Positions 1-64,000 of a DNA stretch of 64,000 bases are shown one piece after another. The notes beneath the pieces are model-generated. The model saw nothing but the letters and a program-made list of their open reading frames with translations, made no database searches and was not told where the DNA came from. Made by a program: the position numbers and the translations under genes. The stretch comes from Polyangiaceae bacterium (GTDB lineage: Bacteria; Myxococcota_A; Polyangia; Polyangiales; Polyangiaceae). The number at the start of each line of letters is the position of its first letter. Within the stretch, counting starts at the first letter, position 1. The stretch lies in NCBI GenBank assembly GCA_025937835.1, contig JAICQO010000017.1, forward strand, positions 1 to 64,000. Reading direction: 5' to 3'.

Positions 1-61
1 AGCGTTCGGGGGTTGGCGACGAGCCGCCCTCGATGACCTTCCGCCGGTCGGGTTTACTTCT

Positions 62-2575
62 ATGCGCTTCCGCGATCCCCTCAGATTTGTCCTGCCGCTC
101 TGGGCGTTGGCTGGTTGCAGCTCGCCCCCGACCGAGCGCCCCCGCGGCATCGACCCGCCGCCTCCGCCGAATGGCGGCAGCGGTGGCAGCGGCGCTGGTA
201 GCTCCGTCGTGCAAGGCGGCATCGTCGGTAGCGGCGCCACTGGCGTCACGGTAGGCGGCAAGCCGTCCAGCGTCTGCGAGACGATGCCGGACCTCGAGCA
301 GTGCAAGCTCGTGCCCGAGGAGCCGGCTTGCGGCGACGGCCTGATCAACGTGCCCGAGCCGCCCGAAGATTGCGACGACGGCAACAGCAAGCCCGGGGAT
401 GGCTGCTCCGGCACCTGCAAGGTCGAGAGGTATTTCAAGTGCGAGACCCCGGGTCAGCCCTGCGTCTCTACGATCGTCTGCGGCGACGGCGTGGTGGGGC
501 CGGGCGAGGCCTGCGACGACGGCAACGTGGAATCGGGCGACGGTTGCGCCGAGGCCTGCAACCTGGTCGAGAAGGGGTTTTCGTGCCGGGTTCCCGGCCA
601 GAAATGCGTTCAGGTCTACACCTGCGGCGATGGCACGGTGGATCCCAACGAGGGCTGCGACGACGGGAACCGCGACGCGGAAGACGGTTGCGATCCGCGC
701 TGTCGGATCGAGACCGGGTTCAAGTGCCAGGGTGCGCCGAGCACGTGTTCGCCGACCAAGTGCGGCGACAAGGTGCAGGAGGGCGCCGAGAGCTGCGACG
801 ACGGCAACACGCTGCCGTTCGACGGCTGTAGCCCGACCTGCCGCGCCGAACCGAACTGCAGCGGCGGCGCCTGCGTTTCGAAGTGCGGCGACGGCATCGT
901 GCTCGACGAAGAGTGCGACGACGGCAACCTGCGCGACGGCGACGGCTGCTCGAGCGAGTGCAAGGAAGAAGAGTCGTTCAGCTGCACGAACGCCGACAAG
1001 TGCGTCGAGATCGACGGCAAGTGCACGATGACCGTGCCGGCGATCTTCCGCGACTTCAACCGCGACTTCGCGGATTGCGAGCCCGCCGAGAACAACCACG
1101 CCGTGATCCCGGGTATCGTCCAGAACGAGCTCGACGCGGACGGGAAGCCCGTCTACGCGATGGCTGGCGGGAAAACGCTGGCCACGGGCGGCATCACCTC
1201 GAAGGCGACGTTCGCGAACTGGTACCGCGACGTCGGCGGCAACACCAACCGCACCATCCCCGGCTCGATCCTGCTCTGGGCGAAGGCCGCCGACGGCAAG
1301 GGCGCCGAGGGCTACGTGAACCGCTGGGGCCCGAACGGCGAGCAGTGGGTGGGCCTGATGGAGTTCGACGCCAAGGGCGGCGAGATCCAGCCGGCCTGGT
1401 GCGGGACGTCCGGCGTCGAGCTCGATCCCGTGACCGGCGACCCGGCCCCGACGTGCATGGCCTGCACGGCGCCCGATCAGTGCAACGAGAACCCCGATCC
1501 GCGCTGCACGATCGACGATCCGACGACCCAGAAATGTCTGGATCGCTGCACCGTGCAGGACCCGAACTCGATGAACCAGTGCGTGGTCACCGAGACGCGC
1601 TACGACGGAAACCCGGTGTTCTTCCCGATCGACGGGGCGATGGGAGCGCTCACGCCGGCCGGCATGTACGCAGCCGGCGAGATCCCGCCGCAATACGGCT
1701 GGAACTTCAAGGCCGAGGGCGTCGCGATCCAGGGGCTAGAGAACGCGGGCTATCCGGTGCCGATGGGCGCCTACCGCGCGACCCACAACTTCCATTTCAC
1801 GACCGAAGTCCGCTACTGGTTCCTGTTCGACGGTCAGACCGAGATGAAGCTCGACTTCACCGGGGACGACGACGTCTGGGTGTTCCTGAATCGGCGGCTC
1901 GCGGTCGATCTCGGTGGCTGGCACGTGCCGGTCCCAGGCAGCGTGACCATCACGGCCACCGGCATCGAGACCTGCGCTGCCGTCGGCGCCGACCCGTACC
2001 GACTGGTCTGTGACGACAGCACGCTCGCGGACTACGGGATAGAAGCCGGCAAGGTCTACGAGATCTCCGTGTTCCACGCCGAGCGCAAGGAGAAGGGCTC
2101 GTCCTTCCAGCTCACGCTCAGTGGTTTCAACCAGCTCCCGAGCGACTGCACCACCAACTGCGGCGACGGTGAGGTCGCTCCCGGAGAAGAGTGCGACGAC
2201 GGCGCCGAGAACACCGGGGACTACAACCACTGCAGTCCTTCGTGCACGCTCGGGCCGCGCTGCGGCGACGGGATCAAGCAGGCCGAATACGACGAGGCCT
2301 GCGACGACATCAACGACGGCTCGTACGGCAACTGCGCCCCCGATTGCCAGCTCGGTCCGCGCTGTGGAGACGGCGTCGTTCAACCCGAGCACGAGGCTTG
2401 CGACGACGGCGTGAACGACGGTGGTTACGGCGAGTGCTCACCCGGCTGTGTGCTCGGCCCGATCTGCGGGGACGGCAAGCTCCAGGCGGAGTACGAGATC
2501 TGCGATGACGGCAACAACGTTGACAAGGACGGGTGCAGCGCCGCCTGCAAGCGCGAAATCAAGCCGCCCGATTGA
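62..2575 (+). CDS. Cys-rich DUF4215 / fibro-slime lipoprotein
   Basis: Predicted surface lipoprotein of 837 residues. The N-terminus is a short signal peptide with a lipobox (LAGC, Cys at about residue 19), followed by a Gly/Ser-rich linker. Residues about 95-315 hold five cysteine-rich repeats of the form CGDG...CDDGN...GDGC..C, the DUF4215 'myxococcus cysteine-rich' repeat. Residues about 321-690 match a fibro-slime domain: it opens with a VPAIFRDF-type segment and ends with a block containing FTGDDDVWVFLN, DLGGWH and YEISVFHAER. Four more Cys-rich repeats close the protein. Known: both domains are frequent in secreted myxobacterial proteins. Inference: a surface-anchored adhesion or matrix protein, possibly calcium-binding through the CDDGN loops. 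No obvious operon partner; the next gene is convergent. Confidence 0.85.
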   Translation: MRFRDPLRFVLPLWALAGCSSPPTERPRGIDPPPPPNGGSGGSGAGSSVVQGGIVGSGATGVTVGGKPSSVCETMPDLEQCKLVPEEPACGDGLINVPEPPEDCDDGNSKPGDGCSGTCKVERYFKCETPGQPCVSTIVCGDGVVGPGEACDDGNVESGDGCAEACNLVEKGFSCRVPGQKCVQVYTCGDGTVDPNEGCDDGNRDAEDGCDPRCRIETGFKCQGAPSTCSPTKCGDKVQEGAESCDDGNTLPFDGCSPTCRAEPNCSGGACVSKCGDGIVLDEECDDGNLRDGDGCSSECKEEESFSCTNADKCVEIDGKCTMTVPAIFRDFNRDFADCEPAENNHAVIPGIVQNELDADGKPVYAMAGGKTLATGGITSKATFANWYRDVGGNTNRTIPGSILLWAKAADGKGAEGYVNRWGPNGEQWVGLMEFDAKGGEIQPAWCGTSGVELDPVTGDPAPTCMACTAPDQCNENPDPRCTIDDPTTQKCLDRCTVQDPNSMNQCVVTETRYDGNPVFFPIDGAMGALTPAGMYAAGEIPPQYGWNFKAEGVAIQGLENAGYPVPMGAYRATHNFHFTTEVRYWFLFDGQTEMKLDFTGDDDVWVFLNRRLAVDLGGWHVPVPGSVTITATGIETCAAVGADPYRLVCDDSTLADYGIEAGKVYEISVFHAERKEKGSSFQLTLSGFNQLPSDCTTNCGDGEVAPGEECDDGAENTGDYNHCSPSCTLGPRCGDGIKQAEYDEACDDINDGSYGNCAPDCQLGPRCGDGVVQPEHEACDDGVNDGGYGECSPGCVLGPICGDGKLQAEYEICDDGNNVDKDGCSAACKREIKPPD

Positions 2576-2605
2576 TGCGGCCGCGCGCGCGCTCCGTCGC
2601 GGAGA

Positions 2606-2968
2606 TCAGCTCGAGGGCTCGGTCTGAACGTCGTACAGACCGAGCGCGCGATTGGCGGTGAAGCGAATGCGCCCGGCGATCGCCTCTTCGTCCTGGATAT
2701 CGTGGGCGAGGGCGATCACGTCGGTCAGGGCATGGCGCGCCGCGCGGAGCTCTGCGAGCAGCCAGCGCACGTCGACCGCCGAAGGCTCGACGCCGCCGGA
2801 CAGCGCGCGTTCGATGTCGCGGGCGCGCCACTCGACGAGCACGGCACGCGACGGCAAGAAGCCGGCTCCGCCGCAATCAGGGCAATCAGCGGGGCCGAAA
2901 TCGGTGGGGACCTCGCCTGCCCCGCCGCAACTCGAACAGCTCGGAGCCCGGGACGCCGTTGGGGTCAT
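2606..2968 (-). CDS. Small protein with paired CxxCGGAG zinc-ribbon-like motif
   Basis: A 120-residue cytoplasmic protein. Residues about 11-36 hold two DnaJ-like zinc-binding knuckles (CSSCGGAG and CPDCGGAG), each with the CxxCxGxG spacing of the DnaJ zinc finger; only one pair is present, enough for one Zn site. The rest is predicted helical and charged, with no recognised domain. I start it at the ATG whose complement is 2966-2968, because the 75 codons upstream in the same frame are low-complexity and would run into the promoter of the divergent FHA gene. Function unknown; a zinc-stabilised structural or chaperone-related role is only an inference. Confidence 0.6.
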   Translation of the reverse strand: MTPTASRAPSCSSCGGAGEVPTDFGPADCPDCGGAGFLPSRAVLVEWRARDIERALSGGVEPSAVDVRWLLAELRAARHALTDVIALAHDIQDEEAIAGRIRFTANRALGLYDVQTEPSS

Positions 2969-3156
2969 CGGAGCGTCGTTTACCACATCCCGAGGTGTGT
3001 TCGAGCTCGGCTTGCGCTGCAAAGTGCCGGTTGCCCAGTTCGGCCCCGGTGCGAGGGAGGCCTGTTTCCCGCGCTCTGGCGCGCGGTACGAGTCCGGACT
3101 TGATCGGGCCGGATCGCGGCCCCTAGATTGAGGGTCCCCCTCGCGGGCCCGAGCCA

Positions 3157-4074
3157 ATGGCGCTCCTTTTCGATCCAAAGATCCAGCGGACATTTGCCGT
3201 CGAACCCGAGCTGATGATCGGCCGCGCCTGGTTGTGCGGGTTGCGCCTGGACCGCCCGTACGTGTCCGCTCACCACGCGACGATCCGCTGGGCAGGCACG
3301 CACTGGGAGGTCCGCGATCTGGGCAGCCGCAACGGCACGTTCCTGAACGGCGCCCAGCTTCAGCCGGGCCGCGCCTACGCGCTCACGAGCGGCGCGGAGC
3401 TCGCGTTCGGTCAGCGCGCGGAGTCGTTCCGCATGACCGATGACGGCCCGCCTCAAGCGATGGCGATCCCGCTGGACGGCGGCGAGGCGCTGGTAGTCGA
3501 AAAGGACGTGCTCGGCATCCCGTCCGAGAGCGACCCCGAGGCCAGCCTGTATCGCGATGTCGACGGGCTGTGGAAGCTCGAGGATCTCGAGGGCAACCTG
3601 ACCGTGCTCGAGAACCACCGCACCTTCGACGTGGCCTCGCGAACCTGGCGCTTCTCGTGTCCAGAGGTCGTGGGGTCGACCTCGGCGGGCGGCTACCTGC
3701 AGCTCCCGAAGCCGGTCGTGCTGCGCTTCTCCGTGTCTCGTGACGAAGAGCACGTCGAGCTCTTCGCCGAGCACGACGGCCGCGGCATCGATCTCGGCAG
3801 CCGGACGCACAACTACATCTTGCTCACTCTGGCGCGGCTCCGGCTCGAAGACGTGAAAAACCAGGTGGACGACGCGGGCTGCGGCTGGGTCTACCAGGAA
3901 GACCTGTTGAAGGGTCTCGCCACCACGGCCACCCAGCTCAACATCGACATTTTCCGGATCCGGCAGCACTTCGCCAAGGCGGGGCTCGGGGACGCCCTGA
4001 ACGTGATCGAGCGTCGCCCCCGCACCAAGCAGCTGCGAATCGGCACGGCGAACCTGCAAATCGGCCAGCTTTGA
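3157..4074 (+). CDS. FHA-domain transcriptional regulator with C-terminal winged helix
   Basis: A 305-residue soluble protein. Residues about 15-95 form an FHA phosphothreonine-binding domain with its hallmark residues: MIGR near 20-23, SAHHATI near 37-43 and DLGSRNGTFLNG near 54-65. After a middle segment of unknown fold, residues about 205-300 read like an OmpR-type winged helix: a helical LLTLARL stretch, GWVYQEDLL, then LNIDIFRIRQHF and a closing IERR...LRIG hairpin. Known: FHA domains read Ser/Thr-kinase phosphosites, and an FHA/winged-helix combination occurs in EmbR in a different order. Inference: a DNA-binding regulator controlled by a Ser/Thr kinase. It is divergent from the small zinc-ribbon gene and lies upstream of another regulator on the same strand. 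Confidence 0.75.
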   Translation: MALLFDPKIQRTFAVEPELMIGRAWLCGLRLDRPYVSAHHATIRWAGTHWEVRDLGSRNGTFLNGAQLQPGRAYALTSGAELAFGQRAESFRMTDDGPPQAMAIPLDGGEALVVEKDVLGIPSESDPEASLYRDVDGLWKLEDLEGNLTVLENHRTFDVASRTWRFSCPEVVGSTSAGGYLQLPKPVVLRFSVSRDEEHVELFAEHDGRGIDLGSRTHNYILLTLARLRLEDVKNQVDDAGCGWVYQEDLLKGLATTATQLNIDIFRIRQHFAKAGLGDALNVIERRPRTKQLRIGTANLQIGQL

Positions 4075-4160
4075 CCGAAGAATTTCGCTGAAATCGCGGG
4101 CGAGGCCGGGCACGGTCCGGTTTTCCAGGCTTTCGGCCGATCGCGGTCGATGAAATTGGC

Positions 4161-4178
4161 TGTAATCGCGTGTAATCG
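4161..4178. promoter_or_regulatory. Direct repeat TGTAATCG x2, 10-bp period, possible operator
   Basis: Two exact copies of TGTAATCG (4161-4168 and 4171-4178) are spaced exactly one helical turn apart in the leader of the LuxR-type regulator that starts at 4252. A repeat on the same DNA face is the usual form of a site bound cooperatively by HTH proteins, so autoregulation is an attractive inference. No strong -35/-10 pair is visible around it. The local sequence is AT-richer than the flanking genes, as expected for a promoter. Confidence 0.35.
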
Positions 4179-4251
4179 ACGAATTTTGGGGTTCCCGCTT
4201 AGATGGGTTCGTTCGGGTGAGTCCACAGACCGCAACAACCGGAGCGACCCC

Positions 4252-5187
4252 ATGAAGCGCCTAGACGACATCCCTGGATCAATCGACACCGACAGCGCTG
4301 AGATCCGCGCCATCGCTGCGGGCGCGGACGACGCGAGCGGGCAGAGCCTGCCGCTCGCCGAACTGTGGAAGCTGCTCGTGACCGGCGCCGTACGCATCGT
4401 CGATACCTTCCACACCGACCAGCGCTGCTACCTGACCCTGGCGGCGCCCGCGACCCTCGGCAGAGCGCCTCGGCGGCTGTCGGCGCGCAAGGTCGTCACG
4501 CTCCAGCGCATCCTGCTGGGTGAACGTCAGAAGTCGGTCGCGCTCGACTGCAACCTCGCGGCGTCGACGATCGCGCTCACCGTCGCCGAGTGTTTGCGAA
4601 CGCTGGGCCTCGACAGCCGGACTGCGCGCGTGCCGTCGCTCGTGGTGCTCGCGGCGCATGCGTCGCGCGGCCTCACCGACGTGCTCGATTGCCGCGTCAG
4701 CGACTTCGCCTTGCCGGCGACCGAGGCCGGACAGAACCCTCGCCCCTATCGCGTCGTCAGCGTCGCTCGACCGGACCTCGATCTCGGACCCGCGCTTTCT
4801 GCGGCCGAGTACGCCGTGGCTCGCTTGCTCGTCGAGGGCAAGAGCTACGCCGAGATGGCGCTGCTGCGCGGGACCTCGGTGCGAACCGTGGCGAATCAGG
4901 TCGCGTCCGTATTCCAGAAGGTCGGTGTGTCCGGGCGCTCCGAATTCTTGAGCTCGCTGGTCCGTTCGCCGCGCTTCGCTGCGATGAGCACCGAATCCAT
5001 CACGGAGCTCGCTCGCATGCCCGAGCCCGCGCCAGCGCCGGCACAGCGGGCGATCCCGCGCTCGCTGCGCAGCGTGCGTCTTGCCGAAACGCCTGCGCCA
5101 ATCTGGGACGCGGCGCCCCGTCTCGAGCAGGGACCGAATTCCGCACCGCTCTCGTCCCGCGTGAATCGCGCGCTGGTAGCTCAGTGA
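4252..5187 (+). CDS. LuxR-type regulator with two tandem HTH regions
   Basis: A 311-residue protein. Residues about 181-240 are a canonical LuxR/GerE HTH: LSAAEYAVARLLVEGKSYAEMA, then a TSVRTVANQV recognition helix and a K-VGVSGR tail. Residues about 75-122 repeat the same layout in diverged form: LSARKVVTLQRILLGERQKSVA, then STIALTVAECLRTLGL. No receiver or autoinducer-binding domain is seen. The ATG at 4252 is preferred over an in-frame ATG at 4150 because GGAG stands 8 nt before it and the upstream codons overlap the repeat-bearing leader. Inference: a constitutively dimeric or two-site DNA-binding regulator. Its target is unknown. Confidence 0.7.
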   Translation: MKRLDDIPGSIDTDSAEIRAIAAGADDASGQSLPLAELWKLLVTGAVRIVDTFHTDQRCYLTLAAPATLGRAPRRLSARKVVTLQRILLGERQKSVALDCNLAASTIALTVAECLRTLGLDSRTARVPSLVVLAAHASRGLTDVLDCRVSDFALPATEAGQNPRPYRVVSVARPDLDLGPALSAAEYAVARLLVEGKSYAEMALLRGTSVRTVANQVASVFQKVGVSGRSEFLSSLVRSPRFAAMSTESITELARMPEPAPAPAQRAIPRSLRSVRLAETPAPIWDAAPRLEQGPNSAPLSSRVNRALVAQ

Positions 5188-5223
5188 AGAGTGCTTCCCA
5201 ACGCAGCTGCTGATTTTATAAGT

Positions 5224-5240
5224 CGTGCCGCCCGGGCACG
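5224..5240 (+). terminator. Hairpin after LuxR-type gene
   Basis: Perfect 6-bp stem CGTGCC/GGCACG (5224-5229 with 5235-5240) closing a 5-nt loop, 37 nt beyond the stop of the LuxR-type regulator. There is no T run, so it is at best a weak or factor-assisted terminator. Confidence 0.3.
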
Positions 5241-5332
5241 AAGCGCGGAAAGCGCAATCCTCCGCACGCTGCAGAATTGCGGTGTACGCGGTCTCGCGTG
5301 CGGAGCCCTGGACTCGGAGTTATCGTGCGCCG

Positions 5333-5836
5333 ATGCGAATGAAGGCGCGCTTCGGCGTTTCGGCGTTAGCGGTGTGGCTCCTGCTCGGGTGTTCCTCGCA
5401 GCCGCCGCCGAAATCGCAAGACAGCGCGCTGCTCGGCGACGTGATGCCGAGCTTCGAAACCCGAACGCTGAACGGCAACCCGCTGTTCAGCGGCGCGTAT
5501 CAGGGCCGTCGCGTGGTGGTGAGCTTCGTCGCGAGTGATTGCGACGCCTGCGACGAGACTCTCCAAGCTGCGCAGGGCATGTACGCGGACTTGAGCGACG
5601 TGGTGGTGGTCGGCGTGTTCGGACCGAACGAGACGGCAGACGCCAACCTGACCGTGCAACAGAACGAGCTGCGCTTCCCCGTGGTGGTCGATGAAAACGG
5701 GAAAATTGCGGAGCTCTTCCGGGTCGCGGAGCGGCCCACGACCTTCGTCGCCGACGGCTACGGACGCGTGCAGTGGGTCGGCGGCGCCGGGCTGACTCAG
5801 GATCAGCTCACGTCTGCCGTGCAGAGCGTGGACTGA
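5333..5836 (+). CDS. Thioredoxin-fold (TlpA/AhpC-like) lipoprotein
   Basis: Predicted lipoprotein of 167 residues: signal peptide ending in a lipobox (LLLGC near residue 20), then a thioredoxin-like fold. The segment PSFETRTLNG opens the fold, and VVVSFVASDCDACDET carries a CxxC redox pair (CDAC) where thioredoxins have WCxxC. PTTFVADGYGRVQWVGG supplies the cis-Pro strand. Known: membrane-anchored TlpA/ResA proteins reduce periplasmic disulfides or help cytochrome maturation. Inference: an exported thiol-disulfide or peroxide-handling protein; the Asp-Cys in place of Trp-Cys is slightly unusual. ATG 5333 or 5339 could both serve as start. It is convergent with the GH3 gene, only 5 nt apart. 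Confidence 0.75.
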   Translation: MRMKARFGVSALAVWLLLGCSSQPPPKSQDSALLGDVMPSFETRTLNGNPLFSGAYQGRRVVVSFVASDCDACDETLQAAQGMYADLSDVVVVGVFGPNETADANLTVQQNELRFPVVVDENGKIAELFRVAERPTTFVADGYGRVQWVGGAGLTQDQLTSAVQSVD

Positions 5837-5841
5837 ACCGC

Positions 5842-8022
5842 TCAGTACGATAGTTCGCGGCGCTGCCCGCCGAGCTCGAACTCGGCGCTGAGCGGCGCGC
5901 GGCCCATCAGCTCCACACTGCGCGCGTCCGGTTGGCTGCCGCCGACGTAGACTCGGAAGCGTCCGGGCTCGAGCACGCGCTTGCCGTCGTCGTCGATCAA
6001 GCTCAGGTCTTTGTCGGTGAGGCGGAACTGGACGCGCCGGGACTCGCCCGGGCCGAGCGCGATGCGCTGGAACCCGCGCAGGCTATGGATCGGCTGGACC
6101 GACGACGCCTCGAGGTCCTTGAGATAGAGCTGCACCACCTCTTCACCCTGGGCCTTGCCGGTGTTCCGGACCGTGACGTCGATCTCGAGCGGCTGGCTGC
6201 CATCGGTTTGCGCGCTCGAGAGCTTCAGGTTCGAATACTCGAAGGTGGTGAAGGAAAGCCCGAATCCGAACGGGTAGAGCGGTGAGTGCTCGAGGTAGCG
6301 GTAGGTGCGTCCCTTCATCCGGTAATCCGCGAAGTCCGGCACATCGCCGATGCTGCGCGGGAAGGTGAGGGGGAGGCGGGCGCCGGGGTTGTAATCGCCG
6401 AACAGCACGTCGGCGAGGGCGGTGCCGCCCTCTTGCCCGGGGTACCAGGCATGGACGATGGCATCCACGTGATCCTGGGCCCAGTTGATGCCGAGCGCGC
6501 TGCCCGCGATCAGCACGAGCACCGTCGGCTTGCCGAGCGCCACGAGCTGCTCCAGCAGCACCTCCTGCAAGCCCGTCAGCGACAGATTCAGTTTGTCGCC
6601 CGCGGCTTCCGAGTTGCTGGCGTCGCCCTGCTCGCCCTCGATCTCGGCGGAGAGTCCGAGACAGGCGACGATCACGTCTGCGCGCGAGGCCATGCTCACG
6701 GCTTCGGAGAGGTTACCGGCGCGGCTCAACCCGTCCGTCGCGGTGCCGAGCAGCTTGCAGCCATCGGTGTACCAGACCTTCGTCTCGGGTGAGACTTTGG
6801 CGCGGATGCCGTCGAGCGGCGTCACGGCTTCGGACGGCACTCCGTAGTAATTCGCCACCAACACGTGCTTGTCGTACGCGTTTGGCCCGATCACCGCGAT
6901 GCTGCGCAGGGTCTTCGGCAGCGGCAGTAGATTGTTCTTGTTCTTGAGCAGCACGATCGACTCGCGCGCTGCGCGGAGCGAAAGGGCTCGGTGCTCGGTC
7001 GAGTCGTTGACCTCGTACGGGATCGACGCGAACGGCACGCGCTCCGGCGGATCGAACATGCCGAGCAGCATCCGCGCGCGAAACAGGCGGCGCAGGCAGA
7101 TGTCCAGATCTGCTTCGGAGATCAAGCCTTGCTCGACCGCGGCCGGGATGTGCTCGTAGGTGCAACCGCAGTTCAGATCGCAGCCGGCCTTGACCGCCAT
7201 GGCTGCCGACTCTTCCCAGGTCTTCGTGACCTGGTGGTGCTCGTGAAAATCGCGGATCGCCCAGCAGTCGCTGACCACGTAGCCCTCGAACCCCCACTCC
7301 TCGCGCAGGATGCGCTGGAGCAGCGTGATGCTGCCGGAGCAGGGCTCGCCGTTCGTGCGGTTGTAGGCGGACATCACGCTGTGGGCGCCTGCCTCGGTCA
7401 CGCAAGCGTGGAAGGCGGGCAGGTAGGTTTCGCGTAGGTCTTTCGGGCTCGTGACGGCATCGAAGCTGTGTCGCAGCCCTTCCGGGCCGCTGTGAACGGC
7501 GAAATGCTTCGGCGTGGCGACGAGCTTCAGGTACTTCGGATCGTCTCCCTGCAGCCCGCGGCAGAAGGCGACGCCGAGCCGCGCCGTGAGGTGCGGGCAC
7601 TCGCCATACGTCTCGTGGCCGCGCCCCCAGCGTGGATCGCGAAAGATGTTGATGTTCGGGCTCCAGAAGGTGAGCCCCTTGTACATTCCGTAGTCGCCCT
7701 GGCGCAGGTACTCGTGGTGCTTCGCGCGCGCCTCGTCCGAGATCGCGACCGCGATCCGCTCGAGCAGCGGCGCGTTCCAGGTCGCGGCGAGCCCGATGGC
7801 TTGCGGAAACACGGTCGCAACACCGGCCCGCGCCACGCCGTGCAGACACTCGTTCCAGTAGTTGTGTGCCGGGATGCCGAGCCGCGGGACGGCCGGCGCC
7901 TCGTGCAACATTTGTTTCGCCTTCTCGGCCAGCGTCAGGCGTGAAACCAGATCGGCGACGCGCGCGTCGATGTCCAGGTCGGGATCGTGAAACGGGAACG
8001 CGAAGTTCGAGGGTGCGGACAC
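5842..8022 (-). CDS. Glycoside hydrolase family 3 (beta-glucosidase/xylosidase type)
   Basis: A 726-residue GH3 enzyme. The N-terminal TIM-barrel contains WSPNINIFRDPRWGRGHETYGE and the VATPKHFAVHS and SAYNRTNG signatures. The nucleophile is Asp252 in VVSDCWAI. The second alpha/beta domain contains GPNA and VLIAGSALGINWAQ, with YPGQEGG. A C-terminal fibronectin-III-like domain follows (LTFPRSIGDVPDF onward, about 560-726). The pattern is closest to GH3 xylosidase/glucosidase proteins that remove terminal sugars from beta-linked oligosaccharides. There is no signal peptide, so it should act in the cytoplasm on imported sugars. The start is GTG with GAAGGAG 10 nt upstream. It is not linked to a sugar transporter here. 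Confidence 0.9.
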   Translation of the reverse strand: MSAPSNFAFPFHDPDLDIDARVADLVSRLTLAEKAKQMLHEAPAVPRLGIPAHNYWNECLHGVARAGVATVFPQAIGLAATWNAPLLERIAVAISDEARAKHHEYLRQGDYGMYKGLTFWSPNINIFRDPRWGRGHETYGECPHLTARLGVAFCRGLQGDDPKYLKLVATPKHFAVHSGPEGLRHSFDAVTSPKDLRETYLPAFHACVTEAGAHSVMSAYNRTNGEPCSGSITLLQRILREEWGFEGYVVSDCWAIRDFHEHHQVTKTWEESAAMAVKAGCDLNCGCTYEHIPAAVEQGLISEADLDICLRRLFRARMLLGMFDPPERVPFASIPYEVNDSTEHRALSLRAARESIVLLKNKNNLLPLPKTLRSIAVIGPNAYDKHVLVANYYGVPSEAVTPLDGIRAKVSPETKVWYTDGCKLLGTATDGLSRAGNLSEAVSMASRADVIVACLGLSAEIEGEQGDASNSEAAGDKLNLSLTGLQEVLLEQLVALGKPTVLVLIAGSALGINWAQDHVDAIVHAWYPGQEGGTALADVLFGDYNPGARLPLTFPRSIGDVPDFADYRMKGRTYRYLEHSPLYPFGFGLSFTTFEYSNLKLSSAQTDGSQPLEIDVTVRNTGKAQGEEVVQLYLKDLEASSVQPIHSLRGFQRIALGPGESRRVQFRLTDKDLSLIDDDGKRVLEPGRFRVYVGGSQPDARSVELMGRAPLSAEFELGGQRRELSY

Positions 8023-8131
8023 GTTGGGGCGACTCCTTCAGCCAGTCGGGGGCGGCCAACTACAGCCCACCTGCAGCGCGGGTCAAACGCTGCTTGGGCC
8101 GGGCTGCGGGCCGGAGTGTGGCATTCAAGCC

Positions 8132-11100
8132 TCAGTATCGTTTTCGCCAGATCAAGTCGACGGCGGACGCGCCCTTGTCGCCCACCTGGGTGGACAGCGA
8201 CCAGGCTCGAGCGAAGCGGAACTCGACGGTCAAGAACGTGCGATCGGGGCTCTGGCCGGGTGCCGGTTCGCCGAGCGCCTGAGTCACGCGCGCGGCGACG
8301 CGCGGGGTGAGCTGCACGACCAGCTCGGGCCGCGGCGCGCCGGTGCTCGTGTCGATGCGCGCGGAGACGTCGAGATCGGTCACGCTCGAGAGGGCTCGGT
8401 TCAGACCTTGCGCCGCAGTGCCGCCCGCGACGCCCACGGCCGTGGACAACGAATCGCCGCTGCCAGCGCCGAACGAACCGTCGGGGGTTCCGAACAGCAG
8501 CAGCGTCAGGATCTCGTCCTGGCTGAGCGGTGGGTCCGAATTGAGCCGCAGCTTGCCTTGCTTGGCGGTGCCCGCGTATTCGGCATACACCGTGTACCCC
8601 GCCGGGGAGTCGTAGCGAGCGACCGCGCTGATCGTGGGGTTGTCGGGTTCACCGCCCGTGAACGTGACGCTCCCCCGCTCGATTTCGAACTTCTTACCGG
8701 AGATGTCCAGCGTGCCGCTGCGCGTGTCGATCCGGCCTCGCACGTCGAGCTCCTCGCCCACGGTCGCTTGCACTTTGCCCGTGAGCGTCACGTTCGCCTG
8801 TTGCCCCTTCTTGATCGAGACTTCTCCGAGGTTCACGCCGATCACCGTCTTTTCGGCGGGCTCTTCGCCGGGCGGGGCCTCCTCCTCGATCGGCTGGAGC
8901 GGGATGGCCGCGAACTCGCCGTCTCGCCGGCGATAGCCGACGCGGATCCGCTCGTCCTGGTCGAGGGCCTGGATGCCTTGCGGTGCCAGCTCGGGCAACT
9001 CGACGTGCAGGCGTTTGACGTCGACCTGCAGCCGGCTCTCCCGCGCGCGCTCGTCGCGCCGGTAGTGCGCCTCGACTTTGCCCCAAGCATCGCCGACGGA
9101 CTCGCCCTCGATCGTGAGCGGCAGCTTGTCGTCCTCCGGGATGTCGAGGCTGCCGTCGAAAGCGACCGGCGTCACGCCGTCGAGGCGCGCGTCCGCTTTG
9201 GCGCGGAAGCCGCCGCTCAGGCCGCGGGCGCGAAGCTCGGTCACACGCACGCGCCCGGGTGTGACCTCGACCGTGCCCTGGATCCCGTGGAAGCGCTGGC
9301 CGAGCTTCGGCAATTGAACGACGCCGCCCTTCAACGCCGCGCGTCCGTTGAGCTGTGGCGTGCCGCCCACCATCTTTGCCGAGAATTGCGCGTCGAGCCG
9401 CCCGTCGAGCTCACTCACCGAGCCGGCGACGGCCGGAGCGAAGGCCGCTAGCCGTAGATTCTTGGCGAACAGCGAGCCTTCGAGGTTCTGGTCCACTTCG
9501 GGCACGGTTCTCCTGCCCCAGACGAAGCCCGTGCTGACTTTGGCTCCGGCGCTGCCGCCGGCGCCGTCGAGCTTGGCCTCGAACTCGATGCGCTTTCCGT
9601 CGGTGCCGAGCTTCGCCGTCAAGCGCTCGAGCACCAGCTGCTCGATACGCAGACGTCGCGTCTCGAGCTCGAGCGACAGCCGCGCGTCCGCGCCGAAGCC
9701 CTCGAGCTCTGCCCGCCCCGAGATGCGGCCGCGGATCTGACGATCGCGCAGGATCGGGATCACGGCCAGCGGAAACTCGGTGATCTCTGCCTTGAGCGAG
9801 CCCCGCACCGGGCTGTAGTTTTCAGTGGCCTTTCCGAGCTCGGCGACATCGCCCTGCCAGCGCGAATCGAGCGCGATGACTTGACCGCGGCGGCCATCGG
9901 CCTGGACCCGGAGCGCGCCCTCGGCGCGTGAGTACTTGGCTTCGACGAACACGCCGAGACCGCGCGGATCTTCGCGCTCGTTGACGGGTCCGAAGTGGGC
10001 GAGGGTAAGCAGCGCTTCGACCTTGGGATCGGCGAACGTACCCTTCGCCTGAACGTCGAGCGCCATCGCTCCGCGCAGATCGTTCGGGCGGATCGGCGTC
10101 GGGAGCCGTTGGAGGGCGCGGCCCGGGACGTTGAGCTTTGCCTCGAATGGCGCGGCCATCAACGCAGCGCTGCGCAACCGCTCGGGCGACAGCGACAGGC
10201 CGGCGACCTTCGCGGACAGATCCAGCAGCGTGCCGTGTTCGTCGAACAGGCGCGCCTCGACGCGGCCGCCCTGATCGTCTACTCGTGCGTCGAGGTTCAC
10301 GTCCATCCCGCGCAGCGTCCAGGGCGCGGTCTCGCGCGCGAGCCCCGGGTCGTTGGTGTTTCCAGCGTCCTTGCGCTGACCGACGATCAACAGCTTGTGG
10401 GACTCGAGGGCGAGGCGCGCTTTTGGCGGGCCCTTTCCGGGCTGGGCCTCGAGCGCGGCGTCCAGCTGCACGCGGCCCGTAGCCCGCTCGACGCCGGCGA
10501 TAGGGAACAACGGTGCGACCCGCTTCAGGTCGATGTCTCCGACCACCGACAGCGCGCCGCTCAGGTTGCGGAGGTCGGCCGCTTGGGAGAGCGGACCGCG
10601 CGTGGTCAGCTCCTGCATCGAGATCTTTGCGTTCGCGCCCTCGCCCAGGGCGACTGCGAGGTTACCCGTGAGCTTTCCCTTCTCGAGCTCGAGCTCGACG
10701 TCGGCGGTGCCGTTCTGAAATTTGCCGAGCGAAACCTGGCGAGCCTTGGCCGTCACCTTGCCCTCGGGCAACTTGCCGGGGCCGCGCAGCGAGGCGTCGA
10801 GATCCACCCGCGCCTGCTTGACCTCGGTCTGGATGCCGAACACGGACAGCGCCTTCACTGGTTCCAGGCCACGCGCGCGGAGCTCGAGCTTCTCGAGCGA
10901 CCTTCCGTAAACCGCCGAGAGCTCCGCGCTGCCTGCGCCGTCGATCGTCAACTTGTCTACAGAGAGCTTGCCGCCCGCGGTGCTCAAGGCGCGTGCTCGG
11001 AGCTCGAGCTTCGCGCCCGGGTTGGCGAGGCGTGCCACCAGATCTCGCACGAGCTCCTTTCCGTTCGGCGTGATCGTGGCCTGGACTTCGACCGTATCCG

Positions 11101-12640
11101 GATCCTTGCCGGCGATCCGTGCCCGAACCGCGAGGCGATCGGGCGTGCCGCTCGCATCGAGCTTCGCGCGCGTGAGCGTTCGGTCTGCCACCGTGACCTG
11201 GGATGCCGTGACCGTCGCCGAGAGTTGGGGCGCCTTCGTGGAGCCGCGCGCTTCGGCGACCACGTGGACGCGCTGGCTCCGCAGCGCGGGATGACGGACG
11301 TTTCGAGCAGAGAGCTCGGCGCGCGCTTCGAGGCGATCGGCAGCGCCGTCGTATTTGCCAGTGATTTGCAGGGGACCAGTGGCACGAAGGCCTCCGGTCA
11401 GTACGGCGATCCGCTGCGAATCGTCGAGCTCGGAGCGGCTCTGGACCTCGGCGACCACGCCCGCGGGGCTCGAGCGCACCGCGAACTCGGCGCGAGTGCG
11501 GGCGCCCGGCTCGGCGATCTGAACGTGACCGTCGACGCTGGTGGGGCCGGACTTCGGCACGGCCACGGTGGCTGCCAGAGTCACTCCCGGCAAAGCGTAG
11601 TCCTCGAAGCGCGACTCGGCGGAGGTCGCGGCGCTCACCTTGCCGCGCAGCCCGCTGTCCTCGAAGCGCAGCGTTGCGTCGGCCCTGATCGAGACCGCGG
11701 TCTTCGGCCCATCGGGGACGACCTGCGAGACGTCGATGCCTTGCGTCTCGACGTGCGCCTCCAGAAGCGGAACGCGACCGTCGTTCTGGAAGCGACCCTT
11801 GGCGCGCAACGAAGCAGCCTCGCGCTGGGCCTCGAGCTCGAGCAACAGATCGTCGAAGGGGCCGGAGACCTTCGCCACCGCCTGGACCCCGGTGGCTTCA
11901 GCCTCGACTTTGGCGGAAATCCTGCTCTTTTTTGGCTCGGTAGCCAGGAACGCCCGCGCGTCGAGCCGGCCGCGCACGCGCTCCACCTGCGGGATGCGCC
12001 GGGCGTCGAAGTTCAGGGAGGACACTCCGAGCTCCGTGCCTTTTGCGTCGTTCGTGAGCGACGCCTTCAGGCGAGCGAGATCCGTTTCGATCGGGCCGGG
12101 GCCAGCCAGCGCACCTCGAACCTTGCCGCTTTCGACGGCGATCTCGTCCACGACCACGCGCGTTCCGGGGCCTTGTGAGGGCGGGCTCGGCTTCTGCGGG
12201 TCGAAGGCGTGGGCCAGGGTGGGGGTACCGGTGCCGTCGTCGATCAACCACACCTGGAGATCGGCCACCGATGCGCGGCGCACGTGAACCAGCAACGGCT
12301 CGCTGCCCCCGCGCACGGCGTTGTAGACAAGCCTCGGCCAGGCTAGCGACACCTCGGCGTTTCGAGCGCGGACCACGGTCTTGCCGGCGGGGTCGCGGAT
12401 CTCGAGGTCTACGTCTTTCACCCCGCCGAGGTCCACGTGACCGATGCGGTCGATGATCAGACGCCCGCGGAACATCGTCTCGAGCGCGGAGTTCGTCTGA
12501 CTGACGATCAGGCCGCGAACTGGGCCGAAATCGAGCGAGAGCAGGGCGACCACGACCAGCAGGACCACGCCCGCCAACAGCCCGACAATCACCTTGAGCG
12601 CGAGCTTCGCGATCTTGCGGAGGCGAGAAGGACGGGCCAT
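8132..12640 (-). CDS. tamB: TamB/DUF490-type translocation and assembly module protein
   Basis: A 1502-residue inner-membrane-anchored, periplasm-spanning protein. One N-terminal TM segment (about 14-36) is followed by a very long repetitive beta-rich region. The C-terminal DUF490/TamB domain has the hallmark EILTLLLFGTPDG and the terminal LIWRKRY segment. Known: TamB with the Omp85 protein TamA supports outer-membrane protein insertion, and AsmA-like TamB proteins are implicated in lipid transport across the periplasm. The start is the ATG ending at 12640: it overlaps the stop of the upstream Omp85 gene (TGATG), and the TM anchor follows at once, whereas upstream in-frame codons lie inside that gene. 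The linkage strongly supports the assignment. Confidence 0.9.
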   Translation of the reverse strand: MARPSRLRKIAKLALKVIVGLLAGVVLLVVVALLSLDFGPVRGLIVSQTNSALETMFRGRLIIDRIGHVDLGGVKDVDLEIRDPAGKTVVRARNAEVSLAWPRLVYNAVRGGSEPLLVHVRRASVADLQVWLIDDGTGTPTLAHAFDPQKPSPPSQGPGTRVVVDEIAVESGKVRGALAGPGPIETDLARLKASLTNDAKGTELGVSSLNFDARRIPQVERVRGRLDARAFLATEPKKSRISAKVEAEATGVQAVAKVSGPFDDLLLELEAQREAASLRAKGRFQNDGRVPLLEAHVETQGIDVSQVVPDGPKTAVSIRADATLRFEDSGLRGKVSAATSAESRFEDYALPGVTLAATVAVPKSGPTSVDGHVQIAEPGARTRAEFAVRSSPAGVVAEVQSRSELDDSQRIAVLTGGLRATGPLQITGKYDGAADRLEARAELSARNVRHPALRSQRVHVVAEARGSTKAPQLSATVTASQVTVADRTLTRAKLDASGTPDRLAVRARIAGKDPDTVEVQATITPNGKELVRDLVARLANPGAKLELRARALSTAGGKLSVDKLTIDGAGSAELSAVYGRSLEKLELRARGLEPVKALSVFGIQTEVKQARVDLDASLRGPGKLPEGKVTAKARQVSLGKFQNGTADVELELEKGKLTGNLAVALGEGANAKISMQELTTRGPLSQAADLRNLSGALSVVGDIDLKRVAPLFPIAGVERATGRVQLDAALEAQPGKGPPKARLALESHKLLIVGQRKDAGNTNDPGLARETAPWTLRGMDVNLDARVDDQGGRVEARLFDEHGTLLDLSAKVAGLSLSPERLRSAALMAAPFEAKLNVPGRALQRLPTPIRPNDLRGAMALDVQAKGTFADPKVEALLTLAHFGPVNEREDPRGLGVFVEAKYSRAEGALRVQADGRRGQVIALDSRWQGDVAELGKATENYSPVRGSLKAEITEFPLAVIPILRDRQIRGRISGRAELEGFGADARLSLELETRRLRIEQLVLERLTAKLGTDGKRIEFEAKLDGAGGSAGAKVSTGFVWGRRTVPEVDQNLEGSLFAKNLRLAAFAPAVAGSVSELDGRLDAQFSAKMVGGTPQLNGRAALKGGVVQLPKLGQRFHGIQGTVEVTPGRVRVTELRARGLSGGFRAKADARLDGVTPVAFDGSLDIPEDDKLPLTIEGESVGDAWGKVEAHYRRDERARESRLQVDVKRLHVELPELAPQGIQALDQDERIRVGYRRRDGEFAAIPLQPIEEEAPPGEEPAEKTVIGVNLGEVSIKKGQQANVTLTGKVQATVGEELDVRGRIDTRSGTLDISGKKFEIERGSVTFTGGEPDNPTISAVARYDSPAGYTVYAEYAGTAKQGKLRLNSDPPLSQDEILTLLLFGTPDGSFGAGSGDSLSTAVGVAGGTAAQGLNRALSSVTDLDVSARIDTSTGAPRPELVVQLTPRVAARVTQALGEPAPGQSPDRTFLTVEFRFARAWSLSTQVGDKGASAVDLIWRKRY

Positions 12641-14766
12641 CAGAAGGGTTCTCCGATGCCGAAGGAAATGGCGACCGGTAACCCCCAGAGCGTGTCCGGC
12701 TCGAACTCGTCCGCGCTTTCGGGCGCTTGCAGTCCGGGGATCCGATAGCCGGCATCGAGCCGCACCGGTCCGACCGGCGTGGCGAAGCGAAGCCCGAGCC
12801 CTACGCTCGTGTGCGGATGATCGAAGCGGAAGTCGGTTTGATACGGAGAGACGTCTGCGAGGTCGCCGAACACGGCGCCTCGCAGCGGGCCGGTGATCGG
12901 GAAGCGCAGCTCGAGGCTCGCCTCCCAGAGTGTGAACCCGCCGAGCGGCAAGTCGCAATTGCCGGGGACGTCGCTGGAGCTCGCGTCGCAGCTGCCCGTC
13001 ACTTCCTCGCTGGTCTGTCCCGGGTTGTAGAAGGGTACCGTGCCGTGCGGGCCGATCTCACGCAGCGCGTAGCCACGATTGGAGCCCGAGCCGCCGGCGA
13101 AGAAGCCGCGCAAGAACATCAGCTGCACATCGCGCACCCACTCCGCACGCGACGTCGGAGAGCTGCCCGTGAGCGCGTTGGGCGCCACGGTGTCGCCGTA
13201 ATTCGCGGGGAAGAGGAAGCCCACGCTGGCTCGCCCCGCCAGCGTGAACCGGCGTCCGAGCGGCACGTAGCCGCGGGCCTCGGGCTGCAGCTTGACGTCG
13301 CGGGCGTCGCCTCCGAGCCCGGCGACCTGGAAGGTGGTGCTCGCATAGGCTCCCTTGGTCGGCTCGAGCCGGTCGTCGCGCGCGTCCAGCCGCAAGAACA
13401 GCTCCGGATAGGAGACCCAGACGGTGTCCAGATCCGGATCGAGTTGTCCGAGATACGTGAAGGGATCGTTGACTTGCACGTTGTGCGTGAGGCTGCCGTG
13501 AACCTTCCAGTAGATGGAGCGCTCGACGCCGGCCGCCGCACGCAGGTCCCGATATCCGAGGATCGGTAGCTCGGGATCGCGAACGCTCGAGAGCAGCACC
13601 GGGTAAATGCTGGCTTGAGTGCGGATCACGCCTTGCGTGATTGGTTCGATGAAACCCGGTTGGCGGAACTCGAGCCGCAGCCGCGCTTGGGGCAACAGCC
13701 GCTCGGGCGCCTCGAATTCGGGCAGGCGCGTCGGGTAGATCACCGCGCCGGGTACGAACTCGATCATCAGGTTGCGCAGCCCGCCCAGGAAATTCCGGTG
13801 TTCCCAGCCGGCTACCAAATGCACGTCGGTCTTTTGGCTGTCGACCGCGATACCACCTCCCAGGTGGACGCTTCTGAACTTGCTGACCTCGAGCTTCACG
13901 TCGATCGGAACCGTGCGATCCGCCGCCTTCTCGGTGTTCTCGTCGATGCGCGGCCGCACGCTCACGGAGCTGAACACGCCGAGGTCGAGGACGGCGCGCT
14001 CGGCGGATTCGAGCTCCGAAAGCGAGTACCGCTCGCCGGGCTCTAGCCCCAGGGAGGCGCGGACCCGCTCTTCGGGGATCTGCCCGAGCCCCTCGATCTC
14101 GATCTTGCCGAGGCGCACTTCGGGCCCGGGATCCACCCAGTAGCCGGCGCTCGCTCGGTTCTTTCCGAGGTTCACGTCGGCGGCGCGGCGCACCTTCACG
14201 AACGCATGTCCGTTGTCGGCGAAGACGCGCTCGATCGCCGCCGCTGCCTCCTCGAACGGCTCCTCTTCGAAGCGGCCGTTCAGCGGCAGTCGCGATTGCG
14301 CCGCGTCCTTCGCGTCTTCCGCGACCTCGGGATCGACCTGCTCGAGTCCATGCACGTCGACTCGAGCCACGCGCACCGGCTCGCCTTCCTCGACCACGAT
14401 CTCGACGTTGATCTCGTTGTCGTTGAGGTAGGTCACGCGACCGGCGCGCACGCGCGTCCAGTAGAACCCCCGCGCGCGGTAGTAGCGCTCGATGCGCTGC
14501 AAGTCGCGCTCGAGCACGTAGCGGTCGAAGATCTCGTAGTCGTAGATCAGTCCCTTGAAAACAGCGAGAAACCTGGGGGTCTCGCGGCTCGCGATCTTCT
14601 CCTCGAGCTCCCCGTCGTCGAGCGCACGATTGCCGGTGAAGTCGATGCGATTCAGCGCGTAGCGCCGATCGGGGATGGCAGTGCAGGCAGACACGGAGGC
14701 GAGCAGGAGCAAGGCGCCGAGGACCGCGAGCGCTCGACGCAGGGGTGAGTGCACGTGACCAATCAT
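12640..14766 (-). CDS. tamA: Omp85-family outer-membrane protein, TamA-like, with lipobox
   Basis: A 708-residue Omp85 protein. About three POTRA domains occupy residues 35-310 (for example LNRIDFTGNRALDDGE, ARVDVHGLEQVDPE and LGKIEIEGLGQIPEERV), the number expected for TamA rather than BamA's five. The rest is a 16-strand-type barrel carrying the loop-6 region FFAGGSGSNRGYALREIGP and a closing DAGYRIPG strand. The leader has a lipobox-like VSAC just after the hydrophobic core, so the protein may be lipidated, which is unusual for Omp85 proteins. I use the ATG at 14766; an in-frame GTG at 14775 is possible. It is the first gene of the tamA-tamB pair, divergent from a lipoprotein gene. Confidence 0.88.
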   Translation of the reverse strand: MIGHVHSPLRRALAVLGALLLLASVSACTAIPDRRYALNRIDFTGNRALDDGELEEKIASRETPRFLAVFKGLIYDYEIFDRYVLERDLQRIERYYRARGFYWTRVRAGRVTYLNDNEINVEIVVEEGEPVRVARVDVHGLEQVDPEVAEDAKDAAQSRLPLNGRFEEEPFEEAAAAIERVFADNGHAFVKVRRAADVNLGKNRASAGYWVDPGPEVRLGKIEIEGLGQIPEERVRASLGLEPGERYSLSELESAERAVLDLGVFSSVSVRPRIDENTEKAADRTVPIDVKLEVSKFRSVHLGGGIAVDSQKTDVHLVAGWEHRNFLGGLRNLMIEFVPGAVIYPTRLPEFEAPERLLPQARLRLEFRQPGFIEPITQGVIRTQASIYPVLLSSVRDPELPILGYRDLRAAAGVERSIYWKVHGSLTHNVQVNDPFTYLGQLDPDLDTVWVSYPELFLRLDARDDRLEPTKGAYASTTFQVAGLGGDARDVKLQPEARGYVPLGRRFTLAGRASVGFLFPANYGDTVAPNALTGSSPTSRAEWVRDVQLMFLRGFFAGGSGSNRGYALREIGPHGTVPFYNPGQTSEEVTGSCDASSSDVPGNCDLPLGGFTLWEASLELRFPITGPLRGAVFGDLADVSPYQTDFRFDHPHTSVGLGLRFATPVGPVRLDAGYRIPGLQAPESADEFEPDTLWGLPVAISFGIGEPF

Positions 14767-14816
14767 GCAAGCCACAGACCAGGTGTTTTGGCTCGAGTCG
14801 TGCTAACGCGAGCTGC

Positions 14817-15233
14817 GTGCGGTTCTGCCTCGCCTCGTTGCTCGCGTCCATGCTCTTCGGTTGTGCTGGCTCGTTGCCGGCTCCCGAAGCGGCGATCCAT
14901 CGCCACGACGCCTACGTCGAAGTGCCTTATCCGCCGCCGGCCGCGCTCGTCGAAGTCGTACCGGAGCCTTGGCCAGCGGGCGCCGTCTGGGTCGACGGGA
15001 ACTGGGTGTGGCGAGGCCGTTACTACGTGTGGCAGCGTGGCGGTTGGATGAAGGAAATCGAGGGCCTGAGTTACGCGGGCTGGAAGTGCCGTCTGGCCAA
15101 CGACGGGCGGCTGCTGTTCGCGAAGGGCACCTGGTACGATTCGCATCGGGAGCCGGCTCCAGCTCCGCCGATCGTCACGCCGGCCCACACGCCGCCCAAC
15201 GAGATCACGGTCGAAACCGAGGCCCCGCGCTGA
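14817..15233 (+). CDS. Small lipoprotein with YXWGXW-like Trp/Tyr repeat
   Basis: A 138-residue predicted lipoprotein. A GTG start at 14817 gives a clean signal peptide ending in the lipobox LFGC. The mature part has EVPYPPPAALVEVVPEPWP, then an aromatic WVDGNWVWRGRYYVWQRGGW segment, which resembles YXWGXW-repeat cell-envelope proteins. It ends in a Pro-rich tail. An in-frame ATG at 14745 would extend the gene into the divergent tamA start, so I prefer the GTG. Function unknown; members of this type are envelope-associated. It is likely monocistronic, with a hairpin 8 nt after its stop. Confidence 0.7.
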   Translation: MRFCLASLLASMLFGCAGSLPAPEAAIHRHDAYVEVPYPPPAALVEVVPEPWPAGAVWVDGNWVWRGRYYVWQRGGWMKEIEGLSYAGWKCRLANDGRLLFAKGTWYDSHREPAPAPPIVTPAHTPPNEITVETEAPR

Positions 15234-15241
15234 GGCCCGAA

Positions 15242-15258
15242 CGGGGCGATACGCCCCG
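15242..15258 (+). terminator. Hairpin after small lipoprotein
   Basis: Perfect 7-bp GC stem CGGGGCG/CGCCCCG (15242-15248 with 15252-15258) around the loop ATA, 8 nt beyond the lipoprotein stop. No T run follows. The position and strength suggest a terminator. Confidence 0.5.
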
Positions 15259-15375
15259 CTGCGCGGCAGTGCGCCTCCACCAGAGCGCGATACTTCGAAG
15301 CGAGAAGCTTCGCCCTGCGCGGCCGCAACCACGACGCTGTCCGGTTGGCACTCTAAGTGCAACCGGATCGGAACG

Positions 15376-15780
15376 ATGACTAGTAGCGAGACCACTGTGC
15401 TTGACCAGCGCTCGCCGAGCTCGATGCCGACGCCGGAGCTCGTGCGTCAGGCCGTCGAGGAGGCTCGCGATCTACTCCAGCTCGAGGTCCGGCTGGCGCG
15501 CGAAGAAGCGCGAGAAGATTTCGCTCGCTATCGGCGGCTGGGCTACGAGATGGGCACCGCGCTCGTGGTGCTGAACGCCGCCATCTCGACGCTGATCCTC
15601 GCGGCCGTGCTCGCCGCGGGGGCAGCCCCCACGCTGGCGCTCGCCATCGGCGGGGCCCTATTGCTGGTCTCGGCGGCGCTCGGGTTCCATGTTTACCGCG
15701 CGTTGCCGGGCTTCCCGCTGCAGCGCACCCTTTCACGCTGGAAATCCGAGGTCCAGGAGCTCAAGGAGCACGCACTATGA
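15376..15780 (+). CDS. Phage-holin-superfamily-like (DUF1469 type) membrane protein
   Basis: A 134-residue protein: an N-terminal amphipathic helix rich in Arg/Glu (about 20-55) followed by two hydrophobic helices (about 58-82 and 88-110) and a charged tail. This is the layout of the small 'holin superfamily III' DUF1469 membrane proteins, which are not lytic. Its stop overlaps the start of the next gene (ATGA), so the two are translationally coupled. The function of this family is not established; a membrane-stress or envelope role is only inferred. Confidence 0.65.
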   Translation: MTSSETTVLDQRSPSSMPTPELVRQAVEEARDLLQLEVRLAREEAREDFARYRRLGYEMGTALVVLNAAISTLILAAVLAAGAAPTLALAIGGALLLVSAALGFHVYRALPGFPLQRTLSRWKSEVQELKEHAL

Positions 15781-16202
15781 ATGACGGCAACGGCTCGAAC
15801 GGCGATCGACTTCACGAGCTCGAGCGCGAGGCGGCTGCGGCGCGCTTGCGCCTGAACGAACGCCTGGCGGTGCTCGACGAGCGCAAGGACCGGCTGGTGC
15901 AGTCGGTGAAGGGCGCGACCCGGCCGCCGCTGTCGTTGGTGCTGCTCGCTGGCGTCGGGCTCGCCGCGACCGTGTTGATCGTGCGCAGCTTGCGCCGCCG
16001 GCGGGTTGGGCCGCTCGAACGCGTGGCAACCCAATGGCTCGCCGCGCTCGAACCGCCGGCGCCGCCGAGCCCGGTCGTCAACGCGCTGAAGCGAGGCGCC
16101 ATCTCTCTGGTTGCTCAGGGAGTTCAGGAGCTCGGTCGCCGCAGCATGGAGCGCTGGGCCCCGCCGCACCCGGGCGCCCACCACGGCGACGGCTATCGCT
16201 GA
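15777..16202 (+). CDS. Small membrane protein coupled to DUF1469-type gene
   Basis: A 141-residue protein with a charged coiled-coil-like N-terminus (about 10-45, HELEREAAAARLRLNERL), one TM helix (about 52-70, LSLVLLAGVGLAATVLI) followed by an Arg-rich cytoplasmic anchor (RSLRRRRVG), and a hydrophilic C-terminal region. It resembles the DUF3618-like partners commonly found beside holin-superfamily proteins, but the match is only by layout. It overlaps the upstream gene by 4 nt (ATGA) and is convergent with the kinase gene. Confidence 0.6.
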   Translation: MNDGNGSNGDRLHELEREAAAARLRLNERLAVLDERKDRLVQSVKGATRPPLSLVLLAGVGLAATVLIVRSLRRRRVGPLERVATQWLAALEPPAPPSPVVNALKRGAISLVAQGVQELGRRSMERWAPPHPGAHHGDGYR

Positions 16203-16226
16203 GCTGTGCCGAGCTCCGCGCCGCGC

Positions 16227-18002
16227 CTAGTCGGCGGCGCGGGCCTCGGCTTCGACCTCGAGCGGATCGAGCTGCACGAGGCGCGGGCGCGGCCGCTCCA
16301 GGCTCTGCTCGCGCCACCACTCGGCGGCGCGCCGCTCGTTCCAGGGCTGGTCGAACTCGAGCGACTCGAGCATATCCTGGAGCTCGCGCGCGGTCTGGGG
16401 CCTGCGGTTCGGGTTCTTGTCGAGGCACGCCATCACCACGGCTTCCAGCGCCTCGTGAACGGGGCGGCCGATCCGACGCGACGGCGGCGCGGGCTTCTGG
16501 TGTGCGTGCATCACCAGCATGTCGTGGAGCTTCGTGGCCTCGAACACCCGCACGCCTGCGAGCAGCCAGTAGGCGACGCAGCCGAGGGCGTAGAGGTCGG
16601 CGCGTGCGTCCACGGGCGACTGGAAGCGCACCATCTCCGGGGCCATCACCGCCGGGGTGCCGATGAAGTGGCGCTCGTCTTCGAGCTCTTCGGCCGTCGG
16701 GTGGCGGTCGAGGACCAGGCCAAAGTCGAGCACCTTGACGAAGTCGTGCTCGCCCCCGAGCGAGCAGACGAAGATGTTGGCGGGCTTCACGTCCCTGTGC
16801 ACGAAGCTGCGTTCGTGCGCCTCGCGCAGCGAATGGCAGGCCTGGATCAGGAGGTACGCAACGCGCTCCGAGCTCTGGGGCCCGTAGCGCTCCACCAGCG
16901 TCTGGAGGTCGATGCCGTCGAGCAGCTCCATCACGTAATAGAAGGCGCCGTCGCGCGTCACGCCGAAGTCGTAGACCTGAATCGTGTGCGGCGAGCTCAG
17001 CGCGGCGGTCGTCTGCACCTCGCGCGTGAACAGCCGCAGGAGCCGCTCGGCTTCACGCGGGCCGTTGCGGATCAGCACCTTGGGGCGGATCAATTTCACG
17101 GCCGCCGGCCGCGCCAGCATGCGGTGGTTCGCGCGCCAGACTTCGGCCATTCCGCCCTCTCCCAGCCGCTCGACCAGGCGGTAGCTGCCCACCTCGCGCG
17201 CCTTCACCACGCGCGCGTTCAGGCGGTGCACCACGCGGGCGATCGAGTGCGCCACGATCGCCGCACAAATCGGCGAAGCCAGCAGCAGCACGAGCTCGCT
17301 CGCGGAGTAGCTGGTCTGGGTGTGCATCATGAACATCGCCAGTGGGTCCATCGCCGCCGCCCCGAGCAGGACCGCGAGCGACTTGGCCTGCGCCGCCGGG
17401 ATCAGGGCGCCGAAAGCCAGGATCGGGATCACCGCCGGCGCCACGTGGCGAGCCAGCTCGCCGGGCGACGAGATTTGCGAGTGCCGCACCAAGCCGAGCA
17501 GCAGCGACAACAGCAGCAGGTACGCACAGCCGAGGTCGGTCACCGATTGCGGCCGGAAGCGCTCCGAGCGCGCGGCCAGAAATAGCAGCACGCTGATCGC
17601 GACCGCGGCGCCGAGCGAGACGGTCGCCGTGTTCACCACCTCGCGAACCTCGGTCTGTTCGCGGTGCAAGAGCCACAGCCCGAACAGATAGGCCGTGAGC
17701 AAGAGCGCGGTGAACCCCGCCATCTTTCCGATCCGCACCACCGACGATTTCAGCAGATCGGCGCCGAGCTCGCGGCGCGCGGCGGCGCGCACCGCCTCCT
17801 TCGTGTCCCAGATGCTGAAATTGAAGAGCGTGGGCGGCCCGGAAGACTCGCCCGCGGCCAAAGCGTCGCTATCGGACTGGCCTGCTCCGCGCTCGGGTAC
17901 GAGCAGCGACTCCGACGATTCGTCGTGCTTCAGCGGTGCGCGGGTCGGGCTCGGCGTCTCGCCTCGCGAGCTTTGGGACTCGGAGCTCGGAACGGCCGCC
18001 AC
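16227..18002 (-). CDS. Ser/Thr protein kinase with N-terminal multi-pass membrane domain
   Basis: A 591-residue kinase with an unusual order: a low-complexity N-terminus (1-55), a hydrophobic region with about five or six TM helices (95-260), and then a cytoplasmic Hanks-type kinase domain (about 273-540). Kinase motifs are the Gly loop LGEGGMAEVW, the Lys in AAVKLI (303), HRDVKPAN, DFG and APE. All catalytic residues are present, so it should be active. The start is GTG. Known: most bacterial Hanks kinases place the kinase domain N-terminal to a single TM. The reversed order suggests that the membrane domain is a sensor. No phosphatase or substrate gene is adjacent; the nearest FHA proteins are encoded elsewhere in the window. 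Confidence 0.9.
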   Translation of the reverse strand: MAAVPSSESQSSRGETPSPTRAPLKHDESSESLLVPERGAGQSDSDALAAGESSGPPTLFNFSIWDTKEAVRAAARRELGADLLKSSVVRIGKMAGFTALLLTAYLFGLWLLHREQTEVREVVNTATVSLGAAVAISVLLFLAARSERFRPQSVTDLGCAYLLLLSLLLGLVRHSQISSPGELARHVAPAVIPILAFGALIPAAQAKSLAVLLGAAAMDPLAMFMMHTQTSYSASELVLLLASPICAAIVAHSIARVVHRLNARVVKAREVGSYRLVERLGEGGMAEVWRANHRMLARPAAVKLIRPKVLIRNGPREAERLLRLFTREVQTTAALSSPHTIQVYDFGVTRDGAFYYVMELLDGIDLQTLVERYGPQSSERVAYLLIQACHSLREAHERSFVHRDVKPANIFVCSLGGEHDFVKVLDFGLVLDRHPTAEELEDERHFIGTPAVMAPEMVRFQSPVDARADLYALGCVAYWLLAGVRVFEATKLHDMLVMHAHQKPAPPSRRIGRPVHEALEAVVMACLDKNPNRRPQTARELQDMLESLEFDQPWNERRAAEWWREQSLERPRPRLVQLDPLEVEAEARAAD

Positions 18003-18020
18003 CCGCGAACCATAGCAGTA

Positions 18021-19091
18021 TCAGTGGCTTCTGAGCACGGCGACGAGCTCGGAATCCAGACGTTCGGGGTTTTGGTACTGCGGGTGGTCGAGGAAACGCG
18101 GCTCGTCCACGCTGATCAGGCCGAAGTCGAGGTTCTTGTAGTTCCAGTAGCTGAACCCGACTCGATGCGCCTCGAGCAGCGCCAAAAAATCCTCCATCCA
18201 GCGGAGCTGGGAGGCGCGGTCGGCCCCGCCCACGAACACGCCGAACTCGTTGCAGATCACCGGCACGCCGAAACGCTCGCGGAACGCGAACACGTCCTCG
18301 AGCTCCTTTTCCATGCGCTGCTTGTCCCACGGTCCCGGATCCAGGGGGTGGCGGTCGACCGTGTTCGGCGGGATCGTGTAATTGCCCGGATAGGGGCGCG
18401 AAACCTGGAACACGTCGCCGGAAAGCCAAGGGGCGTGTTGGTGGGTGAACAACAGCGACGAGTAGAAATGGAAGTTGTAGAGGACGTTGTCGTCCTCGAG
18501 CGGGGTCAGCTTGGGAAACTCGGCCGGGTGGCTCCAGCGGTTCGTGCCGACCACGAGCGTCGAGCGCGGCGCGTAGCGACGAATGTGCTTCGCCATTTCC
18601 GTCTTCACGCGGTCCCAATCCGCCGAGTCTTCGGCGACGGGCTCGTTCAGGATCTCCAGCAGCACTCGCGGATTTTCACCGTAGCGCTCGGCCAGCACTG
18701 CCCACACCCGCTTGGCGCGCTCCCGGGTTGCCGTATCCACGAAGAAGCGCTGGGGCCCGTGACCACCGGCGTGGAAGTCGTGTCCGGGGCATTTGTGCAG
18801 GTCGAACATCACGTCCAGGCCCGCCTGGTTGAGCTCGGCGATGGCGCGATCGAGCTGCTCGAGACGCCGAGCGCGGGGGCTCAGCTCTTCGGCGTCGAAC
18901 ACGTTGAAGTAGTCCACGGGCAGGCGCACGTGATCGAAACCCCAGGCCGAAATCCGCCGGAAGTCCTCGAGGCCGAGGAACGACTCCAGATGAGCTTCCT
19001 CGCCGCTGAAATGGTCGGGGTTGTTACCTTGAATGGCGTCGATCTGGCTGAACCAACCGCCGAGATTTACGCCGCGGAGTCGCTTGGTCAT
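18021..19091 (-). CDS. Glycoside hydrolase family 5 (cellulase-like)
   Basis: A 356-residue GH5 TIM-barrel enzyme. Visible motifs are RGVNLGGWFSQ at the start, GFDHVRLPVDY near 51-61, LDVMFDLHKCPGHDFH, the acid/base Glu150 in LLEILNEP and the nucleophile Glu282 in VICNEFGVF. It has neither a signal peptide nor a carbohydrate-binding module, so the enzyme appears cytoplasmic. Substrate cannot be told from sequence; endoglucanase, exo-glucanase and mannanase activities all occur in GH5. It is divergent from the downstream lipoprotein gene, with only 51 nt between the two start codons, most of it a heptamer repeat. Confidence 0.88.
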   Translation of the reverse strand: MTKRLRGVNLGGWFSQIDAIQGNNPDHFSGEEAHLESFLGLEDFRRISAWGFDHVRLPVDYFNVFDAEELSPRARRLEQLDRAIAELNQAGLDVMFDLHKCPGHDFHAGGHGPQRFFVDTATRERAKRVWAVLAERYGENPRVLLEILNEPVAEDSADWDRVKTEMAKHIRRYAPRSTLVVGTNRWSHPAEFPKLTPLEDDNVLYNFHFYSSLLFTHQHAPWLSGDVFQVSRPYPGNYTIPPNTVDRHPLDPGPWDKQRMEKELEDVFAFRERFGVPVICNEFGVFVGGADRASQLRWMEDFLALLEAHRVGFSYWNYKNLDFGLISVDEPRFLDHPQYQNPERLDSELVAVLRSH

Positions 19092-19113
19092 GGGGGGTAC
19101 CGGGGTGAGCCGC

Positions 19114-19141
19114 TATCAGGTATCAGGTATCGGGTATCAGG
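19114..19141. repeat. Four tandem heptamers TATCAGG abutting a start codon
   Basis: Four contiguous 7-bp units occupy 19114-19141: TATCAGG, TATCAGG, TATCGGG, TATCAGG. They fill the space between the GH5 start (19091) and the lipoprotein ATG (19143) and end one base before that ATG, so they occupy its ribosome-binding region. Copy-number change would alter the shared promoter or leader spacing of both genes. Confidence 0.9.
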
Positions 19142-19142
19142 C

Positions 19143-20180
19143 ATGCGGAAATTGGGCTTCGGCGCCGTTTTGAGCTGCGGGGTGCTCGTCCTCGGGTGCG
19201 AGGTGCCGCTCGACACCCCGCCCGAAGACCCCGCGGGCGACGAACGGTTCGGCCGCGCCGCTCCGCGCTGCACCGTCGAGGGCAGCGTCCCGATCGGATT
19301 TTCGCTCGACTACCCCGAGGGCACTTACCTGATCGCAGCCGACGCGGGCCAGGGCGTGCCGCTCGAGCCGGACGCGGAGCCCTGCACCGCCCTGGGCGGC
19401 ATCCTCAGCGGCGAAACGCCCGTGGTGCCGCTGCTCGAGCTCACCGAGCAGGAGCTCGAGCAAGGTGTCGAGACGCCCGACGGCTACGAGATGCAGCTCG
19501 TGCCGCGAAGCGGCCTGGTCGCGGATGGTGTGGGCTACGTGTTCTACGAGAAGCTTCTGGCGCGTGGCCTGTTCGACGTGCTTCGGATCGGTGTCGGCGT
19601 CGCGCGGCTTCCGTTCGGAGCGCCCGCAGAGCGCCTCGAGGTCGGACGCTACGCGAGCGAGCCGACGTTGCTGTGGATCGACTCGCGGCCGGGGCGTGCG
19701 TCGAGCGCGGTGCTCGGCGACGACGGCTTCGCGTACGTCTACACCACCGTCACCGAGGACTGGGCTCGGGTCGCCTACGTCGCCCGCGTACCGATCGACT
19801 CGATCGCGGACGCTTCCGCTTACGAGTACCGGAGCGACGACGACGAGTGGGAAGACAGCTTCGACGCCGCCCGACCGCTGCTGGTCGGCATGGCCTCGTT
19901 GTCGGTGATCAAGCTCGCATCGCTCGACCGCTACGCGTTCGTGTTCCCGGGGTTTCTCTCGAACTCGGTGTACGGCAAGATCGCCGACACACCGCTCGGT
20001 CCGTTCGGCGACACGACGCTGCTCTTCCAGGGTGAAAGCCCGGAAGAGCTCTGGATCAGCAACGTCGCGGCGCACGGCCTGTTCGGAGTCGGTAGCGAGC
20101 GGCGCTTCCTCGCGAGCTACTTCACCGATCCGGAGAAATCACCGGCCGGCATCCGGTTCGTGGACGTGGCGCTGCGCTGA
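19143..20180 (+). CDS. Lipoprotein, possibly beta-propeller (DUF4185/GH43-like)
   Basis: A 345-residue predicted lipoprotein: signal peptide with lipobox VLGC at about residue 19, then an acidic, beta-rich mature region. Recurring short strands (for example VGYVFYEKLL, LLWIDSRPG, FAYVYTTVTEDWARVAYVARVP, YAFVFPGF and RRFLASYF) separated by Asp/Glu-rich loops look like the blades of a five-bladed propeller such as DUF4185 proteins. This is a visual impression, not a verified match. The in-frame ATG at 19143 is chosen because the signal peptide follows immediately, although the frame stays open upstream. Neighbouring GH5 might suggest a sugar-related role, but the genes are divergent. Confidence 0.6.
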   Translation: MRKLGFGAVLSCGVLVLGCEVPLDTPPEDPAGDERFGRAAPRCTVEGSVPIGFSLDYPEGTYLIAADAGQGVPLEPDAEPCTALGGILSGETPVVPLLELTEQELEQGVETPDGYEMQLVPRSGLVADGVGYVFYEKLLARGLFDVLRIGVGVARLPFGAPAERLEVGRYASEPTLLWIDSRPGRASSAVLGDDGFAYVYTTVTEDWARVAYVARVPIDSIADASAYEYRSDDDEWEDSFDAARPLLVGMASLSVIKLASLDRYAFVFPGFLSNSVYGKIADTPLGPFGDTTLLFQGESPEELWISNVAAHGLFGVGSERRFLASYFTDPEKSPAGIRFVDVALR

Positions 20181-20206
20181 GGGGGGCGCTAGTCTCGGCC
20201 GCAATG

Positions 20207-20572
20207 GTGCGTCGTGACGCGACGGAAGGATTGACCCCGGGAGGGGGAGGTTCGTCCGGAGCTCGCTGCGCTTGTCCAGCGGGTGAGAGTCCCGTCCCGG
20301 TAAGCATCGGTGCGCCGGGTAGCAGGTCCCAGGTATCGGAGGGAGACCTCCGTGCCCGAGCGGGACGTCAAAAGCCCGTGAGGCAGCGAGAGCTCCGCCG
20401 CGGGGAGCAAGTACGCGGGCCGCAACCTGAAGTGAAGCCTGCAGCCTCGACAGAGGAACAATCCGGGAACGAGAGACCACCGGTAAGCCGTATGCGGGAA
20501 ATCCGCACGCACGGTTTGAAAGGGGGTCTTGCTCTCTTTCCCCTCGCTCACGCGAGGAAAGGATAGAAGGAT
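20207..20572 (+). ncRNA. ORF-less miniature group II intron-like RNA
   Basis: Structured RNA element of about 366 nt with no coding potential. The 5' end is GTGCG (20207-20211), the group II intron 5' consensus. A domain I-like part holds a CGGG/CCCG hairpin with loop TGAGAGT (20280-20294), a CGGAGG-GAGA-CCTCCG hairpin with a GNRA loop (20337-20352), and a CTGAAGTGAAGCC...GAGGAACA tract like domain I of bacterial introns. A domain V match lies at about 20485-20518: AGCCGT, then TGCGG, GAAA, CCGCA and the bulged ACGCACGGTTT strand, with the catalytic AGC triad at 20486-20488. A domain VI-like stem is at 20531-20560. Domains II-IV and any reverse transcriptase are missing or vestigial. It ends just upstream of the pirin ATG, supplying its Shine-Dalgarno GAAGGA. 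The 3' end is approximate. Confidence 0.7.
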
Positions 20573-20578
20573 CCACCA

Positions 20579-21601
20579 ATGGCTTCCGTCGTGCTGGCGA
20601 CCCGGCCGCTCGGGTTTCCGTGGCCTACCTCAGATCCGTTCCTGTTTTGCGTGCATCACGACGATGCATACCCGGAGGGTGATGATCGGCTGGCGCCGCG
20701 GGCGTCCCTCGCCGGCCGCAACCTGGGTCAGGATTTCGAGGGCAAGGACGGCTTCCGCATGTACCACGGGCGCGTCGTGCCCGGCTTCCCCCAGCACCCG
20801 CACCGCGGCTTCGAAACCGTGACGATCGTGCGCAGCGGCTTCATCGACCACTCCGACTCGCTCGGAGCGACGGCGCGCTTCGGACGCGGAGACGTGCAGT
20901 GGCTGACCGCCGGCGGCGGCATCGTCCACTCGGAGATGTTTCCGCTGCTCGAGCGCGATCGGCCGAACCCGCTGGAGCTGTTCCAGATCTGGCTGAACCT
21001 GCCGGCGTCGGACAAGCTCGTCGCTCCCCATTTCGCGATGTTGTGGAACGAGGCCGTGCCTCGGCTGCGCGCCGTGGACGCCGCCGGAAAGGCCACCGAG
21101 GTCGCGGTGATCGCCGGGCAGCTCGCCGACCACCGCCCGCCCGCGCCGCCGCCCCACTCCTGGGCGTCCCGGCCGGATAGCGACGTCGCGATCTGGTCGA
21201 TCCGTATGGATCCCGGCGCGCGCTGGGTGCTCCCGCGCGCTGCCAGCGAGGAGACGCTGCGCACGCTCTATTTCTTCAGGGGCGACGCGCTGTCCGTCGA
21301 GGGCGAGCCTTTCTCGAGTCACCGAGCGATCGCCGTCGAGGCCTCGCGGGACATCACCCTCGAGGCGGGGTCGGAGGCGGTCGAGATCCTGGTGCTGCAG
21401 GGCAGGCCGATCGGCGAACCGGTGACCGCCCACGGCCCCTTCGTGATGAACACGCACCAGGAGATCCAACAGGCCATCGCCGACTATCAGCGCACCCGCT
21501 TCGGCGGTTGGCCCTGGCCCGACGACGCGCCCGTTCATGGACGGGACGCCGGCCGGTTCGCCAGGCATGCCGATGGCCGGATCGAGCGCAAAGACGGGTA
21601 G
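20579..21601 (+). CDS. Pirin-family cupin protein
   Basis: A 340-residue bicupin of the pirin family. The N-terminal cupin has the metal-ligand motif FPQHPHRGFETVTIVRSG and a GDVQWLTAGGGIVHSEM segment, with the expected His and Glu ligands. The C-terminal cupin is shorter (TLYFFRGDALSVEG, IEVLVLQGRPIGEPV-type strand) and ends in NTHQEIQQAIADYQRTRFGGWPW, the pirin C-terminal signature. Known: pirins bind iron and some have quercetinase or redox-sensor activity. Here the substrate is unknown. The ATG at 20579 has GAAGGA 8-13 nt upstream, which lies in the tail of the group II-like RNA, so translation may depend on that RNA. Confidence 0.9.
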   Translation: MASVVLATRPLGFPWPTSDPFLFCVHHDDAYPEGDDRLAPRASLAGRNLGQDFEGKDGFRMYHGRVVPGFPQHPHRGFETVTIVRSGFIDHSDSLGATARFGRGDVQWLTAGGGIVHSEMFPLLERDRPNPLELFQIWLNLPASDKLVAPHFAMLWNEAVPRLRAVDAAGKATEVAVIAGQLADHRPPAPPPHSWASRPDSDVAIWSIRMDPGARWVLPRAASEETLRTLYFFRGDALSVEGEPFSSHRAIAVEASRDITLEAGSEAVEILVLQGRPIGEPVTAHGPFVMNTHQEIQQAIADYQRTRFGGWPWPDDAPVHGRDAGRFARHADGRIERKDG

Positions 21602-21903
21602 GGGGAGACCTTCGAGAAACAATTCTCTGTTATGTCCCGCCCGCGCTATTTGATGTCCCGCCCGCCCACCCCCACCGGAATCCTCCTCGGGGGCGCATCG
21701 CCCCCGCGCCCCCAACGCGACTCGCTCCGCTCCTCGCGGGCTCGGCTTTGCCTCGCCAGGTTTGACTTCAAGCGATGAGGCTGCTGGCTCGAGTATGAGC
21801 CCTTAGCCAAGACGAGCGGCCCTCCAAAAAATCCTTCCGTCTTCCTGTCTTCCCGTCTTCCTGTTGCATTCCGCCCGCTGCATCCCTCGCCCCCCTGCAT
21901 CCT
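21602..21903. other. Intergenic stretch with short direct repeats
   Basis: No gene is seen in these 302 bases. They hold a weak hairpin just after the pirin stop (GAGAA/TTCTC, 21614-21627), a 13-bp direct repeat ATGTCCCGCCCGC (21632-21644 and 21653-21665), and a pyrimidine-rich tandem of about four CTTCC(C/T)GT units at 21833-21864, roughly 40 nt upstream of the pyruvate kinase start. No clear sigma-70 promoter boxes were recognised; the pyk promoter presumably lies here. Confidence 0.5.
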
Positions 21904-23331
21904 ATGCGTGAACCCTACCGATACACGAAGATCATCGCGACCATCGGTCCCGCGACCGAGAGCGAAGAACGCCTGGCCCAGCTGATCACGGGCGGCGTAG
22001 ACCTGATCCGCCTGAACATGGCCCATGGGACGGGGGAGTGGGCCGCCGCCCTGATCAAGCGCGTGCGCGAGGTGTCGAATCGCGTCGGGCGGCAGGTGGC
22101 CGTGATGATGGACGTGAAGGGGCCCGAGATCCGAACCGCGCCCGTTTCGGAGCCGATCGAGCTTCAGGTCGGGGACGCCTTCGAGTTCTACACCGATGCC
22201 CCGACGCCCGGCGTGCGCGGCGTGGGCGTGAACTACCCGGGTCTGCCCGACGACGTCAGCGTCGGATCCACGGTGCTGGTCGACAGCGGGTTGATGCGGC
22301 TCGAGGTGATCGACAAGGACGCGAGCCACGTGCGCTGTCGCGTGCTCACGGCAGGCAAGCTGGGCTCCCGCCGGCACGTGAACCTGCCCGGCATCGAGGT
22401 CAATCTGCCGGCGCTCACGGAGAAGGACGAGCGCGACATACGCTCCGGCGTGGCGGCGGGTATGGATTTCGTCGCGCTCTCTTTCGTGAGGAAGAGCGAA
22501 GACATCGCGAGCCTGCAATCGCTCTTGAAGCGGCTCGGCTCGCGCGCGCGGATCATCGCCAAGATCGAGGATCAGAGCGGGATCCGCAACCTGAAGGAGA
22601 TCGTCAAGGCCTCCGACGCCGTGATGGTCGCGCGCGGTGACCTCGGGATCGAGATCGACTACCACACGCTGCCGCTGGTCCAGACGCGGATCGTCGAGCT
22701 GTGCCTGGCCGAGGGCAAACCGGTGATCATCGCCACGCACCTGCTCGAATCGATGATCCTCGCCCCGATGCCGACGCGCGCGGAGATTTCCGACGTGTCG
22801 ACGGCGGTGCGGGAGCGGGCCGACGCGGTGATGCTCTCGGGCGAGACCACGACCGGGCTCTACCCGCTCGAATGCGTGGACGTGATGAAGAACATCATCC
22901 GCACCATCGAGCCGACCGAACGCCGCGGCATCAACGAGACGATCCAGCTCCGTGAGCCGAAGGCCAAGATGCTGCGCTCCGCTGCAGGGCTCGCCCAAGA
23001 GCTCGGTCGCTCCGGGATCGTGGTCTTCACGCGCAGCGGGTTCCTGGCGCACACGCTGGCCGCCCTGCGCGCCGTCGGCGTACCGCTGTACGCGTTCACG
23101 GACGACGACGTCGTGTTCCGGCAGCTACTCCTGGCTTGGGGCGTGGAGCCGTTCTTGATGCCGTTCTCGAACGACCCCGAGGAGACGATCCAGAGCGCGC
23201 TCGCCTACCTGAAGCGCGCCGAGTGGTGCGCCGAGGGCACCTGGCTGGTGTTCATCACCAACGCCCTCGCGCACGGCAAGGTCATCGATACGCTGCAGAT
23301 CCGGCAGATCGACCGCAGTATCGCGGGTTAA
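21904..23331 (+). CDS. pyk: Pyruvate kinase
   Basis: A 475-residue glycolytic enzyme that converts phosphoenolpyruvate and ADP to pyruvate and ATP. It starts with TKIIATIGPAT, followed by LNMAHGTGEW (substrate Arg/Asn region), VMMDVKGPEIRT, and the Mg/K-binding IIAKIEDQSGIRN and MVARGDLGIEI segments. The catalytic Lys lies in AKIE. A C-terminal domain with DAVMLSGETTTGLYPLE follows. Length is normal. The ATG at 21904 has no strong Shine-Dalgarno. Its stop TAA shares the palindrome TTAA (23328-23331) with the convergent protease gene. Confidence 0.97.
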   Translation: MREPYRYTKIIATIGPATESEERLAQLITGGVDLIRLNMAHGTGEWAAALIKRVREVSNRVGRQVAVMMDVKGPEIRTAPVSEPIELQVGDAFEFYTDAPTPGVRGVGVNYPGLPDDVSVGSTVLVDSGLMRLEVIDKDASHVRCRVLTAGKLGSRRHVNLPGIEVNLPALTEKDERDIRSGVAAGMDFVALSFVRKSEDIASLQSLLKRLGSRARIIAKIEDQSGIRNLKEIVKASDAVMVARGDLGIEIDYHTLPLVQTRIVELCLAEGKPVIIATHLLESMILAPMPTRAEISDVSTAVRERADAVMLSGETTTGLYPLECVDVMKNIIRTIEPTERRGINETIQLREPKAKMLRSAAGLAQELGRSGIVVFTRSGFLAHTLAALRAVGVPLYAFTDDDVVFRQLLLAWGVEPFLMPFSNDPEETIQSALAYLKRAEWCAEGTWLVFITNALAHGKVIDTLQIRQIDRSIAG

Positions 23332-25862
23332 TTCGCGATCGCGTTGCCGCCGCTCGCGGCGAGCTCGCTCCAGAACGTGGACTCCCAGTACGAATACAGC
23401 GCGTCGAGCTTCTCCTCGTCGCTGCCTTCGCGCTGGGCGGCGGCCGCGTGGAAGGCCAGGCGCGCCGGGTTCGGGATGAAGCCGACCTTGGCCTTGGCCC
23501 GCGCAGCGGCTTCGCGCGCGCTCACCCGCGCCAGCTCGAGTTGCGCGGAGAGCGCCCTTCGGTTCTCGAGCACCAGGTTGCCCTGGTCGTCGTTGTGGCC
23601 GCTCAGAGAGTAAGCCTTGTTCACGAGCTTCGCGCCGGTGAGGTAGGCGTAGCTCGCTGCAGCGAGCCGCATCAGCTTGGCGCCGTTACTCTTGTCCTCG
23701 GCGCTCTGGTTCTCGGACAGCGAGTTGGCAGACATCGCCAGGAAGTAGTCCGGCTCCTGGGTCGCGATGCGATCGCGGACGTCGTCGGCGGACGCGCCCT
23801 TCTCTTTGGCGATCTGCTCGACGATCAACGCGTCGAAGTAGGCGAGCACGGCCGCCGAGGCCGAAGCGTAGCCGCTCGCGGTTTTCCCCATCAGCTCCTG
23901 GCTCATCGGCGGCGAGCTGCCCTCGTCCGCGATCAGGTTCTGAGTGTCCTTGGCGTAGTCGAGGAACACCCGCGCGGCGTCGTAGTACATCGTCGGCAGC
24001 GTGACCCGCTCGAAGAGCGCGTTGAGCGCCTCCTGCGTGATCTTGAGCTTGCCCTGTTCCATGGCCTGCAGCAGCGCGATGGCGCGCTCGTAGAACTGGT
24101 CGCCGATGCGCGTCGCGGCGCGCGCGAGCACGTACTGCTGGTAGGCGGCGACGGCGCTGATCTGGCCGCCGAGGGTCTTGCTCTGTGAACGAACCTCGAG
24201 CTCCTGACCGAAGGAGTTCACCTCGGTGCGCACGTTCTGCGCGGTCTTGACCGCGTCGAGCAGCGCCTTCAGGTCCTTGTTCACGATGTGGCCGACCGCG
24301 GTCGCCGAGCGGCTCGCGATCATCACCTTGATCGACGTAGCGACGTACTCGTTCAGCGCCGAGACCAGGAAATTGTTGCGCTCGTAGCGCTGCGCCGAGT
24401 CGTAGGACTTCTGGGCGTCGTTCAGCATCGGGGCGAGGAGCTGCGGGTTGAGGCGCAGCCGCGCCTGCTCGGCTTTCAGCCCCCCGAGCTCGCGCTCGAT
24501 GCGCGCCTTCCAGGCGCCGAGCTTGGCGCGGATCAGCGCCTCGGTCTCCGGCTTCAGCTCGAGCTCGCTTTCGGCGATCGGCTCGACGCGCTCGAGCTTG
24601 TCGCCGGTCATGAACTCGTAGGCCTGGTAGAGATCGCTGATCTCCTGGGCTTCGAGGCCCATCTTCTGCGCGGTCGCGACCAGGTCGACGTCTTGCAACG
24701 TCTTCAAATCCTTGTGGTTGCGCGTGCCGATCGGGAAGCCGAAGCGCTTGATGCCCGCCTCCTTCGCGCCCTCCATCTTTTGCACGATGCCGCCGACCGG
24801 CCCCGCGGTGCCGTCAGGGTTGATGGTGCCGGTCATGGTCGTGTCGGCGCGCAGCTCCTGGCCGCGCAGCAGCGCCAGCATGGCCGTCGTCGTGAGCATG
24901 CCCGCCGAGGGCCCGTCGATGTGGCCGCCGACGTGCACGCTGAACTCGTAGTCGCCGAGCGCCGCGCCGGTGACGCGCGCTGCGTTGAAGGCCGCGAGCC
25001 AGGTCGCGGTGCGCCACTGGTTACCGCTGCCGCCCGCGAACTCCTCCGCGACCGCCACCGAGACCGTACCGCTCGAGTTCGGGCCCACGCGGATCCTGGT
25101 CGGGGCGGTGCCGCCCTTGCAGTTCGGCCCGGGCTGGCCCGCGAACCACACGGCCTTGACCGTCGCCTCGCGCGGAGCCGTCATCTTCGTGGCGGGACCG
25201 GCCGCGGCCGCGCCACTGCCGGGCGTGCCGCCGTCGGGGCTGCTCTGATAGAGGTACCAAGCTGCTCCCCCCGCGACGACCGAGCACGTGCCGAGCAGAC
25301 CGGCGCCAATCAAGAGCCACATCCAGGCCGATAGGCCCTTCTTGGGCGCAGGGCGCGCGTGCCCGGGCGCATGCCCCGGGTGCCCGTGAAAATGCGCCGG
25401 TGCGTGGGCGGGCTCCGGCGTGGGGCGCTGCTGGAACTGCTGCTGCGGCGGCGGCTGCGGCGCCGGTTGAGCTTGCATCGGCGGCTGGCCGAGCGCCGTC
25501 GGCGCCAGGCCGGGCGGCAGCCCACCCACGCCGAGCGCCACGGTTCGACCAGGCGCCGCGGCCGAGCTCTTCACCTCGGCCAGGGTCAGCGTGTGCAGCC
25601 CGATCTGCAGCGTCGAACCGGGTGTCCACGTCATCTCGCTGATGCGCTGCCCGTTCATCCAGGTTCCGTTGGTGCTCCCGAGGTCGCGAACCAAGACGCG
25701 GTTCCCGTCGAACACGAGCTCGGCGTGCTGTGAGGAACAGCTCGGGTCGGGCAACACCAGATCGCCGACCTCACGCCCGATCACGCTCCGAGGCTGCGAA
25801 AACTCGCGAGGCACGGGGGGACCGCCTTGCACCTGAACCACGATCACGAACGACGCTGACAT
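23328..25862 (-). CDS. FHA - transmembrane - Lon-like (S16) protease
   Basis: An 844-residue fusion. An FHA domain (about 25-95; IGR 28-30, SSQHAELV, DLGSTNGTWMNG) is followed by a Pro/Gln/His-rich linker (100-175), one TM helix (about 178-205), and a Lon-type proteolytic domain (about 230-390). The catalytic Ser319 lies in DGPSAG and Lys362 in GGIVQKMEGA: the 43-residue Ser-Lys spacing equals that of Lon, and the flanking residues match S16. About 450 helical residues follow, without recognised domain. There is no AAA+ module. Topology prediction: FHA in the cytoplasm, protease outside the membrane. Inference: phospho-signal-regulated extracytoplasmic proteolysis. Confidence 0.85.
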   Translation of the reverse strand: MSASFVIVVQVQGGPPVPREFSQPRSVIGREVGDLVLPDPSCSSQHAELVFDGNRVLVRDLGSTNGTWMNGQRISEMTWTPGSTLQIGLHTLTLAEVKSSAAAPGRTVALGVGGLPPGLAPTALGQPPMQAQPAPQPPPQQQFQQRPTPEPAHAPAHFHGHPGHAPGHARPAPKKGLSAWMWLLIGAGLLGTCSVVAGGAAWYLYQSSPDGGTPGSGAAAAGPATKMTAPREATVKAVWFAGQPGPNCKGGTAPTRIRVGPNSSGTVSVAVAEEFAGGSGNQWRTATWLAAFNAARVTGAALGDYEFSVHVGGHIDGPSAGMLTTTAMLALLRGQELRADTTMTGTINPDGTAGPVGGIVQKMEGAKEAGIKRFGFPIGTRNHKDLKTLQDVDLVATAQKMGLEAQEISDLYQAYEFMTGDKLERVEPIAESELELKPETEALIRAKLGAWKARIERELGGLKAEQARLRLNPQLLAPMLNDAQKSYDSAQRYERNNFLVSALNEYVATSIKVMIASRSATAVGHIVNKDLKALLDAVKTAQNVRTEVNSFGQELEVRSQSKTLGGQISAVAAYQQYVLARAATRIGDQFYERAIALLQAMEQGKLKITQEALNALFERVTLPTMYYDAARVFLDYAKDTQNLIADEGSSPPMSQELMGKTASGYASASAAVLAYFDALIVEQIAKEKGASADDVRDRIATQEPDYFLAMSANSLSENQSAEDKSNGAKLMRLAAASYAYLTGAKLVNKAYSLSGHNDDQGNLVLENRRALSAQLELARVSAREAAARAKAKVGFIPNPARLAFHAAAAQREGSDEEKLDALYSYWESTFWSELAASGGNAIAN

Positions 25863-26048
25863 CGGGGAATACCTCGTCCGCCTGCGGGTAGAGCCGGGCG
25901 AACGTTGCAGAGACTATCTCGCTCGCGCGCCGCACGAGAGCGCAAAGCGCGCCCCGCCTTCACACGACGCTGCCTGGAGGCGCGGCAAGGTGCCCGTAAG
26001 TGGCCGTAGTCCGGCCGGTTTTCGTAGAGGAGAGCAGGCGCGACGCGG

Positions 26049-26080
26049 CGACACCGAGGGCGGTTCGGCCCCCGGTGTCG
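26049..26080 (-). terminator. Strong hairpin downstream of fusA
   Basis: Perfect 8-bp stem CGACACCG/CGGTGTCG (26049-26056 with 26073-26080), one A-C mismatch, then a 4-bp GGGC/GCCC inner stem and a 6-nt loop. It stands 29 nt past the fusA stop on the minus strand. No U tract is present, as is common in very GC-rich genomes. Confidence 0.6.
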
Positions 26081-26108
26081 AGCACGGGCGTCGTCCGGCC
26101 TGGCCGCG

Positions 26109-28244
26109 TTACTTGCGGGCGGCCGCTTCCTTCGCCAGCTTCTCGCGGTACTTCTTGACCATTTCTTCCTGCTCTTGGCGGGGCACGGTCGAGTACTTGG
26201 CAAACTCCATCGTGAAGTTGCCCTTGCCCTGGGTCGCCGAGCGCAGGTCCGTCGAATAGCCGAACATGGTGTTCAGCGGCACTTCGGCGGTGATGGTCAC
26301 GTTCTCGCCGGTGACGGTCTCGAGGATGACGCCGCGGCGCTGGTTGATCTGACCGACCACCGAGCCCTGGAACTCGCTGGGTGCCTCGACCTCGACCTTC
26401 ATGATCGGCTCGAGGATGGTGGGCTTGGCCTCGGCGTAGGCTTCGCGGAAGCCCATCAGCGACGCCGTGCGGAACGCCTGCTCGGAAGAATCGACCGCGT
26501 GGAAGGCGCCGTCGTTGAGCACCGCGCGCACGCCCACGATCGGGAAGCCGATCAGCGAGCCCTTCTTGACCGCCTCGCGGAAACCCTTGTCGCAAGCCGG
26601 GATGAACTCCTTCGGGATCACGCCGCCGACGATCTCGTCCACGAACTCGTAGGTCTCGACCGCATCGGGCGGCAGCGGCTCGATGTAGCCGCCGATCTTG
26701 CCGTACTGGCCGGAGCCGCCGGTCTGCTTCTTGTGGGTGTAGTTGATCTCCGCGCGCTGCGAGATCGTCTCGCGGTACGCCACCTGCGGCTTGCCGGCGA
26801 CGACGTCGCAGCTGTACTCGCGACGCATGCGCTCCATGTAGATGTCGAGGTGGAGCTCGCCCATGCCGCTGATGATGGTCTGCTGCGACTCCTCGTCCTG
26901 GTGCACGCGGAAGGTCGGGTCTTCCTTGGTGAACCGGTTCAGAGCCTTCGAGAAGTTCGCCTCGGAGGCTCTGTCCTTGGGCGCGACGGCCAGCGAGATC
27001 ACCGCGGCCGGCACGTGCATCGAGGTCAGCGTGACGTTGACCTTGCCGTCCGTGAACGTCTCGCCCGAGCTCGCCTCGACGCCGTAAAACGCGACGATGT
27101 CGCCGGCTTCCGCGGTCTGGATCTCCTCGCGGTCGTCCGAGTGCATGCGGAACATGCGCGGCACGCGCACCTTCCGGTTCTCGTTCGAGATGTTGTAGAT
27201 GGTGTCGCCGCTGGTGACGGAGCCCTGATAGACGCGGAAGTACGTGAGCTGTCCGTACTTGTCCTGCTGCAGCTTGAACGCGAGGCCGATGAACGGCTTC
27301 GTCGCGTCGGACTCGATCACGACCTTCTCTTCGCCCTTGTCCTGGTCGTGGCCTTCGTTCACGACCTCGGTCGGGTTCGGGAGGTACATGATCACGCCGT
27401 CGAGCAAGAGCTGGACGCCCTTGTTGCGGAAAGCGGAGCCGCACATCACGGGCGTCATCTTGAGCGCCAGCGTGGCGCGGCGGATCGCGGCGCGGAGCTC
27501 CTCGTCGCTGACCGGCTCCTCGGCGAGGTATTTCTCGGCCAGCTCGTCGTCGACTTCCGCGACCTGGGTGATGACCTCCTGGCGGGCTTCCTTGGCCTTC
27601 GCCGCGTATTCCGCCGGCGGATCCTCGACGCGGATCTTCTCGCCGTCATCGCCGTCGAAGAAGTACGCCCTGCCGGTGATCGCGTCGATCACGCCCAGGA
27701 ACTTGTCCTCGGCGCCCATCGGCACCTGGAGCTTGACCGGGTGATGGCCGAGCTTCTCCTTGAGCATGTCCGCGACGTGCTCGTAGTTCGCGCCCGGGTT
27801 ATCCATCTTGTTGACGAAGGCGATGCGCGGCACGCGGTAGCGCTTCATCTGGCGATCGACCGTGATCGACTGGCTCTGCACGCCCTTGCCGGAGTCGAGC
27901 ACCAGGATCGCGCCGTCGAGCACGCGCAGCGCGCGCTCCACCTCGATCGTGAAATCGACGTGGCCGGGCGTGTCGATGATGTTCACGTTGTGATCGGGGA
28001 ACTGCTCGAGCGAGCCCTTCCACACGCAGTACGTGGCTGCGGACTGGATGGTGATGCCCTTCTCGCGCTCGAGCTCCATCGAGTCCATCTTCGCGCCCAC
28101 GCCGTCCTTGCCGCGCACCTCGTGGATGCGGTGGATTCGGCCGGTGTAGAACAGGATGCGCTCGGTCAGCGTCGTCTTGCCGGAGTCGATGTGCGCCGAG
28201 ATGCCGATGTTGCGGATGCGTTCGAGGGGGATGCGGCTTGCCAC
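26109..28244 (-). CDS. fusA: Elongation factor G (EF-G1, spd/mitochondrial-like type)
   Basis: A 711-residue translocase GTPase. G-motifs: G1 AHIDSGKTT (17-25), G2 ITIQSAAT, G3 DTPGHVDF, G4 NKMDNPGAN, G5 GSAFRNKGVQ. Domain IV has the SGQYGKIGGY-type loop and IPKEFIPA. The sequence reads IHEVRGKDGVGAKMDSMELERE in switch I, matching the spirochaete/planctomycete/delta EF-G1 group that is closest to mitochondrial EF-G1, not the typical bacterial EF-G with HKIGEVHDG. The start is GTG with GGAAAG upstream. Translocates peptidyl-tRNA and mRNA on the ribosome. It stands alone, not in the str operon. Confidence 0.93.
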   Translation of the reverse strand: MASRIPLERIRNIGISAHIDSGKTTLTERILFYTGRIHRIHEVRGKDGVGAKMDSMELEREKGITIQSAATYCVWKGSLEQFPDHNVNIIDTPGHVDFTIEVERALRVLDGAILVLDSGKGVQSQSITVDRQMKRYRVPRIAFVNKMDNPGANYEHVADMLKEKLGHHPVKLQVPMGAEDKFLGVIDAITGRAYFFDGDDGEKIRVEDPPAEYAAKAKEARQEVITQVAEVDDELAEKYLAEEPVSDEELRAAIRRATLALKMTPVMCGSAFRNKGVQLLLDGVIMYLPNPTEVVNEGHDQDKGEEKVVIESDATKPFIGLAFKLQQDKYGQLTYFRVYQGSVTSGDTIYNISNENRKVRVPRMFRMHSDDREEIQTAEAGDIVAFYGVEASSGETFTDGKVNVTLTSMHVPAAVISLAVAPKDRASEANFSKALNRFTKEDPTFRVHQDEESQQTIISGMGELHLDIYMERMRREYSCDVVAGKPQVAYRETISQRAEINYTHKKQTGGSGQYGKIGGYIEPLPPDAVETYEFVDEIVGGVIPKEFIPACDKGFREAVKKGSLIGFPIVGVRAVLNDGAFHAVDSSEQAFRTASLMGFREAYAEAKPTILEPIMKVEVEAPSEFQGSVVGQINQRRGVILETVTGENVTITAEVPLNTMFGYSTDLRSATQGKGNFTMEFAKYSTVPRQEQEEMVKKYREKLAKEAAARK

Positions 28245-28430
28245 GTTGGTTCTTTCCGAGAGATTGGGAGCGGCCCAACTACCGAAACCCGGCGCGAAAG
28301 GGAAGTCGCCCCGCTAGCCCCCCGACTTTTCTGGGCTAATTGCGTGGCGAATCCGTGACGGGCGTTCGGTTCGAAGGTCGGGCGCGGCGTTTTTGGCACC
28401 AACGGGGCCGGGGCGCAAATCCCTGAACGA

Positions 28431-28871
28431 TCAGCCGAGGATCGGCCAGGGCTCGGGCCGGGTGCCGGCTTGCCAGTTGTCGTGCCGGCCGTCGAAGTAC
28501 GTGACGGGCAGCGCCGAGATCTCGACGTCGTCGAGCGTGTTCAGGTTCACCGCCACGAAGTCGCCCCCGACCTCGGCGAGGTGCCCCCGCCCGAAGCAGT
28601 GCACGCCGCAGTGACGACAGAAGAAGCGCTCCGAGACCTTCCCCCAGACGTAGGAGGACAGCTCCGCCTCGCCGCTCAGCAACTGGAACTGAGCCGGCTG
28701 CGCGATGCCGGCGACGGGGGCGATCTTCGTGCAAACGCTGCAGTTGCAGCGGCTTCCGCCCTGGGCGAGGTCGAGCTCGACCTCGAACCGCACGCGACCG
28801 CAGTGGCAGCTGCCCCGGTGCTTCTGCAGGCCTTGCGGGTTCTGGGTGGGCTTCGAGGTCTGGATGGTCAT
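28431..28871 (-). CDS. GFA/CENP-V-type zinc-binding protein
   Basis: A 146-residue protein with the Mss4-like beta-barrel of the GFA family. Zinc ligands are visible as CHCGRVRFEVE, CNCSVCT and FFCRHCGVHCFG, giving the usual two Cys-rich clusters. Length matches the family. Known: Gfa catalyses formation of S-hydroxymethylglutathione from formaldehyde and glutathione, but most homologues are uncharacterised. The start has GGAAG 9 nt upstream, within AAGGAAG. No formaldehyde dehydrogenase gene is nearby, so the detoxification role is not supported by context. Confidence 0.85.
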   Translation of the reverse strand: MTIQTSKPTQNPQGLQKHRGSCHCGRVRFEVELDLAQGGSRCNCSVCTKIAPVAGIAQPAQFQLLSGEAELSSYVWGKVSERFFCRHCGVHCFGRGHLAEVGGDFVAVNLNTLDDVEISALPVTYFDGRHDNWQAGTRPEPWPILG

Positions 28872-28964
28872 GGCTTTCGGCTTCCTTTCGGGTTCGTCCG
28901 GAACCCGAGAGCTAGCCTGCGCTCTCGAAATGACAGCCTTATGTCAGCTAATTGCGGCCCGCTG

Positions 28965-29657
28965 TTACTTGCACTCGGACAGGCCGGGGATCGCGCTCAA
29001 ATCGGCGGTTCCCGCTGCGATTTCCTCGGCCCGGAAGCGGCCGCTGACCTTCTTCCACAGGCACAGGCAGGTCTTGTCGGCGTTGGGCTTCTCTTTGGTG
29101 CAGCCGGTCATGAACTCGCTCTTGGCGAGCTCGGCCGGGTACTTGCCCTTGCAGGTGACGGTCATCTTCTTCTTCGCCGCGTAGAAGCGCAACGTCTCGG
29201 CGTCGCCGAGGAAGTCGGCGATCTCGAGATCCCTGCGCAGCGCCGGCCACGCACACTCGCAATACGGGCGCTTCTTCGGTTCGCCGTCGATGCAACCCTC
29301 GAGGAAGTTCGCCTCTACCTGTTTCTCGTCGACCTGACTCGAGCAATTGGCGACGGTCTTCTGCTGGAGCTCCTTGAGGCGCGGATCGTCGTCACCGATC
29401 GCGGCGGTCAGGTCGGCATCCTCGAACACCACCGCGAACTGTTCGAAGGCGCACTCGCAATACTTCTGTGCGCGTGCCTTCTTCAGGCAGGTCTGCACGA
29501 ACGGCTCACGTTGCGATTCCATCGTGGGCTTCTCGCTCGACGACGCCTGCTCCGGTGCGGCGGACTCACTGGACTTCGGGGACTCGGCTGTCCCCTGCGC
29601 ACCACCGCACGCCGCCACGGTCATCACCCCGAACACCCAGGTTGAGAATTTCCACAT
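28965..29657 (-). CDS. Lipoprotein with three CxC cysteine-repeat modules
   Basis: A 230-residue predicted lipoprotein: signal peptide with lipobox VAAC at about residue 17 and a Ser/Glu-rich linker to about residue 45. Three similar modules follow, each with a single Cys, then 9-11 residues later C-x-C followed by an aromatic residue: TCLKKARAQKYCECAF, GCIDGEPKKRPYCECAW and GCTKEKPNADKTCLCLW. Single extra cysteines (NC, TC, EC) follow each module, giving four Cys per repeat. The spacing suggests small disulfide-bonded or metal-binding repeats. I do not recognise the family. Confidence 0.7.
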   Translation of the reverse strand: MWKFSTWVFGVMTVAACGGAQGTAESPKSSESAAPEQASSSEKPTMESQREPFVQTCLKKARAQKYCECAFEQFAVVFEDADLTAAIGDDDPRLKELQQKTVANCSSQVDEKQVEANFLEGCIDGEPKKRPYCECAWPALRRDLEIADFLGDAETLRFYAAKKKMTVTCKGKYPAELAKSEFMTGCTKEKPNADKTCLCLWKKVSGRFRAEEIAAGTADLSAIPGLSECK

Positions 29658-29851
29658 CTTGAGCCGAGCCTCTGACGAACGGACGGCGCCGAACTCTCGG
29701 CTCCGTTCACTCCGTCATCCTAGGCCCGCTCGGTCGCCGAAAGGCGCGAAATTTCGCGGAGATATTGTGCCAGGGTGTGGGTGAATCCGCCGGTCGGCCG
29801 AGGGCGCTCACGTTGCGCCCCACGCGGAAAGTGCTGTGATCGGCGGCCTCG

Positions 29852-31108
29852 ATGGTCTCCGACGCGCAGCGCGCGGTCCACGCCGTGTTCCGGATCGAAC
29901 AATCGCGGCTGATCGCGGGGCTCACGCGCATGGTCCGCGACGTCGGGCTGGCGGAAGAGCTGGCGCAGGACGCCCTGGTCGTCGCGCTCGAGCGCTGGCC
30001 CGAATCCGGTGTTCCCGACAACCCGGGGGCCTGGCTGATGGCGACTGCGAAGCGCCGCGCGATCGACGAGCTGCGTCGCAGAAAGCTCGTGGAGCGCAAG
30101 CACGAGGCGATTGGCTACGAGACGGAAACACAGAGCGATGACTGGCAGCCCGAAGCCGAGCTCGACGATCCCTTCGACGACGATCTGTTGCGGTTGGTGT
30201 TCACGGCGTGTCATCCGGTGCTGGCGACCGAAGCGCGCGTCGCGTTGACGCTGCGCCTGCTGGGCGGGCTGACCACCGACGAGATCGCGAGGGCGTTCCT
30301 GATGCCCGAGCCGACGGTTGCACAGCGCATCGTGCGCGCCAAACGCACGCTCGCGGAGCAGAAGGTGCCATTCGAGGTCCCGCGCGGACCGGAGCTGTCG
30401 CAGCGCCTGGCTTCGGTGCTCGAGGTCGTCTACCTGATTTTCAACGAGGGCTACGCGGCGACATCGGGCGGCGACTGGATGCGCCCGGCGTTGTGCGAGG
30501 ACGCGCTCCGGCTCGGGCGCATCCTTCAGGGGCTCGCGCCCGAAGAGCCCGAGGTGCACGGCCTGTTGGCGCTGATGGAGCTCCAGGCCTCTCGCGCGCG
30601 AGCCCGCACGGCGCGGGACGGGACGCCGATCTTGCTCCTGGAGCAGAATCGAGGGCGCTGGGACCAAGTCCTGATCCGGCGCGGCCTCTCGGCGCTCGCG
30701 CGGGCCGAAGAGCTCGGCGGAGCGGACGGCTTTTACGCTCTGCAGGCCGGGCTCGCGGCCTGCCATGCGCGCGCGCGAACCGCCGAGGACACGGATTGGC
30801 GGCAAATCGCGGCGCTGTACGCGCGGCTGCTCGAGCTCACACCGTCTCCCGTGATCGAGCTGAACCGCGCGGTGGCGGTGTCGATGGCCGAGGGGCCCGC
30901 GGCCGGTCTCGAGCTCGTGGAGCGCCTGACCAAAGAACCGATGCTTCGGGGCTATCACCTCTTGCCGAGCGTACGCGGCGATTTGCTGCACAAGCTCGGG
31001 CGCTTCGCGGAAGCCAAGCGCGATTTCGAGCGCGCCGCGTCGCTGACTCAGAACGAGCGCGAGCGCGCGCTCTTGCTCGAGCGAGCGCGGACGGCGGGCG
31101 CGTCGTGA
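29852..31108 (+). CDS. RNA polymerase ECF sigma factor with TPR-like extension (ECF42 type)
   Basis: A 418-residue sigma factor. Sigma region 2 (about 15-80: AELAQDALVVALERWPESG, AWLMATAKRRAIDELRRR) and region 4 (about 130-175: LRLLGGLTTDEIARAFLMPEPTVAQRIVRAKRTL) are followed by a long alpha-helical C-terminal half (about 190-415) with VYLIFNEGYAAT and YALQAGLAACHAR, the DUF6596/TPR-like extension of ECF42. Known: ECF42 genes usually sit beside DGPF/YCII genes and the C-terminal domain is needed for activity. No DGPF gene is visible here. No anti-sigma factor is adjacent. The start is supported by the sigma-2 boundary; no strong RBS was found. Confidence 0.85.
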   Translation: MVSDAQRAVHAVFRIEQSRLIAGLTRMVRDVGLAEELAQDALVVALERWPESGVPDNPGAWLMATAKRRAIDELRRRKLVERKHEAIGYETETQSDDWQPEAELDDPFDDDLLRLVFTACHPVLATEARVALTLRLLGGLTTDEIARAFLMPEPTVAQRIVRAKRTLAEQKVPFEVPRGPELSQRLASVLEVVYLIFNEGYAATSGGDWMRPALCEDALRLGRILQGLAPEEPEVHGLLALMELQASRARARTARDGTPILLLEQNRGRWDQVLIRRGLSALARAEELGGADGFYALQAGLAACHARARTAEDTDWRQIAALYARLLELTPSPVIELNRAVAVSMAEGPAAGLELVERLTKEPMLRGYHLLPSVRGDLLHKLGRFAEAKRDFERAASLTQNERERALLLERARTAGAS

Positions 31109-31180
31109 TCCTCCCCGTGCGGGCAGCAGCGTCGGATGCGGCTTGACAAGTTTGGGCTCTGGCCCGATTGAGGACAGCCG

Positions 31181-32106
<926 letters not shown>

Positions 32107-32110
<4 letters not shown>

Positions 32111-32868
32111 ACCTGCACGCCGTACGCGCGATTTACAAGTTCGAGATGGCGCGGACCTTCCGCACCCTGATGCAGAGCATCGCCTCGCCCGTGCTGTCCA
32201 CGTCGCTCTACTTCATCGTGTTCGGCTCGGCCATCGGCTCGCGCATGGCGGACATCGACGGCGTCAGCTACGGCGCGTTCATCGTGCCAGGGCTGATGAT
32301 GCTGTCGATCTTGACCGAGAGCATCTCGAACGCTTCGTTCGGCATCTACATGCCGCGCTTCTCGGGCACGATTTACGAGGTGCTGTCGGCGCCGATCTCG
32401 GTGCTCGAGATCCTGCTCGGCTACGTCGGAGCGGCGGCCTCGAAGTCGATTCTGCTCGGAACCATCATCTTGGCGACGGCCAGGCTGTTCGTGCCGTTCA
32501 CGATCGAGCACCCGCTGTGGATGCTGGGCTTCTTGATCCTGACCTCGGTCTCGTTCAGCCTGTTCGGCTTCATCATCGGCATCTGGGCGGACGGCTTCGA
32601 GAAGTTGCAGATCGTGCCCATGATGGTGGTCATGCCGCTGACCTTCCTCGGCGGCAGCTTCTATTCGATCTCGATGCTGCCGCCGCTGTGGCAGAAAATC
32701 GCGTTGTTCAACCCGGTCGTTTATCTGGTCAGCGGTTTTCGCTGGAGTTTCTATGGGACGTCCGACGTCAGCGTTTCAGTGAGCCTGATGATGACGCTGG
32801 TGTTCCTGTCGCTCTCCAGCGTGGCCGTGTGGTGGATCTTCAAGACCGGCTACCGTCTCAAGGCATAG
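32107..32868 (+). CDS. ABC-2 type transporter permease
   Basis: A 253-residue integral membrane protein with about six TM helices, of the ABC-2/NodJ type. The [25 protein letters not shown] segment opens the first helix and [37 protein letters not shown] is the conserved ABC-2 block. It pairs with the upstream ATPase by a 4-nt overlap. The transporter is probably an exporter of a lipid, polysaccharide or drug; no biosynthetic genes surround it. The next gene, carbonic anhydrase, begins 18 nt downstream and may be cotranscribed. Confidence 0.9.
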
Positions 32869-32886
32869 CGATGCTATGAGGCGCGC

Positions 32887-33570
32887 GTGCCGAACACCTG
32901 GACCCCCGACGCGCTCAGCCCCGAAGAGTCACTCGACCGCCTGATCGAAGGCAACCGCCGCTTCCGAGAAGCGGGCGGAGGTTCCTGGGTACGCGGTTGG
33001 AGCGAGCAGCTCGCGAGCGTCGCGCAGCGTCCGTTCGCGATAGTGCTCGGCTGCTCGGACTCGCGAACGCCTGTCGAGATCTTGTTCGACCAGGGCTTCG
33101 GCGATCTGTTCGTGGTGCGCATCGCCGGCAACATCGTGGCGCCCTCGGTGGTGGGCTCGATCGAGTTCGCGGCCTCGCAGTTCGGCTCCCGGCTGGTGGT
33201 GGTGATGGGACACACGCGCTGCGGAGCGATCAGCGCCACGGTCAAGGCGATCGAGGGCGGAAAGCCCGAATCCAAGAACCTGCTTGCCATCACCGATCGC
33301 ATTACGCCGCACATTCAGAGCATGGTGCGGCCAGAGAGCAGGGAAGGCGGGGTCGACGCCATGCTGCGCGAGGCGATGCGGGCCAACGTGCGAAACTCGG
33401 TCGACCACCTGCGGCACGGCAGCCGTATCCTCGAGGAGCTGGTGATGGCCGGCCGCCTGTGCGTCGTGGGCGCCGAATACGAGCTCGAGACCGGCACCGT
33501 CCATTTCCTGGACGACGCGCGCGGCGTCGTTTCGTCGCGACCGCCGAGCAAGCCCCCCGCCAGGGGCTGA
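32887..33570 (+). CDS. Beta-class carbonic anhydrase
   Basis: A 227-residue enzyme interconverting CO2 and bicarbonate. Zn ligands are Cys56 (in GCSDSRTPVE), His109 and Cys112 (in MGHTRCGA), and the catalytic Asp58/Arg60 dyad follows the first Cys; all are intact. The domain length matches the bacterial beta-CA family. No signal peptide is visible. The start is GTG with TGAGG about 6-8 nt upstream. It follows the ABC permease gene directly, but a functional link is not obvious. Confidence 0.9.
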   Translation: MPNTWTPDALSPEESLDRLIEGNRRFREAGGGSWVRGWSEQLASVAQRPFAIVLGCSDSRTPVEILFDQGFGDLFVVRIAGNIVAPSVVGSIEFAASQFGSRLVVVMGHTRCGAISATVKAIEGGKPESKNLLAITDRITPHIQSMVRPESREGGVDAMLREAMRANVRNSVDHLRHGSRILEELVMAGRLCVVGAEYELETGTVHFLDDARGVVSSRPPSKPPARG

Positions 33571-33587
33571 GCTACGAGCTACGCCCG

Positions 33588-34307
33588 TCACGGGAAGAAT
33601 ACGAAGCGAGCGCCGAGCGTCAGCCACTCGTGGAGTGCGGTCTCGGCGACGTCGCCGTCGGAATCCGGGAATCTGGGTGCGTCCCAGCGGTACGTCCCGT
33701 ACGTCCCCATCGAGAAATCCACGAACGGCCCGACGCCGAATACGCGGCTGATCCGAAAATCGACCCCGGCGCTCAAGCGGGCGAACTCGAAGCCGCCGTA
33801 ATTGAGGCTTCCATCCTCGTCGCCGTCCTTCACCGCGATGGAGGCGGTCTCGAAGCCGATGCCATAGCCGACCCACGGATTCAGGTCCTCGTGCGGCAGG
33901 ATGTGATACTGGACCTCGACGCCGAAGCGGGTGGACACACCGAGACAGTCCACGTTCAGGTCGTCGCAAACGTCCTTGGCGTCGCCAGCCGCCGGGCCCA
34001 GACCGAGTCCGAGGTAACCGCCGATGAACAACTGTTTGATCGGCTTCCCACCAATTTCGATGAAGAACGGGACCTGACCCCCCACGAAGTCCGACATCTT
34101 CGTCTTCGGCAGCCCGTTGCCCGCCTTCTGTGCCGAACCGAACGGCATGGCGAAGCCCGTGCGCAGCGCCATCTGAAACCCGCGATGCGCAGGCGGCGCG
34201 CGGTGCGCGACGGCAGCTCCCGGGTCGTCCGCCAGATCTTGCGCGAAGGCGACGCCGAGCGGGGAGGAGACGGCAACGAACGCAGCAACTGCAAGCAGTG
34301 ACTTCAT
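33588..34307 (-). CDS. Outer-membrane beta-barrel protein (hypothetical)
   Basis: A 239-residue exported protein with a Sec signal peptide (cleavage after AFAQ, about residue 23) and alternating hydrophobic/hydrophilic strands throughout: FQMALRTGFAMPFGS, LFIGGYLGLGLGP, RFGVEVQYHI, PWVGYGIGFE, RLSAGVDFRI and WLTLGARFVFFP. The terminal Phe-rich strand is the usual barrel-insertion signal. It reads like the OmpW/OmpA-type small porins found in myxobacteria, with no function assigned. The start has GAGGGG 5-10 nt upstream. It is convergent with the carbonic anhydrase gene. Confidence 0.75.
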   Translation of the reverse strand: MKSLLAVAAFVAVSSPLGVAFAQDLADDPGAAVAHRAPPAHRGFQMALRTGFAMPFGSAQKAGNGLPKTKMSDFVGGQVPFFIEIGGKPIKQLFIGGYLGLGLGPAAGDAKDVCDDLNVDCLGVSTRFGVEVQYHILPHEDLNPWVGYGIGFETASIAVKDGDEDGSLNYGGFEFARLSAGVDFRISRVFGVGPFVDFSMGTYGTYRWDAPRFPDSDGDVAETALHEWLTLGARFVFFP

Positions 34308-34371
34308 GGACCCCTCAAATAGGCTGCCTGAATCACGACCGCAAGAGATGGAGAGTTCGGTTCCGGCTTAA

Positions 34372-34557
34372 CACCATGGCCGAGTCGCGCTCGGCCGCCC
34401 GCCGCTGCCGCCGGTGCCCGCATACGACAATTTCAGCGACGAGGAGCTGGGCGCGATTTTCAGCTACTTGCAGTCGATCCCGGCGATCAAGAACCGCGTG
34501 CCGTCTCCCGTGCCTCCGAAGCCCGCCAAAACCGTGTCCAAAGAGGGCCACGGCTGA
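34372..34557 (+). pseudogene. C-terminal remnant of a c-type cytochrome gene
   Basis: An open frame of about 61 codons after a stop codon, with no plausible start, encodes the C-terminal end of a cytochrome c: LGRPPLPPVPAY, then NFSDEELGAIFSYLQSIP, then AIKNRVPSPVPP and a stop. The same tail ends cytochrome c proteins of gamma/delta-proteobacteria (consensus roughly TGRPxLPPMPxxxFxxLTDEDLKAIFAYLRSIPPxKNRVPxPVPP). The heme-binding CxxCH and all upstream sequence are missing. The piece lies between the outer-membrane protein and selO, suggesting a deletion. This is recognised by pattern and was not checked by search. Confidence 0.65.
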
Positions 34558-34590
34558 AGCTCGGGCTCAGCGTGCTATTCGTTCCCGCAG

Positions 34591-36183
34591 ATGCTCGAGT
34601 TCGACAATCGCGCGCTGCGGGAGCTACCTATCGACGCCTCGAGCGCGAACCGGATCCGACAGGTGTTCGGCGCCTGCTTCTCGCGGGTGCGCCCGACGCC
34701 CGTGAAGGCGCCGCGCACGCTTTCGGTAGCGCGCGAGGTCGCCGAGCTTCTGGAGCTGGATCCGGCTCTGCTCTCGAGCCCCGAGCTCGCCGAGGTCTTT
34801 TCGGGCAATCGCCTGCTGCCGGGGATGGATCCGGTCTCGGCTTGCTACGGCGGGCATCAGTTCGGCAACTGGGCGGGGCAGCTCGGCGACGGACGCGCGA
34901 TCACCCTCGGTGAGGTGACCAATCGCCGAGGCGAGCACTGGGAAGTGCAGCTCAAGGGCGCCGGACCCACGCCGTATTCGCGGCGCGCCGACGGCCGCGC
35001 GGTGATGCGCTCCTCGGTGCGCGAGTTTCTGTGCAGCGAGGCGATGCATCACCTCGGCGTCCCGACGACGCGCGCGCTGTGTCTGGTCGGGACCGGTGAA
35101 GACGTGATCCGCGACCTGCTCTACGACGGCAACCCGCGGCCCGAGCCCGGCGCGATCGTGTGCCGGGTCGCGCCGTCGTTCCTGCGCTTCGGCAACTTCG
35201 AGCTGCTCGCGAACCGCAACGAAATCGAGGTGCTGCGGAAGCTCGCCGACTACGTGATCATCAACTACTTCCCGGAGCTCGGCGCGCCGTCGCAGGCTGC
35301 CTACCTGGCGTGGTTCTCGGAGGTGTGCCGCCGCACCGCGCGGCTCTTGGCGGATTGGATGGCCGTCGGCTTCGTGCACGGCGTGATGAACACGGACAAC
35401 ATGTCGGTGTTGGGCCTGACCATCGACTACGGGCCTTATGGCTTTCTCGACGCATTCGACCCGAATTTCACGCCGAATATCACCGATCGGGCGGGCCGTC
35501 GCTATCGCTACGGCACGCAGCCTCGCGTCGCGCACTGGAACCTGGCCTGCTTTGCCAACGCCCTCTTGCCGTTGGTCGGCGACGTCGAGGGCCTCGAGGC
35601 GGCGTTGAACGGCTACGCCGAGGCGTTCCGCAGCGCGCACGAGCGACGCATGGCCGACAAGCTCGGTTTGCTCCGCTTCGACGACACGGAGCTCACGCCG
35701 ACCGGTGCGGCGCGGGTGACGGACACCGCGCTGGTCGGCGAGCTGTTCGACGTGCTGGGCGCCACCGAGACGGACTGGACAATCTTCTTCCGCAAGCTGT
35801 CGAATGTCGGTTGCAACACGGGGCCGGGACCCGAGGCGCTGGAAGACGCGTACTACGACGCGGAGAGCGTGCCGCGCGAGGCGCGCCAGCGCCTGGCAAC
35901 GTGGCTCGAACGCTACCGCGCGCGCGTTCGGGAAGACGGAACCGCAGACGAGGAGCGCAAACGCCGGATGGACCTCGTGAACCCCAAGTATCTGCTCAGA
36001 AACTACGTGGCACAGCTCGCGATCGAGCGCGCGGAGCTCGGGGACGCGAGCGTGGTGAACGAGCTGCTCGAGGTGCTGCGCCACCCGTTCGACGAGCAAC
36101 CAGAAAAGGCGCGCTTCGCGGAGAAGCGGCCGGATTGGGCCAAAAATCGGCCTGGGTGTTCGATGTTGTCGTGTAGCTCCTGA
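34591..36183 (+). CDS. selO: SelO/YdiU-family protein adenylyltransferase
   Basis: A 530-residue pseudokinase-fold AMPylator. Signatures: YGGHQFGNWAGQLGDGRAITLGE, GAGPTPYSRRADGRAVMRSSVREFLCSEAM, PTTRALCLV and GFVHGVMNTDNMSVLGLTIDYGPYGFLD (ATP- and metal-binding Asn/Asp). The C-terminus carries the conserved SelO tail SCSS, in which the penultimate block is GCSMLSCSS, with a pair of cysteines thought to be redox-active. Length and motifs are normal. Known: bacterial SelO transfers AMP to protein Ser/Thr/Tyr and links to oxidative stress. Its stop is 2 nt before the next start. Confidence 0.93.
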   Translation: MLEFDNRALRELPIDASSANRIRQVFGACFSRVRPTPVKAPRTLSVAREVAELLELDPALLSSPELAEVFSGNRLLPGMDPVSACYGGHQFGNWAGQLGDGRAITLGEVTNRRGEHWEVQLKGAGPTPYSRRADGRAVMRSSVREFLCSEAMHHLGVPTTRALCLVGTGEDVIRDLLYDGNPRPEPGAIVCRVAPSFLRFGNFELLANRNEIEVLRKLADYVIINYFPELGAPSQAAYLAWFSEVCRRTARLLADWMAVGFVHGVMNTDNMSVLGLTIDYGPYGFLDAFDPNFTPNITDRAGRRYRYGTQPRVAHWNLACFANALLPLVGDVEGLEAALNGYAEAFRSAHERRMADKLGLLRFDDTELTPTGAARVTDTALVGELFDVLGATETDWTIFFRKLSNVGCNTGPGPEALEDAYYDAESVPREARQRLATWLERYRARVREDGTADEERKRRMDLVNPKYLLRNYVAQLAIERAELGDASVVNELLEVLRHPFDEQPEKARFAEKRPDWAKNRPGCSMLSCSS

Positions 36184-36185
36184 TC

Positions 36186-37343
36186 ATGGCGTCTCTCGCT
36201 GAAAACCTGGGCATCCCGCCGAAGTACCTGGCCTACGCCGGCGTGGCTCCGCCCTCGAACGCGGTGCGGCGAGCCGTCGCCGCGACGCTCGACCTGGTCG
36301 CGACCCACGGCCCGGGCGCCTTCCCGGTTCTGGGCGAGCAACGCGAAGGGCTGCGTCAGAGTGTGGCTCGCCTGATCGGCGCTGCAGCACCGGAGGTAGC
36401 CTTCGTCTCGGGTACGACGCGCGGCCTGTTGGAGCTCGCCTGGTGCATGCCCTGGAAATCCGGGGAGCGCGTGGTGGTGTTCCGCGGTGAGTTCCCCGCG
36501 AACGTGTCGCCGTGGCAGCGCGCCTCCGAGCTGTTCGGGCTAAAGCTCGAGTTCGTGTCGCTGGCTGGTGCCGTGCGCGACCTCGAACCCGTGCTCGCGG
36601 AGCTGGAAGCAGCGCTGAAAAAGGGGGTTCGGCTGGTGGCGGTCAGCGCCGTGCAATTTCAGACCGGCCTGTGTATGCCGCTCGCCCGCATCAGCGAGCT
36701 CTGCCACCGCTACGGCGCCGAGCTCGCGGTCGACGCCATCCAGGCTTGCGGCGTCGTGCCCCTGGACGTGAATGCTCTGGGCATCGACTACCTCGCGTGC
36801 GGCGCGCACAAGTGGCTGATGGGCGTCGAGGGTGCCGGCTTCGTGTACGCGCGTAACGCCGAAAAACTGGTCCCGCGCACCGCCGGCTGGCTCAGCCACC
36901 AAGACGCGCTCGGGTTCTTGCTGCGTGGTCCCGGCGAGCTCTGCTACGACCAGCCGCTCAAGCGCGGCATCGATTTCGTCGAGGGCAGCTCGTCCGGCAG
37001 CCTGGCACTGTCGGCGCTCGGCGCGTCGGTCGACGCAATCCTCGCGCGGGGAGTCGAGGCGATCTGGAAGCAGGTCTCCCACTATCTGGAGCTGCTCGAG
37101 GCCGGCCTCCTGGAACGCGGCCTGGTCAGCCTGCGCTCTCCCGATCCCACGGCGCGCTCCGGGATCTTGTCGTTCGAGGCTCCGCGCTCCGTGACGGCCG
37201 CGCAGCTCGTGGCGGGCCTCAAGGCGCGCGGCGTGTTCGCGAGTACGCCCGACGGCCTGATCCGCTTCGCGCCGCACTACCCGAACCCGGACGACGAGGT
37301 GCCGGAAATCCTGGCGGCGCTCGACGAGGTGCTGGGGCGATGA
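36186..37343 (+). CDS. Class V aminotransferase (cysteine desulfurase-like)
   Basis: A 385-residue PLP-dependent enzyme. The internal aldimine Lys sits in YLACGAHKWLMGVEGAGFVYAR; upstream features include VSGTTRGLLELA, VAVSAVQFQTG and a VDAIQACG segment with the PLP-binding Asp. No catalytic Cys loop typical of NifS/IscS is seen in the C-terminal half, so amino-group or lyase activity is possible. Substrate unknown. It begins 2 nt after selO stops and overlaps the following gene by 4 nt (ATGA), so it is the middle of a three-gene operon. Confidence 0.85.
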   Translation: MASLAENLGIPPKYLAYAGVAPPSNAVRRAVAATLDLVATHGPGAFPVLGEQREGLRQSVARLIGAAAPEVAFVSGTTRGLLELAWCMPWKSGERVVVFRGEFPANVSPWQRASELFGLKLEFVSLAGAVRDLEPVLAELEAALKKGVRLVAVSAVQFQTGLCMPLARISELCHRYGAELAVDAIQACGVVPLDVNALGIDYLACGAHKWLMGVEGAGFVYARNAEKLVPRTAGWLSHQDALGFLLRGPGELCYDQPLKRGIDFVEGSSSGSLALSALGASVDAILARGVEAIWKQVSHYLELLEAGLLERGLVSLRSPDPTARSGILSFEAPRSVTAAQLVAGLKARGVFASTPDGLIRFAPHYPNPDDEVPEILAALDEVLGR

Positions 37344-38224
37344 GCGGGGAGCGGCGGCTTTTGCTCGTCGCCTCCGCGCTCGTGCTTTCGCTCGCCTGCC
37401 GGCGGGTAGCGCTCCGCGACGCACCCGAGCGCGAGCTTTCGGACCCGGAGTTGCGCGAGGTCGCCAGCGCGCCCGCACCGCCTTCGGCGAGCGCGCCGCC
37501 CCGGACGGAAGCTACGTCGCCTCCGCCGTCACCCGCGAAGGCGCTTCCTCCCTTGTCCGCGAACTGGCTCGAGCCGCTGGATCTCGGTGACGGCGCGAGC
37601 GCCGTGGTTTCGGTCCCGCTCGGCGCCACCAGCCCGCGTCCGTTGGTGGTGGCTGTGCACGGCGCTCACGATCGACCGGAGTGGGCGTGCGGGGGTTGGC
37701 GGCTCGGGTTCCAGGTCTACCCGTTCATCGTCTGCCCCCGCGGCAGCCCCGTGACCCGGGACAAGTACGCGTGGGCGAACGCTGCTGCGATCGAACGCGT
37801 GGTGATGAAATCGATCGAGAAGGTGCGAGAGCGCTTCGGCTCCTACGTCGCGCCCCCGCCGTACGTCTACGCCGGCTTCTCTCAGGGGGCGATCTTCTCG
37901 GAGCCGATCCTGGTCGGCCACGCCGCGCTGTTCAAGACGGCGGTGCTCGCCGAGGGCGGCTACGCGGTCCTGAGCTCTGCGGATTTCGCTCGCAAGTTCA
38001 AGGCGGGGGGCGGGGAGACCGTCGTGATCGTCTGTGGCTCGCCCGCCTGCCGTCGCGGCACGCAAGCGTCGGCGTTGAAGCTCCAAGCCGCCGGGCTCCG
38101 GGTTTTCGAGTCGGGGGACGTGCGCTCCGGCCACAACCTGAATCAGCTCATGCAGCAGGCGCTCGAGCGCGATTTCGCAAGCTGGTTCGCGGACGATCCG
38201 GCCTGGGCCGGCGCCGCGAACTAA
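37340..38224 (+). CDS. Alpha/beta-hydrolase-fold lipoprotein
   Basis: A 294-residue predicted lipoprotein: lipobox LSLAC (Cys about 20), a Pro/Ala-rich linker to about residue 70, and an alpha/beta-hydrolase domain. Motifs are VVAVHGAHDRPE (oxyanion-hole HG), FIVCPRGSPV, and the nucleophile elbow GFSQGA with Ser about 178. A C-terminal SGHNLNQLMQQA segment supplies the likely catalytic His. It resembles esterase/dienelactone-hydrolase-like proteins, substrate unknown. The ATG overlaps the aminotransferase stop. Extracytoplasmic location is inferred from the lipobox. Confidence 0.75.
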   Translation: MSGERRLLLVASALVLSLACRRVALRDAPERELSDPELREVASAPAPPSASAPPRTEATSPPPSPAKALPPLSANWLEPLDLGDGASAVVSVPLGATSPRPLVVAVHGAHDRPEWACGGWRLGFQVYPFIVCPRGSPVTRDKYAWANAAAIERVVMKSIEKVRERFGSYVAPPPYVYAGFSQGAIFSEPILVGHAALFKTAVLAEGGYAVLSSADFARKFKAGGGETVVIVCGSPACRRGTQASALKLQAAGLRVFESGDVRSGHNLNQLMQQALERDFASWFADDPAWAGAAN

Positions 38225-38273
38225 AAAATCACAGCCGGCGTATCCTTTCGGTGCTCTCGTTCGTCGCTGTCCC

Positions 38274-39275
38274 ATGAGCCGCCCCGAAGCGCCGCCCGCG
38301 CCGCCTCCGCCGAGCCCTCTCCCTGCGTCCGTGCGCGGGTGCTGGCAGCGATTCTTGAATGACTACGAGGCGCTGCGCCCCGAGCTCTACCGCTACAGCC
38401 GCCACCTGACGCGCACGCCCTGGGATGCGGAGGACCTGACGCAAGACACCTTGATGCGCGCCTTCGTGACGCTGGCGCAGACCGGAGAGTCCCCGCCGAA
38501 CCCGCGGGCCTGGTTGCTGCGTGTCGCGTCGAACCTGTGGATCGATCGTGTGCGCAAGAGCCGCGAGCCGATCGAGGTGGAACCGGCGACGGCGCCCGTC
38601 GAGCCGCGCGCGCAGCGTGAGGCGGCCGGCACCCTGCTGGTGCGGCTGTCGCCTCAGGAGCGAGCGGCCGTCGTGCTCAAGGACGTGTTCGACTTGACGT
38701 TGGAAGAGGTCGCCGAGGCGCTCTCCACCAGCGTCGGCGCAGTCAAGGCCGCGTTGCACCGAGGCCGGGGCAAGCTGCTCGAGCTGCCCGCGGGCGAGGC
38801 GGCTCCGGCGCTGCCCGCAGCGTTGAACGCCTTTTGCGAAGCCTTCAACGCCCGCGATCTCCCGCGCTTGCAAGCTCTGTTGGTCGACGGAGCCAGCGTC
38901 GAGGTGGTCGGCGTATCCACCGAGTACGCGCAGGGCGGCCCGTCGAAGATCCTGGGGGGCATGCTGTTCGGCAGCGCGCGGCTGGCAGAGGCCGAGACCC
39001 GCGGCGGGATCGAGGCGCGCTTCGTCGAGAAGGCGCTAGCCGTACCCCCACGGCTCGAAGCGCGGTTTCACCGCGGCGAGTGGCTCTTGCTCTCGTGGTA
39101 CGCGCACGCGGACGGAGAAGCCGTGCGCGCCGTCAATCGCCTGGCAGTCTCCGGTGATCGCGTCGCCCGCGTGCTCAACTACTTCTTCACGCCGGATTTT
39201 CTGGCTGAGGTGTGCGCCGAGCTCGGTGTCCCGTTCCGTTCGAACGGCTACCGGTTCTGGCTGACTGGCTGCTGA
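38274..39275 (+). CDS. ECF sigma factor with SnoaL-like C-terminal domain
   Basis: A 333-residue sigma factor. Region 2 (about 35-100: ELYRYSRHLTRTPWDAEDLTQDTLMRAF, RAWLLRVASNLWIDRVR) and region 4 (about 118-172: LSPQERAAVVLKDVFDLTLEEVAEALSTSVGAVKAALHRGRGKL) are followed by a C-terminal SnoaL_2-like domain (about 180-330; FCEAFNARDLPRLQALLVDGASVE and GEWLLLSWYAHADGEAVRAVNRL). This is the SigJ/ECF41-like layout. Known: the C-terminal domain replaces an anti-sigma factor and tunes activity. Typical ECF41 genes pair with a carboxymuconolactone decarboxylase-like gene; none is visible, but a glutathione transferase follows 20 nt downstream. Confidence 0.88.
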   Translation: MSRPEAPPAPPPPSPLPASVRGCWQRFLNDYEALRPELYRYSRHLTRTPWDAEDLTQDTLMRAFVTLAQTGESPPNPRAWLLRVASNLWIDRVRKSREPIEVEPATAPVEPRAQREAAGTLLVRLSPQERAAVVLKDVFDLTLEEVAEALSTSVGAVKAALHRGRGKLLELPAGEAAPALPAALNAFCEAFNARDLPRLQALLVDGASVEVVGVSTEYAQGGPSKILGGMLFGSARLAEAETRGGIEARFVEKALAVPPRLEARFHRGEWLLLSWYAHADGEAVRAVNRLAVSGDRVARVLNYFFTPDFLAEVCAELGVPFRSNGYRFWLTGC

Positions 39276-39295
39276 TCCGAGAGAGGTGGACCCCC

Positions 39296-39943
39296 ATGCT
39301 CGAGCTCCATTTTCATCCACTGGCTTCCTGGTGCTGGAAGGTACTAATCGCCCTCTACGAGAACGACACGGTTTTCGAGCCGAAGAACGTCGATCTCATG
39401 GACCCGGCGCAACGCGAGGCGCTGGAGCGGCTCTGGCCGTTCAGCAAGTTCCCCGTGCTGCGCGACCTCGGCCGCGAGCGGGTCGTCGCCGAGTCGAGCA
39501 TCGTGATCGAGTATCTGACGGCGTACTACCCGGGCCCCGTCGAGCTCATCCCGTCGGATCCGGAGCTTGCCCGCGAAGCTCGGCTGCGCGATCGGATCTA
39601 CGACACCTACGTGCACGATCCGATGAATCGCATCGTCGCCAACAAGCTACGGCCCGAGGAACACCGCGACGCTTACGGCAGTGACCGGCTCAAGGCGGAG
39701 CTGCAAAAAACCTACGACATCCTCGAGCGGCAGTTCGTCGCCCGGCCCTGGGCGCTCGGTGAACGCTTCTCGATCGCCGACTGCGCAGCGGCGCCCGCGC
39801 TGTTTTACGCCGACAAGGTCTCTCCGATAGGCACGGCTCGCCCCGAGCTCTCGGCGTACCTCGAGAGGCTGCGCGAGCGCCCGTCGTTTGCTCGCGTGCT
39901 CCGCGAAGCAGAGCCGTGTTTCAAGTATTTCCCCGGCGGGTAG
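39296..39943 (+). CDS. Glutathione S-transferase family protein
   Basis: A 215-residue GST. Thioredoxin-like N-terminal half: LELHFHPLASWCWKVLIALYEN, then FSKFPVLRDLGRERVVAESSIVIEYL (the cis-Pro and glutathione-contacting ES pair). Helical C-terminal half includes ERFSIADCAAAPALFYADKV, the N-capping Ser/Asp of the hydrophobic-staple motif. The ATG at 39296 has GAGAGGTGG about 9 nt upstream. It lies 20 nt after the ECF sigma factor and may be cotranscribed. Substrate unknown. Confidence 0.9.
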   Translation: MLELHFHPLASWCWKVLIALYENDTVFEPKNVDLMDPAQREALERLWPFSKFPVLRDLGRERVVAESSIVIEYLTAYYPGPVELIPSDPELAREARLRDRIYDTYVHDPMNRIVANKLRPEEHRDAYGSDRLKAELQKTYDILERQFVARPWALGERFSIADCAAAPALFYADKVSPIGTARPELSAYLERLRERPSFARVLREAEPCFKYFPGG

Positions 39944-39948
39944 CCCGC

Positions 39949-41781
<1,833 letters not shown>

Positions 41782-41853
41782 GCGAAAGCTTAGCCGCGTG
41801 CCTGCGCTCCGCACCCCGTCCGGATGCGAACGTGTTCTCGTCGAATGGTCGCT

Positions 41854-41875
41854 TGTCCGCCGGACAGCTGTCCGG
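41854..41875. promoter_or_regulatory. Three alternating TGTCCG half-sites with 16-bp palindrome
   Basis: TGTCCG at 41854-41859, its inverted copy CGGACA at 41861-41866, and a third TGTCCG at 41869-41874. The second and third form the perfect 16-bp palindrome CCGGACAGCTGTCCGG at 41860-41875. It lies 73 nt upstream of the uup GTG and 67 nt upstream of the Coq4-like ATG on the other strand. The arrangement looks like a repressor or activator operator; the binding protein is not identified. Confidence 0.6.
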
Positions 41876-41913
41876 GTCCTACGGAAAATACCGGGTTTTC
41901 GTGGGTCGTCAGC

Positions 41914-41929
41914 TGGCACAACGGCTGCA
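41914..41929 (+). promoter_or_regulatory. Possible sigma-54 (-24/-12) promoter element
   Basis: TGGCAC (41914-41919), five bases, then CTGCA (41925-41929), with GG and GC 12 nt apart, fits the sigma-54 consensus TGGCAC-N5-TTGCA except for one T to C change. Transcription would start about 41940, two bases from the ATG at 41942, which would make the message nearly leaderless, so this is only a suggestion. Many Myxococcota use sigma-54, and the window itself has an RpoN activator. Confidence 0.3.
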
Positions 41930-41941
41930 CATGGGTCGAGC

Positions 41942-42886
41942 ATGGACCTCAAAGTTTTCCCGCCCCGCGAGCTCGGCGCCGTGTTGCGCGCGCTGCGCAA
42001 CGTCGCTTCCGCCAATGACCGATTCACCGACGCCGAACGCGCCCTGGTCGAAGGCGTGGCTCGGATCCACGAGCTCGACGTATCGGCCGACATGCTCGAA
42101 CCGATTTCGTTCGCCGAGGTAGCCCGGGTCGTTCAGGATCCCCATCGTCGCAAACGTGCCGTGCAGCTCGCGATCGTGACGGCGTTGATCGAGGGGGCGC
42201 CGTCGCAGGTCACCGAGCGCGAGGTACGAAAGTTCGCGGCCGCGATGGGCATCGACGAGCAAGGGCTCGACGTGCTCTACGAGGTTGCGCACCACCGCGG
42301 GTTGATCGCGCGGGCCGACATGTTCCGCCGCGTCGGGCGCTTCATCCGCAACGCCAAGGATTTTCCGGGCGTGCTTCAGCTCGCCTTGCCGATGCTGGGC
42401 ATCGGCGGCGGAGACCCGGAGCTCGCCGCCAAGTACCGTGCCTTCGAGCACTGCCCCCAGGGCAGCCTCGGTCGCGCGTTCTACGACCACTTCTTCGACA
42501 ACGGCTTCGGCTTCCCCGGCGAAGTCGGCGGCATTGGCATGGTGTTCCACGACCTCGGACACGTGCTCTCCGGCTATGGCACCGATCCCCAGGGCGAAAT
42601 CCAGCAGGCCGCTTTTCAGGCCGGGTTCGCGCGTCGCGATGGCTTCTCGTTCCTGCTGTTCGGCATCCTGCAATTCCACGTAGGGCTGAGGATCACGCCC
42701 GTGGCCAAGGGCTACACGGGACTGTTCGACGTGCCGCTGGTCCTCACGGCGCTGCATCGCGGCGCGGCTTGCAAGGTGGATCTGAGCGAGGGCTTCGACC
42801 TGATGGGAAAGCGCAACGAGCCGCTGGAGCAGCTCCGCGCCGAGCTCGGCGTTCCTCCGCTCGAGACCGCGCGCAAGGCGAGCTGA
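41942..42886 (+). CDS. TerB-like / Coq4-like fusion protein
   Basis: A 314-residue soluble protein. Residues about 10-115 are an all-helical TerB-like region (ADRFTDAERALVEGVARIHE-type segments and MGIDEQGLDVLYEVA). The second half contains HDLGH at 203-207 and Glu219 exactly 12 residues after the last His, i.e. HDxxH-x11-E, the metal-site motif of Coq4; EHCPQGSLGRAFYDHFFDNGF precedes it and LRITPVAKGYTGLFDVPL follows. Known: Coq4 is a quinone-binding protein of ubiquinone biosynthesis with that motif. Inference: a quinone-associated or oxygenase-like protein. The start is chosen at 41942 because upstream codons overlap the operator. Confidence 0.7.
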   Translation: MDLKVFPPRELGAVLRALRNVASANDRFTDAERALVEGVARIHELDVSADMLEPISFAEVARVVQDPHRRKRAVQLAIVTALIEGAPSQVTEREVRKFAAAMGIDEQGLDVLYEVAHHRGLIARADMFRRVGRFIRNAKDFPGVLQLALPMLGIGGGDPELAAKYRAFEHCPQGSLGRAFYDHFFDNGFGFPGEVGGIGMVFHDLGHVLSGYGTDPQGEIQQAAFQAGFARRDGFSFLLFGILQFHVGLRITPVAKGYTGLFDVPLVLTALHRGAACKVDLSEGFDLMGKRNEPLEQLRAELGVPPLETARKAS

Positions 42887-42942
42887 GCCCGGCCGCAGAA
42901 AGGTGTTTGAACTGCGGCGCGGATCCGCGAAACTCACCGGTG

Positions 42943-44490
42943 ATGAGCCCGTCCCCAGCTAGCGCGGCACCGCGCCGCGGCCTGCGCGTCGCGTTGTTGG
43001 CGGCCTACCTCGACAACGAATACGAGTGGGCGATCTGCAAAGGGGTTCGTGGCGCGGTCGAAGCGGCCGGGGGCAGCGTGTTGTACGTGGCCGGGGCCGG
43101 GCTCTCCGATCCCAACCCGGGGCACCTGGCTCGGGCCTCGCTCTACAACCTGGTGGATTCCTCGACGGCCGACGCGATCCTGTCCGTGTCGGGCGTGGTC
43201 GGCCACTTCATCGGCACCGTCGCCACCGGCGCGTGGCTTCAGAAGTTCGGTTTGCCGGTGGCGAGCGTCGGCATCGCCGACGGCGTGCCCAGCGTCAGCA
43301 TCGACGACGCGCGCGGCATCGTGCAACTGATCGAGCACCTGGTGCTGCAGCACGACCGCAAGCGCATCGCGTTCGTCTCGGGCATCCCCACCAACCCTCA
43401 GGCGAACAAGCGCCTCGAGGCGTACTACACGGGCCTCCGCGAGTTCGGCCTGGCGCCGGATCCGAAGCTCGTCGTCCCTGGAGACTTCACGCGCGAGAGC
43501 GGCACGCGGGCGATGTACGAGCTGTTCGATCGCCGGCAACTCAAGGTTTCCGAGTTCGACGCGATCATCGCCGCCAACGACTACATGGCGTTCGGTGTGG
43601 TCGACGAGCTCGTGCGCCGCCGCATCTCGGTGCCCGAGCAGCTCGCGGTCGTGGGCTTCGACGACATCACGCTCGCCCGCTATCACGAGCCGTCGCTGTC
43701 CACGGTGCGGCAGCCGCTCGACCAGCTCGGTCGCGACGCCGCGCGGCTGCTGTTCGACGTGATCGACGGCAAACCGGTCGCCGAATCCAACGAGCTGTCT
43801 ACCGAGCTCGTGCTGCGCCGCTCGTGTGGCTGTGTCCCGACCGACATCCCGGGGCCGCAGGATGACGCCACCGGGCCGATCGACGAGACACGCGAGGTGT
43901 TGCCGGCCCTTGCCGCAGAAATCAACGGCGCGACCGGCGCCTTCGCCCGCGCGCTCGACCCCTTGCTGCGGCGCCTGGCGGCCGGCAGCTCGTATCAGCT
44001 CGAGCAGAACCGGAAGCTCGCGGACGAGCTCGCGACGCGCCTCCGGCTCGCCCGCAGCGACCTGATCCACGAGCGCTTGCACAAGATGTCGCGGCAGCTG
44101 TACTCGCGCATGTTCAGCCCGCGCGCTCAGCTCTCCACGTTGCTCGCCGAGCATCTGCCGCACCTCGGCATCGACGAGTGCGTGGTGTCCGAATTCGTGC
44201 CCGGCAAGGGGCAGAGCGAGCTCCGGCTGTCCTTCGGTTTCAGCGCCGAGGAGCTGCAGCCCCAGAGCGTGACCTACCCGACGCGGCAAATCGTGCCGCC
44301 CGGGTTTCCGAACTTGCTGCGGCGCTCGGTGTTGGCGCTGCCGCTCTGTTACGCCGACGAGCTGCTCGGCATCGCCGTGCTCCCCGCGATCGACGGCGAC
44401 GGCTCGCTCTACGAGTCGCTCGCGCAGAGCTTCGGCGTGGTGCTGAAGAGTATGGACCTGCGGCGTCGAGCCGAGGCGCGCTCGGGTTAG
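42943..44490 (+). CDS. LacI-type periplasmic-binding-fold protein with C-terminal GAF-like domain, no HTH
   Basis: A 515-residue cytoplasmic protein. Residues about 15-300 are a LacI/GalR-type type-I periplasmic-binding fold: VALLAAYLDNEYEWAICKGVRGAVEAAGG, HLVLQHDRKRIAFVSG, AIIAANDYMAFGVVDELVRRRISVPEQLAVVGFDDI and the C-terminal VRQPLDQLGRDAARLLFD. A helical linker (about 325-385) leads to a GAF-like domain (about 390-510; LSTLLAEHLPHLGIDECVVSEFVP, LRRSVLALPLCYADELLGIAVLP). No LacI HTH precedes the binding fold and no GGDEF or kinase follows. It looks like the sensory half of a regulator. The start uses the ATG at 42943. Confidence 0.75.
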   Translation: MSPSPASAAPRRGLRVALLAAYLDNEYEWAICKGVRGAVEAAGGSVLYVAGAGLSDPNPGHLARASLYNLVDSSTADAILSVSGVVGHFIGTVATGAWLQKFGLPVASVGIADGVPSVSIDDARGIVQLIEHLVLQHDRKRIAFVSGIPTNPQANKRLEAYYTGLREFGLAPDPKLVVPGDFTRESGTRAMYELFDRRQLKVSEFDAIIAANDYMAFGVVDELVRRRISVPEQLAVVGFDDITLARYHEPSLSTVRQPLDQLGRDAARLLFDVIDGKPVAESNELSTELVLRRSCGCVPTDIPGPQDDATGPIDETREVLPALAAEINGATGAFARALDPLLRRLAAGSSYQLEQNRKLADELATRLRLARSDLIHERLHKMSRQLYSRMFSPRAQLSTLLAEHLPHLGIDECVVSEFVPGKGQSELRLSFGFSAEELQPQSVTYPTRQIVPPGFPNLLRRSVLALPLCYADELLGIAVLPAIDGDGSLYESLAQSFGVVLKSMDLRRRAEARSG

Positions 44491-44666
44491 CGCTTGGCTT
44501 GTGCGCCGTGAGCGCAGCAGGGCGAGCCGGGGTAACAGCAGTCGGCGCCCTCGCTGCAACAGTCGTCGAAGTGGTCGTAGACGAAGAAGCCACCCAAACC
44601 GAGTACGCCGGCGAGGGCGAGGCCAGTGGTCCAACGGGGGCGGTGATTTTTGAGCCAGGCGAGCAT
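44487..44666 (-). CDS. Single-TM mini-protein with paired cysteines
   Basis: A 59-residue membrane protein: Lys/Arg-rich start, one TM helix (about residues 13-30), then a tail with three Cys-Cys pairs (CC.., CC.., CC..), rich in Gly/Pro/His. ATG at 44666 has GAGGAG 6-11 nt upstream. The tail could ligate metal. Its stop overlaps the stop of the PBP-GAF gene (TTAG shared), a convergent overlap. Function unknown. Confidence 0.65.
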   Translation of the reverse strand: MLAWLKNHRPRWTTGLALAGVLGLGGFFVYDHFDDCCSEGADCCYPGSPCCAHGAQAKR

Positions 44667-44746
44667 CGGTTTCTCCTCGGGGAGCTTAGGCCGCTTGCGG
44701 CAGGGCGTGACAGGCGCCCCGGCTTTTCTGGTAGCGTCCACCAGTC

Positions 44747-45067
44747 ATGAGCGAAATCCGCTTCGAGCGCTCGCCCGAACAGAAGCTGACGGCGCTGGTG
44801 CTGCGGACCGCGGATCGCGTCACACTGCGTAAGTGCGCAGAATCATTGAGTGAAGATCTGGGCGCCGAGCCGTGCGAGCGCTTCGACGGCATGGACCAGA
44901 TATTCTGGGACTTCCGGGTGTTCGGGACGCCCGTCACCCTTCACTGGAAGCAGGCGGGGGAGGTGTTCGTGGTGGCGCAGGATCCGAGCTCGCAGAGCGA
45001 CGCCGCGGTGCGGCGCACGGCGGAACACCTTTCGCGCCGCTTCGGAGCCAGCGCAGAGGGAGCGTGA
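44747..45067 (+). CDS. Conserved-looking small protein of unknown function
   Basis: A 106-residue protein, one compact alpha/beta domain (RFERSPEQKLTALVLRTADR, DQIFWDFRVFGTPVTLHWKQAGEVFVVAQ and RRTAEHLSRRFG). It has no signal peptide or TM segment. I do not recognise the family; the F-W-D-F aromatic strand and a GTPVTLHWK hairpin are its most distinctive features. The ATG at 44747 is divergent from the mini-protein gene, and a coiled-coil gene follows 28 nt downstream. Confidence 0.6.
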   Translation: MSEIRFERSPEQKLTALVLRTADRVTLRKCAESLSEDLGAEPCERFDGMDQIFWDFRVFGTPVTLHWKQAGEVFVVAQDPSSQSDAAVRRTAEHLSRRFGASAEGA

Positions 45068-45095
45068 GCCGCGGCTGGGGGACGTTCGGGTTGCC

Positions 45096-45641
45096 ATGAA
45101 GACCAAACCAGAAGATCCGGAAATCGTCCGCGCCGCCGAGGCGCTGGAGGCCCAGCTCGCCGAGCTCGAGTCGCGCTCGAAAGCGGCACGCAAGATCGAG
45201 CTCGACTCCGAGAAGAACATTCAGCGCGCCGCCAGAGAGCTGAACGAAGCCCTGGCTGCACCCGAGGGCTTGGCGAACGGGCTCCGCGATCTGGCGCTCG
45301 CCATGGAGCGCATGCAGGCGCGCCAGCAAGCAGCGCTCGAGCCGCTCTCGGAGTTCGCGACGCGGATCCAGGGGCGGCTCGCGCAGCTCGAAGGCCACAT
45401 GCAGGCCTTTGCCGAGCTAGGCCAGGCCGCATCGCGCTTGTCGGCCTTGCTCAAGACCGGCCCTGCCGGCGGCGCCGCGCTGATCCGCGACGCCAACGCC
45501 CAGCTCTCCGCGATCGCCGAGGGAGCTCGCACCCTGTTCGACGCCGCGCGCGCCGACGGCTTCCCCGAGGTCGCGCGCGAAGCCGAGGCCTTGAAGCAGC
45601 GCGTGACGGCGCTCCGCAAGCGCCTCGACCAGCCGAACTAG
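45096..45641 (+). CDS. Coiled-coil protein of unknown function
   Basis: A 181-residue protein that is almost entirely alpha-helical and rich in Ala, Glu, Arg and Leu: long heptad-like stretches run over residues 8-60 and 70-120, and a third near the C-terminus. It has no signal peptide or TM helix. The start uses ATG 45096 because the earlier part of the open frame is off-frame sequence of the preceding gene. A structural or scaffold role is only inferred. Confidence 0.6.
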   Translation: MKTKPEDPEIVRAAEALEAQLAELESRSKAARKIELDSEKNIQRAARELNEALAAPEGLANGLRDLALAMERMQARQQAALEPLSEFATRIQGRLAQLEGHMQAFAELGQAASRLSALLKTGPAGGAALIRDANAQLSAIAEGARTLFDAARADGFPEVAREAEALKQRVTALRKRLDQPN

Positions 45642-45718
45642 CCCGGCACGCGCGTCCGCGACAAATTACCGCATCGCCTGCCCCGCCTGGTTCACTAGAG
45701 TTCCGCCACACTTTGGGA

Positions 45719-46582
45719 ATGGATCGAATGACGCGCCCTCGGTCACAGCTCTGGTTTGCTCTTCTGGCCTCGGCCTCGTGCCTGCATTGCGGTGACGACG
45801 ACGGCAATCAGGACGGCGACGTGCCGATCCCGACCGAGCTGAGCTTCGAGCTCCGCGTCGGCGGAGAGCCCGTCTCGTGCGGCGAGGAGTACCCGGGCGT
45901 GGGCGCTCCCGCCGCGCCGTTCACCGTCACCGACGCGCGCTTCTATCTTTCGTCTTTCGAGCTGGTGGACGCCGCGGGCCGCGGTCATGCCGTCGAGCTC
46001 ACCCCGAGCGCTTTCCAGCGCGACGGCGTGGCTTTGCTCGATTTCGAGGACGGCTGCGGCCCCGACGGGACGGAAGAGACGAACACCACGGTCAGCGGCC
46101 TGGTTGCGCCGGGCGAGTATCGCGGAGTCCGCTTTACGCTCGGGGTTCCGAAGGACAAGAACTTTCTCGATCTCGCTCAGGCGGCGCCACCGCTCGACGT
46201 GACCGGCATGTTCTGGACGTGGCTGAGCGGCTACAAATTCCTCAAGGTGGACGGCTCGTCTCCGATGGAAACCGGCGGTATCTTTCCGTACCTGGTTCAC
46301 GTGGGGGCTGCCGGTTGCCCTGGGGACAACGCCCAGGCCGCACCCACCGGCGACTGCGTGGCGCCGAATCAGGCCCACTACGACCTGGACGGATTCCGTT
46401 TCGGAGAGTCGAAGATCGTCGCCGACCTGGCCGACCTGCTCGCGACGACCGATCTCGCCTTCAACACGGACGGCACTGCCCCGGGTTGCATGTCCGAATT
46501 GGACGACCCAGAGTGTCGAACTATTTTCGAGCGCCTGGGCATCGATGACGCGGACGAACAAGTCCTCTTTTCGCTGGAGTAG
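45719..46582 (+). CDS. mbnP: MbnP-family copper-associated lipoprotein
   Basis: A 287-residue secreted protein of the MbnP type. The signal peptide ends near a Cys (ASASC or CLHCG), so lipidation is plausible but the lipobox is imperfect. The mature part contains LSFELRVGGEPVSCGEEYPG, TDARFYLSSFELVDAAG, the FTLGVPKDKNFLD segment and the aromatic MFWTWLSGYKFLKVDG block that carries the Trp oxidised to kynurenine in the methanobactin-associated protein. Known: MbnP binds copper and its partner MbnH is a diheme oxidase. Here mbnH overlaps by 38 nt downstream. ATG 45719 or 45728 may be the start. Confidence 0.85.
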   Translation: MDRMTRPRSQLWFALLASASCLHCGDDDGNQDGDVPIPTELSFELRVGGEPVSCGEEYPGVGAPAAPFTVTDARFYLSSFELVDAAGRGHAVELTPSAFQRDGVALLDFEDGCGPDGTEETNTTVSGLVAPGEYRGVRFTLGVPKDKNFLDLAQAAPPLDVTGMFWTWLSGYKFLKVDGSSPMETGGIFPYLVHVGAAGCPGDNAQAAPTGDCVAPNQAHYDLDGFRFGESKIVADLADLLATTDLAFNTDGTAPGCMSELDDPECRTIFERLGIDDADEQVLFSLE

Positions 46583-47720
46583 CGCGGCGCTCGCGCTGGC
46601 CGCGCTGTCGCTCTTCGCCTGCGCCGGGGGCGACGACGGCGAGAGCCCCGGGCAAACCGCCGAGTACATCTGGGAGCTCCCGCCGGGGTTCCCGCTGCCC
46701 GCCGTGCCGGAAGAGAACCCGATGTCCGCCGCCAAGGCCGAGCTCGGGCGCTTTCTGTTTTACGACAAGCGGCTGTCCCTCAACGGGACGCAGTCGTGTG
46801 GCTCGTGTCATCAGCAAGCTCTGGCTTTCACCGACGGGCTGGCGCTCGCGGTCGGCTCGACGGGCGTCGTCAACCGCAGGAGCTCGATGAGCCTGGCCAA
46901 CGCGGCCTACAACTCGGCCCAGACCTGGGCCAACCCCGTGCTGAAGACGCTCGAGATGCAGGTGGCGGTGCCGCTGCTCGGCGACGACCCCGTCGAGCTC
47001 GGCTTCTCGGGGCAGGAGCTCGAGCTGCTCGATCGCCTCCACGACGAGCCGCGCTACATCGAGCTGTTCGCGGCGGCGTTTCCCGACGACCCCGCCGACC
47101 CCGTGAACCTCTACAACCTCGTGCGGGCGATCGCGAGCTTCGAGCGGCGATTGATCTCGGGCAACTCGCCTTATGACGCCTACACCTCGGGCCGGGATCC
47201 GGACGCTATCTCCGAATCTGCCAAGCGCGGCGCGCAGCTCTTCTTCGGCGAGCGCTTCGAGTGCCACCACTGCCACGGCTCGTTCGCCCTCAGCACCTCC
47301 GTGACCTGGGAAGGCAAGAGCTCGGTCCAGATCTCGTACCAGAACGACGCGCTCTACAACCTGGACGGCGAGGGGGCGTACCCGGGCCGCGATCAGGGTT
47401 TGTTCGAGATCACCGGAAGGCCCGAGGACATGGGCAAGTTCCGGCCGCCCACGCTGCGCAACGTGGCCGTGACGGCGCCGTACATGCACGACGGCAGCAT
47501 CGCCACGCTGCGCGAGGTGATCGAGGACCACTACGCGCGCGGCGGGCGCAGGATCGAGGACGGCGAGGATGCGGGAGACGGCGCGCTTTCGCCGCGAAAG
47601 GCCGTGTTCGTGTCGGGCTTCGCGATCGAGCCGCAAGAGGTCGACGACCTCCTGGCGTTTCTCGAGTCCTTGACGGACGAGAGCTTCCTCACCGATCCGA
47701 GCCTCTCGGATCCCTGGTAG
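46545..47720 (+). CDS. mbnH: MbnH-type diheme cytochrome c peroxidase (MauG family) lipoprotein
   Basis: A 391-residue lipoprotein with lipobox LFAC (Cys about 26) and two c-type heme motifs, CGSCH (85-89) and CHHCH (240-244), the hallmark of MauG/CcpA diheme proteins. Other hallmarks are ELGRFLFYDKRLSLNG, the LRNVAVTAPYMHDGS segment and ALAFTDG. Known: MbnH forms a bis-Fe(IV) state and oxidises a Trp of MbnP. It starts within mbnP and overlaps it by 38 nt, consistent with coupled translation. A sensor kinase follows 14 nt downstream, making a four-gene run. Confidence 0.92.
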   Translation: MTRTNKSSFRWSSAALALAALSLFACAGGDDGESPGQTAEYIWELPPGFPLPAVPEENPMSAAKAELGRFLFYDKRLSLNGTQSCGSCHQQALAFTDGLALAVGSTGVVNRRSSMSLANAAYNSAQTWANPVLKTLEMQVAVPLLGDDPVELGFSGQELELLDRLHDEPRYIELFAAAFPDDPADPVNLYNLVRAIASFERRLISGNSPYDAYTSGRDPDAISESAKRGAQLFFGERFECHHCHGSFALSTSVTWEGKSSVQISYQNDALYNLDGEGAYPGRDQGLFEITGRPEDMGKFRPPTLRNVAVTAPYMHDGSIATLREVIEDHYARGGRRIEDGEDAGDGALSPRKAVFVSGFAIEPQEVDDLLAFLESLTDESFLTDPSLSDPW

Positions 47721-47734
47721 CCCGCGGGTCGAGC

Positions 47735-49066
47735 ATGAGCTTCGAAGCGGTGCGGCCGCGCGCGGGCGTCGAGGGTTTCGCCGAGACCGAACAGGGACTC
47801 GGCATCACCTGGTTACGAAAACTGCGTTGGGGCGCGGTCTTCGGCCAGGCGCTGGCAGTGGCAGTGGCCTGGGCCGGCTTCGAGCTCGAGCTGCCGTACG
47901 CGCTGTTGCTCGGCTTCGTCGCCTTCACGGCGCTCGGCAACCTGGCGCTCTCGTTCGTGCCGCTGCACGCGGACCGCGGCTTCTGGCTGCCGGCGGTGCT
48001 GTTCGCCGACGTGCTGGTGCTGACCGCGTTTCTCGCGTTCTCGGGCGGCGCGGCCAACCCGTTCACGGTCTTCTTCCTGGTGCACGTGGCGTTGTCGTCG
48101 GTGCTGCTCGAGGCCCGGTTGACCTGGGCGCTGGTGCTGCTCACCGTGCTCGGCTTCGGCTCGCTGTTCCTGCTGCCGTCCGACCCGGCCCCGATGATGC
48201 ATCACCACCACGAAGAGCAGCCGTGGTCGGCGCACCTCGTCGGCATGTGGGTGGCCTACGCCCTGGCCGCGTCGTTCGTGGCTTACTTCGTCGGCAAGGT
48301 CAGCCGCGCCATCCGCGAGCGCGATCGAAAGCTCGCCGCCATCGCCAAGCTTGCCATGCAGAACGAGCGGCTGGCCGCGCTCTCCAGCTTTTCGGCCAGC
48401 GCGGCGCACGAGCTCGGCTCGCCGCTCGCGACGATCGGACTCGCCGCCAAGGAGCTCGGGCTCGGGCTCGACTCGGACCGATCGCGCGCCGAGCTCAGCG
48501 CCGACGCCGAGCTCGTCTGCCGAGAGGTCGCGCGCTGCCGGCAGATCCTCGCTGGCCTGTCATCGCGAGCGGGGGAAACCGTCGGAGAAATGCCGGCTCC
48601 GACCACGCCGCGCGCGCTGGTTACTGAGCTCGAGCGGCTGCTCCCGCCGCGCTCGGCCGAGCGGGTCCGGTTCCAGTTCGCGGACGAGGCCTCTTCGCGC
48701 GCGGCTATCGTCGCGCCGCTGCACACGCTCACGCAGCTGCTCCACAACCTGATCAAGAACGCTCTCGAGGCCCAGGAAGAGAGCGGGAGTGGCGAGCCCG
48801 TCGAGGTGCGGATCGGCGTCGCGGATCGGCTCAGGATCCACGTGCTGGATCGGGGCGGCGGGGTTCCGGACGAGCTCCGCGGGCGACTCGGCGAGCCGTT
48901 CGTGACCAGCAAGAGCGAGCGCGGCGGGCTCGGGCTCGGGGTCTATCTGGTGTCGTGCTACGCGGAGCGCACGCGCGGCTCGCTGTCGTTCCGCGAACGC
49001 AGCGGAGGCGGCTCCGAAGTCGAGCTCGATTTGCCGCCGAACCCGCTGGCGGAGGGCATGGCGTGA
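47735..49066 (+). CDS. RegB/PrrB-type redox sensor histidine kinase
   Basis: A 443-residue membrane kinase with about six TM segments (30-190). The quinone-binding signature GGAANPF is at 104-110. A His-rich loop MMHHHHEEQPW (about 154-164) lies between TM segments. The H-box is SASAAHELGSPL with His225; the ATPase has NLIKNALEAQ, RGGGVPDELRG and GLGLGVYLV. Cys268 in EVARCRQIL sits at the position of the redox-active Cys of RegB. Known: RegB senses the quinone/redox state and phosphorylates RegA. It starts 14 nt after mbnH and ends with a GTGA overlap with the regulator. Called RegB by motif, not by tree. Confidence 0.88.
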   Translation: MSFEAVRPRAGVEGFAETEQGLGITWLRKLRWGAVFGQALAVAVAWAGFELELPYALLLGFVAFTALGNLALSFVPLHADRGFWLPAVLFADVLVLTAFLAFSGGAANPFTVFFLVHVALSSVLLEARLTWALVLLTVLGFGSLFLLPSDPAPMMHHHHEEQPWSAHLVGMWVAYALAASFVAYFVGKVSRAIRERDRKLAAIAKLAMQNERLAALSSFSASAAHELGSPLATIGLAAKELGLGLDSDRSRAELSADAELVCREVARCRQILAGLSSRAGETVGEMPAPTTPRALVTELERLLPPRSAERVRFQFADEASSRAAIVAPLHTLTQLLHNLIKNALEAQEESGSGEPVEVRIGVADRLRIHVLDRGGGVPDELRGRLGEPFVTSKSERGGLGLGVYLVSCYAERTRGSLSFRERSGGGSEVELDLPPNPLAEGMA

Positions 49067-49620
49067 GCGCGCCGCGCACGGGCCTGGGCGACGGCCGTTC
49101 GGTGCTCGTCGTGGACGACGAAGACACGTTCCGCGAACGCCTGGTGCGGGCGCTCGGGGATCGCGGCTTCGAAGCCAGCGGCGTGGCTTCTGCCGAGGAG
49201 GCCATCGCCGCAGCGCACGTCGAGTCGCCGGAGTGCGCAGTGATCGATCTGCGCATGCCCGGGCTTTCCGGTTTGCATGCGGTGCGCGAGCTGCACCGGC
49301 TCGATCCGACCTCGCGGATCGTGGTCCTGACCGGCTACGGGAGCATCGCCACGGCGCTCGATGCCGTGCGCTCGGGCGCCGTGCATTATCTGACCAAGCC
49401 AGCCGACATCGACGAAATCACCGCCGCGTTCGACCACGACGGGTCACCGGCGCCCGAGCCGCCGAGCGCGACCGTGCCGAGCCTCGACCGGGTGGAGTGG
49501 GAGCACATCGATCGGGTCTTGCTGGGCTGCGGGGGCAACATCTCGCAGGCGGCGGCGCTGCTCGGGCTTCACCGGCGCTCGCTACAGCGCAAGCTCGCCA
49601 AGCGCCCGAGCCGGCGCTGA
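49063..49620 (+). CDS. RegA/PrrA-type response regulator with Fis HTH
   Basis: A 185-residue response regulator. Receiver: LVVDDEDTFRERL (acidic pair), phospho-acceptor Asp62 in VIDLRMPG, TGYGSI (Thr/Ser switch) and TKP with the conserved Lys. A short Pro-rich linker, then a Fis-type HTH: WEHIDRVLLGCGGNISQAAALLGLHRRSLQRKLAKRPSRR, almost identical in pattern to the RegA/ActR C-terminus. The start is GTG, overlapping the kinase stop. Likely target: respiratory or copper/redox genes of the same operon, by inference. No further operon gene is close downstream. Confidence 0.9.
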   Translation: MSAPRTGLGDGRSVLVVDDEDTFRERLVRALGDRGFEASGVASAEEAIAAAHVESPECAVIDLRMPGLSGLHAVRELHRLDPTSRIVVLTGYGSIATALDAVRSGAVHYLTKPADIDEITAAFDHDGSPAPEPPSATVPSLDRVEWEHIDRVLLGCGGNISQAAALLGLHRRSLQRKLAKRPSRR

Positions 49621-49752
49621 GGGCGGCCGTAACCCTGTCGCGGACCACCTCGCGCTGCTCGGCGCAAAGCTCGACTATGCCGAGAAATGTAGGTATGGCA
49701 GCCCGGTGCATGGGTATTCACGTCCTACGGCGAGCACACCGCCAAACTGAAG

Positions 49753-50424
49753 ATGACCCCGAGCAGCACCTCCGCTAGCTTCGCAAAACTCCGAGCGGCG
49801 CTGCTTGCGTTTCATGTGCTCGCGGTTGTCGTCTTGTCGCTGCCGGGTGCGCAGGTCGCCCGTAGCAATCGCTGGCAGAGCCGCCTGATGCGCCAAGATC
49901 TGGCGGATTGGGCGGCACAGCTCGAAGAGCTCGGTATCCGCGTCAGTGCCGAGGAGCTCGGCCGAACGGCGCAAGGGATCGCCGAAAGCTACGTGGCCTG
50001 GCGCAGCGTCGCGGTCGCACCGTTCCAGGCCTACTCGGAGGTCACCAAAGCTCGCCAGGGATGGGCCATGTTCGCGAGCCCGCAGCGCCACCCCTACGAG
50101 TTTCACGTGGACGGCCTCACGGACCGCGGCTGGACTCCGCTTTATCGCCCACACGACAACGACGCGCGGTTTCTCGCTGGGTACCTCCTGCACAACCGCA
50201 TGCGCAAGTTCCAGGGCCGCTTCGCGCGAGCCATGAAGGGCCACTACTACGAGGATTTTACCGAGTTCGTCGCGCGGCGCGCGCTCGAGGAGAACCCGGA
50301 GCTCCGCGCGGTGTGGCTCGGGCTCTACGGTTATGCGTCGCTTTCGCCCGAGCGCGTGCGCGCGGGGGAGCGTCCGAGCGGTAGCTACGACAACGTCCGG
50401 ATCTTCGGGCGCGAGGCGCAATGA
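49753..50424 (+). CDS. Hypothetical membrane-anchored protein paired with HTTM gene
   Basis: A 223-residue protein: one N-terminal hydrophobic helix (about 15-35, LLAFHVLAVVVLSLP) and a soluble domain predicted mostly alpha-helical, with FHVDGLTDRGWTPLYRPHDNDARFLAGYLLHNRMRKFQGRF as its most distinctive stretch. It resembles the DUF5819-type proteins encoded beside HTTM genes in other bacteria (recalled, not verified). Its stop overlaps the HTTM start (ATGA), so the two form a pair. Function unknown. Confidence 0.65.
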   Translation: MTPSSTSASFAKLRAALLAFHVLAVVVLSLPGAQVARSNRWQSRLMRQDLADWAAQLEELGIRVSAEELGRTAQGIAESYVAWRSVAVAPFQAYSEVTKARQGWAMFASPQRHPYEFHVDGLTDRGWTPLYRPHDNDARFLAGYLLHNRMRKFQGRFARAMKGHYYEDFTEFVARRALEENPELRAVWLGLYGYASLSPERVRAGERPSGSYDNVRIFGREAQ

Positions 50425-51395
50425 TCGCGCGCCTGCGTCGCGTTGCCCGAGCGTGGATCGCGCTCACCTCCGAGCAGGAGCCGCCGCGGGTGCTGGCTCT
50501 GCTGCGTGTCGCCGTGGGCCTGGTGCTGCTCGGCTCGCTCTTCTCCGCCTACGCGAGCGGCGTGCTCGAATCGATGTGGATAGACCAGCGCTACGGGGGC
50601 GCCCTGGAGCTCGAGCGCACGACCTTTTGGGTGGAGGTGCTGGGAGGGCCGAGCCGCACAGTGATCTTCGGTTTGTTCGCCGCCGCCTCGCTTTCGGCCG
50701 CGCTCGTCGTCCTGGGTCTCGGCGGACGCGTCCCGTACCTGGTGGCGGCGCAGGCCTACGATTCACTCGTGCGCATGAACGGCGACACCGTCGGTTCGTA
50801 CGACTCGATGCTCACCAACGCGCTGTATCTGCTGTTCTTCAGCGCGGCGAACGCCACGCTCTCCGTCGACTGCCGCCTGCGTTCCGGTAGCTGGACCAGC
50901 GAGCGACCCAGGCCGGCGTGGCCGCGCTACCTCTTGATCTTTCAGCTGCTGGTCTTGTACGGCGCCACCGGCCTTCAGAAGCTGAGCCTGACCTGGACGC
51001 CGCTCGGCGGTTATTCGGCGCTGTATTGGGTGTTTCAGGATCCGACCTGGCGGCGCTTCGATTTGAGCTTCACGGCGTTCGCGTACCCCTTGTTGGTGCT
51101 CGGCACGGCCGTCACCTGGCACTTCGAGATCGGCGCTCCGCTGCTGTTGTTGCACTATCGCGCGCTTCGCCAGAAGGGGAACGAAGGGCGCCTGCACCGC
51201 TGGCTCGTGCGCTGGGATCTCCGCAAGCCCTTCGTGCTGGTCGGGGTCTGCCTGCACACGGGCATCCTGCTGTTGCTCAACGTCGGCCCGTTTTCGCTGA
51301 TCAGCTTGGCGTATTACCTGGCATTCTTGCGTCCACACGAGCTCGATCGCCCGTGGTCGTGGCTCCGGACTCGGCTTGGAGCCGGACCAGGCTGA
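50421..51395 (+). CDS. HTTM-domain membrane protein (gamma-carboxylase-like)
   Basis: A 324-residue membrane protein with about seven TM segments. The N-terminal ALLRVAVGLVLLGSLFSAY, the AQAYDSLVRMNGDTVGSYDSM loop (about 105-125) and the QLLVLYGATGLQKLSLTWTPL segment match the HTTM (horizontally transferred transmembrane) family related to vitamin K-dependent gamma-glutamyl carboxylase. No fused thioredoxin is present. It overlaps the upstream hypothetical gene by 4 nt. Its substrate is unknown; bacterial HTTM proteins have few assigned functions. Confidence 0.85.
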   Translation: MIARLRRVARAWIALTSEQEPPRVLALLRVAVGLVLLGSLFSAYASGVLESMWIDQRYGGALELERTTFWVEVLGGPSRTVIFGLFAAASLSAALVVLGLGGRVPYLVAAQAYDSLVRMNGDTVGSYDSMLTNALYLLFFSAANATLSVDCRLRSGSWTSERPRPAWPRYLLIFQLLVLYGATGLQKLSLTWTPLGGYSALYWVFQDPTWRRFDLSFTAFAYPLLVLGTAVTWHFEIGAPLLLLHYRALRQKGNEGRLHRWLVRWDLRKPFVLVGVCLHTGILLLLNVGPFSLISLAYYLAFLRPHELDRPWSWLRTRLGAGPG

Positions 51396-51400
51396 CAGCG

Positions 51401-51781
51401 CTATCCGTGCTCCGACAGTCCCAGGATCACGCCGTTCTCGAGCTCGAGCCACGACTCGGTCGCGCCGTAAAACGTGGATCGCTCCTCGACCAGCACCTTG
51501 GCAGCGCCGAGCTCGCGGCGCGCCTTGGAGAGCTCGGCGACGTCCCCGTAGAGCAGGAAGCTCGGCTTCTTGCGGGCGACTGCCGGCAGGTCGTCCGCGA
51601 GGCTCTTGCGGGTCTGTAGCATCAGCTCCGAATGGTTTGGCCCCTTCAGGATCACGAAGCCGGCCGCTCCGGATTCGGGAACGCGGACGCTGACGGCGTA
51701 GCCGAGCGCTTGCCACTCGGGCAAGCAGGCTTCGATTTCGTCTACCACGAGCAGAGTAGTGAGCTTGGTGAGGTTCTTCAT
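51401..51781 (-). CDS. VOC/glyoxalase-family protein
   Basis: A 126-residue protein with a single beta-alpha-beta-beta-beta glyoxalase fold: LTTLLVVDEIEACLPEW at the start, then ILKGPNHSELMLQTR and the closing ESWLELENGVILGLSEHG strand. The metal or substrate ligands are not obvious, so the catalytic role is unclear. Its ATG overlaps the stop of the AraC-type gene upstream on the same strand. Inference: an antibiotic-resistance, lyase or binding protein regulated by, or working with, that AraC protein. Confidence 0.8.
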   Translation of the reverse strand: MKNLTKLTTLLVVDEIEACLPEWQALGYAVSVRVPESGAAGFVILKGPNHSELMLQTRKSLADDLPAVARKKPSFLLYGDVAELSKARRELGAAKVLVEERSTFYGATESWLELENGVILGLSEHG

Positions 51782-52569
51782 GGGTGTCCGGGGGCAATCT
51801 GCCCGTCTTCGGCCGGAGCGTCTTGGACGGATCCGACACGGCGTTCGCTCGCGAGCGCCCGCGGCGAAAGGCCCGTGAGGGCGCGGAAGTCCCGGATCAG
51901 GTGCGATTCATCGGCGTAGCCAGCTTGCAAGGCGAGCTCCGCCTGGGAGCCCGCGACCTTCCGCGAAGCGAGCGCGACCGCGCGCTGCAGGCGCATCACC
52001 CGCGCGAACAGCTTGGGCCGAAGCCCGACCCGCTCGAGGAAGAGGCGTTCGAGTTGGCGGTCGCTCAAACGCACGGCCATTGCCACGTCGCGCACGCTGG
52101 CCGAGCCGTGGCTGCGGCAGAGTGTGCTCACGGCGCGCCGCAAGCGCGAGTCCTCCGCCCGCTCACGCGCACTCGCCCGGGTAAGGAAGCGTTCCACGGC
52201 AGCGATGCGCTGGGCGTCTCCGCCTGCGTCGAACACCTCGTCCATCAACTGCGCGGTTCCGGCTTTCGCTAAGTCCGTCAGCGGCACATCTCGATCCTCC
52301 AGCTCGTCGGCGCGTGCGTCGAGGAACAGCGCGCCCGCGCCCGGACGAAATCTCACCCCGAACAGGCGTGCACCCGCTGACAACGGCACCACCTCGGCGC
52401 GAGTCATCGGGCCAACCACGAAGGCGCGCGCATGGCGGAGGTCGAACAGGAAATCCAGGCAGCCGTCGGGCAGAACGCGGCCTTTGCCCCCGCGCGCTTC
52501 GACGCTCCAGAAAGCGTCCACCGTCGTGAGCAGCGAAGCCGGTACTGCCCCAGCGAGGGTAGCGCCCAT
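51778..52569 (-). CDS. AraC-family transcriptional regulator
   Basis: A 263-residue regulator. N-terminal sensory domain has the DUF6597-type pattern LPDGCLDFLFDL and GVRFRPGAGALFLDA. The C-terminal AraC double HTH covers about 145-245: SVRDVAMAVRLSDRQLERLFLERVGLRPKLFARVMRLQRAV, then LALQAGYADESHLIRDFRALTGLSPRAL, the classic second-HTH signature. It overlaps the VOC gene by 4 nt and is divergent from the thioesterase gene. It may activate the VOC gene and itself. Effector unknown. Confidence 0.88.
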   Translation of the reverse strand: MGATLAGAVPASLLTTVDAFWSVEARGGKGRVLPDGCLDFLFDLRHARAFVVGPMTRAEVVPLSAGARLFGVRFRPGAGALFLDARADELEDRDVPLTDLAKAGTAQLMDEVFDAGGDAQRIAAVERFLTRASARERAEDSRLRRAVSTLCRSHGSASVRDVAMAVRLSDRQLERLFLERVGLRPKLFARVMRLQRAVALASRKVAGSQAELALQAGYADESHLIRDFRALTGLSPRALASERRVGSVQDAPAEDGQIAPGHP

Positions 52570-52622
52570 CGGCCTAGCCTAGCGCTTGACGCGGCCCGGG
52601 GGATCGCCCCAGGTTTCGGGCT

Positions 52623-53039
52623 GTGTTGTCCGCAGCTCACGAGTACACGGTGCTGATCATCGAGCGGCACCTCGACACGTTCGGCCACGTGAACAACGCC
52701 ACCTATCTCGATCTGTTCGAGGCGGCGCGCTGGGACTGGATCACGGGCAATGGCTTCGGTCTCGAGCGTATTCGAGAGCTCCGGCAGGGGCCTACGGTGC
52801 TCGAGGTAACGCTGCGCTTCCGGCGCGAAGTGAAGAATCGCCAGCGCATCACGATCAAGACCTGGGTCGAGAGCTACGAAGGCAAGGCCGGGATCGTGAT
52901 CCAAGAGATGCGCAACGAATCCGGCGAGCTGTGCTGTGAAGGGCGCTTCGTGTGCGGGCTGTTCGACCTCGAGGCGCGGCGCCTGCTTGCGCCGACTCCT
53001 GAGTGGCTCGCAGCCGTCGGGGTCGCTCCGAAAGCCTGA
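52623..53039 (+). CDS. Hot-dog-fold acyl-CoA thioesterase (4HBT)
   Basis: A 138-residue thioesterase. The hot-dog core has RHLDTFGHVNNATYLDLFEAARWDWITG (the active-site Asp in DTFGHVNN is the 4HBT hallmark), FRREVKNRQRITIKTWVE and LCCEGRFVCGLFD. Length is typical. Known: such enzymes hydrolyse acyl-CoA or other thioesters, and some belong to the YbgC/FcbC type. The start is GTG at 52623, before VLSAAHEY. It stands alone; the AraC gene is divergent. Confidence 0.85.
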   Translation: MLSAAHEYTVLIIERHLDTFGHVNNATYLDLFEAARWDWITGNGFGLERIRELRQGPTVLEVTLRFRREVKNRQRITIKTWVESYEGKAGIVIQEMRNESGELCCEGRFVCGLFDLEARRLLAPTPEWLAAVGVAPKA

Positions 53040-53191
53040 GCCTCCCCGCCGGGTGCCGCCGCCGGATGTGGGTGTATCGGCGCCGATCTGAGCCGAGGTG
53101 CGGCTCAGTTGGGAGTCGGGGCTAACGAAGCGCCGCGGCGTGCCGTTGCGTTCTCAGACTGGTCCCGGTGCAGCGCCGGAGGCCTCACAGA

Positions 53192-53662
53192 ATGACTGGC
53201 GCACCCGAATCGGCAAACGAACCTGCTCCGCGGATCGTGCGGCCGGCGGTGCAGTGGTCGTTCGACGCGAAGGAGAAAATTATCTTCGCGTCTCACGTGG
53301 CGCCAGTCGCGCTCACAACCCGCGACGACATCACGGCCTACTTCGACGACGGCGTTCGCTTCTGGCGGGCAGAAGCGCAGGGAGAAAAGGTCTACATCGT
53401 CGTCGACTATCGGAACCTGACCACGAACCTCGACGAGATCGAGTTCTACGCCAATCGCGTCAAGCGGGTCGTGGACGAGTGTGCGATCACGATCGTTCGT
53501 CACAGCGGTAGCATGGTGCAACGCGTGGCAGGCAGGCTGACGGCGATGCGCCTTCACGCTCCCTCGAAGGAGTATGCTTCTCGCGACCAAGCGCTGGCCG
53601 TGGTTCGCGGACTCAGGGCCGGCACCATCGACCTGCAAGCAGGCTCGTCGCCTCGCCGTTGA
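53192..53662 (+). CDS. STAS/SpoIIAA-like protein of unknown function
   Basis: A 156-residue soluble protein. Alternating strands and helices (VQWSFDAKEKIIFASHVAPVA, KVYIVVDYRNLTTNLDEIEFYANRVKRVVDECAITIVRHSG) fit an SpoIIAA/STAS-like alpha/beta fold; the charged VDYRNLTTNLDEIE stretch is distinctive. I do not see a conserved Ser phosphosite. ATG 53192 is chosen over the in-frame 53168 ATG because the latter lies in Arg-rich low-complexity sequence. Role unknown; no anti-sigma factor is adjacent. Confidence 0.5.
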   Translation: MTGAPESANEPAPRIVRPAVQWSFDAKEKIIFASHVAPVALTTRDDITAYFDDGVRFWRAEAQGEKVYIVVDYRNLTTNLDEIEFYANRVKRVVDECAITIVRHSGSMVQRVAGRLTAMRLHAPSKEYASRDQALAVVRGLRAGTIDLQAGSSPRR

Positions 53663-53825
53663 AGGCTGCTCGCGCCGCGCGGCGTGCTCGTTCTTTCCGG
53701 CTTTCTCTCACTTTCGTCCCCGAAGACGGCGCGCTCCGTAGGGCATCTATGTCGTGTGCGTGGTGTGCCTGCCCGCGGGCGGAACGGCTTTCGCGATCCG
53801 ATTGACGAGGAACCGGTTGCAGGTA

Positions 53826-54803
53826 ATGCAATCGGGCATGTTGCTCGCGCGTCGCCTCACTGCACCGGTTCTCGTCACGCTCTGTCTGAGCGGCTTTGCC
53901 GCCTGTAGCTCGGATGACGATCCCGGGACCTCCAGCACGGGCACTGGTGGCAGCACCGGTGGCACGAACAACACCCCCACCGGTGGAGTGGCACCCGCCA
54001 GCGGTGGCGTCGCGACGTCGGGCGGCAAGGCTGCGACCGGCGGCACCACGGGCGGCAGCACGACCGGCGGCGCGGCGACCGGCGGCGCGGCGGCCGGCGG
54101 CGCGGCGGCCGGCGCTGGAGGCTCGGGGGGCACGGGCGCTTCGGGCGCCAGCGCGGGAGGCGGCTCTTCCGGCTCACCCTCCGGCGGCGGCGCGGGTAAG
54201 TCGAGCGGCGGTGGCGGCGGCTCCGGCGGCGCGGGCGGCAATGGCGGCGCCGCAGGCGGCAGCGGCGGCTCCGGTTCGGGCATGTTTACCCTCAAAAGTC
54301 CTGCGTTCGACCACGTCGACACCTGCTCCAAGGCCGAGCCGAAGAGCTGCGAGGTCTTTCCGAACGAGAACCTCAGCTACATGAAGAGCATGAACGTCTC
54401 GCCCGAGCTCAGCTGGAGCGGAGCTCCCGCGGGTACCCAGAGCTTCGCGATCGTGCTGGAGGACATGTCGAACGGCTTTGCCCACTGGGTGATCTGGAAC
54501 ATCCCCGGCAGCGTGATGAGCGTCGCCGCCAATATCCCTCAGGACAGCGCGATGCCGGCCATGCCCGCCGGCTCTCAGCAAGCCAGCGCCACCTTCGCGC
54601 AGGGCGACGGCTACTTCGGACCTGGATCGGCCTGCAACGTCTACCAGTTCAGGATCTTCGCGCTGTCGGTGCCGACGTTCTCGCCGACCCAGGCTACCGA
54701 CGCGGCGCAGGTCCGCACCCAGCTCGAGGCGCTGGACGATCAGCTGCTCGGCCAGGCGATCCTGCGAGGTCGGAGCAACTGGATGATGATGTGCGCGGAC
54801 TAG
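53826..54803 (+). CDS. Gly-rich-linker PEBP (YbhB/YbcL-type) lipoprotein
   Basis: A 325-residue predicted lipoprotein. Signal peptide ends in lipobox FAAC; a Gly/Ala/Ser/Thr-rich linker of about 120 residues follows, encoded in part by a 15-bp tandem repeat. The C-terminal 170 residues form a phosphatidylethanolamine-binding-protein fold: FTLKSPAFDHVD, MNVSPELSWSGAPAGTQSFAIVLEDM, AHWVIWNIPGSV and YQFRIFALS. Known: bacterial YbhB/YbcL proteins are PEBP-like with no settled function. Inference: a surface-tethered ligand-binding domain on a flexible stalk. ATG 53838 is an alternative start. Confidence 0.8.
   Translation: MQSGMLLARRLTAPVLVTLCLSGFAACSSDDDPGTSSTGTGGSTGGTNNTPTGGVAPASGGVATSGGKAATGGTTGGSTTGGAATGGAAAGGAAAGAGGSGGTGASGASAGGGSSGSPSGGGAGKSSGGGGGSGGAGGNGGAAGGSGGSGSGMFTLKSPAFDHVDTCSKAEPKSCEVFPNENLSYMKSMNVSPELSWSGAPAGTQSFAIVLEDMSNGFAHWVIWNIPGSVMSVAANIPQDSAMPAMPAGSQQASATFAQGDGYFGPGSACNVYQFRIFALSVPTFSPTQATDAAQVRTQLEALDDQLLGQAILRGRSNWMMMCAD
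54063..54107. repeat. 15-bp tandem repeat in the Gly-rich linker
   Basis: Three contiguous 15-bp units ((A/G)CCGGCGGCGCGGCG: 54063-54077, 54078-54092, 54093-54107) encode TGGAA, TGGAA and AGGAA in the stalk of the PEBP lipoprotein. Units differ by one base. Being a multiple of three, copy changes would only alter stalk length. Confidence 0.85.
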
Positions 54804-54908
54804 CCGAGGGGGGGTGCTCGTTGGGGGCTGCGGCACGCCCCAGCCTTCGGACAGCGCGGGGCATTGGCCGGACCCGAGGGGCCGACCAACGCCGCGAACT
54901 CCGCGCTT

Positions 54909-57005
54909 CTATCCGTGAACCAAGGACTTGGCGTCGCCCTTGAGATCCGGATAGCGGACGTGCTCGACCAACTCCTGCGTATGGGCGTCGGGCGCCTTCG
55001 TCAGCAAGCTGACGACGACCAGCGTGACGACTCCGACGGGCACGCCGAAGATGCCCGCAGAAATCGGCTGAATGCCCAGCCAGAGGTTGTCGGCGATGGG
55101 GCTCGTCACCCCGAACATGCCGCGCAACCACGGCTGAGTCGTCGCCATGTAGTAGAAGCAAACGCCAAGCCCCGCGACCATGCCGGCGATGGCTCCCGGG
55201 CCGTTGGCTCGCTTCCAGAAAACGCCTGCAACCAGCGCTGGGAAGAACGCCGCGGCCGCGAACGAGAACGCCGCCGAGACCAGGAACAAGATGTCAGCCG
55301 GCTTCTGAGAGGCCACTGAGGCGGCCGCGAGCGCCACGAACAGGAGCAGCACCTTGGAGATCAGCACGCGGCGCTGCGTGGACGCCGTCGGGTCGATCAT
55401 CTTGTAGTAAAGGTCGTGGGAGAGGGCGTTCGAGATGGTGAGCAAGAGCCCGTCCGCCGTCGAGAGCGCGGCGGCGAGACCGCCCGCTGCGACGAGACCG
55501 GTGATCACGTAGGGCATCCCGGCGATGGCCGGCGTCGCGAGCACGACGATGTCTTGGCCCAGCTTGATCTCCGCGAGCTGTACGATGCCGTCTGCGTTCA
55601 GATCCGTGATCGTCAACAGCGAGGGATCGACCTTGGTCCATGCCGCCACCCACGGCGGAAGCTCCGCGAACTTGGAGCCAACGATCAGGGTGTAGATGTC
55701 GAATTTGACCAAGACGGCGAGCGCTGGCGCGGTGAAGTACAGGAGGAAAATGCAGAACAGCGACCAAAACACGGAGCGCCGCGCTTCAGTGACGGACGGC
55801 GTCGTGTAGTAGCGCATCAGAATGTGGGGCAGCGCCGCAGTGCCGAGCATCAGGCAGAAGATCAGCGCCAGGAAGTTGCGGCGTTTGATGTCCCGCTCGG
55901 CCTCGGCTTTCGCTGGATCGGCGGCGGCGCTGTAGAACGGCTCCGCGTGCTTGATGGGGGGAGCGGAGCGTGCGGTGAGCCCGTTTGCTTCGGCCGTCCA
56001 CGCCTTCTTCGCCTCCTCGGGGGTGGCCGGGACCTTCGCCGCTGCCGCGATCTGGTCCTCGGGTGCGTTGGCGACCTTGAGCTCCGCGACCTTGGCCGCG
56101 GACGCGGCTTTCGCGGCTTCGAGCGATTGCGGCAGGGCGTCTACCCGGGCCTTGGCTTCTTCGGCCTTCTTCTTGAGGAGGCCGCGGACCTCGATCTCCC
56201 TGGGGTCCTTGATCAGCTCTTCTTCGCGGGCCGAGACCTTTTCCAGGACGGTGCCGTAGACGATCTGCGGGATCGGAACGCTCGTGTGCTTCACCGAGAG
56301 CCAGATCACCGGGATCAAGTAGGCGACGATCAGGATGACGTACTGCGCCACCTGGGTCCAGGTGACGGCGCGCATGCCGCCGAGGAACGAGCACACGAGG
56401 ATGCCGCCGAGGCCGAGGAACACGCCCACCCCGAACTCGACACCGGTGAAGCGCGAGGTGATGATGCCGACGCCGTAGATCTGCGCGACGACGTAGGTGA
56501 ACGAGCACAGGATGGCCGCCGCGACCCCAATCGAACGCACGAGGTGGCCGCCGTAGCGCGCCCCCAGGAAGTCCGGGATCGTGAACTGGCCGAACTTGCG
56601 CAGGTACGGGGCGAGTAAGAAGGCCACCAGGCAGTAGCCTCCCGTCCAGCCCATGATGAAGGCGAGGCCGTCGAAGCCCTGAAGGTAGAGGCCGCCCGCC
56701 ATGCCGATGAACGACGCCGCCGACATCCAATCAGCGCCTGTCGCCATGCCGTTGAACACCGCCGGAACGCGCCGGCCTGCGACGTAGTACTCCGAGACGT
56801 CGGCGGTACGGCTCATCACGCCGATGGTGGCGTAGAGCGCGACGGTCGCGAACAAGAATGCGTAGCCGATGTACTCGCGCGGCAGCCCGAGGGCCTCGGC
56901 GATCGCGAGGAGGACGACGAAGGCGACGAAGCCGCCCGTGTAGAGCGTGTAGTACTTCTTCAGCTGATTGAAGAAGGCCTTGTTTTCACTCACTTTGGTG
57001 GACAT
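54909..57005 (-). CDS. Sodium:solute symporter, large subunit (VC_2705/ActP-like)
   Basis: A 698-residue SSS-family transporter with about 13 TM segments. Hallmarks include GADWMSAASFIGMAGGLYLQG, FGQFTIPDFLGARYGG and GLVAAGGLAAALSTADGLLLTISNALSHD, typical of the acetate/carboxylate (VC_2705) type. Two extras: a charged coiled-coil insertion of about 120 residues (about 255-375) between TM segments, and a perfect 12-residue EF-hand-type loop DLNADGIVQLAE at 468-479. Its start lies 1 nt after the DUF4212 gene's stop (TGAGATG). Known: the pair forms a two-subunit transporter of acetate, pyruvate or similar. Confidence 0.9.
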   Translation of the reverse strand: MSTKVSENKAFFNQLKKYYTLYTGGFVAFVVLLAIAEALGLPREYIGYAFLFATVALYATIGVMSRTADVSEYYVAGRRVPAVFNGMATGADWMSAASFIGMAGGLYLQGFDGLAFIMGWTGGYCLVAFLLAPYLRKFGQFTIPDFLGARYGGHLVRSIGVAAAILCSFTYVVAQIYGVGIITSRFTGVEFGVGVFLGLGGILVCSFLGGMRAVTWTQVAQYVILIVAYLIPVIWLSVKHTSVPIPQIVYGTVLEKVSAREEELIKDPREIEVRGLLKKKAEEAKARVDALPQSLEAAKAASAAKVAELKVANAPEDQIAAAAKVPATPEEAKKAWTAEANGLTARSAPPIKHAEPFYSAAADPAKAEAERDIKRRNFLALIFCLMLGTAALPHILMRYYTTPSVTEARRSVFWSLFCIFLLYFTAPALAVLVKFDIYTLIVGSKFAELPPWVAAWTKVDPSLLTITDLNADGIVQLAEIKLGQDIVVLATPAIAGMPYVITGLVAAGGLAAALSTADGLLLTISNALSHDLYYKMIDPTASTQRRVLISKVLLLFVALAAASVASQKPADILFLVSAAFSFAAAAFFPALVAGVFWKRANGPGAIAGMVAGLGVCFYYMATTQPWLRGMFGVTSPIADNLWLGIQPISAGIFGVPVGVVTLVVVSLLTKAPDAHTQELVEHVRYPDLKGDAKSLVHG

Positions 57006-57006
57006 C

Positions 57007-57270
57007 TCATCCCTCTCCTTCGTCCACGCCGTGCTCCACGTCGAGCTGGTGCATCTTCTTCGCGTAGAACCAGATCAACACCACGTAAACGATGAGCGAG
57101 CCTTGTGCGCACATGTAGAACGAGAACGGCCAGCCGAGGATTTTGAACTCTGCGAGTGGGCGCGCCAGGAACCCCACCACGAACGTGACGAAGAACCAGA
57201 TCGACAAGAGCACGATCGTGAGGCGAAGATTCTTTTTCCAGTAATGACGATGCGTTTCGGTTAGCTGCAT
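57007..57270 (-). CDS. DUF4212 family symporter small subunit
   Basis: An 87-residue membrane protein with two TM helices (about 15-38 and 49-70): YWKKNLRLTIVLLSIWFFVTF and FSFYMCAQGSLIVYVVLIWFYAKKMHQLD. This is the DUF4212 small subunit that always accompanies VC_2705-type symporters. The short cytoplasmic tail is acidic. It begins 10 nt inside the 3' end of the TPR gene and ends 1 nt before the large subunit, so all are translationally coupled. Confidence 0.9.
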   Translation of the reverse strand: MQLTETHRHYWKKNLRLTIVLLSIWFFVTFVVGFLARPLAEFKILGWPFSFYMCAQGSLIVYVVLIWFYAKKMHQLDVEHGVDEGEG

Positions 57271-57908
57271 GGCTGCTCCTCGGAGGCGGCGGGCCGTCCT
57301 CGCCGCGGTGTCGTTTGCAGATCTCGTTGCAGCGTCGCCGCGTAACGCGGCTCGAAGCGCTGCAAAGTTTCGTAGACGGCGTTGGCCTCGCGGGCTTGCC
57401 CGAGGTGGTGACGCGTCATCCCGAGCTGGTACCAGCCGTATGGGTTGAAGGGCTGGAGCTTGGTGTTCCGCTCGAACGCGCTGGCCGCGTCTTCGAGCCG
57501 GTCTTGCTGGACGAGCGCGAGCCCGAGCCCGTACCAAGCGCGATCGAGTGCTGGCTCGGCCGCGACTGCCTTCCGAAAGCACGCCTCTGCCTCGCCCAGC
57601 TCGCCCCGCTTCTCGAGCAGATAGCCGAGGTTGAAGTTGGCGTCGGCGTCGTCCGGCCGGAACGCGAGCAGGCGCCGGAGCGTCGCGATCGCGCCCGGCA
57701 CGTCGTCCGTCTGCGCCAACAGGCTTGCGCAGGCGAGCAGCGCGCTCTGGTCCTCGGGGTCGAGCGACACGAGCAGGCGGTATGCGTCGAGCGCCGCGCG
57801 GGGCCGTCCCGCGACCAGCTGCGCTTTCGCGACGAAGGCAAACCACCAACGCTGAAGCCGGCGCGAAACCGGACGCGATTGGCTCAACGCGCCCTCGATT
57901 GAGCCCAC
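57261..57908 (-). CDS. TPR-repeat protein
   Basis: A 215-residue protein with about four tetratricopeptide repeats: AALDAYRLLVSLDPEDQSALLACASLL, AIATLRRLLAFRPDDADANFNLGYLLEKRG, EAEACFRKAVAAEPALDRAWYGLGLAL and DAASAFERNTKLQPFNPYGWYQLGMTRHHLG. An N-terminal helix (about 15-35) is moderately hydrophobic but not a clear TM or signal. Overlaps the gene upstream by 25 nt and the DUF4212 gene by 10 nt. Inference: a scaffold for the transporter complex. Confidence 0.85.
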   Translation of the reverse strand: MGSIEGALSQSRPVSRRLQRWWFAFVAKAQLVAGRPRAALDAYRLLVSLDPEDQSALLACASLLAQTDDVPGAIATLRRLLAFRPDDADANFNLGYLLEKRGELGEAEACFRKAVAAEPALDRAWYGLGLALVQQDRLEDAASAFERNTKLQPFNPYGWYQLGMTRHHLGQAREANAVYETLQRFEPRYAATLQRDLQTTPRRGRPAASEEQPCS

Positions 57909-58207
57909 TTTTCACACCCGCGTTGGTCGAGACGCTCCAGGCAAACGTTGCGCTGAAAGACCCCCACCGCCACGTAGCCGAACAGACACAGCAGAAACGC
58001 GACGACGGGCACGTGCTGGTCGAGGACCAAGCGCGGCGTCACGAGTCGAGCTACTCGCACCATCGGGCGCGCTACCACCGCGAAGAGCTGATACACGACG
58101 TTCTGCTCGCGGCGCCCCCAATTGAAGAGCCCGACCACGAGCTGCCCGAGGAGCGAAAGCCCCGCGATGAATAGTAGGGTGTGGGCGATGAGGAGTAGCA
58201 GTGCCAT
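57884..58207 (-). CDS. YggT-like membrane protein
   Basis: A 107-residue membrane protein with two TM helices (about 3-28 and 66-86) flanking a segment NVVYQLFAVVARPMVRVARLVTPRLVLDQ that resembles YggT proteins. It begins the operon that continues with the TPR, DUF4212 and symporter genes, overlapping the TPR gene by 25 nt. YggT proteins are of unknown function, with links to osmotic shock and cell division in other bacteria. Confidence 0.65.
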   Translation of the reverse strand: MALLLLIAHTLLFIAGLSLLGQLVVGLFNWGRREQNVVYQLFAVVARPMVRVARLVTPRLVLDQHVPVVAFLLCLFGYVAVGVFQRNVCLERLDQRGCEKWAQSRAR

Positions 58208-58558
58208 GTCCGTTAGAACGCTCTGCGTTGCGAGCGCTCCCTACACTTCGCTTCGAGAATCTACCTCACGGGTAAACAGGACCCGGGTCGCGCGCATTGG
58301 ATCACACTTTACGTTCGATTGCTCTATTCACATCATCAAAAACCGTTGCGTCGATCGCTGCGCGCGTTCCGAGCGACGTCGCAAATGCTTTTGTTTCCAG
58401 CAAGAAATGAGAGCAGGCGGAGGCTCCGCGCCAGCCAGGCGGTCCGTTTCTCTTGCGGGAAGAAACAGACCGTCGACTAGCCACTTCGCGACTGCACCGC
58501 GCTCACCCCGCGCTCACCCCGCGCGGTAGTGCCGGTGCTTCAGCACCTGCGCTGTGCT
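58208..58558. other. Intergenic region between porin and symporter operon
   Basis: No gene is seen in these 351 bases. The middle (58310-58420) is AT-richer than the coding DNA and probably contains the promoter of the symporter operon, but no clear -35/-10 or sigma-54 boxes were found. Near the porin end are an 11-bp tandem duplication CGCTCACCCCG (58500-58521) and a short hairpin GGTGC-TTCA-GCACC (58534-58547), a possible weak terminator for the porin gene on the minus strand. Confidence 0.5.
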
Positions 58559-59896
58559 TCAGAACACATAGACCTGTGTCTGCAGATTGAAGTGGTTCGC
58601 AGCGTGATCCGCGTCCTCGACGACGCGCTGACCGAAGAAAGCCTTGATGTTGAAGTTGTGTCCGAAGGGGAAGTAGGCCACGCCGAGGGCCCAACGCGTC
58701 TCGCTGTTGACGTCACTGTCGGTGGGCAAGGTCTTCTCGAAGCGCACGATCGGGGCCACGTTGACCGGCTTGAACGTGTACCCGGCTTCCGCCATCAGCG
58801 CGTTGCCCTCGGGCAGCACGGGCGGGAGTGTCACCCAGTCGCCCCCCTCGTAATGGACGAAATTCACCTGTGCGGTGAACACGCCGTCACCGGCCGGCAA
58901 GTCCACGAAGGCATCACCCGCGAAATACTTGTACTCGTCCTGGATGTCGAAGGCGGCGCCGAGCGAGAAGATCGACTTCGTTCCGAGGTAGGTGCCTCCG
59001 TAGAAGAAGCCGGTCTCTGGGTCGAGGATGTTCGCCTGCACGCGACCGGTTGCGCGGAACATGTTCTGGCTGCCGACCTCGGCGCCCGGTGGGCGGCGCC
59101 GGCCCTGGAACAGACCGACGCGGTACTCGAGGTGATCGTCGAGCACCAACCCGCGCAGCTGCACACCGGTGTCACGCCCCACGGGGTTCCCCGAGCTTGC
59201 GAACACGGCGCTATGCTGGAACGAGTAGCTGAAGTAGTCCCACGACAGGAGCGAGGCCGCGCTCTGCACCGAGTTGTGCGACATGGGCGGGAGCATGTAG
59301 CCGAGGTCGATCTTGAACACGTCGCTGCCGAGCGGCTTCACCGTGACGAAGGCGTCCTGCATGTTCATGCCAGGGGTGGCCTTGACGGCTGTCCCGGGCG
59401 TGGGCGGCATGGTGGTGTCGTTGGGCGGGGTCTGGTTCGCGAGCATCATGTTCGCGAAGTCCGTGTCCACGAAGTAGTCGACGACGCCGAACAGGGAGCC
59501 TCCGAGCAGGACGCGCGCACGCCGCACGAACAGGTTCAAGGCCCAGCCGTCGGCCGTGACGTCTTGCTGAGCCTGGAATTGCGGCTGCAGCAACACGCCG
59601 AGCTTGATGTTCGTGCCTTCGCCCGCTTCGATCTTGAACGACGGCGGACCGGGCTTCTTCGCAGGCTCTGCGGGCGCGGCGGGTTCGGCGACGGGGGCAG
59701 GCTCGGCGGGTGGAGGCTCGGGCGCGGGCGCGGGCTCGGCGGGCGCTGCCGGCGGCGCCGCAGTTGGGTCGGCCGCAGCGGGGGGCTGCGCGTCGGGCGC
59801 GGGTTCCGCTGCCGGCGCGGGCTGCGCGACTGCAACACTTGCAAACAAGCTGGTGCCAACTGCTCCGAGCAGGAACGAACTGAGTCGTCGCGTCAC
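58559..59896 (-). CDS. Outer-membrane porin (phosphate-selective porin O/P-like)
   Basis: A 445-residue exported barrel. Signal peptide (cleavage after VAVAQ), a Pro/Ala-rich linker (about 25-85), then a 16-18 strand porin: FKIEAGEGTNIKLGVLLQPQFQAQ, LNLFVRRARVLLGGSLFGVVDYFVDTDFAN and a closing FNLQTQVYVF, which ends with the barrel-signal Phe. The pattern resembles the OprP/OprO-type porins. Start is GTG 59896 because GGAGG lies 5 nt upstream, within the otherwise possible ATG 59908 start. It may carry anions or the symporter's substrate; the symporter operon follows on the same strand. Confidence 0.8.
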   Translation of the reverse strand: MTRRLSSFLLGAVGTSLFASVAVAQPAPAAEPAPDAQPPAAADPTAAPPAAPAEPAPAPEPPPAEPAPVAEPAAPAEPAKKPGPPSFKIEAGEGTNIKLGVLLQPQFQAQQDVTADGWALNLFVRRARVLLGGSLFGVVDYFVDTDFANMMLANQTPPNDTTMPPTPGTAVKATPGMNMQDAFVTVKPLGSDVFKIDLGYMLPPMSHNSVQSAASLLSWDYFSYSFQHSAVFASSGNPVGRDTGVQLRGLVLDDHLEYRVGLFQGRRRPPGAEVGSQNMFRATGRVQANILDPETGFFYGGTYLGTKSIFSLGAAFDIQDEYKYFAGDAFVDLPAGDGVFTAQVNFVHYEGGDWVTLPPVLPEGNALMAEAGYTFKPVNVAPIVRFEKTLPTDSDVNSETRWALGVAYFPFGHNFNIKAFFGQRVVEDADHAANHFNLQTQVYVF

Positions 59897-59908
59897 TCTG
59901 ACCTCCAT

Positions 59909-61016
59909 CGATCGGTCGCCGAATCTTCGATTGCGGCGTCTATTGGAACGGGGCTTTTCGCGCCCTCTTGTTAGTTTCGTTGAGACGTGCCGCCCCCAAT
60001 TGTGCGGACACGAGTCACCGGCTGCGTGTTTTCGCCGTCAGGGCGGCGCCAGACTAGCCCAACGTCACTCACTCGCGTCGACTCTTTTTTTTCGATGTTC
60101 ACGTTCGCTGCGGCGCCGCTCACTCCAGCGTTGATTGCTGTAGTGCGTCGCGAGTTGCGGCAGAGATGCGCGAGTGCTGCGCGCACGACACTCGCTCGCA
60201 CACGCGTGCTGTGCTCGGGTGAGTGGCCGGTCGGCGGAAGACGAGCACGCTTTTGAGACGTTGCCCGAGCCGCTCCTCCTGGTGTCTTCATCGCGCACGC
60301 CGACGCAAGAACGAAGCTAAAACTTGGCGGATTCATGTGCGTGGCATGAAGCGTGCTCGTGCTTCGCGACCCCTCATTCGCCGGCACGAGACAGCGCGCG
60401 CGCGGCTTCGAAAGCGTCGAGTGTGCGCGCGGTGGTGTTCTCGTTTTGGCGCTCGTTCTTGAGTCATTCGCACTCCTTTCGAGAAGCGGAGACCGCGTCA
60501 CTCAGAACCAAGGAGTCGGTGGTACCGGCGACAATTCGGTCATGGGTGGCGGGTCCAGGTTGCAACCAGCGCCGGCGACGTTCGGCAGGACCGAAGCTGC
60601 GGGCTACCCGAGCGAGGCGAGCGCGAAGAAGCTTCGAGCTCGTTCGAGCAGCCTGCGGCGGAGCCTGCGCATCCACCGATGACCGTCGCCGAGCCGCTGC
60701 CGATGCCTGGTCTCTCACCCGGTGTTCCGTGCGCCAGGGCTCGGCTGATGGGGCGCGAAAATTGTAAGTTTGCTCGCTCCGAGATACCGACTCTCGGACG
60801 CAGCTCCGTGCTGACCCTGGGGGGCTACTGGGTTGAAAAACCCACTTGGGCGCGTTTCACTATCAACGGACGCTACTGAGGAGAGCCAAGTTGATGCCTC
60901 TCTGGGTTGCGTGTCTGTAAAACTATGCCCAGACTGTTCTGGTCTCGTGTCGGGTCTTCGATCCTCGAAGGCGTTGCGCGAGACGAATCGTCTGCAGTCC
61001 GGAAGGAGGGAACACC
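59909..61016. other. 1.1-kb non-coding stretch with multiple hairpins
   Basis: No convincing gene was found between the porin and the small exported-protein gene. The stretch is AT-richer than the neighbours and contains an 8-T run at 60085-60092. A frame at 60679-60879 (66 residues) lacks homology-like features and is not called. The last 240 bases, 60778-60993, hold five good hairpins (listed separately), followed by a strong Shine-Dalgarno GGAAGGAGGG at 61001-61010. Promoters for both flanking genes must lie here, but none was recognised. Confidence 0.55.
60778..60993 (+). promoter_or_regulatory. Structured leader upstream of small exported protein
   Basis: Five hairpins precede the gene at 61017: TCCGAGA/TCTCGGA (60778-60798); TGGGTT/AACCCA with a GAAA GNRA loop (60829-60844); GAGAG/CTCTC (60881-60902); CTTCGA/TCGAAG (60956-60970); AGACGA/TCGTCT (60981-60993). 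They are separated by unstructured stretches. This could be a long 5' leader, a cis-regulatory RNA or a small RNA. The last two stems lie just upstream of the ribosome-binding site. Confidence 0.4.
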
Positions 61017-61451
61017 ATGCACCAGGCATTCATTGTCGGTCCCATGTTGGCTTCGGGGCTCGCCTTGTTCGGATCCGCCGCGCGGATCCAGGCGGATCGC
61101 ACCGCGTGGCTCAGGCAACCGCAAGAGGAAGCACCCACGCGTGTCTCGGTCTCGTCACTCAAAGCCGAACCGCTGGTGATCCGTCGTGCGCCGCCGCCCG
61201 AACCGATCACCGTTCAGCTGCCGCCGATCGAAGTCATCGGTCACATCCCGCGCGCGGCATCCAAGAGCGCGCCGCCACCGGTCGCGGGCGAAGTCGTCGC
61301 ACAGCCTTGCTCCTCCTGGCAGGACATCGGACCCGCCCACGTGGTCGACGGCAACGCGCTCGGCAGCCCGCGTCGTGTTCGCGAGCTCTGTAACCGATTG
61401 GTTCCCGCGAGCGAGCCCGCGCCCGAGACCACCCTCGCTCCCAGCCCTTGA
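61017..61451 (+). CDS. Small exported or membrane-anchored protein, Pro-rich
   Basis: A 144-residue protein with one N-terminal hydrophobic segment (residues about 5-20) that is a likely signal or anchor, then a Pro/Arg/Ala-rich region with the two cysteines in QPCSSWQ and RELCNRL. No domain is recognised. The start is well supported: GGAAGGAGGG ends 6 nt before the ATG. It is preceded by a structured leader and ends just before a bidirectional terminator shared with the FHA activator gene. Confidence 0.6.
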   Translation: MHQAFIVGPMLASGLALFGSAARIQADRTAWLRQPQEEAPTRVSVSSLKAEPLVIRRAPPPEPITVQLPPIEVIGHIPRAASKSAPPPVAGEVVAQPCSSWQDIGPAHVVDGNALGSPRRVRELCNRLVPASEPAPETTLAPSP

Positions 61452-61455
61452 GCGC

Positions 61456-61499
61456 TGACGGCCCCGTCGAACCGTCCGAGACCGCGACGGGGCCGCCGT
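61456..61499. terminator. Bidirectional terminator hairpin
   Basis: Perfect 10-bp stem GGCCCCGTCG/CGACGGGGCC (61459-61468 with 61484-61493), extended by a GAC/GTC pair across a 3-nt bulge (61456-61458 with 61497-61499), with a 15-nt loop. It lies between two convergent genes (stop at 61451, and stop at 61546 on the minus strand). No T run, as usual here. Confidence 0.6.
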
Positions 61500-61545
61500 C
61501 CATCTCACGGTGTGTCCGCCGAAGGTGCCCGCAGCCCTCGGCGCG

Positions 61546-63297
61546 TCAGGCGCCCGGACGCTTGCGCGGACGGCGGATCCGATACGCGTCCAGCCGATTC
61601 AGCAGCGTGCTGCGCGACACGCCCAAGAGCGCCGCCGCGCGCGATTGATTGCCTGCGGACTGGGCCAGCGCTTCCAGGATCCGATTGCGCTCGGCGAGCT
61701 CATCCGGAGAAAGGTTCGAGATCGGTACGGCCTCGGACACCTCGGGCGTGCTCGTGGGACGAGGCACGAGCAGGATCGAGCGCATCTTGTCGAGCGGCAA
61801 GTGTTCGGGACCTATCGCGCGGCCTTCGCTCAAGACGGCGGCACGCTCGATCACGTTCCTGAGCTCGCGGATGTTTCCCGGCCATGCGTAGTCGAGCAAC
61901 CGCATCGCCGCATCGTCGCGGATCCTGAGCGCGGGCAAGCCGAGCTTCGCCCCGGCGCCGCTCGCAAACTCGCGCGCCAGCGTCAGGATGTCCTCGCGCC
62001 GCTCGCGAAGCGGCGGAATCACGGCGCTGTAGGCCGCGATGCGATAATAGAGATCGCTGCGGAACTGCCCCGACAGAGCCTCGGCTTCGAGATCGCGGTT
62101 GGTGGCGGACAGGAAGCGCACGTCGATCGCCCGCGGCGTGGTGCTGCCGAGCGGCGTGAGCTCGCGCGTCTCGAGCACTTGCAGCAGCTTGGCCTGTAAC
62201 CGCGGCACCAGCTCGCCCACCTCGTCCAGGAAAACGCTGCCCCCCGCCGCGACCTGCAACAGGCCTGGCTTGGGCTGCACGGCTCCCGTGAACGCGCCGC
62301 GCTCGTAGCCGAACAGCTCGCTCTCGAGCAGCGCCTCGGGCAGCGCCGCACAGTTGATGCGCAGAAACGGCTTGCTCGCTCGCGGTGAGCGCTCGTGAAT
62401 GCTGCGAGCCAGCACGTCCTTGCCCACGCCCGTCTCACCCAGGATCAGCACACTGATGTCTCCGCGAGCGACCGCGTCGGTCTCGGCGTAGAGCGCGATC
62501 ATCGAAGGCGAGCGCGGCACCGACTCGCCGCCCGTGGCTCGCGGATCGGGCTCGCTGCCGAAGGACGCAGATAGCTTGGCCAGAAGCGCCGCGGGCGAGC
62601 TCCCGTCGCGCGGACAGGCCAGAAGAGCGCTCTGTGCGCGCGCGCCGGCCTGATCGAGAGCGCCCTCGAGCTCCGCCGCGAACGCGAGCGCGTCCTGTTC
62701 GGTCTCGTCGACCAGCAGCACGGCCCACTCGTTCGCGGAGAGACGAGCGAGGACGTCGGCGGGCTCGAGCTTCGCAGCCAGGACCTGCGCGGGATCCGCC
62801 GGGGAACGCGCCTCGACGCGCACGCCGACCACGTAAAACGGACGCCCTCCGCTCTCTCTCGCACGTTCGCACTGTTCGCTCAGGCGCACCTCGAAGTATT
62901 CGGGGCTGAGCACGCGTCGCGGCACCGCGCGCGAGCGCCGCGCCCGGAGCACCAACACGAAATCTCCGACCAGCGCAGATTCGCCCGGAACCATGCGCTC
63001 GCGGACTCCGGGAAAAAGCGGTCGCCCGCGCAGCACAGTGCCGTTCGAAGAGCCGAGATCCTCGAGCGTGAACTGGTCTTCTTGAATGCGGAGCAGCGCG
63101 TGCCGGCGGGAGACTCCGTTGCCGGCCAGCGAAATCGCCACGTCGCCCCCGCGCCCGATCACGAGCTCGCCGGCCTTCGGCAGCGAGATCCGTGAGACTT
63201 TGCCGTCGCCGGCCGCGAGCAACTCGAAGTCCGCAGCGGAGCCCGAGAGCTTGCTCGTCGAGGCGGGGTCTTCCGTCTCCGGCTGGTTCGATTTCAT
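61546..63297 (-). CDS. FHA-containing sigma-54 activator with degenerate GGDEF-like region
   Basis: A 583-residue enhancer-binding protein. FHA domain about 25-115 (VIGRGGDVAISL, SRRHALL, EDLGSSNGTVLRG). Residues about 130-245 fold like a GGDEF domain (PEYFEVRLSEQCERARESG, then DVLARLSANEWAVLLVDETEQDALAFAAELEGAL) but the GGDEF box is replaced by LSANEW, so it should be catalytically dead. AAA+ domain: Walker A GETGVGKD (287-294), GAFTGA (334-339, sigma-54 contact), Walker B SVFLDEV. Fis-type HTH closes it (NQSRAAALLGVSRSTLLNRLD). ATG overlaps the upstream kinase stop by 4 nt. Likely controlled by phosphorylation through the FHA domain. Confidence 0.88.
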   Translation of the reverse strand: MKSNQPETEDPASTSKLSGSAADFELLAAGDGKVSRISLPKAGELVIGRGGDVAISLAGNGVSRRHALLRIQEDQFTLEDLGSSNGTVLRGRPLFPGVRERMVPGESALVGDFVLVLRARRSRAVPRRVLSPEYFEVRLSEQCERARESGGRPFYVVGVRVEARSPADPAQVLAAKLEPADVLARLSANEWAVLLVDETEQDALAFAAELEGALDQAGARAQSALLACPRDGSSPAALLAKLSASFGSEPDPRATGGESVPRSPSMIALYAETDAVARGDISVLILGETGVGKDVLARSIHERSPRASKPFLRINCAALPEALLESELFGYERGAFTGAVQPKPGLLQVAAGGSVFLDEVGELVPRLQAKLLQVLETRELTPLGSTTPRAIDVRFLSATNRDLEAEALSGQFRSDLYYRIAAYSAVIPPLRERREDILTLAREFASGAGAKLGLPALRIRDDAAMRLLDYAWPGNIRELRNVIERAAVLSEGRAIGPEHLPLDKMRSILLVPRPTSTPEVSEAVPISNLSPDELAERNRILEALAQSAGNQSRAAALLGVSRSTLLNRLDAYRIRRPRKRPGA

Positions 63298-64000
63298 CGG
63301 AGCTCGTAGACGCTCGGTCTCGAATCCGTCTTCGGCGGGTTCGGGGCCGGCACTGCGGGTTTTACCGTCTTTTGCGGTCGTATCGGCGGGGGCTGGCGCA
63401 CGCTGTTCGCGGACGACGCGGAAACACCGGGCTGGGACATCCCGGAGGCGGACGGAGGCGGTGCGGCCTGGGCGGTCGGCGCTGCAGCGGTGGTCGGTAG
63501 TGGCGGCGGCGCGAGCTCTGGTTTCGGCGGCTTCGCGGACAGGGCCGCTTCCGGCGCGGCGTCGTCCGCGCGCAGCCCGAACCACGCCGCCGCCCCGACG
63601 ACCAGCGCCGCGACTGCCGCGAGCAGTAGCCCGGCGCGCGAACGACGTCGCCGCTGGGTCGGGGTCCACGCGGCGGACGCCGTCCTGCCGAGTGTCTCGA
63701 CGCCGCGCACGGGCTTCATCTCGCTCGAGTCCAGCTCGACGACGGGCGCCGTCGCGTCGGGGCGCGAGCTCGGAAGCGAGAAAGCACGCGCCAGCTCTTC
63801 GGCCACGAGGGCCGCGCTCGCGTAGCGGCGAGACGGCTGCCGCTCGACGCAGCGCGCGAACCAAGCGTCGAATGCCGGCGGCAACACCACGCTCGAGCCG
63901 AGCTCGCGGGCGCGCTGACTGGCCTTGACCAACGGCAACACGTGGAGCTCGTTGAACAGTGCTTCTGCTGGTGCGTCGCGCGCCACCGCCAGCCAATAGG
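63294..64000 (-). CDS. Ser/Thr protein kinase, C-terminal part (cut by window edge)
   Basis: The C-terminal end of a Hanks-type kinase whose start lies beyond 64000. The first residues seen (YWLAVARDAPAEALF...) correspond to helix alphaF/G and the segment FARCVERQPSRRY.SAALVAEEL is the conserved end of the kinase lobe (the Arg of subdomain XI). A TM helix follows (RAGLLLAAVAALVVGAAAWF), then a Pro/Ala/Ser-rich extracytoplasmic tail ending in VYELR. Known: PknB-type layout. Its stop overlaps the FHA activator start (ATGA), indicating a kinase/FHA-effector operon; the kinase probably phosphorylates the partner. Confidence 0.85.
   Translation of the reverse strand, partial: YWLAVARDAPAEALFNELHVLPLVKASQRARELGSSVVLPPAFDAWFARCVERQPSRRYASAALVAEELARAFSLPSSRPDATAPVVELDSSEMKPVRGVETLGRTASAAWTPTQRRRRSRAGLLLAAVAALVVGAAAWFGLRADDAAPEAALSAKPPKPELAPPPLPTTAAAPTAQAAPPPSASGMSQPGVSASSANSVRQPPPIRPQKTVKPAVPAPNPPKTDSRPSVYELR

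Follow-up and report, generated by a model that had tools for sequence, protein, structure and literature searches.

We describe here a gene of a Polyangiaceae bacterium (contig JAICQO010000017.1, positions 1 to 64,000; this whole stretch of 64,000 nucleotides is hereafter the window) whose product is an Omp85 protein and, judging from its leader and from that of its relatives, very probably also a lipoprotein. By analogy with TamL of Bacteroidota, we consider it quite probable that the protein is a lipid-anchored Omp85 of the TamA type and the partner of the TamB whose gene comes immediately after its own.

The Omp85 gene and its leader

Reading-frame analysis placed an open reading frame of 708 aa on the minus strand of the window at 12640..14766, with an ATG at 14766 and the stop codon at 12642-12640 (an alternative in-frame start, GTG, is possible at 14775). 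Its product matched two Pfam families, Omp85 with a best stretch at 459-706 (E 2.6e-31) and POTRA with one at 37-128 (E 4.5e-24), and the leader read as MIGHVHSPLRRALAVLGALLLLASVSA followed by C28, in agreement with the earlier quotation; the frame, the leader and the domains of the original prediction, which had proposed an Omp85/TamA-like protein with an apparent lipobox, were thus all found. From the frame, these domains and an AlphaFold2 model, we annotated the gene as that of a TamL-like Omp85 lipoprotein (lipoprotein by prediction).

The predicted type II signal peptide (residues 1-27, 14686..14766, minus strand) contains two arginines and a long hydrophobic run, and ends in the lipobox ASVSA just ahead of C28; its assignment draws on the sequence, on a helix at residues 8-26 of the model and on the lipobox kept in relatives. 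The codon of Cys28, the predicted lipidation site (+1), lies at 14683..14685 on the same strand and is followed by Thr at +2, and the cysteine stands nine residues ahead of POTRA 1, which starts at about residue 37. The general features of lipoproteins can therefore be read from the sequence, namely a lipobox after an n-region and an h-region, and a conserved cysteine. Scans for promoters and terminators did not rise clearly over shuffled sequence (0 promoters; 5 terminators, with a shuffled mean of 4.1). On the plus strand, a small open reading frame (14745-15233), which when taken from its first possible start runs into the 5' end of the Omp85 gene, has a lipobox-like SMLFGC and a tryptophan- and glycine-rich middle; a Pfam search with its stretch 14763-15230 returned no match.

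Taken alone, the leader motif is ambiguous, since V-S-A ahead of C28 is also an acceptable signal peptidase I site, and the lipobox might be coincidental, with signal peptidase I cutting the leader of an ordinary TamA. We therefore turned to the conservation of the cysteine, using the Omp85 protein as query. In the class, 109 of the 192 genomes searched gave a match at E 1e-20 and 83 did not; in the phylum, 122 of 236 gave one at E 1e-15 and 114 did not. The N-termini of 117 distinct homologous open reading frames were compared, 111 of them relatives and six of signal-peptidase-I (SPI) type; these loci were the best search matches together with stretches hand-chosen from the match lists, and their counts are not independent events because several loci come from one genome. 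A simple fixed rule, chosen once the N-termini had been seen, found a lipobox in 101 of the 111 relatives from class and phylum. It replaced an earlier rule that missed many sites because it accepted few residues at -3 and no charged ones within the nine positions ahead of the cysteine. Nine of the ten relatives missed by the fixed rule still have a cysteine at the site by eye, giving 110 of 111 in total; the misses were due to a Pro, His or acidic residue shortly before the cysteine or, in L118, to the lack of a start codon in range. As controls, the same rule scored a lipobox in 1 of 30 BamA proteins of the class (L198, with a cysteine within the hydrophobic stretch) and in none of the six SPI-type TamA-like proteins of the phylum (Fisher p 1.6e-20 for the rule count in relatives against BamA, relatedness ignored). 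An alignment of 60 of 68 candidates also has an invariant C28, which we did not count as evidence because its rows had been pre-selected by the lipobox rule.

Only one member of the lipobox clade, L081 (G146:C166), lacks the cysteine; its leader is SPI-like, tamB still lies downstream, and this is an apparent secondary loss. L081 thus illustrates that the cysteine can be lost, which together with the suitability of V-S-A for signal peptidase I speaks for a coincidental lipobox. Against this stands a cysteine ending the hydrophobic leader in nearly all relatives, which marks the leader as a real inherited feature, settles the ambiguity of the motif in favour of the lipobox and leaves an ordinary, signal-peptidase-I-cleaved TamA very improbable; a chance lipobox was accordingly dropped on cysteine conservation and controls. 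The conservation that had been proposed as a check of the original prediction thus holds across the class and the phylum, and it lends good support to the predicted lipidation beside POTRA 1.

Outside the window's own genome, the lipobox occurs in several families of the class and also in genomes of the phylum that lie outside it; for this wider set, the name Myxococcota is based on the names of the nearest relatives and on kinship labels. In a contig search that returned three loci, the nearest named relatives were a metagenome-assembled genome labelled 'Proteobacteria bacterium' at 63%, one of Sorangium at 59% and one of Polyangiaceae at 56%, Sorangium belonging to Polyangiaceae, Polyangia, Myxococcota in the NCBI taxonomy. 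SPI-like leaders were seen in six TamA-like proteins from a few families of the phylum (L128, L130, L137, L142, L144 and L145). When these six genomes were searched with the lipobox-clade profile (E 1e-20), each gave a single match of nearly full length, the SPI-type gene itself, so the two forms do not coexist in these six genomes at that threshold; the other matches were partial and fell in different open reading frames, mostly of 1100-1400 residues.

Predicted fold and linkage to tamB

The AlphaFold2 model of the Omp85 protein, built with an alignment of 60 sequences, reached a mean pLDDT of 92.0 and a pTM of 0.83. Behind the leader helix it has POTRA 1 (residues 37-126, 14389..14658; Pfam POTRA 37-128 and the secondary structure of the model), POTRA 2 (residues 132-212, 14131..14373; secondary structure of the model) and POTRA 3 (residues 218-294, 13885..14115; the model and a weak POTRA_1 match at 218-271, under the Pfam cut-off), followed by a 16-strand beta-barrel (residues 298-708, 12643..13875, all on the minus strand), the strands of which span 298-704 in the model and align to the barrels of Sam50, BamA and TamA. 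Among solved structures (Foldseek was also run), the best match by Z was Sam50 (9nk6, Z 29.3, 388 residues aligned), with BamA barrels also at the top. TamA of P. aeruginosa (8us3) aligned almost over its full length (542 of 552 residues, Z 26.9, rmsd 4.6), its Z being slightly under those of Sam50 and BamA, while full BamA chains aligned to the model over at most 582 residues. Like TamL, the protein is predicted to have an Omp85 fold made up of three POTRAs and a barrel of 16 strands.

Directly downstream, on the same strand, lies tamB (8132..12640, 1502 aa), with an N-terminal hydrophobic anchor and a C-terminal TamB domain (PF04357, E 1e-39, best stretch 1248-1502); the stop codon of the Omp85 gene and the start codon of tamB overlap by one base in TGATG (12638..12642, minus strand). 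This TamB scored 60.6 bits on the NCBIfam TamB model, under the cut-off of 825, and a profile built from its C-terminus also retrieved TamB of E. coli, alphaproteobacteria and Bacteroidota. As side observations, the TamB domain matches the gene in two separate stretches (8135-8908 and 9266-9823, minus strand), and the protein has a weak YhdP match (24.4 bits, under the cut-off of 46).

Linkage was assessed in 82 open reading frames of the lipobox group with at least 4 kb downstream, the window locus being excluded. In 69 of them tamB follows directly on the same strand, with a gap between the open frames of less than 400 bases; four have tamB upstream, and the remaining nine have a same-strand tamB on neither side (one of these lies near an opposite-strand tamB). 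SPI-type genes were followed by tamB in four of six cases, one of the others overlapping a tamB-matching frame and one being too close to a contig end, and the link to tamB is thus independent of the lipid.

The window's own genome encodes a paralogue (L085, G000:C7:3660-5759) that is 42% identical, has HVAG ahead of its lipobox cysteine and is immediately followed by a tamB of its own. This genome therefore holds two pairs of lipobox Omp85 gene and tamB, as well as a third tamB on C86, beside which no Omp85 gene was seen in the 18 kb examined. It also encodes LspA, LolA and a separate BamA (624.5 bits, over the cut-off). At another locus (L054, G080:C17:198631-201756), two lipobox Omp85 genes stand back to back on opposite strands, and tamB follows only the one on the plus strand.

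Relation to BamA, TamA and TamL

Trees were inferred from the last 500 residues only, leaving out the leader; as the SPI label was given after the N-termini had been inspected, these trees are the only independent evidence. The first was thinned from 160 rows to 113. All 78 phylum proteins outside the SPI type grouped together in it (SH-aLRT 98), and the six SPI-type ones fell with TamA (89). The second came from a careful search with 57 rows, including 29 of the lipobox clade hand-picked from 78, and recovered both the lipobox group (100/99) and Bacteroidota TamL (100/100). Here the six SPI-type proteins adjoined the lipobox group weakly (83/73), three TamA proteins adjoined the lipobox and SPI-type groups, again weakly (89/87), and E. 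coli TamA joined BamA on a long and unsure branch. This tree requires the state of the cysteine to have changed three times or more, which would agree with a single change in each of the two groups plus another in L081.

BamA shares with the window protein the Omp85 barrel and the POTRA fold, and its model (TIGR03303) gave the best NCBIfam score, 183.9 bits. Moreover, extra 'Group 2' and 'Group 3' Omp85 proteins of Myxobacteria were treated as BamA paralogues by Heinz and Lithgow 2014 (PMC4104836); coming from the same phylum and likened here by description alone, they may include the lipobox clade. Both points would suit a protein that serves barrel assembly in general, as a second BamA, and has tamB as a passive neighbour. 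In contrast, the score is under the cut-off of 297.15, the window protein has three POTRAs, the cut-off-passing BamA is encoded elsewhere in the genome, the lipobox clade stood outside the BamA group in both trees, tamB linkage is frequent, and the lipobox rule finds nothing in 29 of 30 BamA proteins of the class. We judge a second BamA to be improbable.

The preferred reading as a TamA-type protein agrees with what the window protein shares with TamA of Proteobacteria (NF047950), that is, three POTRAs, a 16-strand barrel, the near-full-length alignment to 8us3 and the tamA-tamB gene order, as in E. coli. It differs in its score (99.9 bits, with a cut-off of 625) and in its leader, which is of the signal-peptidase-I type in TamA whereas the window leader carries the conserved cysteine of a predicted lipobox; the name TamA was dropped on account of this leader.

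The original prediction had taken Omp85 proteins to carry normally a Sec signal without lipidation. This premise proved incomplete, since TamL of Bacteroidota and Chlorobi is a known Omp85 lipoprotein (PMC4104836, PMC4494059 and PMC12045153); the first of these papers reports Omp85 lipoproteins from Bacteroidetes and Chlorobi. TamL (NF052279) has in common with the window protein the Omp85 family, three POTRAs, a lipobox cysteine shortly before POTRA 1 and, in three of five annotated TamL records examined, an adjoining tamB; in those three Bacteroidota records, tamB precedes tamL, whereas it follows the Omp85 gene in the window. The window protein further differs in its score (65.2 bits, with a cut-off of 400), its separate tree clade and its phylum. 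Across 145 genomes including the window's own, the TamL model gave weak matches in 144 and none over the cut-off, while two Prevotella proteins used as positive control scored 819.6 and 773.0 bits. In an observation of its own, another Omp85 group of the order (L099-L106, for example G164:C96:9144-10355, open frames of 762-1966 aa) contained the top relatives on this model, at up to 76 bits, and formed a separate long-branched tree group (five of the eight included).

It is possible, if rather doubtful, that the protein is a true TamL, the lipid-anchored form having had a single origin and having reached both Bacteroidota and Myxococcota by inheritance or by transfer. A tree forced to join the lipobox clade with TamL was only 4.26 lnL units lower than the best tree (AU p 0.274), and the pattern C.{1,7}[VIL]P.[GRNK] after the cysteine occurs in 28 of 51 relatives of the window's order and in eight of nine TamL proteins. 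However, the best trees do not join the two clades, no genome reaches the TamL cut-off, the gene order is reversed and the pattern occurs in none of 50 relatives outside the order. In a background of 24 lipobox-like open reading frames, five had this pattern, at least four of them TamL proteins, and the pattern as evidence of common origin with TamL was set aside because this background is too small. The stretch after Cys28 itself (TAIPDRRY, residues 29-36, 14659-14682) is similar to the corresponding one in Bacteroidota TamL, of which SGLRHVPEGKH and STTKFVPDGEY are examples. Naming the protein TamL outright was dropped, given the missed curated cut-off and the AU result for the joint clade; it is TamL-like by design and not TamL by curated definition.

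Proposed role of the lipid anchor

In the mechanism that we propose, the Omp85 protein would be exported by Sec, acylated on Cys28 and cleaved by signal peptidase II (LspA), after which the Lol pathway would release it towards the outer membrane, where BAM would insert the barrel. POTRA 1, which of all the domains lies most distant from the barrel, would then be kept by the lipid on the periplasmic side of the outer membrane, and the POTRA arm, bending back, might offer a docking site to TamB reaching over from the inner membrane. The original prediction had the anchor tether the protein to a membrane before barrel insertion; it might just as well come into play once assembly is complete, by keeping the POTRA arm at the membrane. 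Consistently with such a partnership, in F. johnsoniae (PMC12045153) TamL and TamB could not be deleted, a mutant in the lipidation cysteine of TamL was unobtainable, and TamL co-purified with TamB.

Release towards the outer membrane was inferred from residue +2, a Thr in the window protein; inner-membrane lipoproteins of M. xanthus commonly carry Lys at this position (8 of 12; PMC3222651), a rule drawn from these proteins of another order. Should the lipid instead stay in the inner membrane, one protein would span the periplasm from an inner-membrane lipid to an outer-membrane barrel. The six of 101 rule-passing relatives with Lys at +2 would agree with this, whereas the window protein and the other 95 have a different residue there, and spanning of the periplasm by three POTRAs is called uncertain in PMC4104836; we hold such a trans-periplasmic arrangement to be highly improbable.

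In the literature searched, mostly as titles and opening lines of abstracts and with few subscription papers covered, no description of a lipid-anchored Omp85 in Myxococcota was found. The window protein is best read, on predicted features, as a widespread lipid-anchored partner of TamB in Myxococcota, and adds to the precedent of TamL a distinct clade from another phylum. We would give slightly less than an even chance to a broader scenario in which the lipid anchor of the Omp85 component of the TAM arose independently in Myxococcota and in Bacteroidota/Chlorobi, the Myxococcota form commonly replacing ordinary TamA, so that a tether on POTRA 1 would be a recurrent solution tied to TamB and no peculiarity of the Bacteroidota envelope. 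A second clade with a predicted lipid anchor, in another phylum, provides a comparison, independent or transferred, for which the SPI-type TamA-like proteins of a few lineages of the phylum are a natural contrast. These results suggest that the leaders of proteins annotated as BamA/TamA family in Myxococcota are worth checking for the lipoprotein type, and Omp85 lipidation could be studied in culturable myxobacteria.

Follow-up and report, generated by a model that had tools for sequence, protein, structure and literature searches.

A bacterial gene for a pirin family protein is directly preceded by an RNA element with the appearance of a group II intron, in which no reverse transcriptase (RT) gene is present. 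The element was recognized in a stretch of 64,000 nt (the window; contig JAICQO010000017.1, positions 1 to 64,000, of a Polyangiaceae bacterium). The questions raised by this locus are what kind of intron it is, and how it came to end exactly on the start codon of the gene next to it.

Identification of the Intron

The Rfam scan of the whole window returned only one match above the cut-off, to RF02003 (group-II-D1D4-4, gathering score 49). The score was 76.1 bits with the E-value 7 × 10−15, or 1.1 × 10−16 when 1 kb was scanned alone, and the match represents the domain I–III core of group II introns. In a lax scan of the 1 kb, domain V matched RF00029 at 38.3 bits (E-value 8.9 × 10−6), slightly below the gathering score of 40; this is the Infernal check that the earlier note had proposed. 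The domain V includes the AGC triad and a GNRA-type loop. The predicted fold of the 375-nt RNA was better than those of 100 out of 100 shuffled sequences (z = −3.7). Thus, the two Rfam matches and the fold indicate that the intron is real and, on comparison with its relatives, it is an ORF-less group II intron RNA of 375 nt (Table 1).

Most of the features that the earlier note had read from the bare sequence were recovered: a group II intron with 5′ GUGCG at 20207, an epsilon-prime-type hairpin (GGGUGAGAGUCCC, inside the RF02003 match), a domain V of 33–34 nt with the AGC triad, a domain VI-like stem, here with a bulged A, the absence of an RT ORF, and a ribosome-binding site contributed to the adjoining pirin gene. 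The element supplies the AUG of pirin as well, and its end, placed at 20572 in that note, is corrected to 20581 to include this codon. The bulged A is the 7th base counted from the intron end, and its context is CC(A)CC in the window copy versus CU(A)CC in the relatives. The 3′ end of the family reads AAUG, and the splice point is ambiguous between AAUG/ and AAU/G (slashes mark exon–intron junctions). A 3′ end at 20635 (CCTACCTCAGAT, within pirin), given by the RF00029 alignment, was rejected because the relatives end at AATG, which corresponds to 20581.

The candidate EBS1 is tentative. Its complementarity to the start codon is limited to CA against UG, and in the alignment it corresponds to CAAAAA in those class C introns from Paenibacillus that follow ...UUUUUG. 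The AACAUGAA loop was also considered as EBS1 and dropped, as it is found in introns at other sites too.

Table 1. Features of the intron and its host locus, in window coordinates.
Feature	Position	Strand	Basis
TAGTCT, predicted -10 element in the promoter of the invaded gene	20190..20195	+	8 nt before the 5′-exon ATG; family site rule
5′ exon ATG, now upstream of the intron; putative former leaderless start of pirin	20204..20206	+	[AG]TG invariant in the family
Leader ORF MVRRDATEG..., 120 codons, from the 5′-exon AUG through the intron	20204..20566	+	
ORF-less group II intron, start-codon lineage, 375 nt	20207..20581	+	RF02003, RF00029; end-to-end alignment with 13 relatives
Domain I–III core (Rfam D1-D4-4)	20277..20430	+	76.1 bits, E = 7 × 10−15 in the whole window
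Candidate EBS1 CAGAGG, tentative	20451..20456	+	Alignment to relatives
Domain IV stub ATCCGGGAACGAGAGACCACCGGT, containing the point of RT deletion (near 20468/20470)	20461..20484	+	BLAST halves around the RT insert of relatives
Domain V AAGCCGUAUGCGGGAAAUCCGCACGCACGGUUU, 33 nt	20485..20517	+	RF00029, 38.3 bits; an A.C mismatch at one position paired in the family
Domain VI stem, bulged branch-point candidate A20575	20518..20577	+	Alignment to relatives
Intron-borne Shine-Dalgarno GAAGGA	20566..20571	+	Sequence
Intron-borne start codon AUG, final three intron bases	20579..20581	+	Conserved CUACCA[AG]UG end
Host gene, pirin family protein	20579..21601	+	Pfam PF02678 (Pirin), PF05726 (Pirin_C); intron-less leaderless orthologues

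Loss of the RT Gene

BLAST comparison with relatives from the same order always divided the window copy into two halves, query positions 10–274 and 276–387. The halves are separated in the relatives by an insert of mostly 1.5–1.7 kb (approximately 1.65–1.7 kb where the RT is carried), versus 1 nt in the window copy, where the insert point is around 20469. The RNA halves of the relatives are 236–265 nt and 106–129 nt long, matching the window copy in order and size, and 13 relatives align with the window RNA over its full length once the insert is removed. A group II RT/maturase is encoded there, recognized by TIGR04416 (411 bits) and by Pfam RVT_1 and GIIM; no further Pfam match lies C-terminal to GIIM. 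Domains II–IV had been read as seemingly absent in the earlier note. Judging from the colinearity with the RT-bearing relatives, domains II and III are present as in these mobile introns, and only the ORF of domain IV is gone; thus, the window copy is not a minimal intron. Most relatives have an RT in domain IV and the window copy does not; by this comparison it is a non-autonomous derivative.

The search for similar copies that had been suggested earlier had two outcomes: the intron is single-copy within its genome, and full-length relatives with an RT were found from other genomes. No RT was detected in the draft genome of the window with Pfam RVT_1 or the family RT alignment. Fragments of other class C introns lie at contig ends of this genome, indicating that repeats are absent from the draft assembly. 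Thus, an RT may be missing just from the assembly. At the ends of two contigs, a different class C-type intron follows a terminator-like hairpin (G000:C78, L074; G000:C201, L073), and its RT is likewise not in the assembly.

The copy could be dead debris, a remnant neither spliced nor regulatory that is tolerated through its ribosome-binding site and AUG. The loss of the RT, the broken domain V pair, an altered conserved loop, and the failure to find an RT in the draft genome agree with this. However, the window copy differs at only 4 of 146 otherwise invariant columns, among them a pair in domain V and the neighbor of the branch A, and intact relatives differ at 1–10 such columns. Decay of the ribozyme is therefore not shown, and the incompleteness of the assembly weakens the argument from the missing RT. 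A degenerate copy had been among the suggestions of the earlier note; this holds for the RT, the 4 changes and the broken pair, but changes in such number are also seen in the intact relatives. We regard debris as a possible explanation, somewhat on the improbable side.

Shrunken RT ORFs were observed in other copies: L091 (2800–3030), L070 (900–1760), and L279 and L315 (G678, a 731-nt copy). Most of domains I–III is also gone from L091, with both ends and the host ATG kept. In L052 (G162, 584–2419), the RT is partly deleted, and the frame from the exon AUG is stop-free through the intron into the host gene; L052 is without the leader-ORF stop found in the window copy.

Insertion Sites of the Intron Family

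The 5′ exons of the family were gathered by a search that required neither ATG nor TA. Three of the 45 matches were non-family junctions and were set aside, and several loci without a readable 5′ junction were left out of scoring. At readable 5′ junctions, the exon ends with ATG or GTG and is followed immediately by GUGCG or by its variants TCGCG and TTGCG. The intron ends with CUACCA[AG]UG or a close variant. Upstream, TANNNT is found 6–9 nt before the start codon in 41 of 42 distinct 5′ exons (26 at 6 nt, 9 at 7, 5 at 8 and 1 at 9). The consensus of the family is TANNNT-N6-9-[AG]TG/GUGCG ... CUACCA[AG]UG/. The same spacing of TANNNT is seen for 0.7% of all [AG]TG occurrences across the window, and at approximately 18% of gene starts of the fetched loci (15/82, with 2 in the out-of-frame control), the latter being a rough estimate. 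In a later independent sample fetched to test the rule, mostly from Nannocystaceae, 16 of 17 readable start-codon junctions conformed. The -10 rule is broken outright at L302 and at L328, from Mycobacteriaceae, which are otherwise normal start-codon insertions; L169 carries TATAGA. A search of plasmids gave only short domain V matches, yet it led to a copy from Embleya that obeys the same site rule.

Leaderless genes have TANNNT at such a distance from their start codons, as is established for mycobacteria. The insertion sites are therefore predicted to be transcribed without a leader, and specificity of the lineage for leaderless start codons is strongly supported by the comparison of these junctions.

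The ORFs beginning in frame at the intron AUG are host genes of various functions based on Pfam, encoding ArsC, FabA, CobW, GNAT, ABC, MFS, response regulator, pirin and other proteins. Besides A(A/G)UG, the 3′ end of the intron often carries a Shine-Dalgarno sequence. As the CUACCA[AG]UG end recurs at dozens of unrelated host genes, the pirin AUG is assigned to the 3′ end of the intron. The possibility that the AUG is a target-site duplication was dropped, because GTG in the exon is paired with ATG in the intron in L070, L077, L101 and L103.

The window copy follows the rule on both sides. The 5′ side reads TAGTCT-N8-ATG/GTGCG, with TAGTCT just past the stop codon (20180) of the preceding gene, and the 3′ end CCACCAATG fits the A[AG]UG end with pirin in frame. 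Joining the exons in silico gives ...TAGTCTcggccgcaATG/GCTTCC. Many uninserted pirin orthologues have TANNNT-N6-8-[AG]TG, the same leaderless layout as at the window locus. Within its genus, the intron precedes pirin in the window species alone.

The site may be found through open promoter DNA or by sequence recognition, or the rule could arise by survivorship, if the introns land widely but are kept only at leaderless start codons, where the RT is expressed and the host gene is spared. The RT frame needs a start codon and the intron-borne AUG does spare the host gene; the predicted EBS1 pairing is very short; and the distance from TANNNT to ATG varies between 6 and 9, which a rigid base-pairing rule would forbid. 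On the other hand, genomes with multiple near-identical young copies (G181 with 8, Nannocystis with several) have them exactly at ATG/, the readable copies obtained from complete genomes included no strays, and copies with a dead RT are at start codons too. Survivorship is therefore considered unlikely.

In L065 (1091–1442), two introns are in tandem, the second having entered the ATG with which the first one ends. The end of the first intron, TAGGAT-N6-ATG, resembles an insertion target.

The Reading Frame from the Exon AUG

The frame opened by the exon start codon is stop-free over 633–693 nt in 32 of 45 copies, passing through domains I–III into the RT. All of these lengths are multiples of 3, and the other two frames are closed (median 32 and 3 codons). 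The lengths of domains V–VI, used as a control, fall on all remainders modulo 3. The comparison across copies thus indicates conservation of the frame. The in-frame, stop-free exon AUG is seen in most non-actinobacterial members: myxobacterial, acidobacterial and some others. The off-frame copies are the actinobacterial subclade and L303, L306–L308, L020 and L096, which are apparently decayed or divergent. L020 and L096 keep the RT with a broken leader frame; thus, the RT may in addition be initiated internally.

The actinobacterial subclade has a 121–127-codon leader ORF that begins at the exon AUG and ends with GGTATAAGCCGATGG, where UAA is followed by a nearby AUG. This ending is suggestive of termination-reinitiation into the RT. 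The leader is conserved in L092, L107, L108, L109 and L328, ending GGTATAAGCCGATGG(TGAA). We infer from the frame and the site rule that the host promoter and the leaderless AUG are used to express the RT.

In yeast mitochondrial introns of the aI1/aI2 type, translation of the intron protein continues in frame from the preceding exon across the ribozyme domains. There, the exon encodes a part of cox1, whereas the lineage described here is bacterial and its "exon" is the start codon only.

The leader ORF of the window copy is in the same frame that runs on into the RT in relatives. It stops with UAG 12 nt upstream of the pirin AUG, with the Shine-Dalgarno GAAGGA in between. This arrangement, together with the mostly retained ribozyme core and the absence of the RT, could be taken to mean that the copy was domesticated as a leader of pirin, in which the folded intron RNA and the leader ORF would control translation by termination-reinitiation. 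Yet the identical layout is present at unrelated genes in mobile copies, and elsewhere in the genus the pirin locus is free of the intron. Domestication thus appears quite improbable.

Phylogeny and Distribution of the Lineage

In the RT tree, which has 61 rows, all start-codon introns fall into one clade of 32 rows with the support 97/91. The rows outside the clade do not have the ATG end. The clade covers Myxococcota, Actinomycetota, Acidobacteriota, Planctomycetota and others; several members are metagenome-assembled genomes (MAGs), and their taxonomy is therefore soft. Reading the two labels of the rows at face value as separate RT clades was rejected: the rows labeled "other" within the clade (L103, L105, L107, L112 and L116) are regex misses or cut loci, and on reading, all have a start-codon 5′ or 3′ end.

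The sister rows, such as those of Paenibacillus (L118, L120 and L122), are sited after intrinsic terminators, and L118 and L122 match RF02003. The start-codon clade is nested among these terminator-inserting class C introns, and the best solved relatives of the family RT include the GsI-IIC RT. The lineage shares with bacterial class C (IIC) introns the D1-D4-4 RNA and an RT without an endonuclease domain or any C-terminal Pfam domain. It differs from them in that class C introns target terminators or attC, while leaderless start codons are targeted throughout this clade; in addition, the 3′ end carries a start codon, and the RT frame opens at the exon AUG. From the nested position, the terminator-sited sisters and the common Rfam model, the start-codon lineage appears to be derived from class C introns with a switched target, rather than being a standard class C member.

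The 3′ signature was found from 39 of the 318 genomes of the class Polyangia, and the reversed pattern from none. The pattern was found in just 2 of 401 genomes of Mycobacteriaceae; thus, the lineage is sparse in this family. In class C introns from Streptomyces (L146, L150 and L152), the presumed EBS1 region has CUCAG, complementary to an exon CUGAG approximately 8 nt upstream of GUGCG; these introns may in fact begin elsewhere.

Proposed Mechanism

The window element very probably descends from a mobile group II intron and has lost the RT; it belongs to a clade that targets leaderless start codons and would use the host AUG for its RT. In the junctions compared, members of this clade are inserted immediately after [AG]TG located 6–9 nt downstream of a TANNNT -10 box. 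The host promoter and the leaderless AUG would then drive transcription and translation of the RT. In myxobacterial, acidobacterial and some other members, the RT would be read as one ORF through domains I–III, while in actinobacterial members the leader ORF ending beside the RT start would allow coupled expression. The host gene would still be translated, either from the intron-borne AUG or from the AUG restored after splicing. In the window copy, the RT has been deleted, whereas the ribozyme, leader ORF and signals for re-starting at pirin are retained. Such a copy would move or splice only with a maturase supplied in trans, or by itself. The 5′ exon of a leaderless transcript would be approximately 3 nt, and the predicted EBS1-IBS1 pairing is 2–3 bp at most; splicing from such an exon is therefore uncertain.

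As a broader proposal, which we favor with some reserve, this class C-derived lineage would represent a fourth target type. It would insert at leaderless start codons, perhaps while the DNA is melted in the promoter open complex, take over the host promoter and AUG, encode an N-terminal RT extension in domains I–III, and repay the host with a Shine-Dalgarno sequence and an AUG. The insertion site would supply what the element needs, a promoter and a start codon, and also define what must be returned, the start codon. A bacterial catalytic RNA would be under dual selection, as a ribozyme and as a coding sequence. The insertions would mark leaderless genes in genomes without transcript maps, and the specificity could suggest a route to steer intron-based gene targeting to transcription starts.

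Comparison with Known Introns

Three target types of bacterial group II introns were listed in a review in 2015: homing sites, terminators and attC (PMC4424553). Leaderless start codons would be added to these. A report of start-codon specificity was not found in the freely accessible literature searched; one may exist in a subscription journal.

ORF-less bacterial introns are rare and nearly always accompanied by a related intron-encoded protein (IEP) in the genome (PMC4424553). Those of Thermosynechococcus depend on relatives in trans (PMC2882425; PMC4424553). The window copy resembles them in the lost RT and the kept ribozyme, and differs in that a related RT was not found in the draft genome, a rare state for an ORF-less bacterial intron. 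C.te.I1 of Clostridium tetani splices via four alternative 3′ sites, fusing ORFs (PMC3919590). It is similar to the window copy in being ORF-less, in having start codons of downstream ORFs within domain V/VI motifs, and in the absence of an IEP from the genome, but it is a single alternatively spliced locus, whereas the start-codon lineage is mobile. The first view of the window copy, as a miniature group II intron cut down to domains I and V (and VI) and close to the theoretical minimum (I + V), would suit its short 375 nt, missing RT and genuine domain V, but it is highly improbable, as the RT-bearing relatives have ribozyme parts of equal size and order and differ by just the ORF insert.
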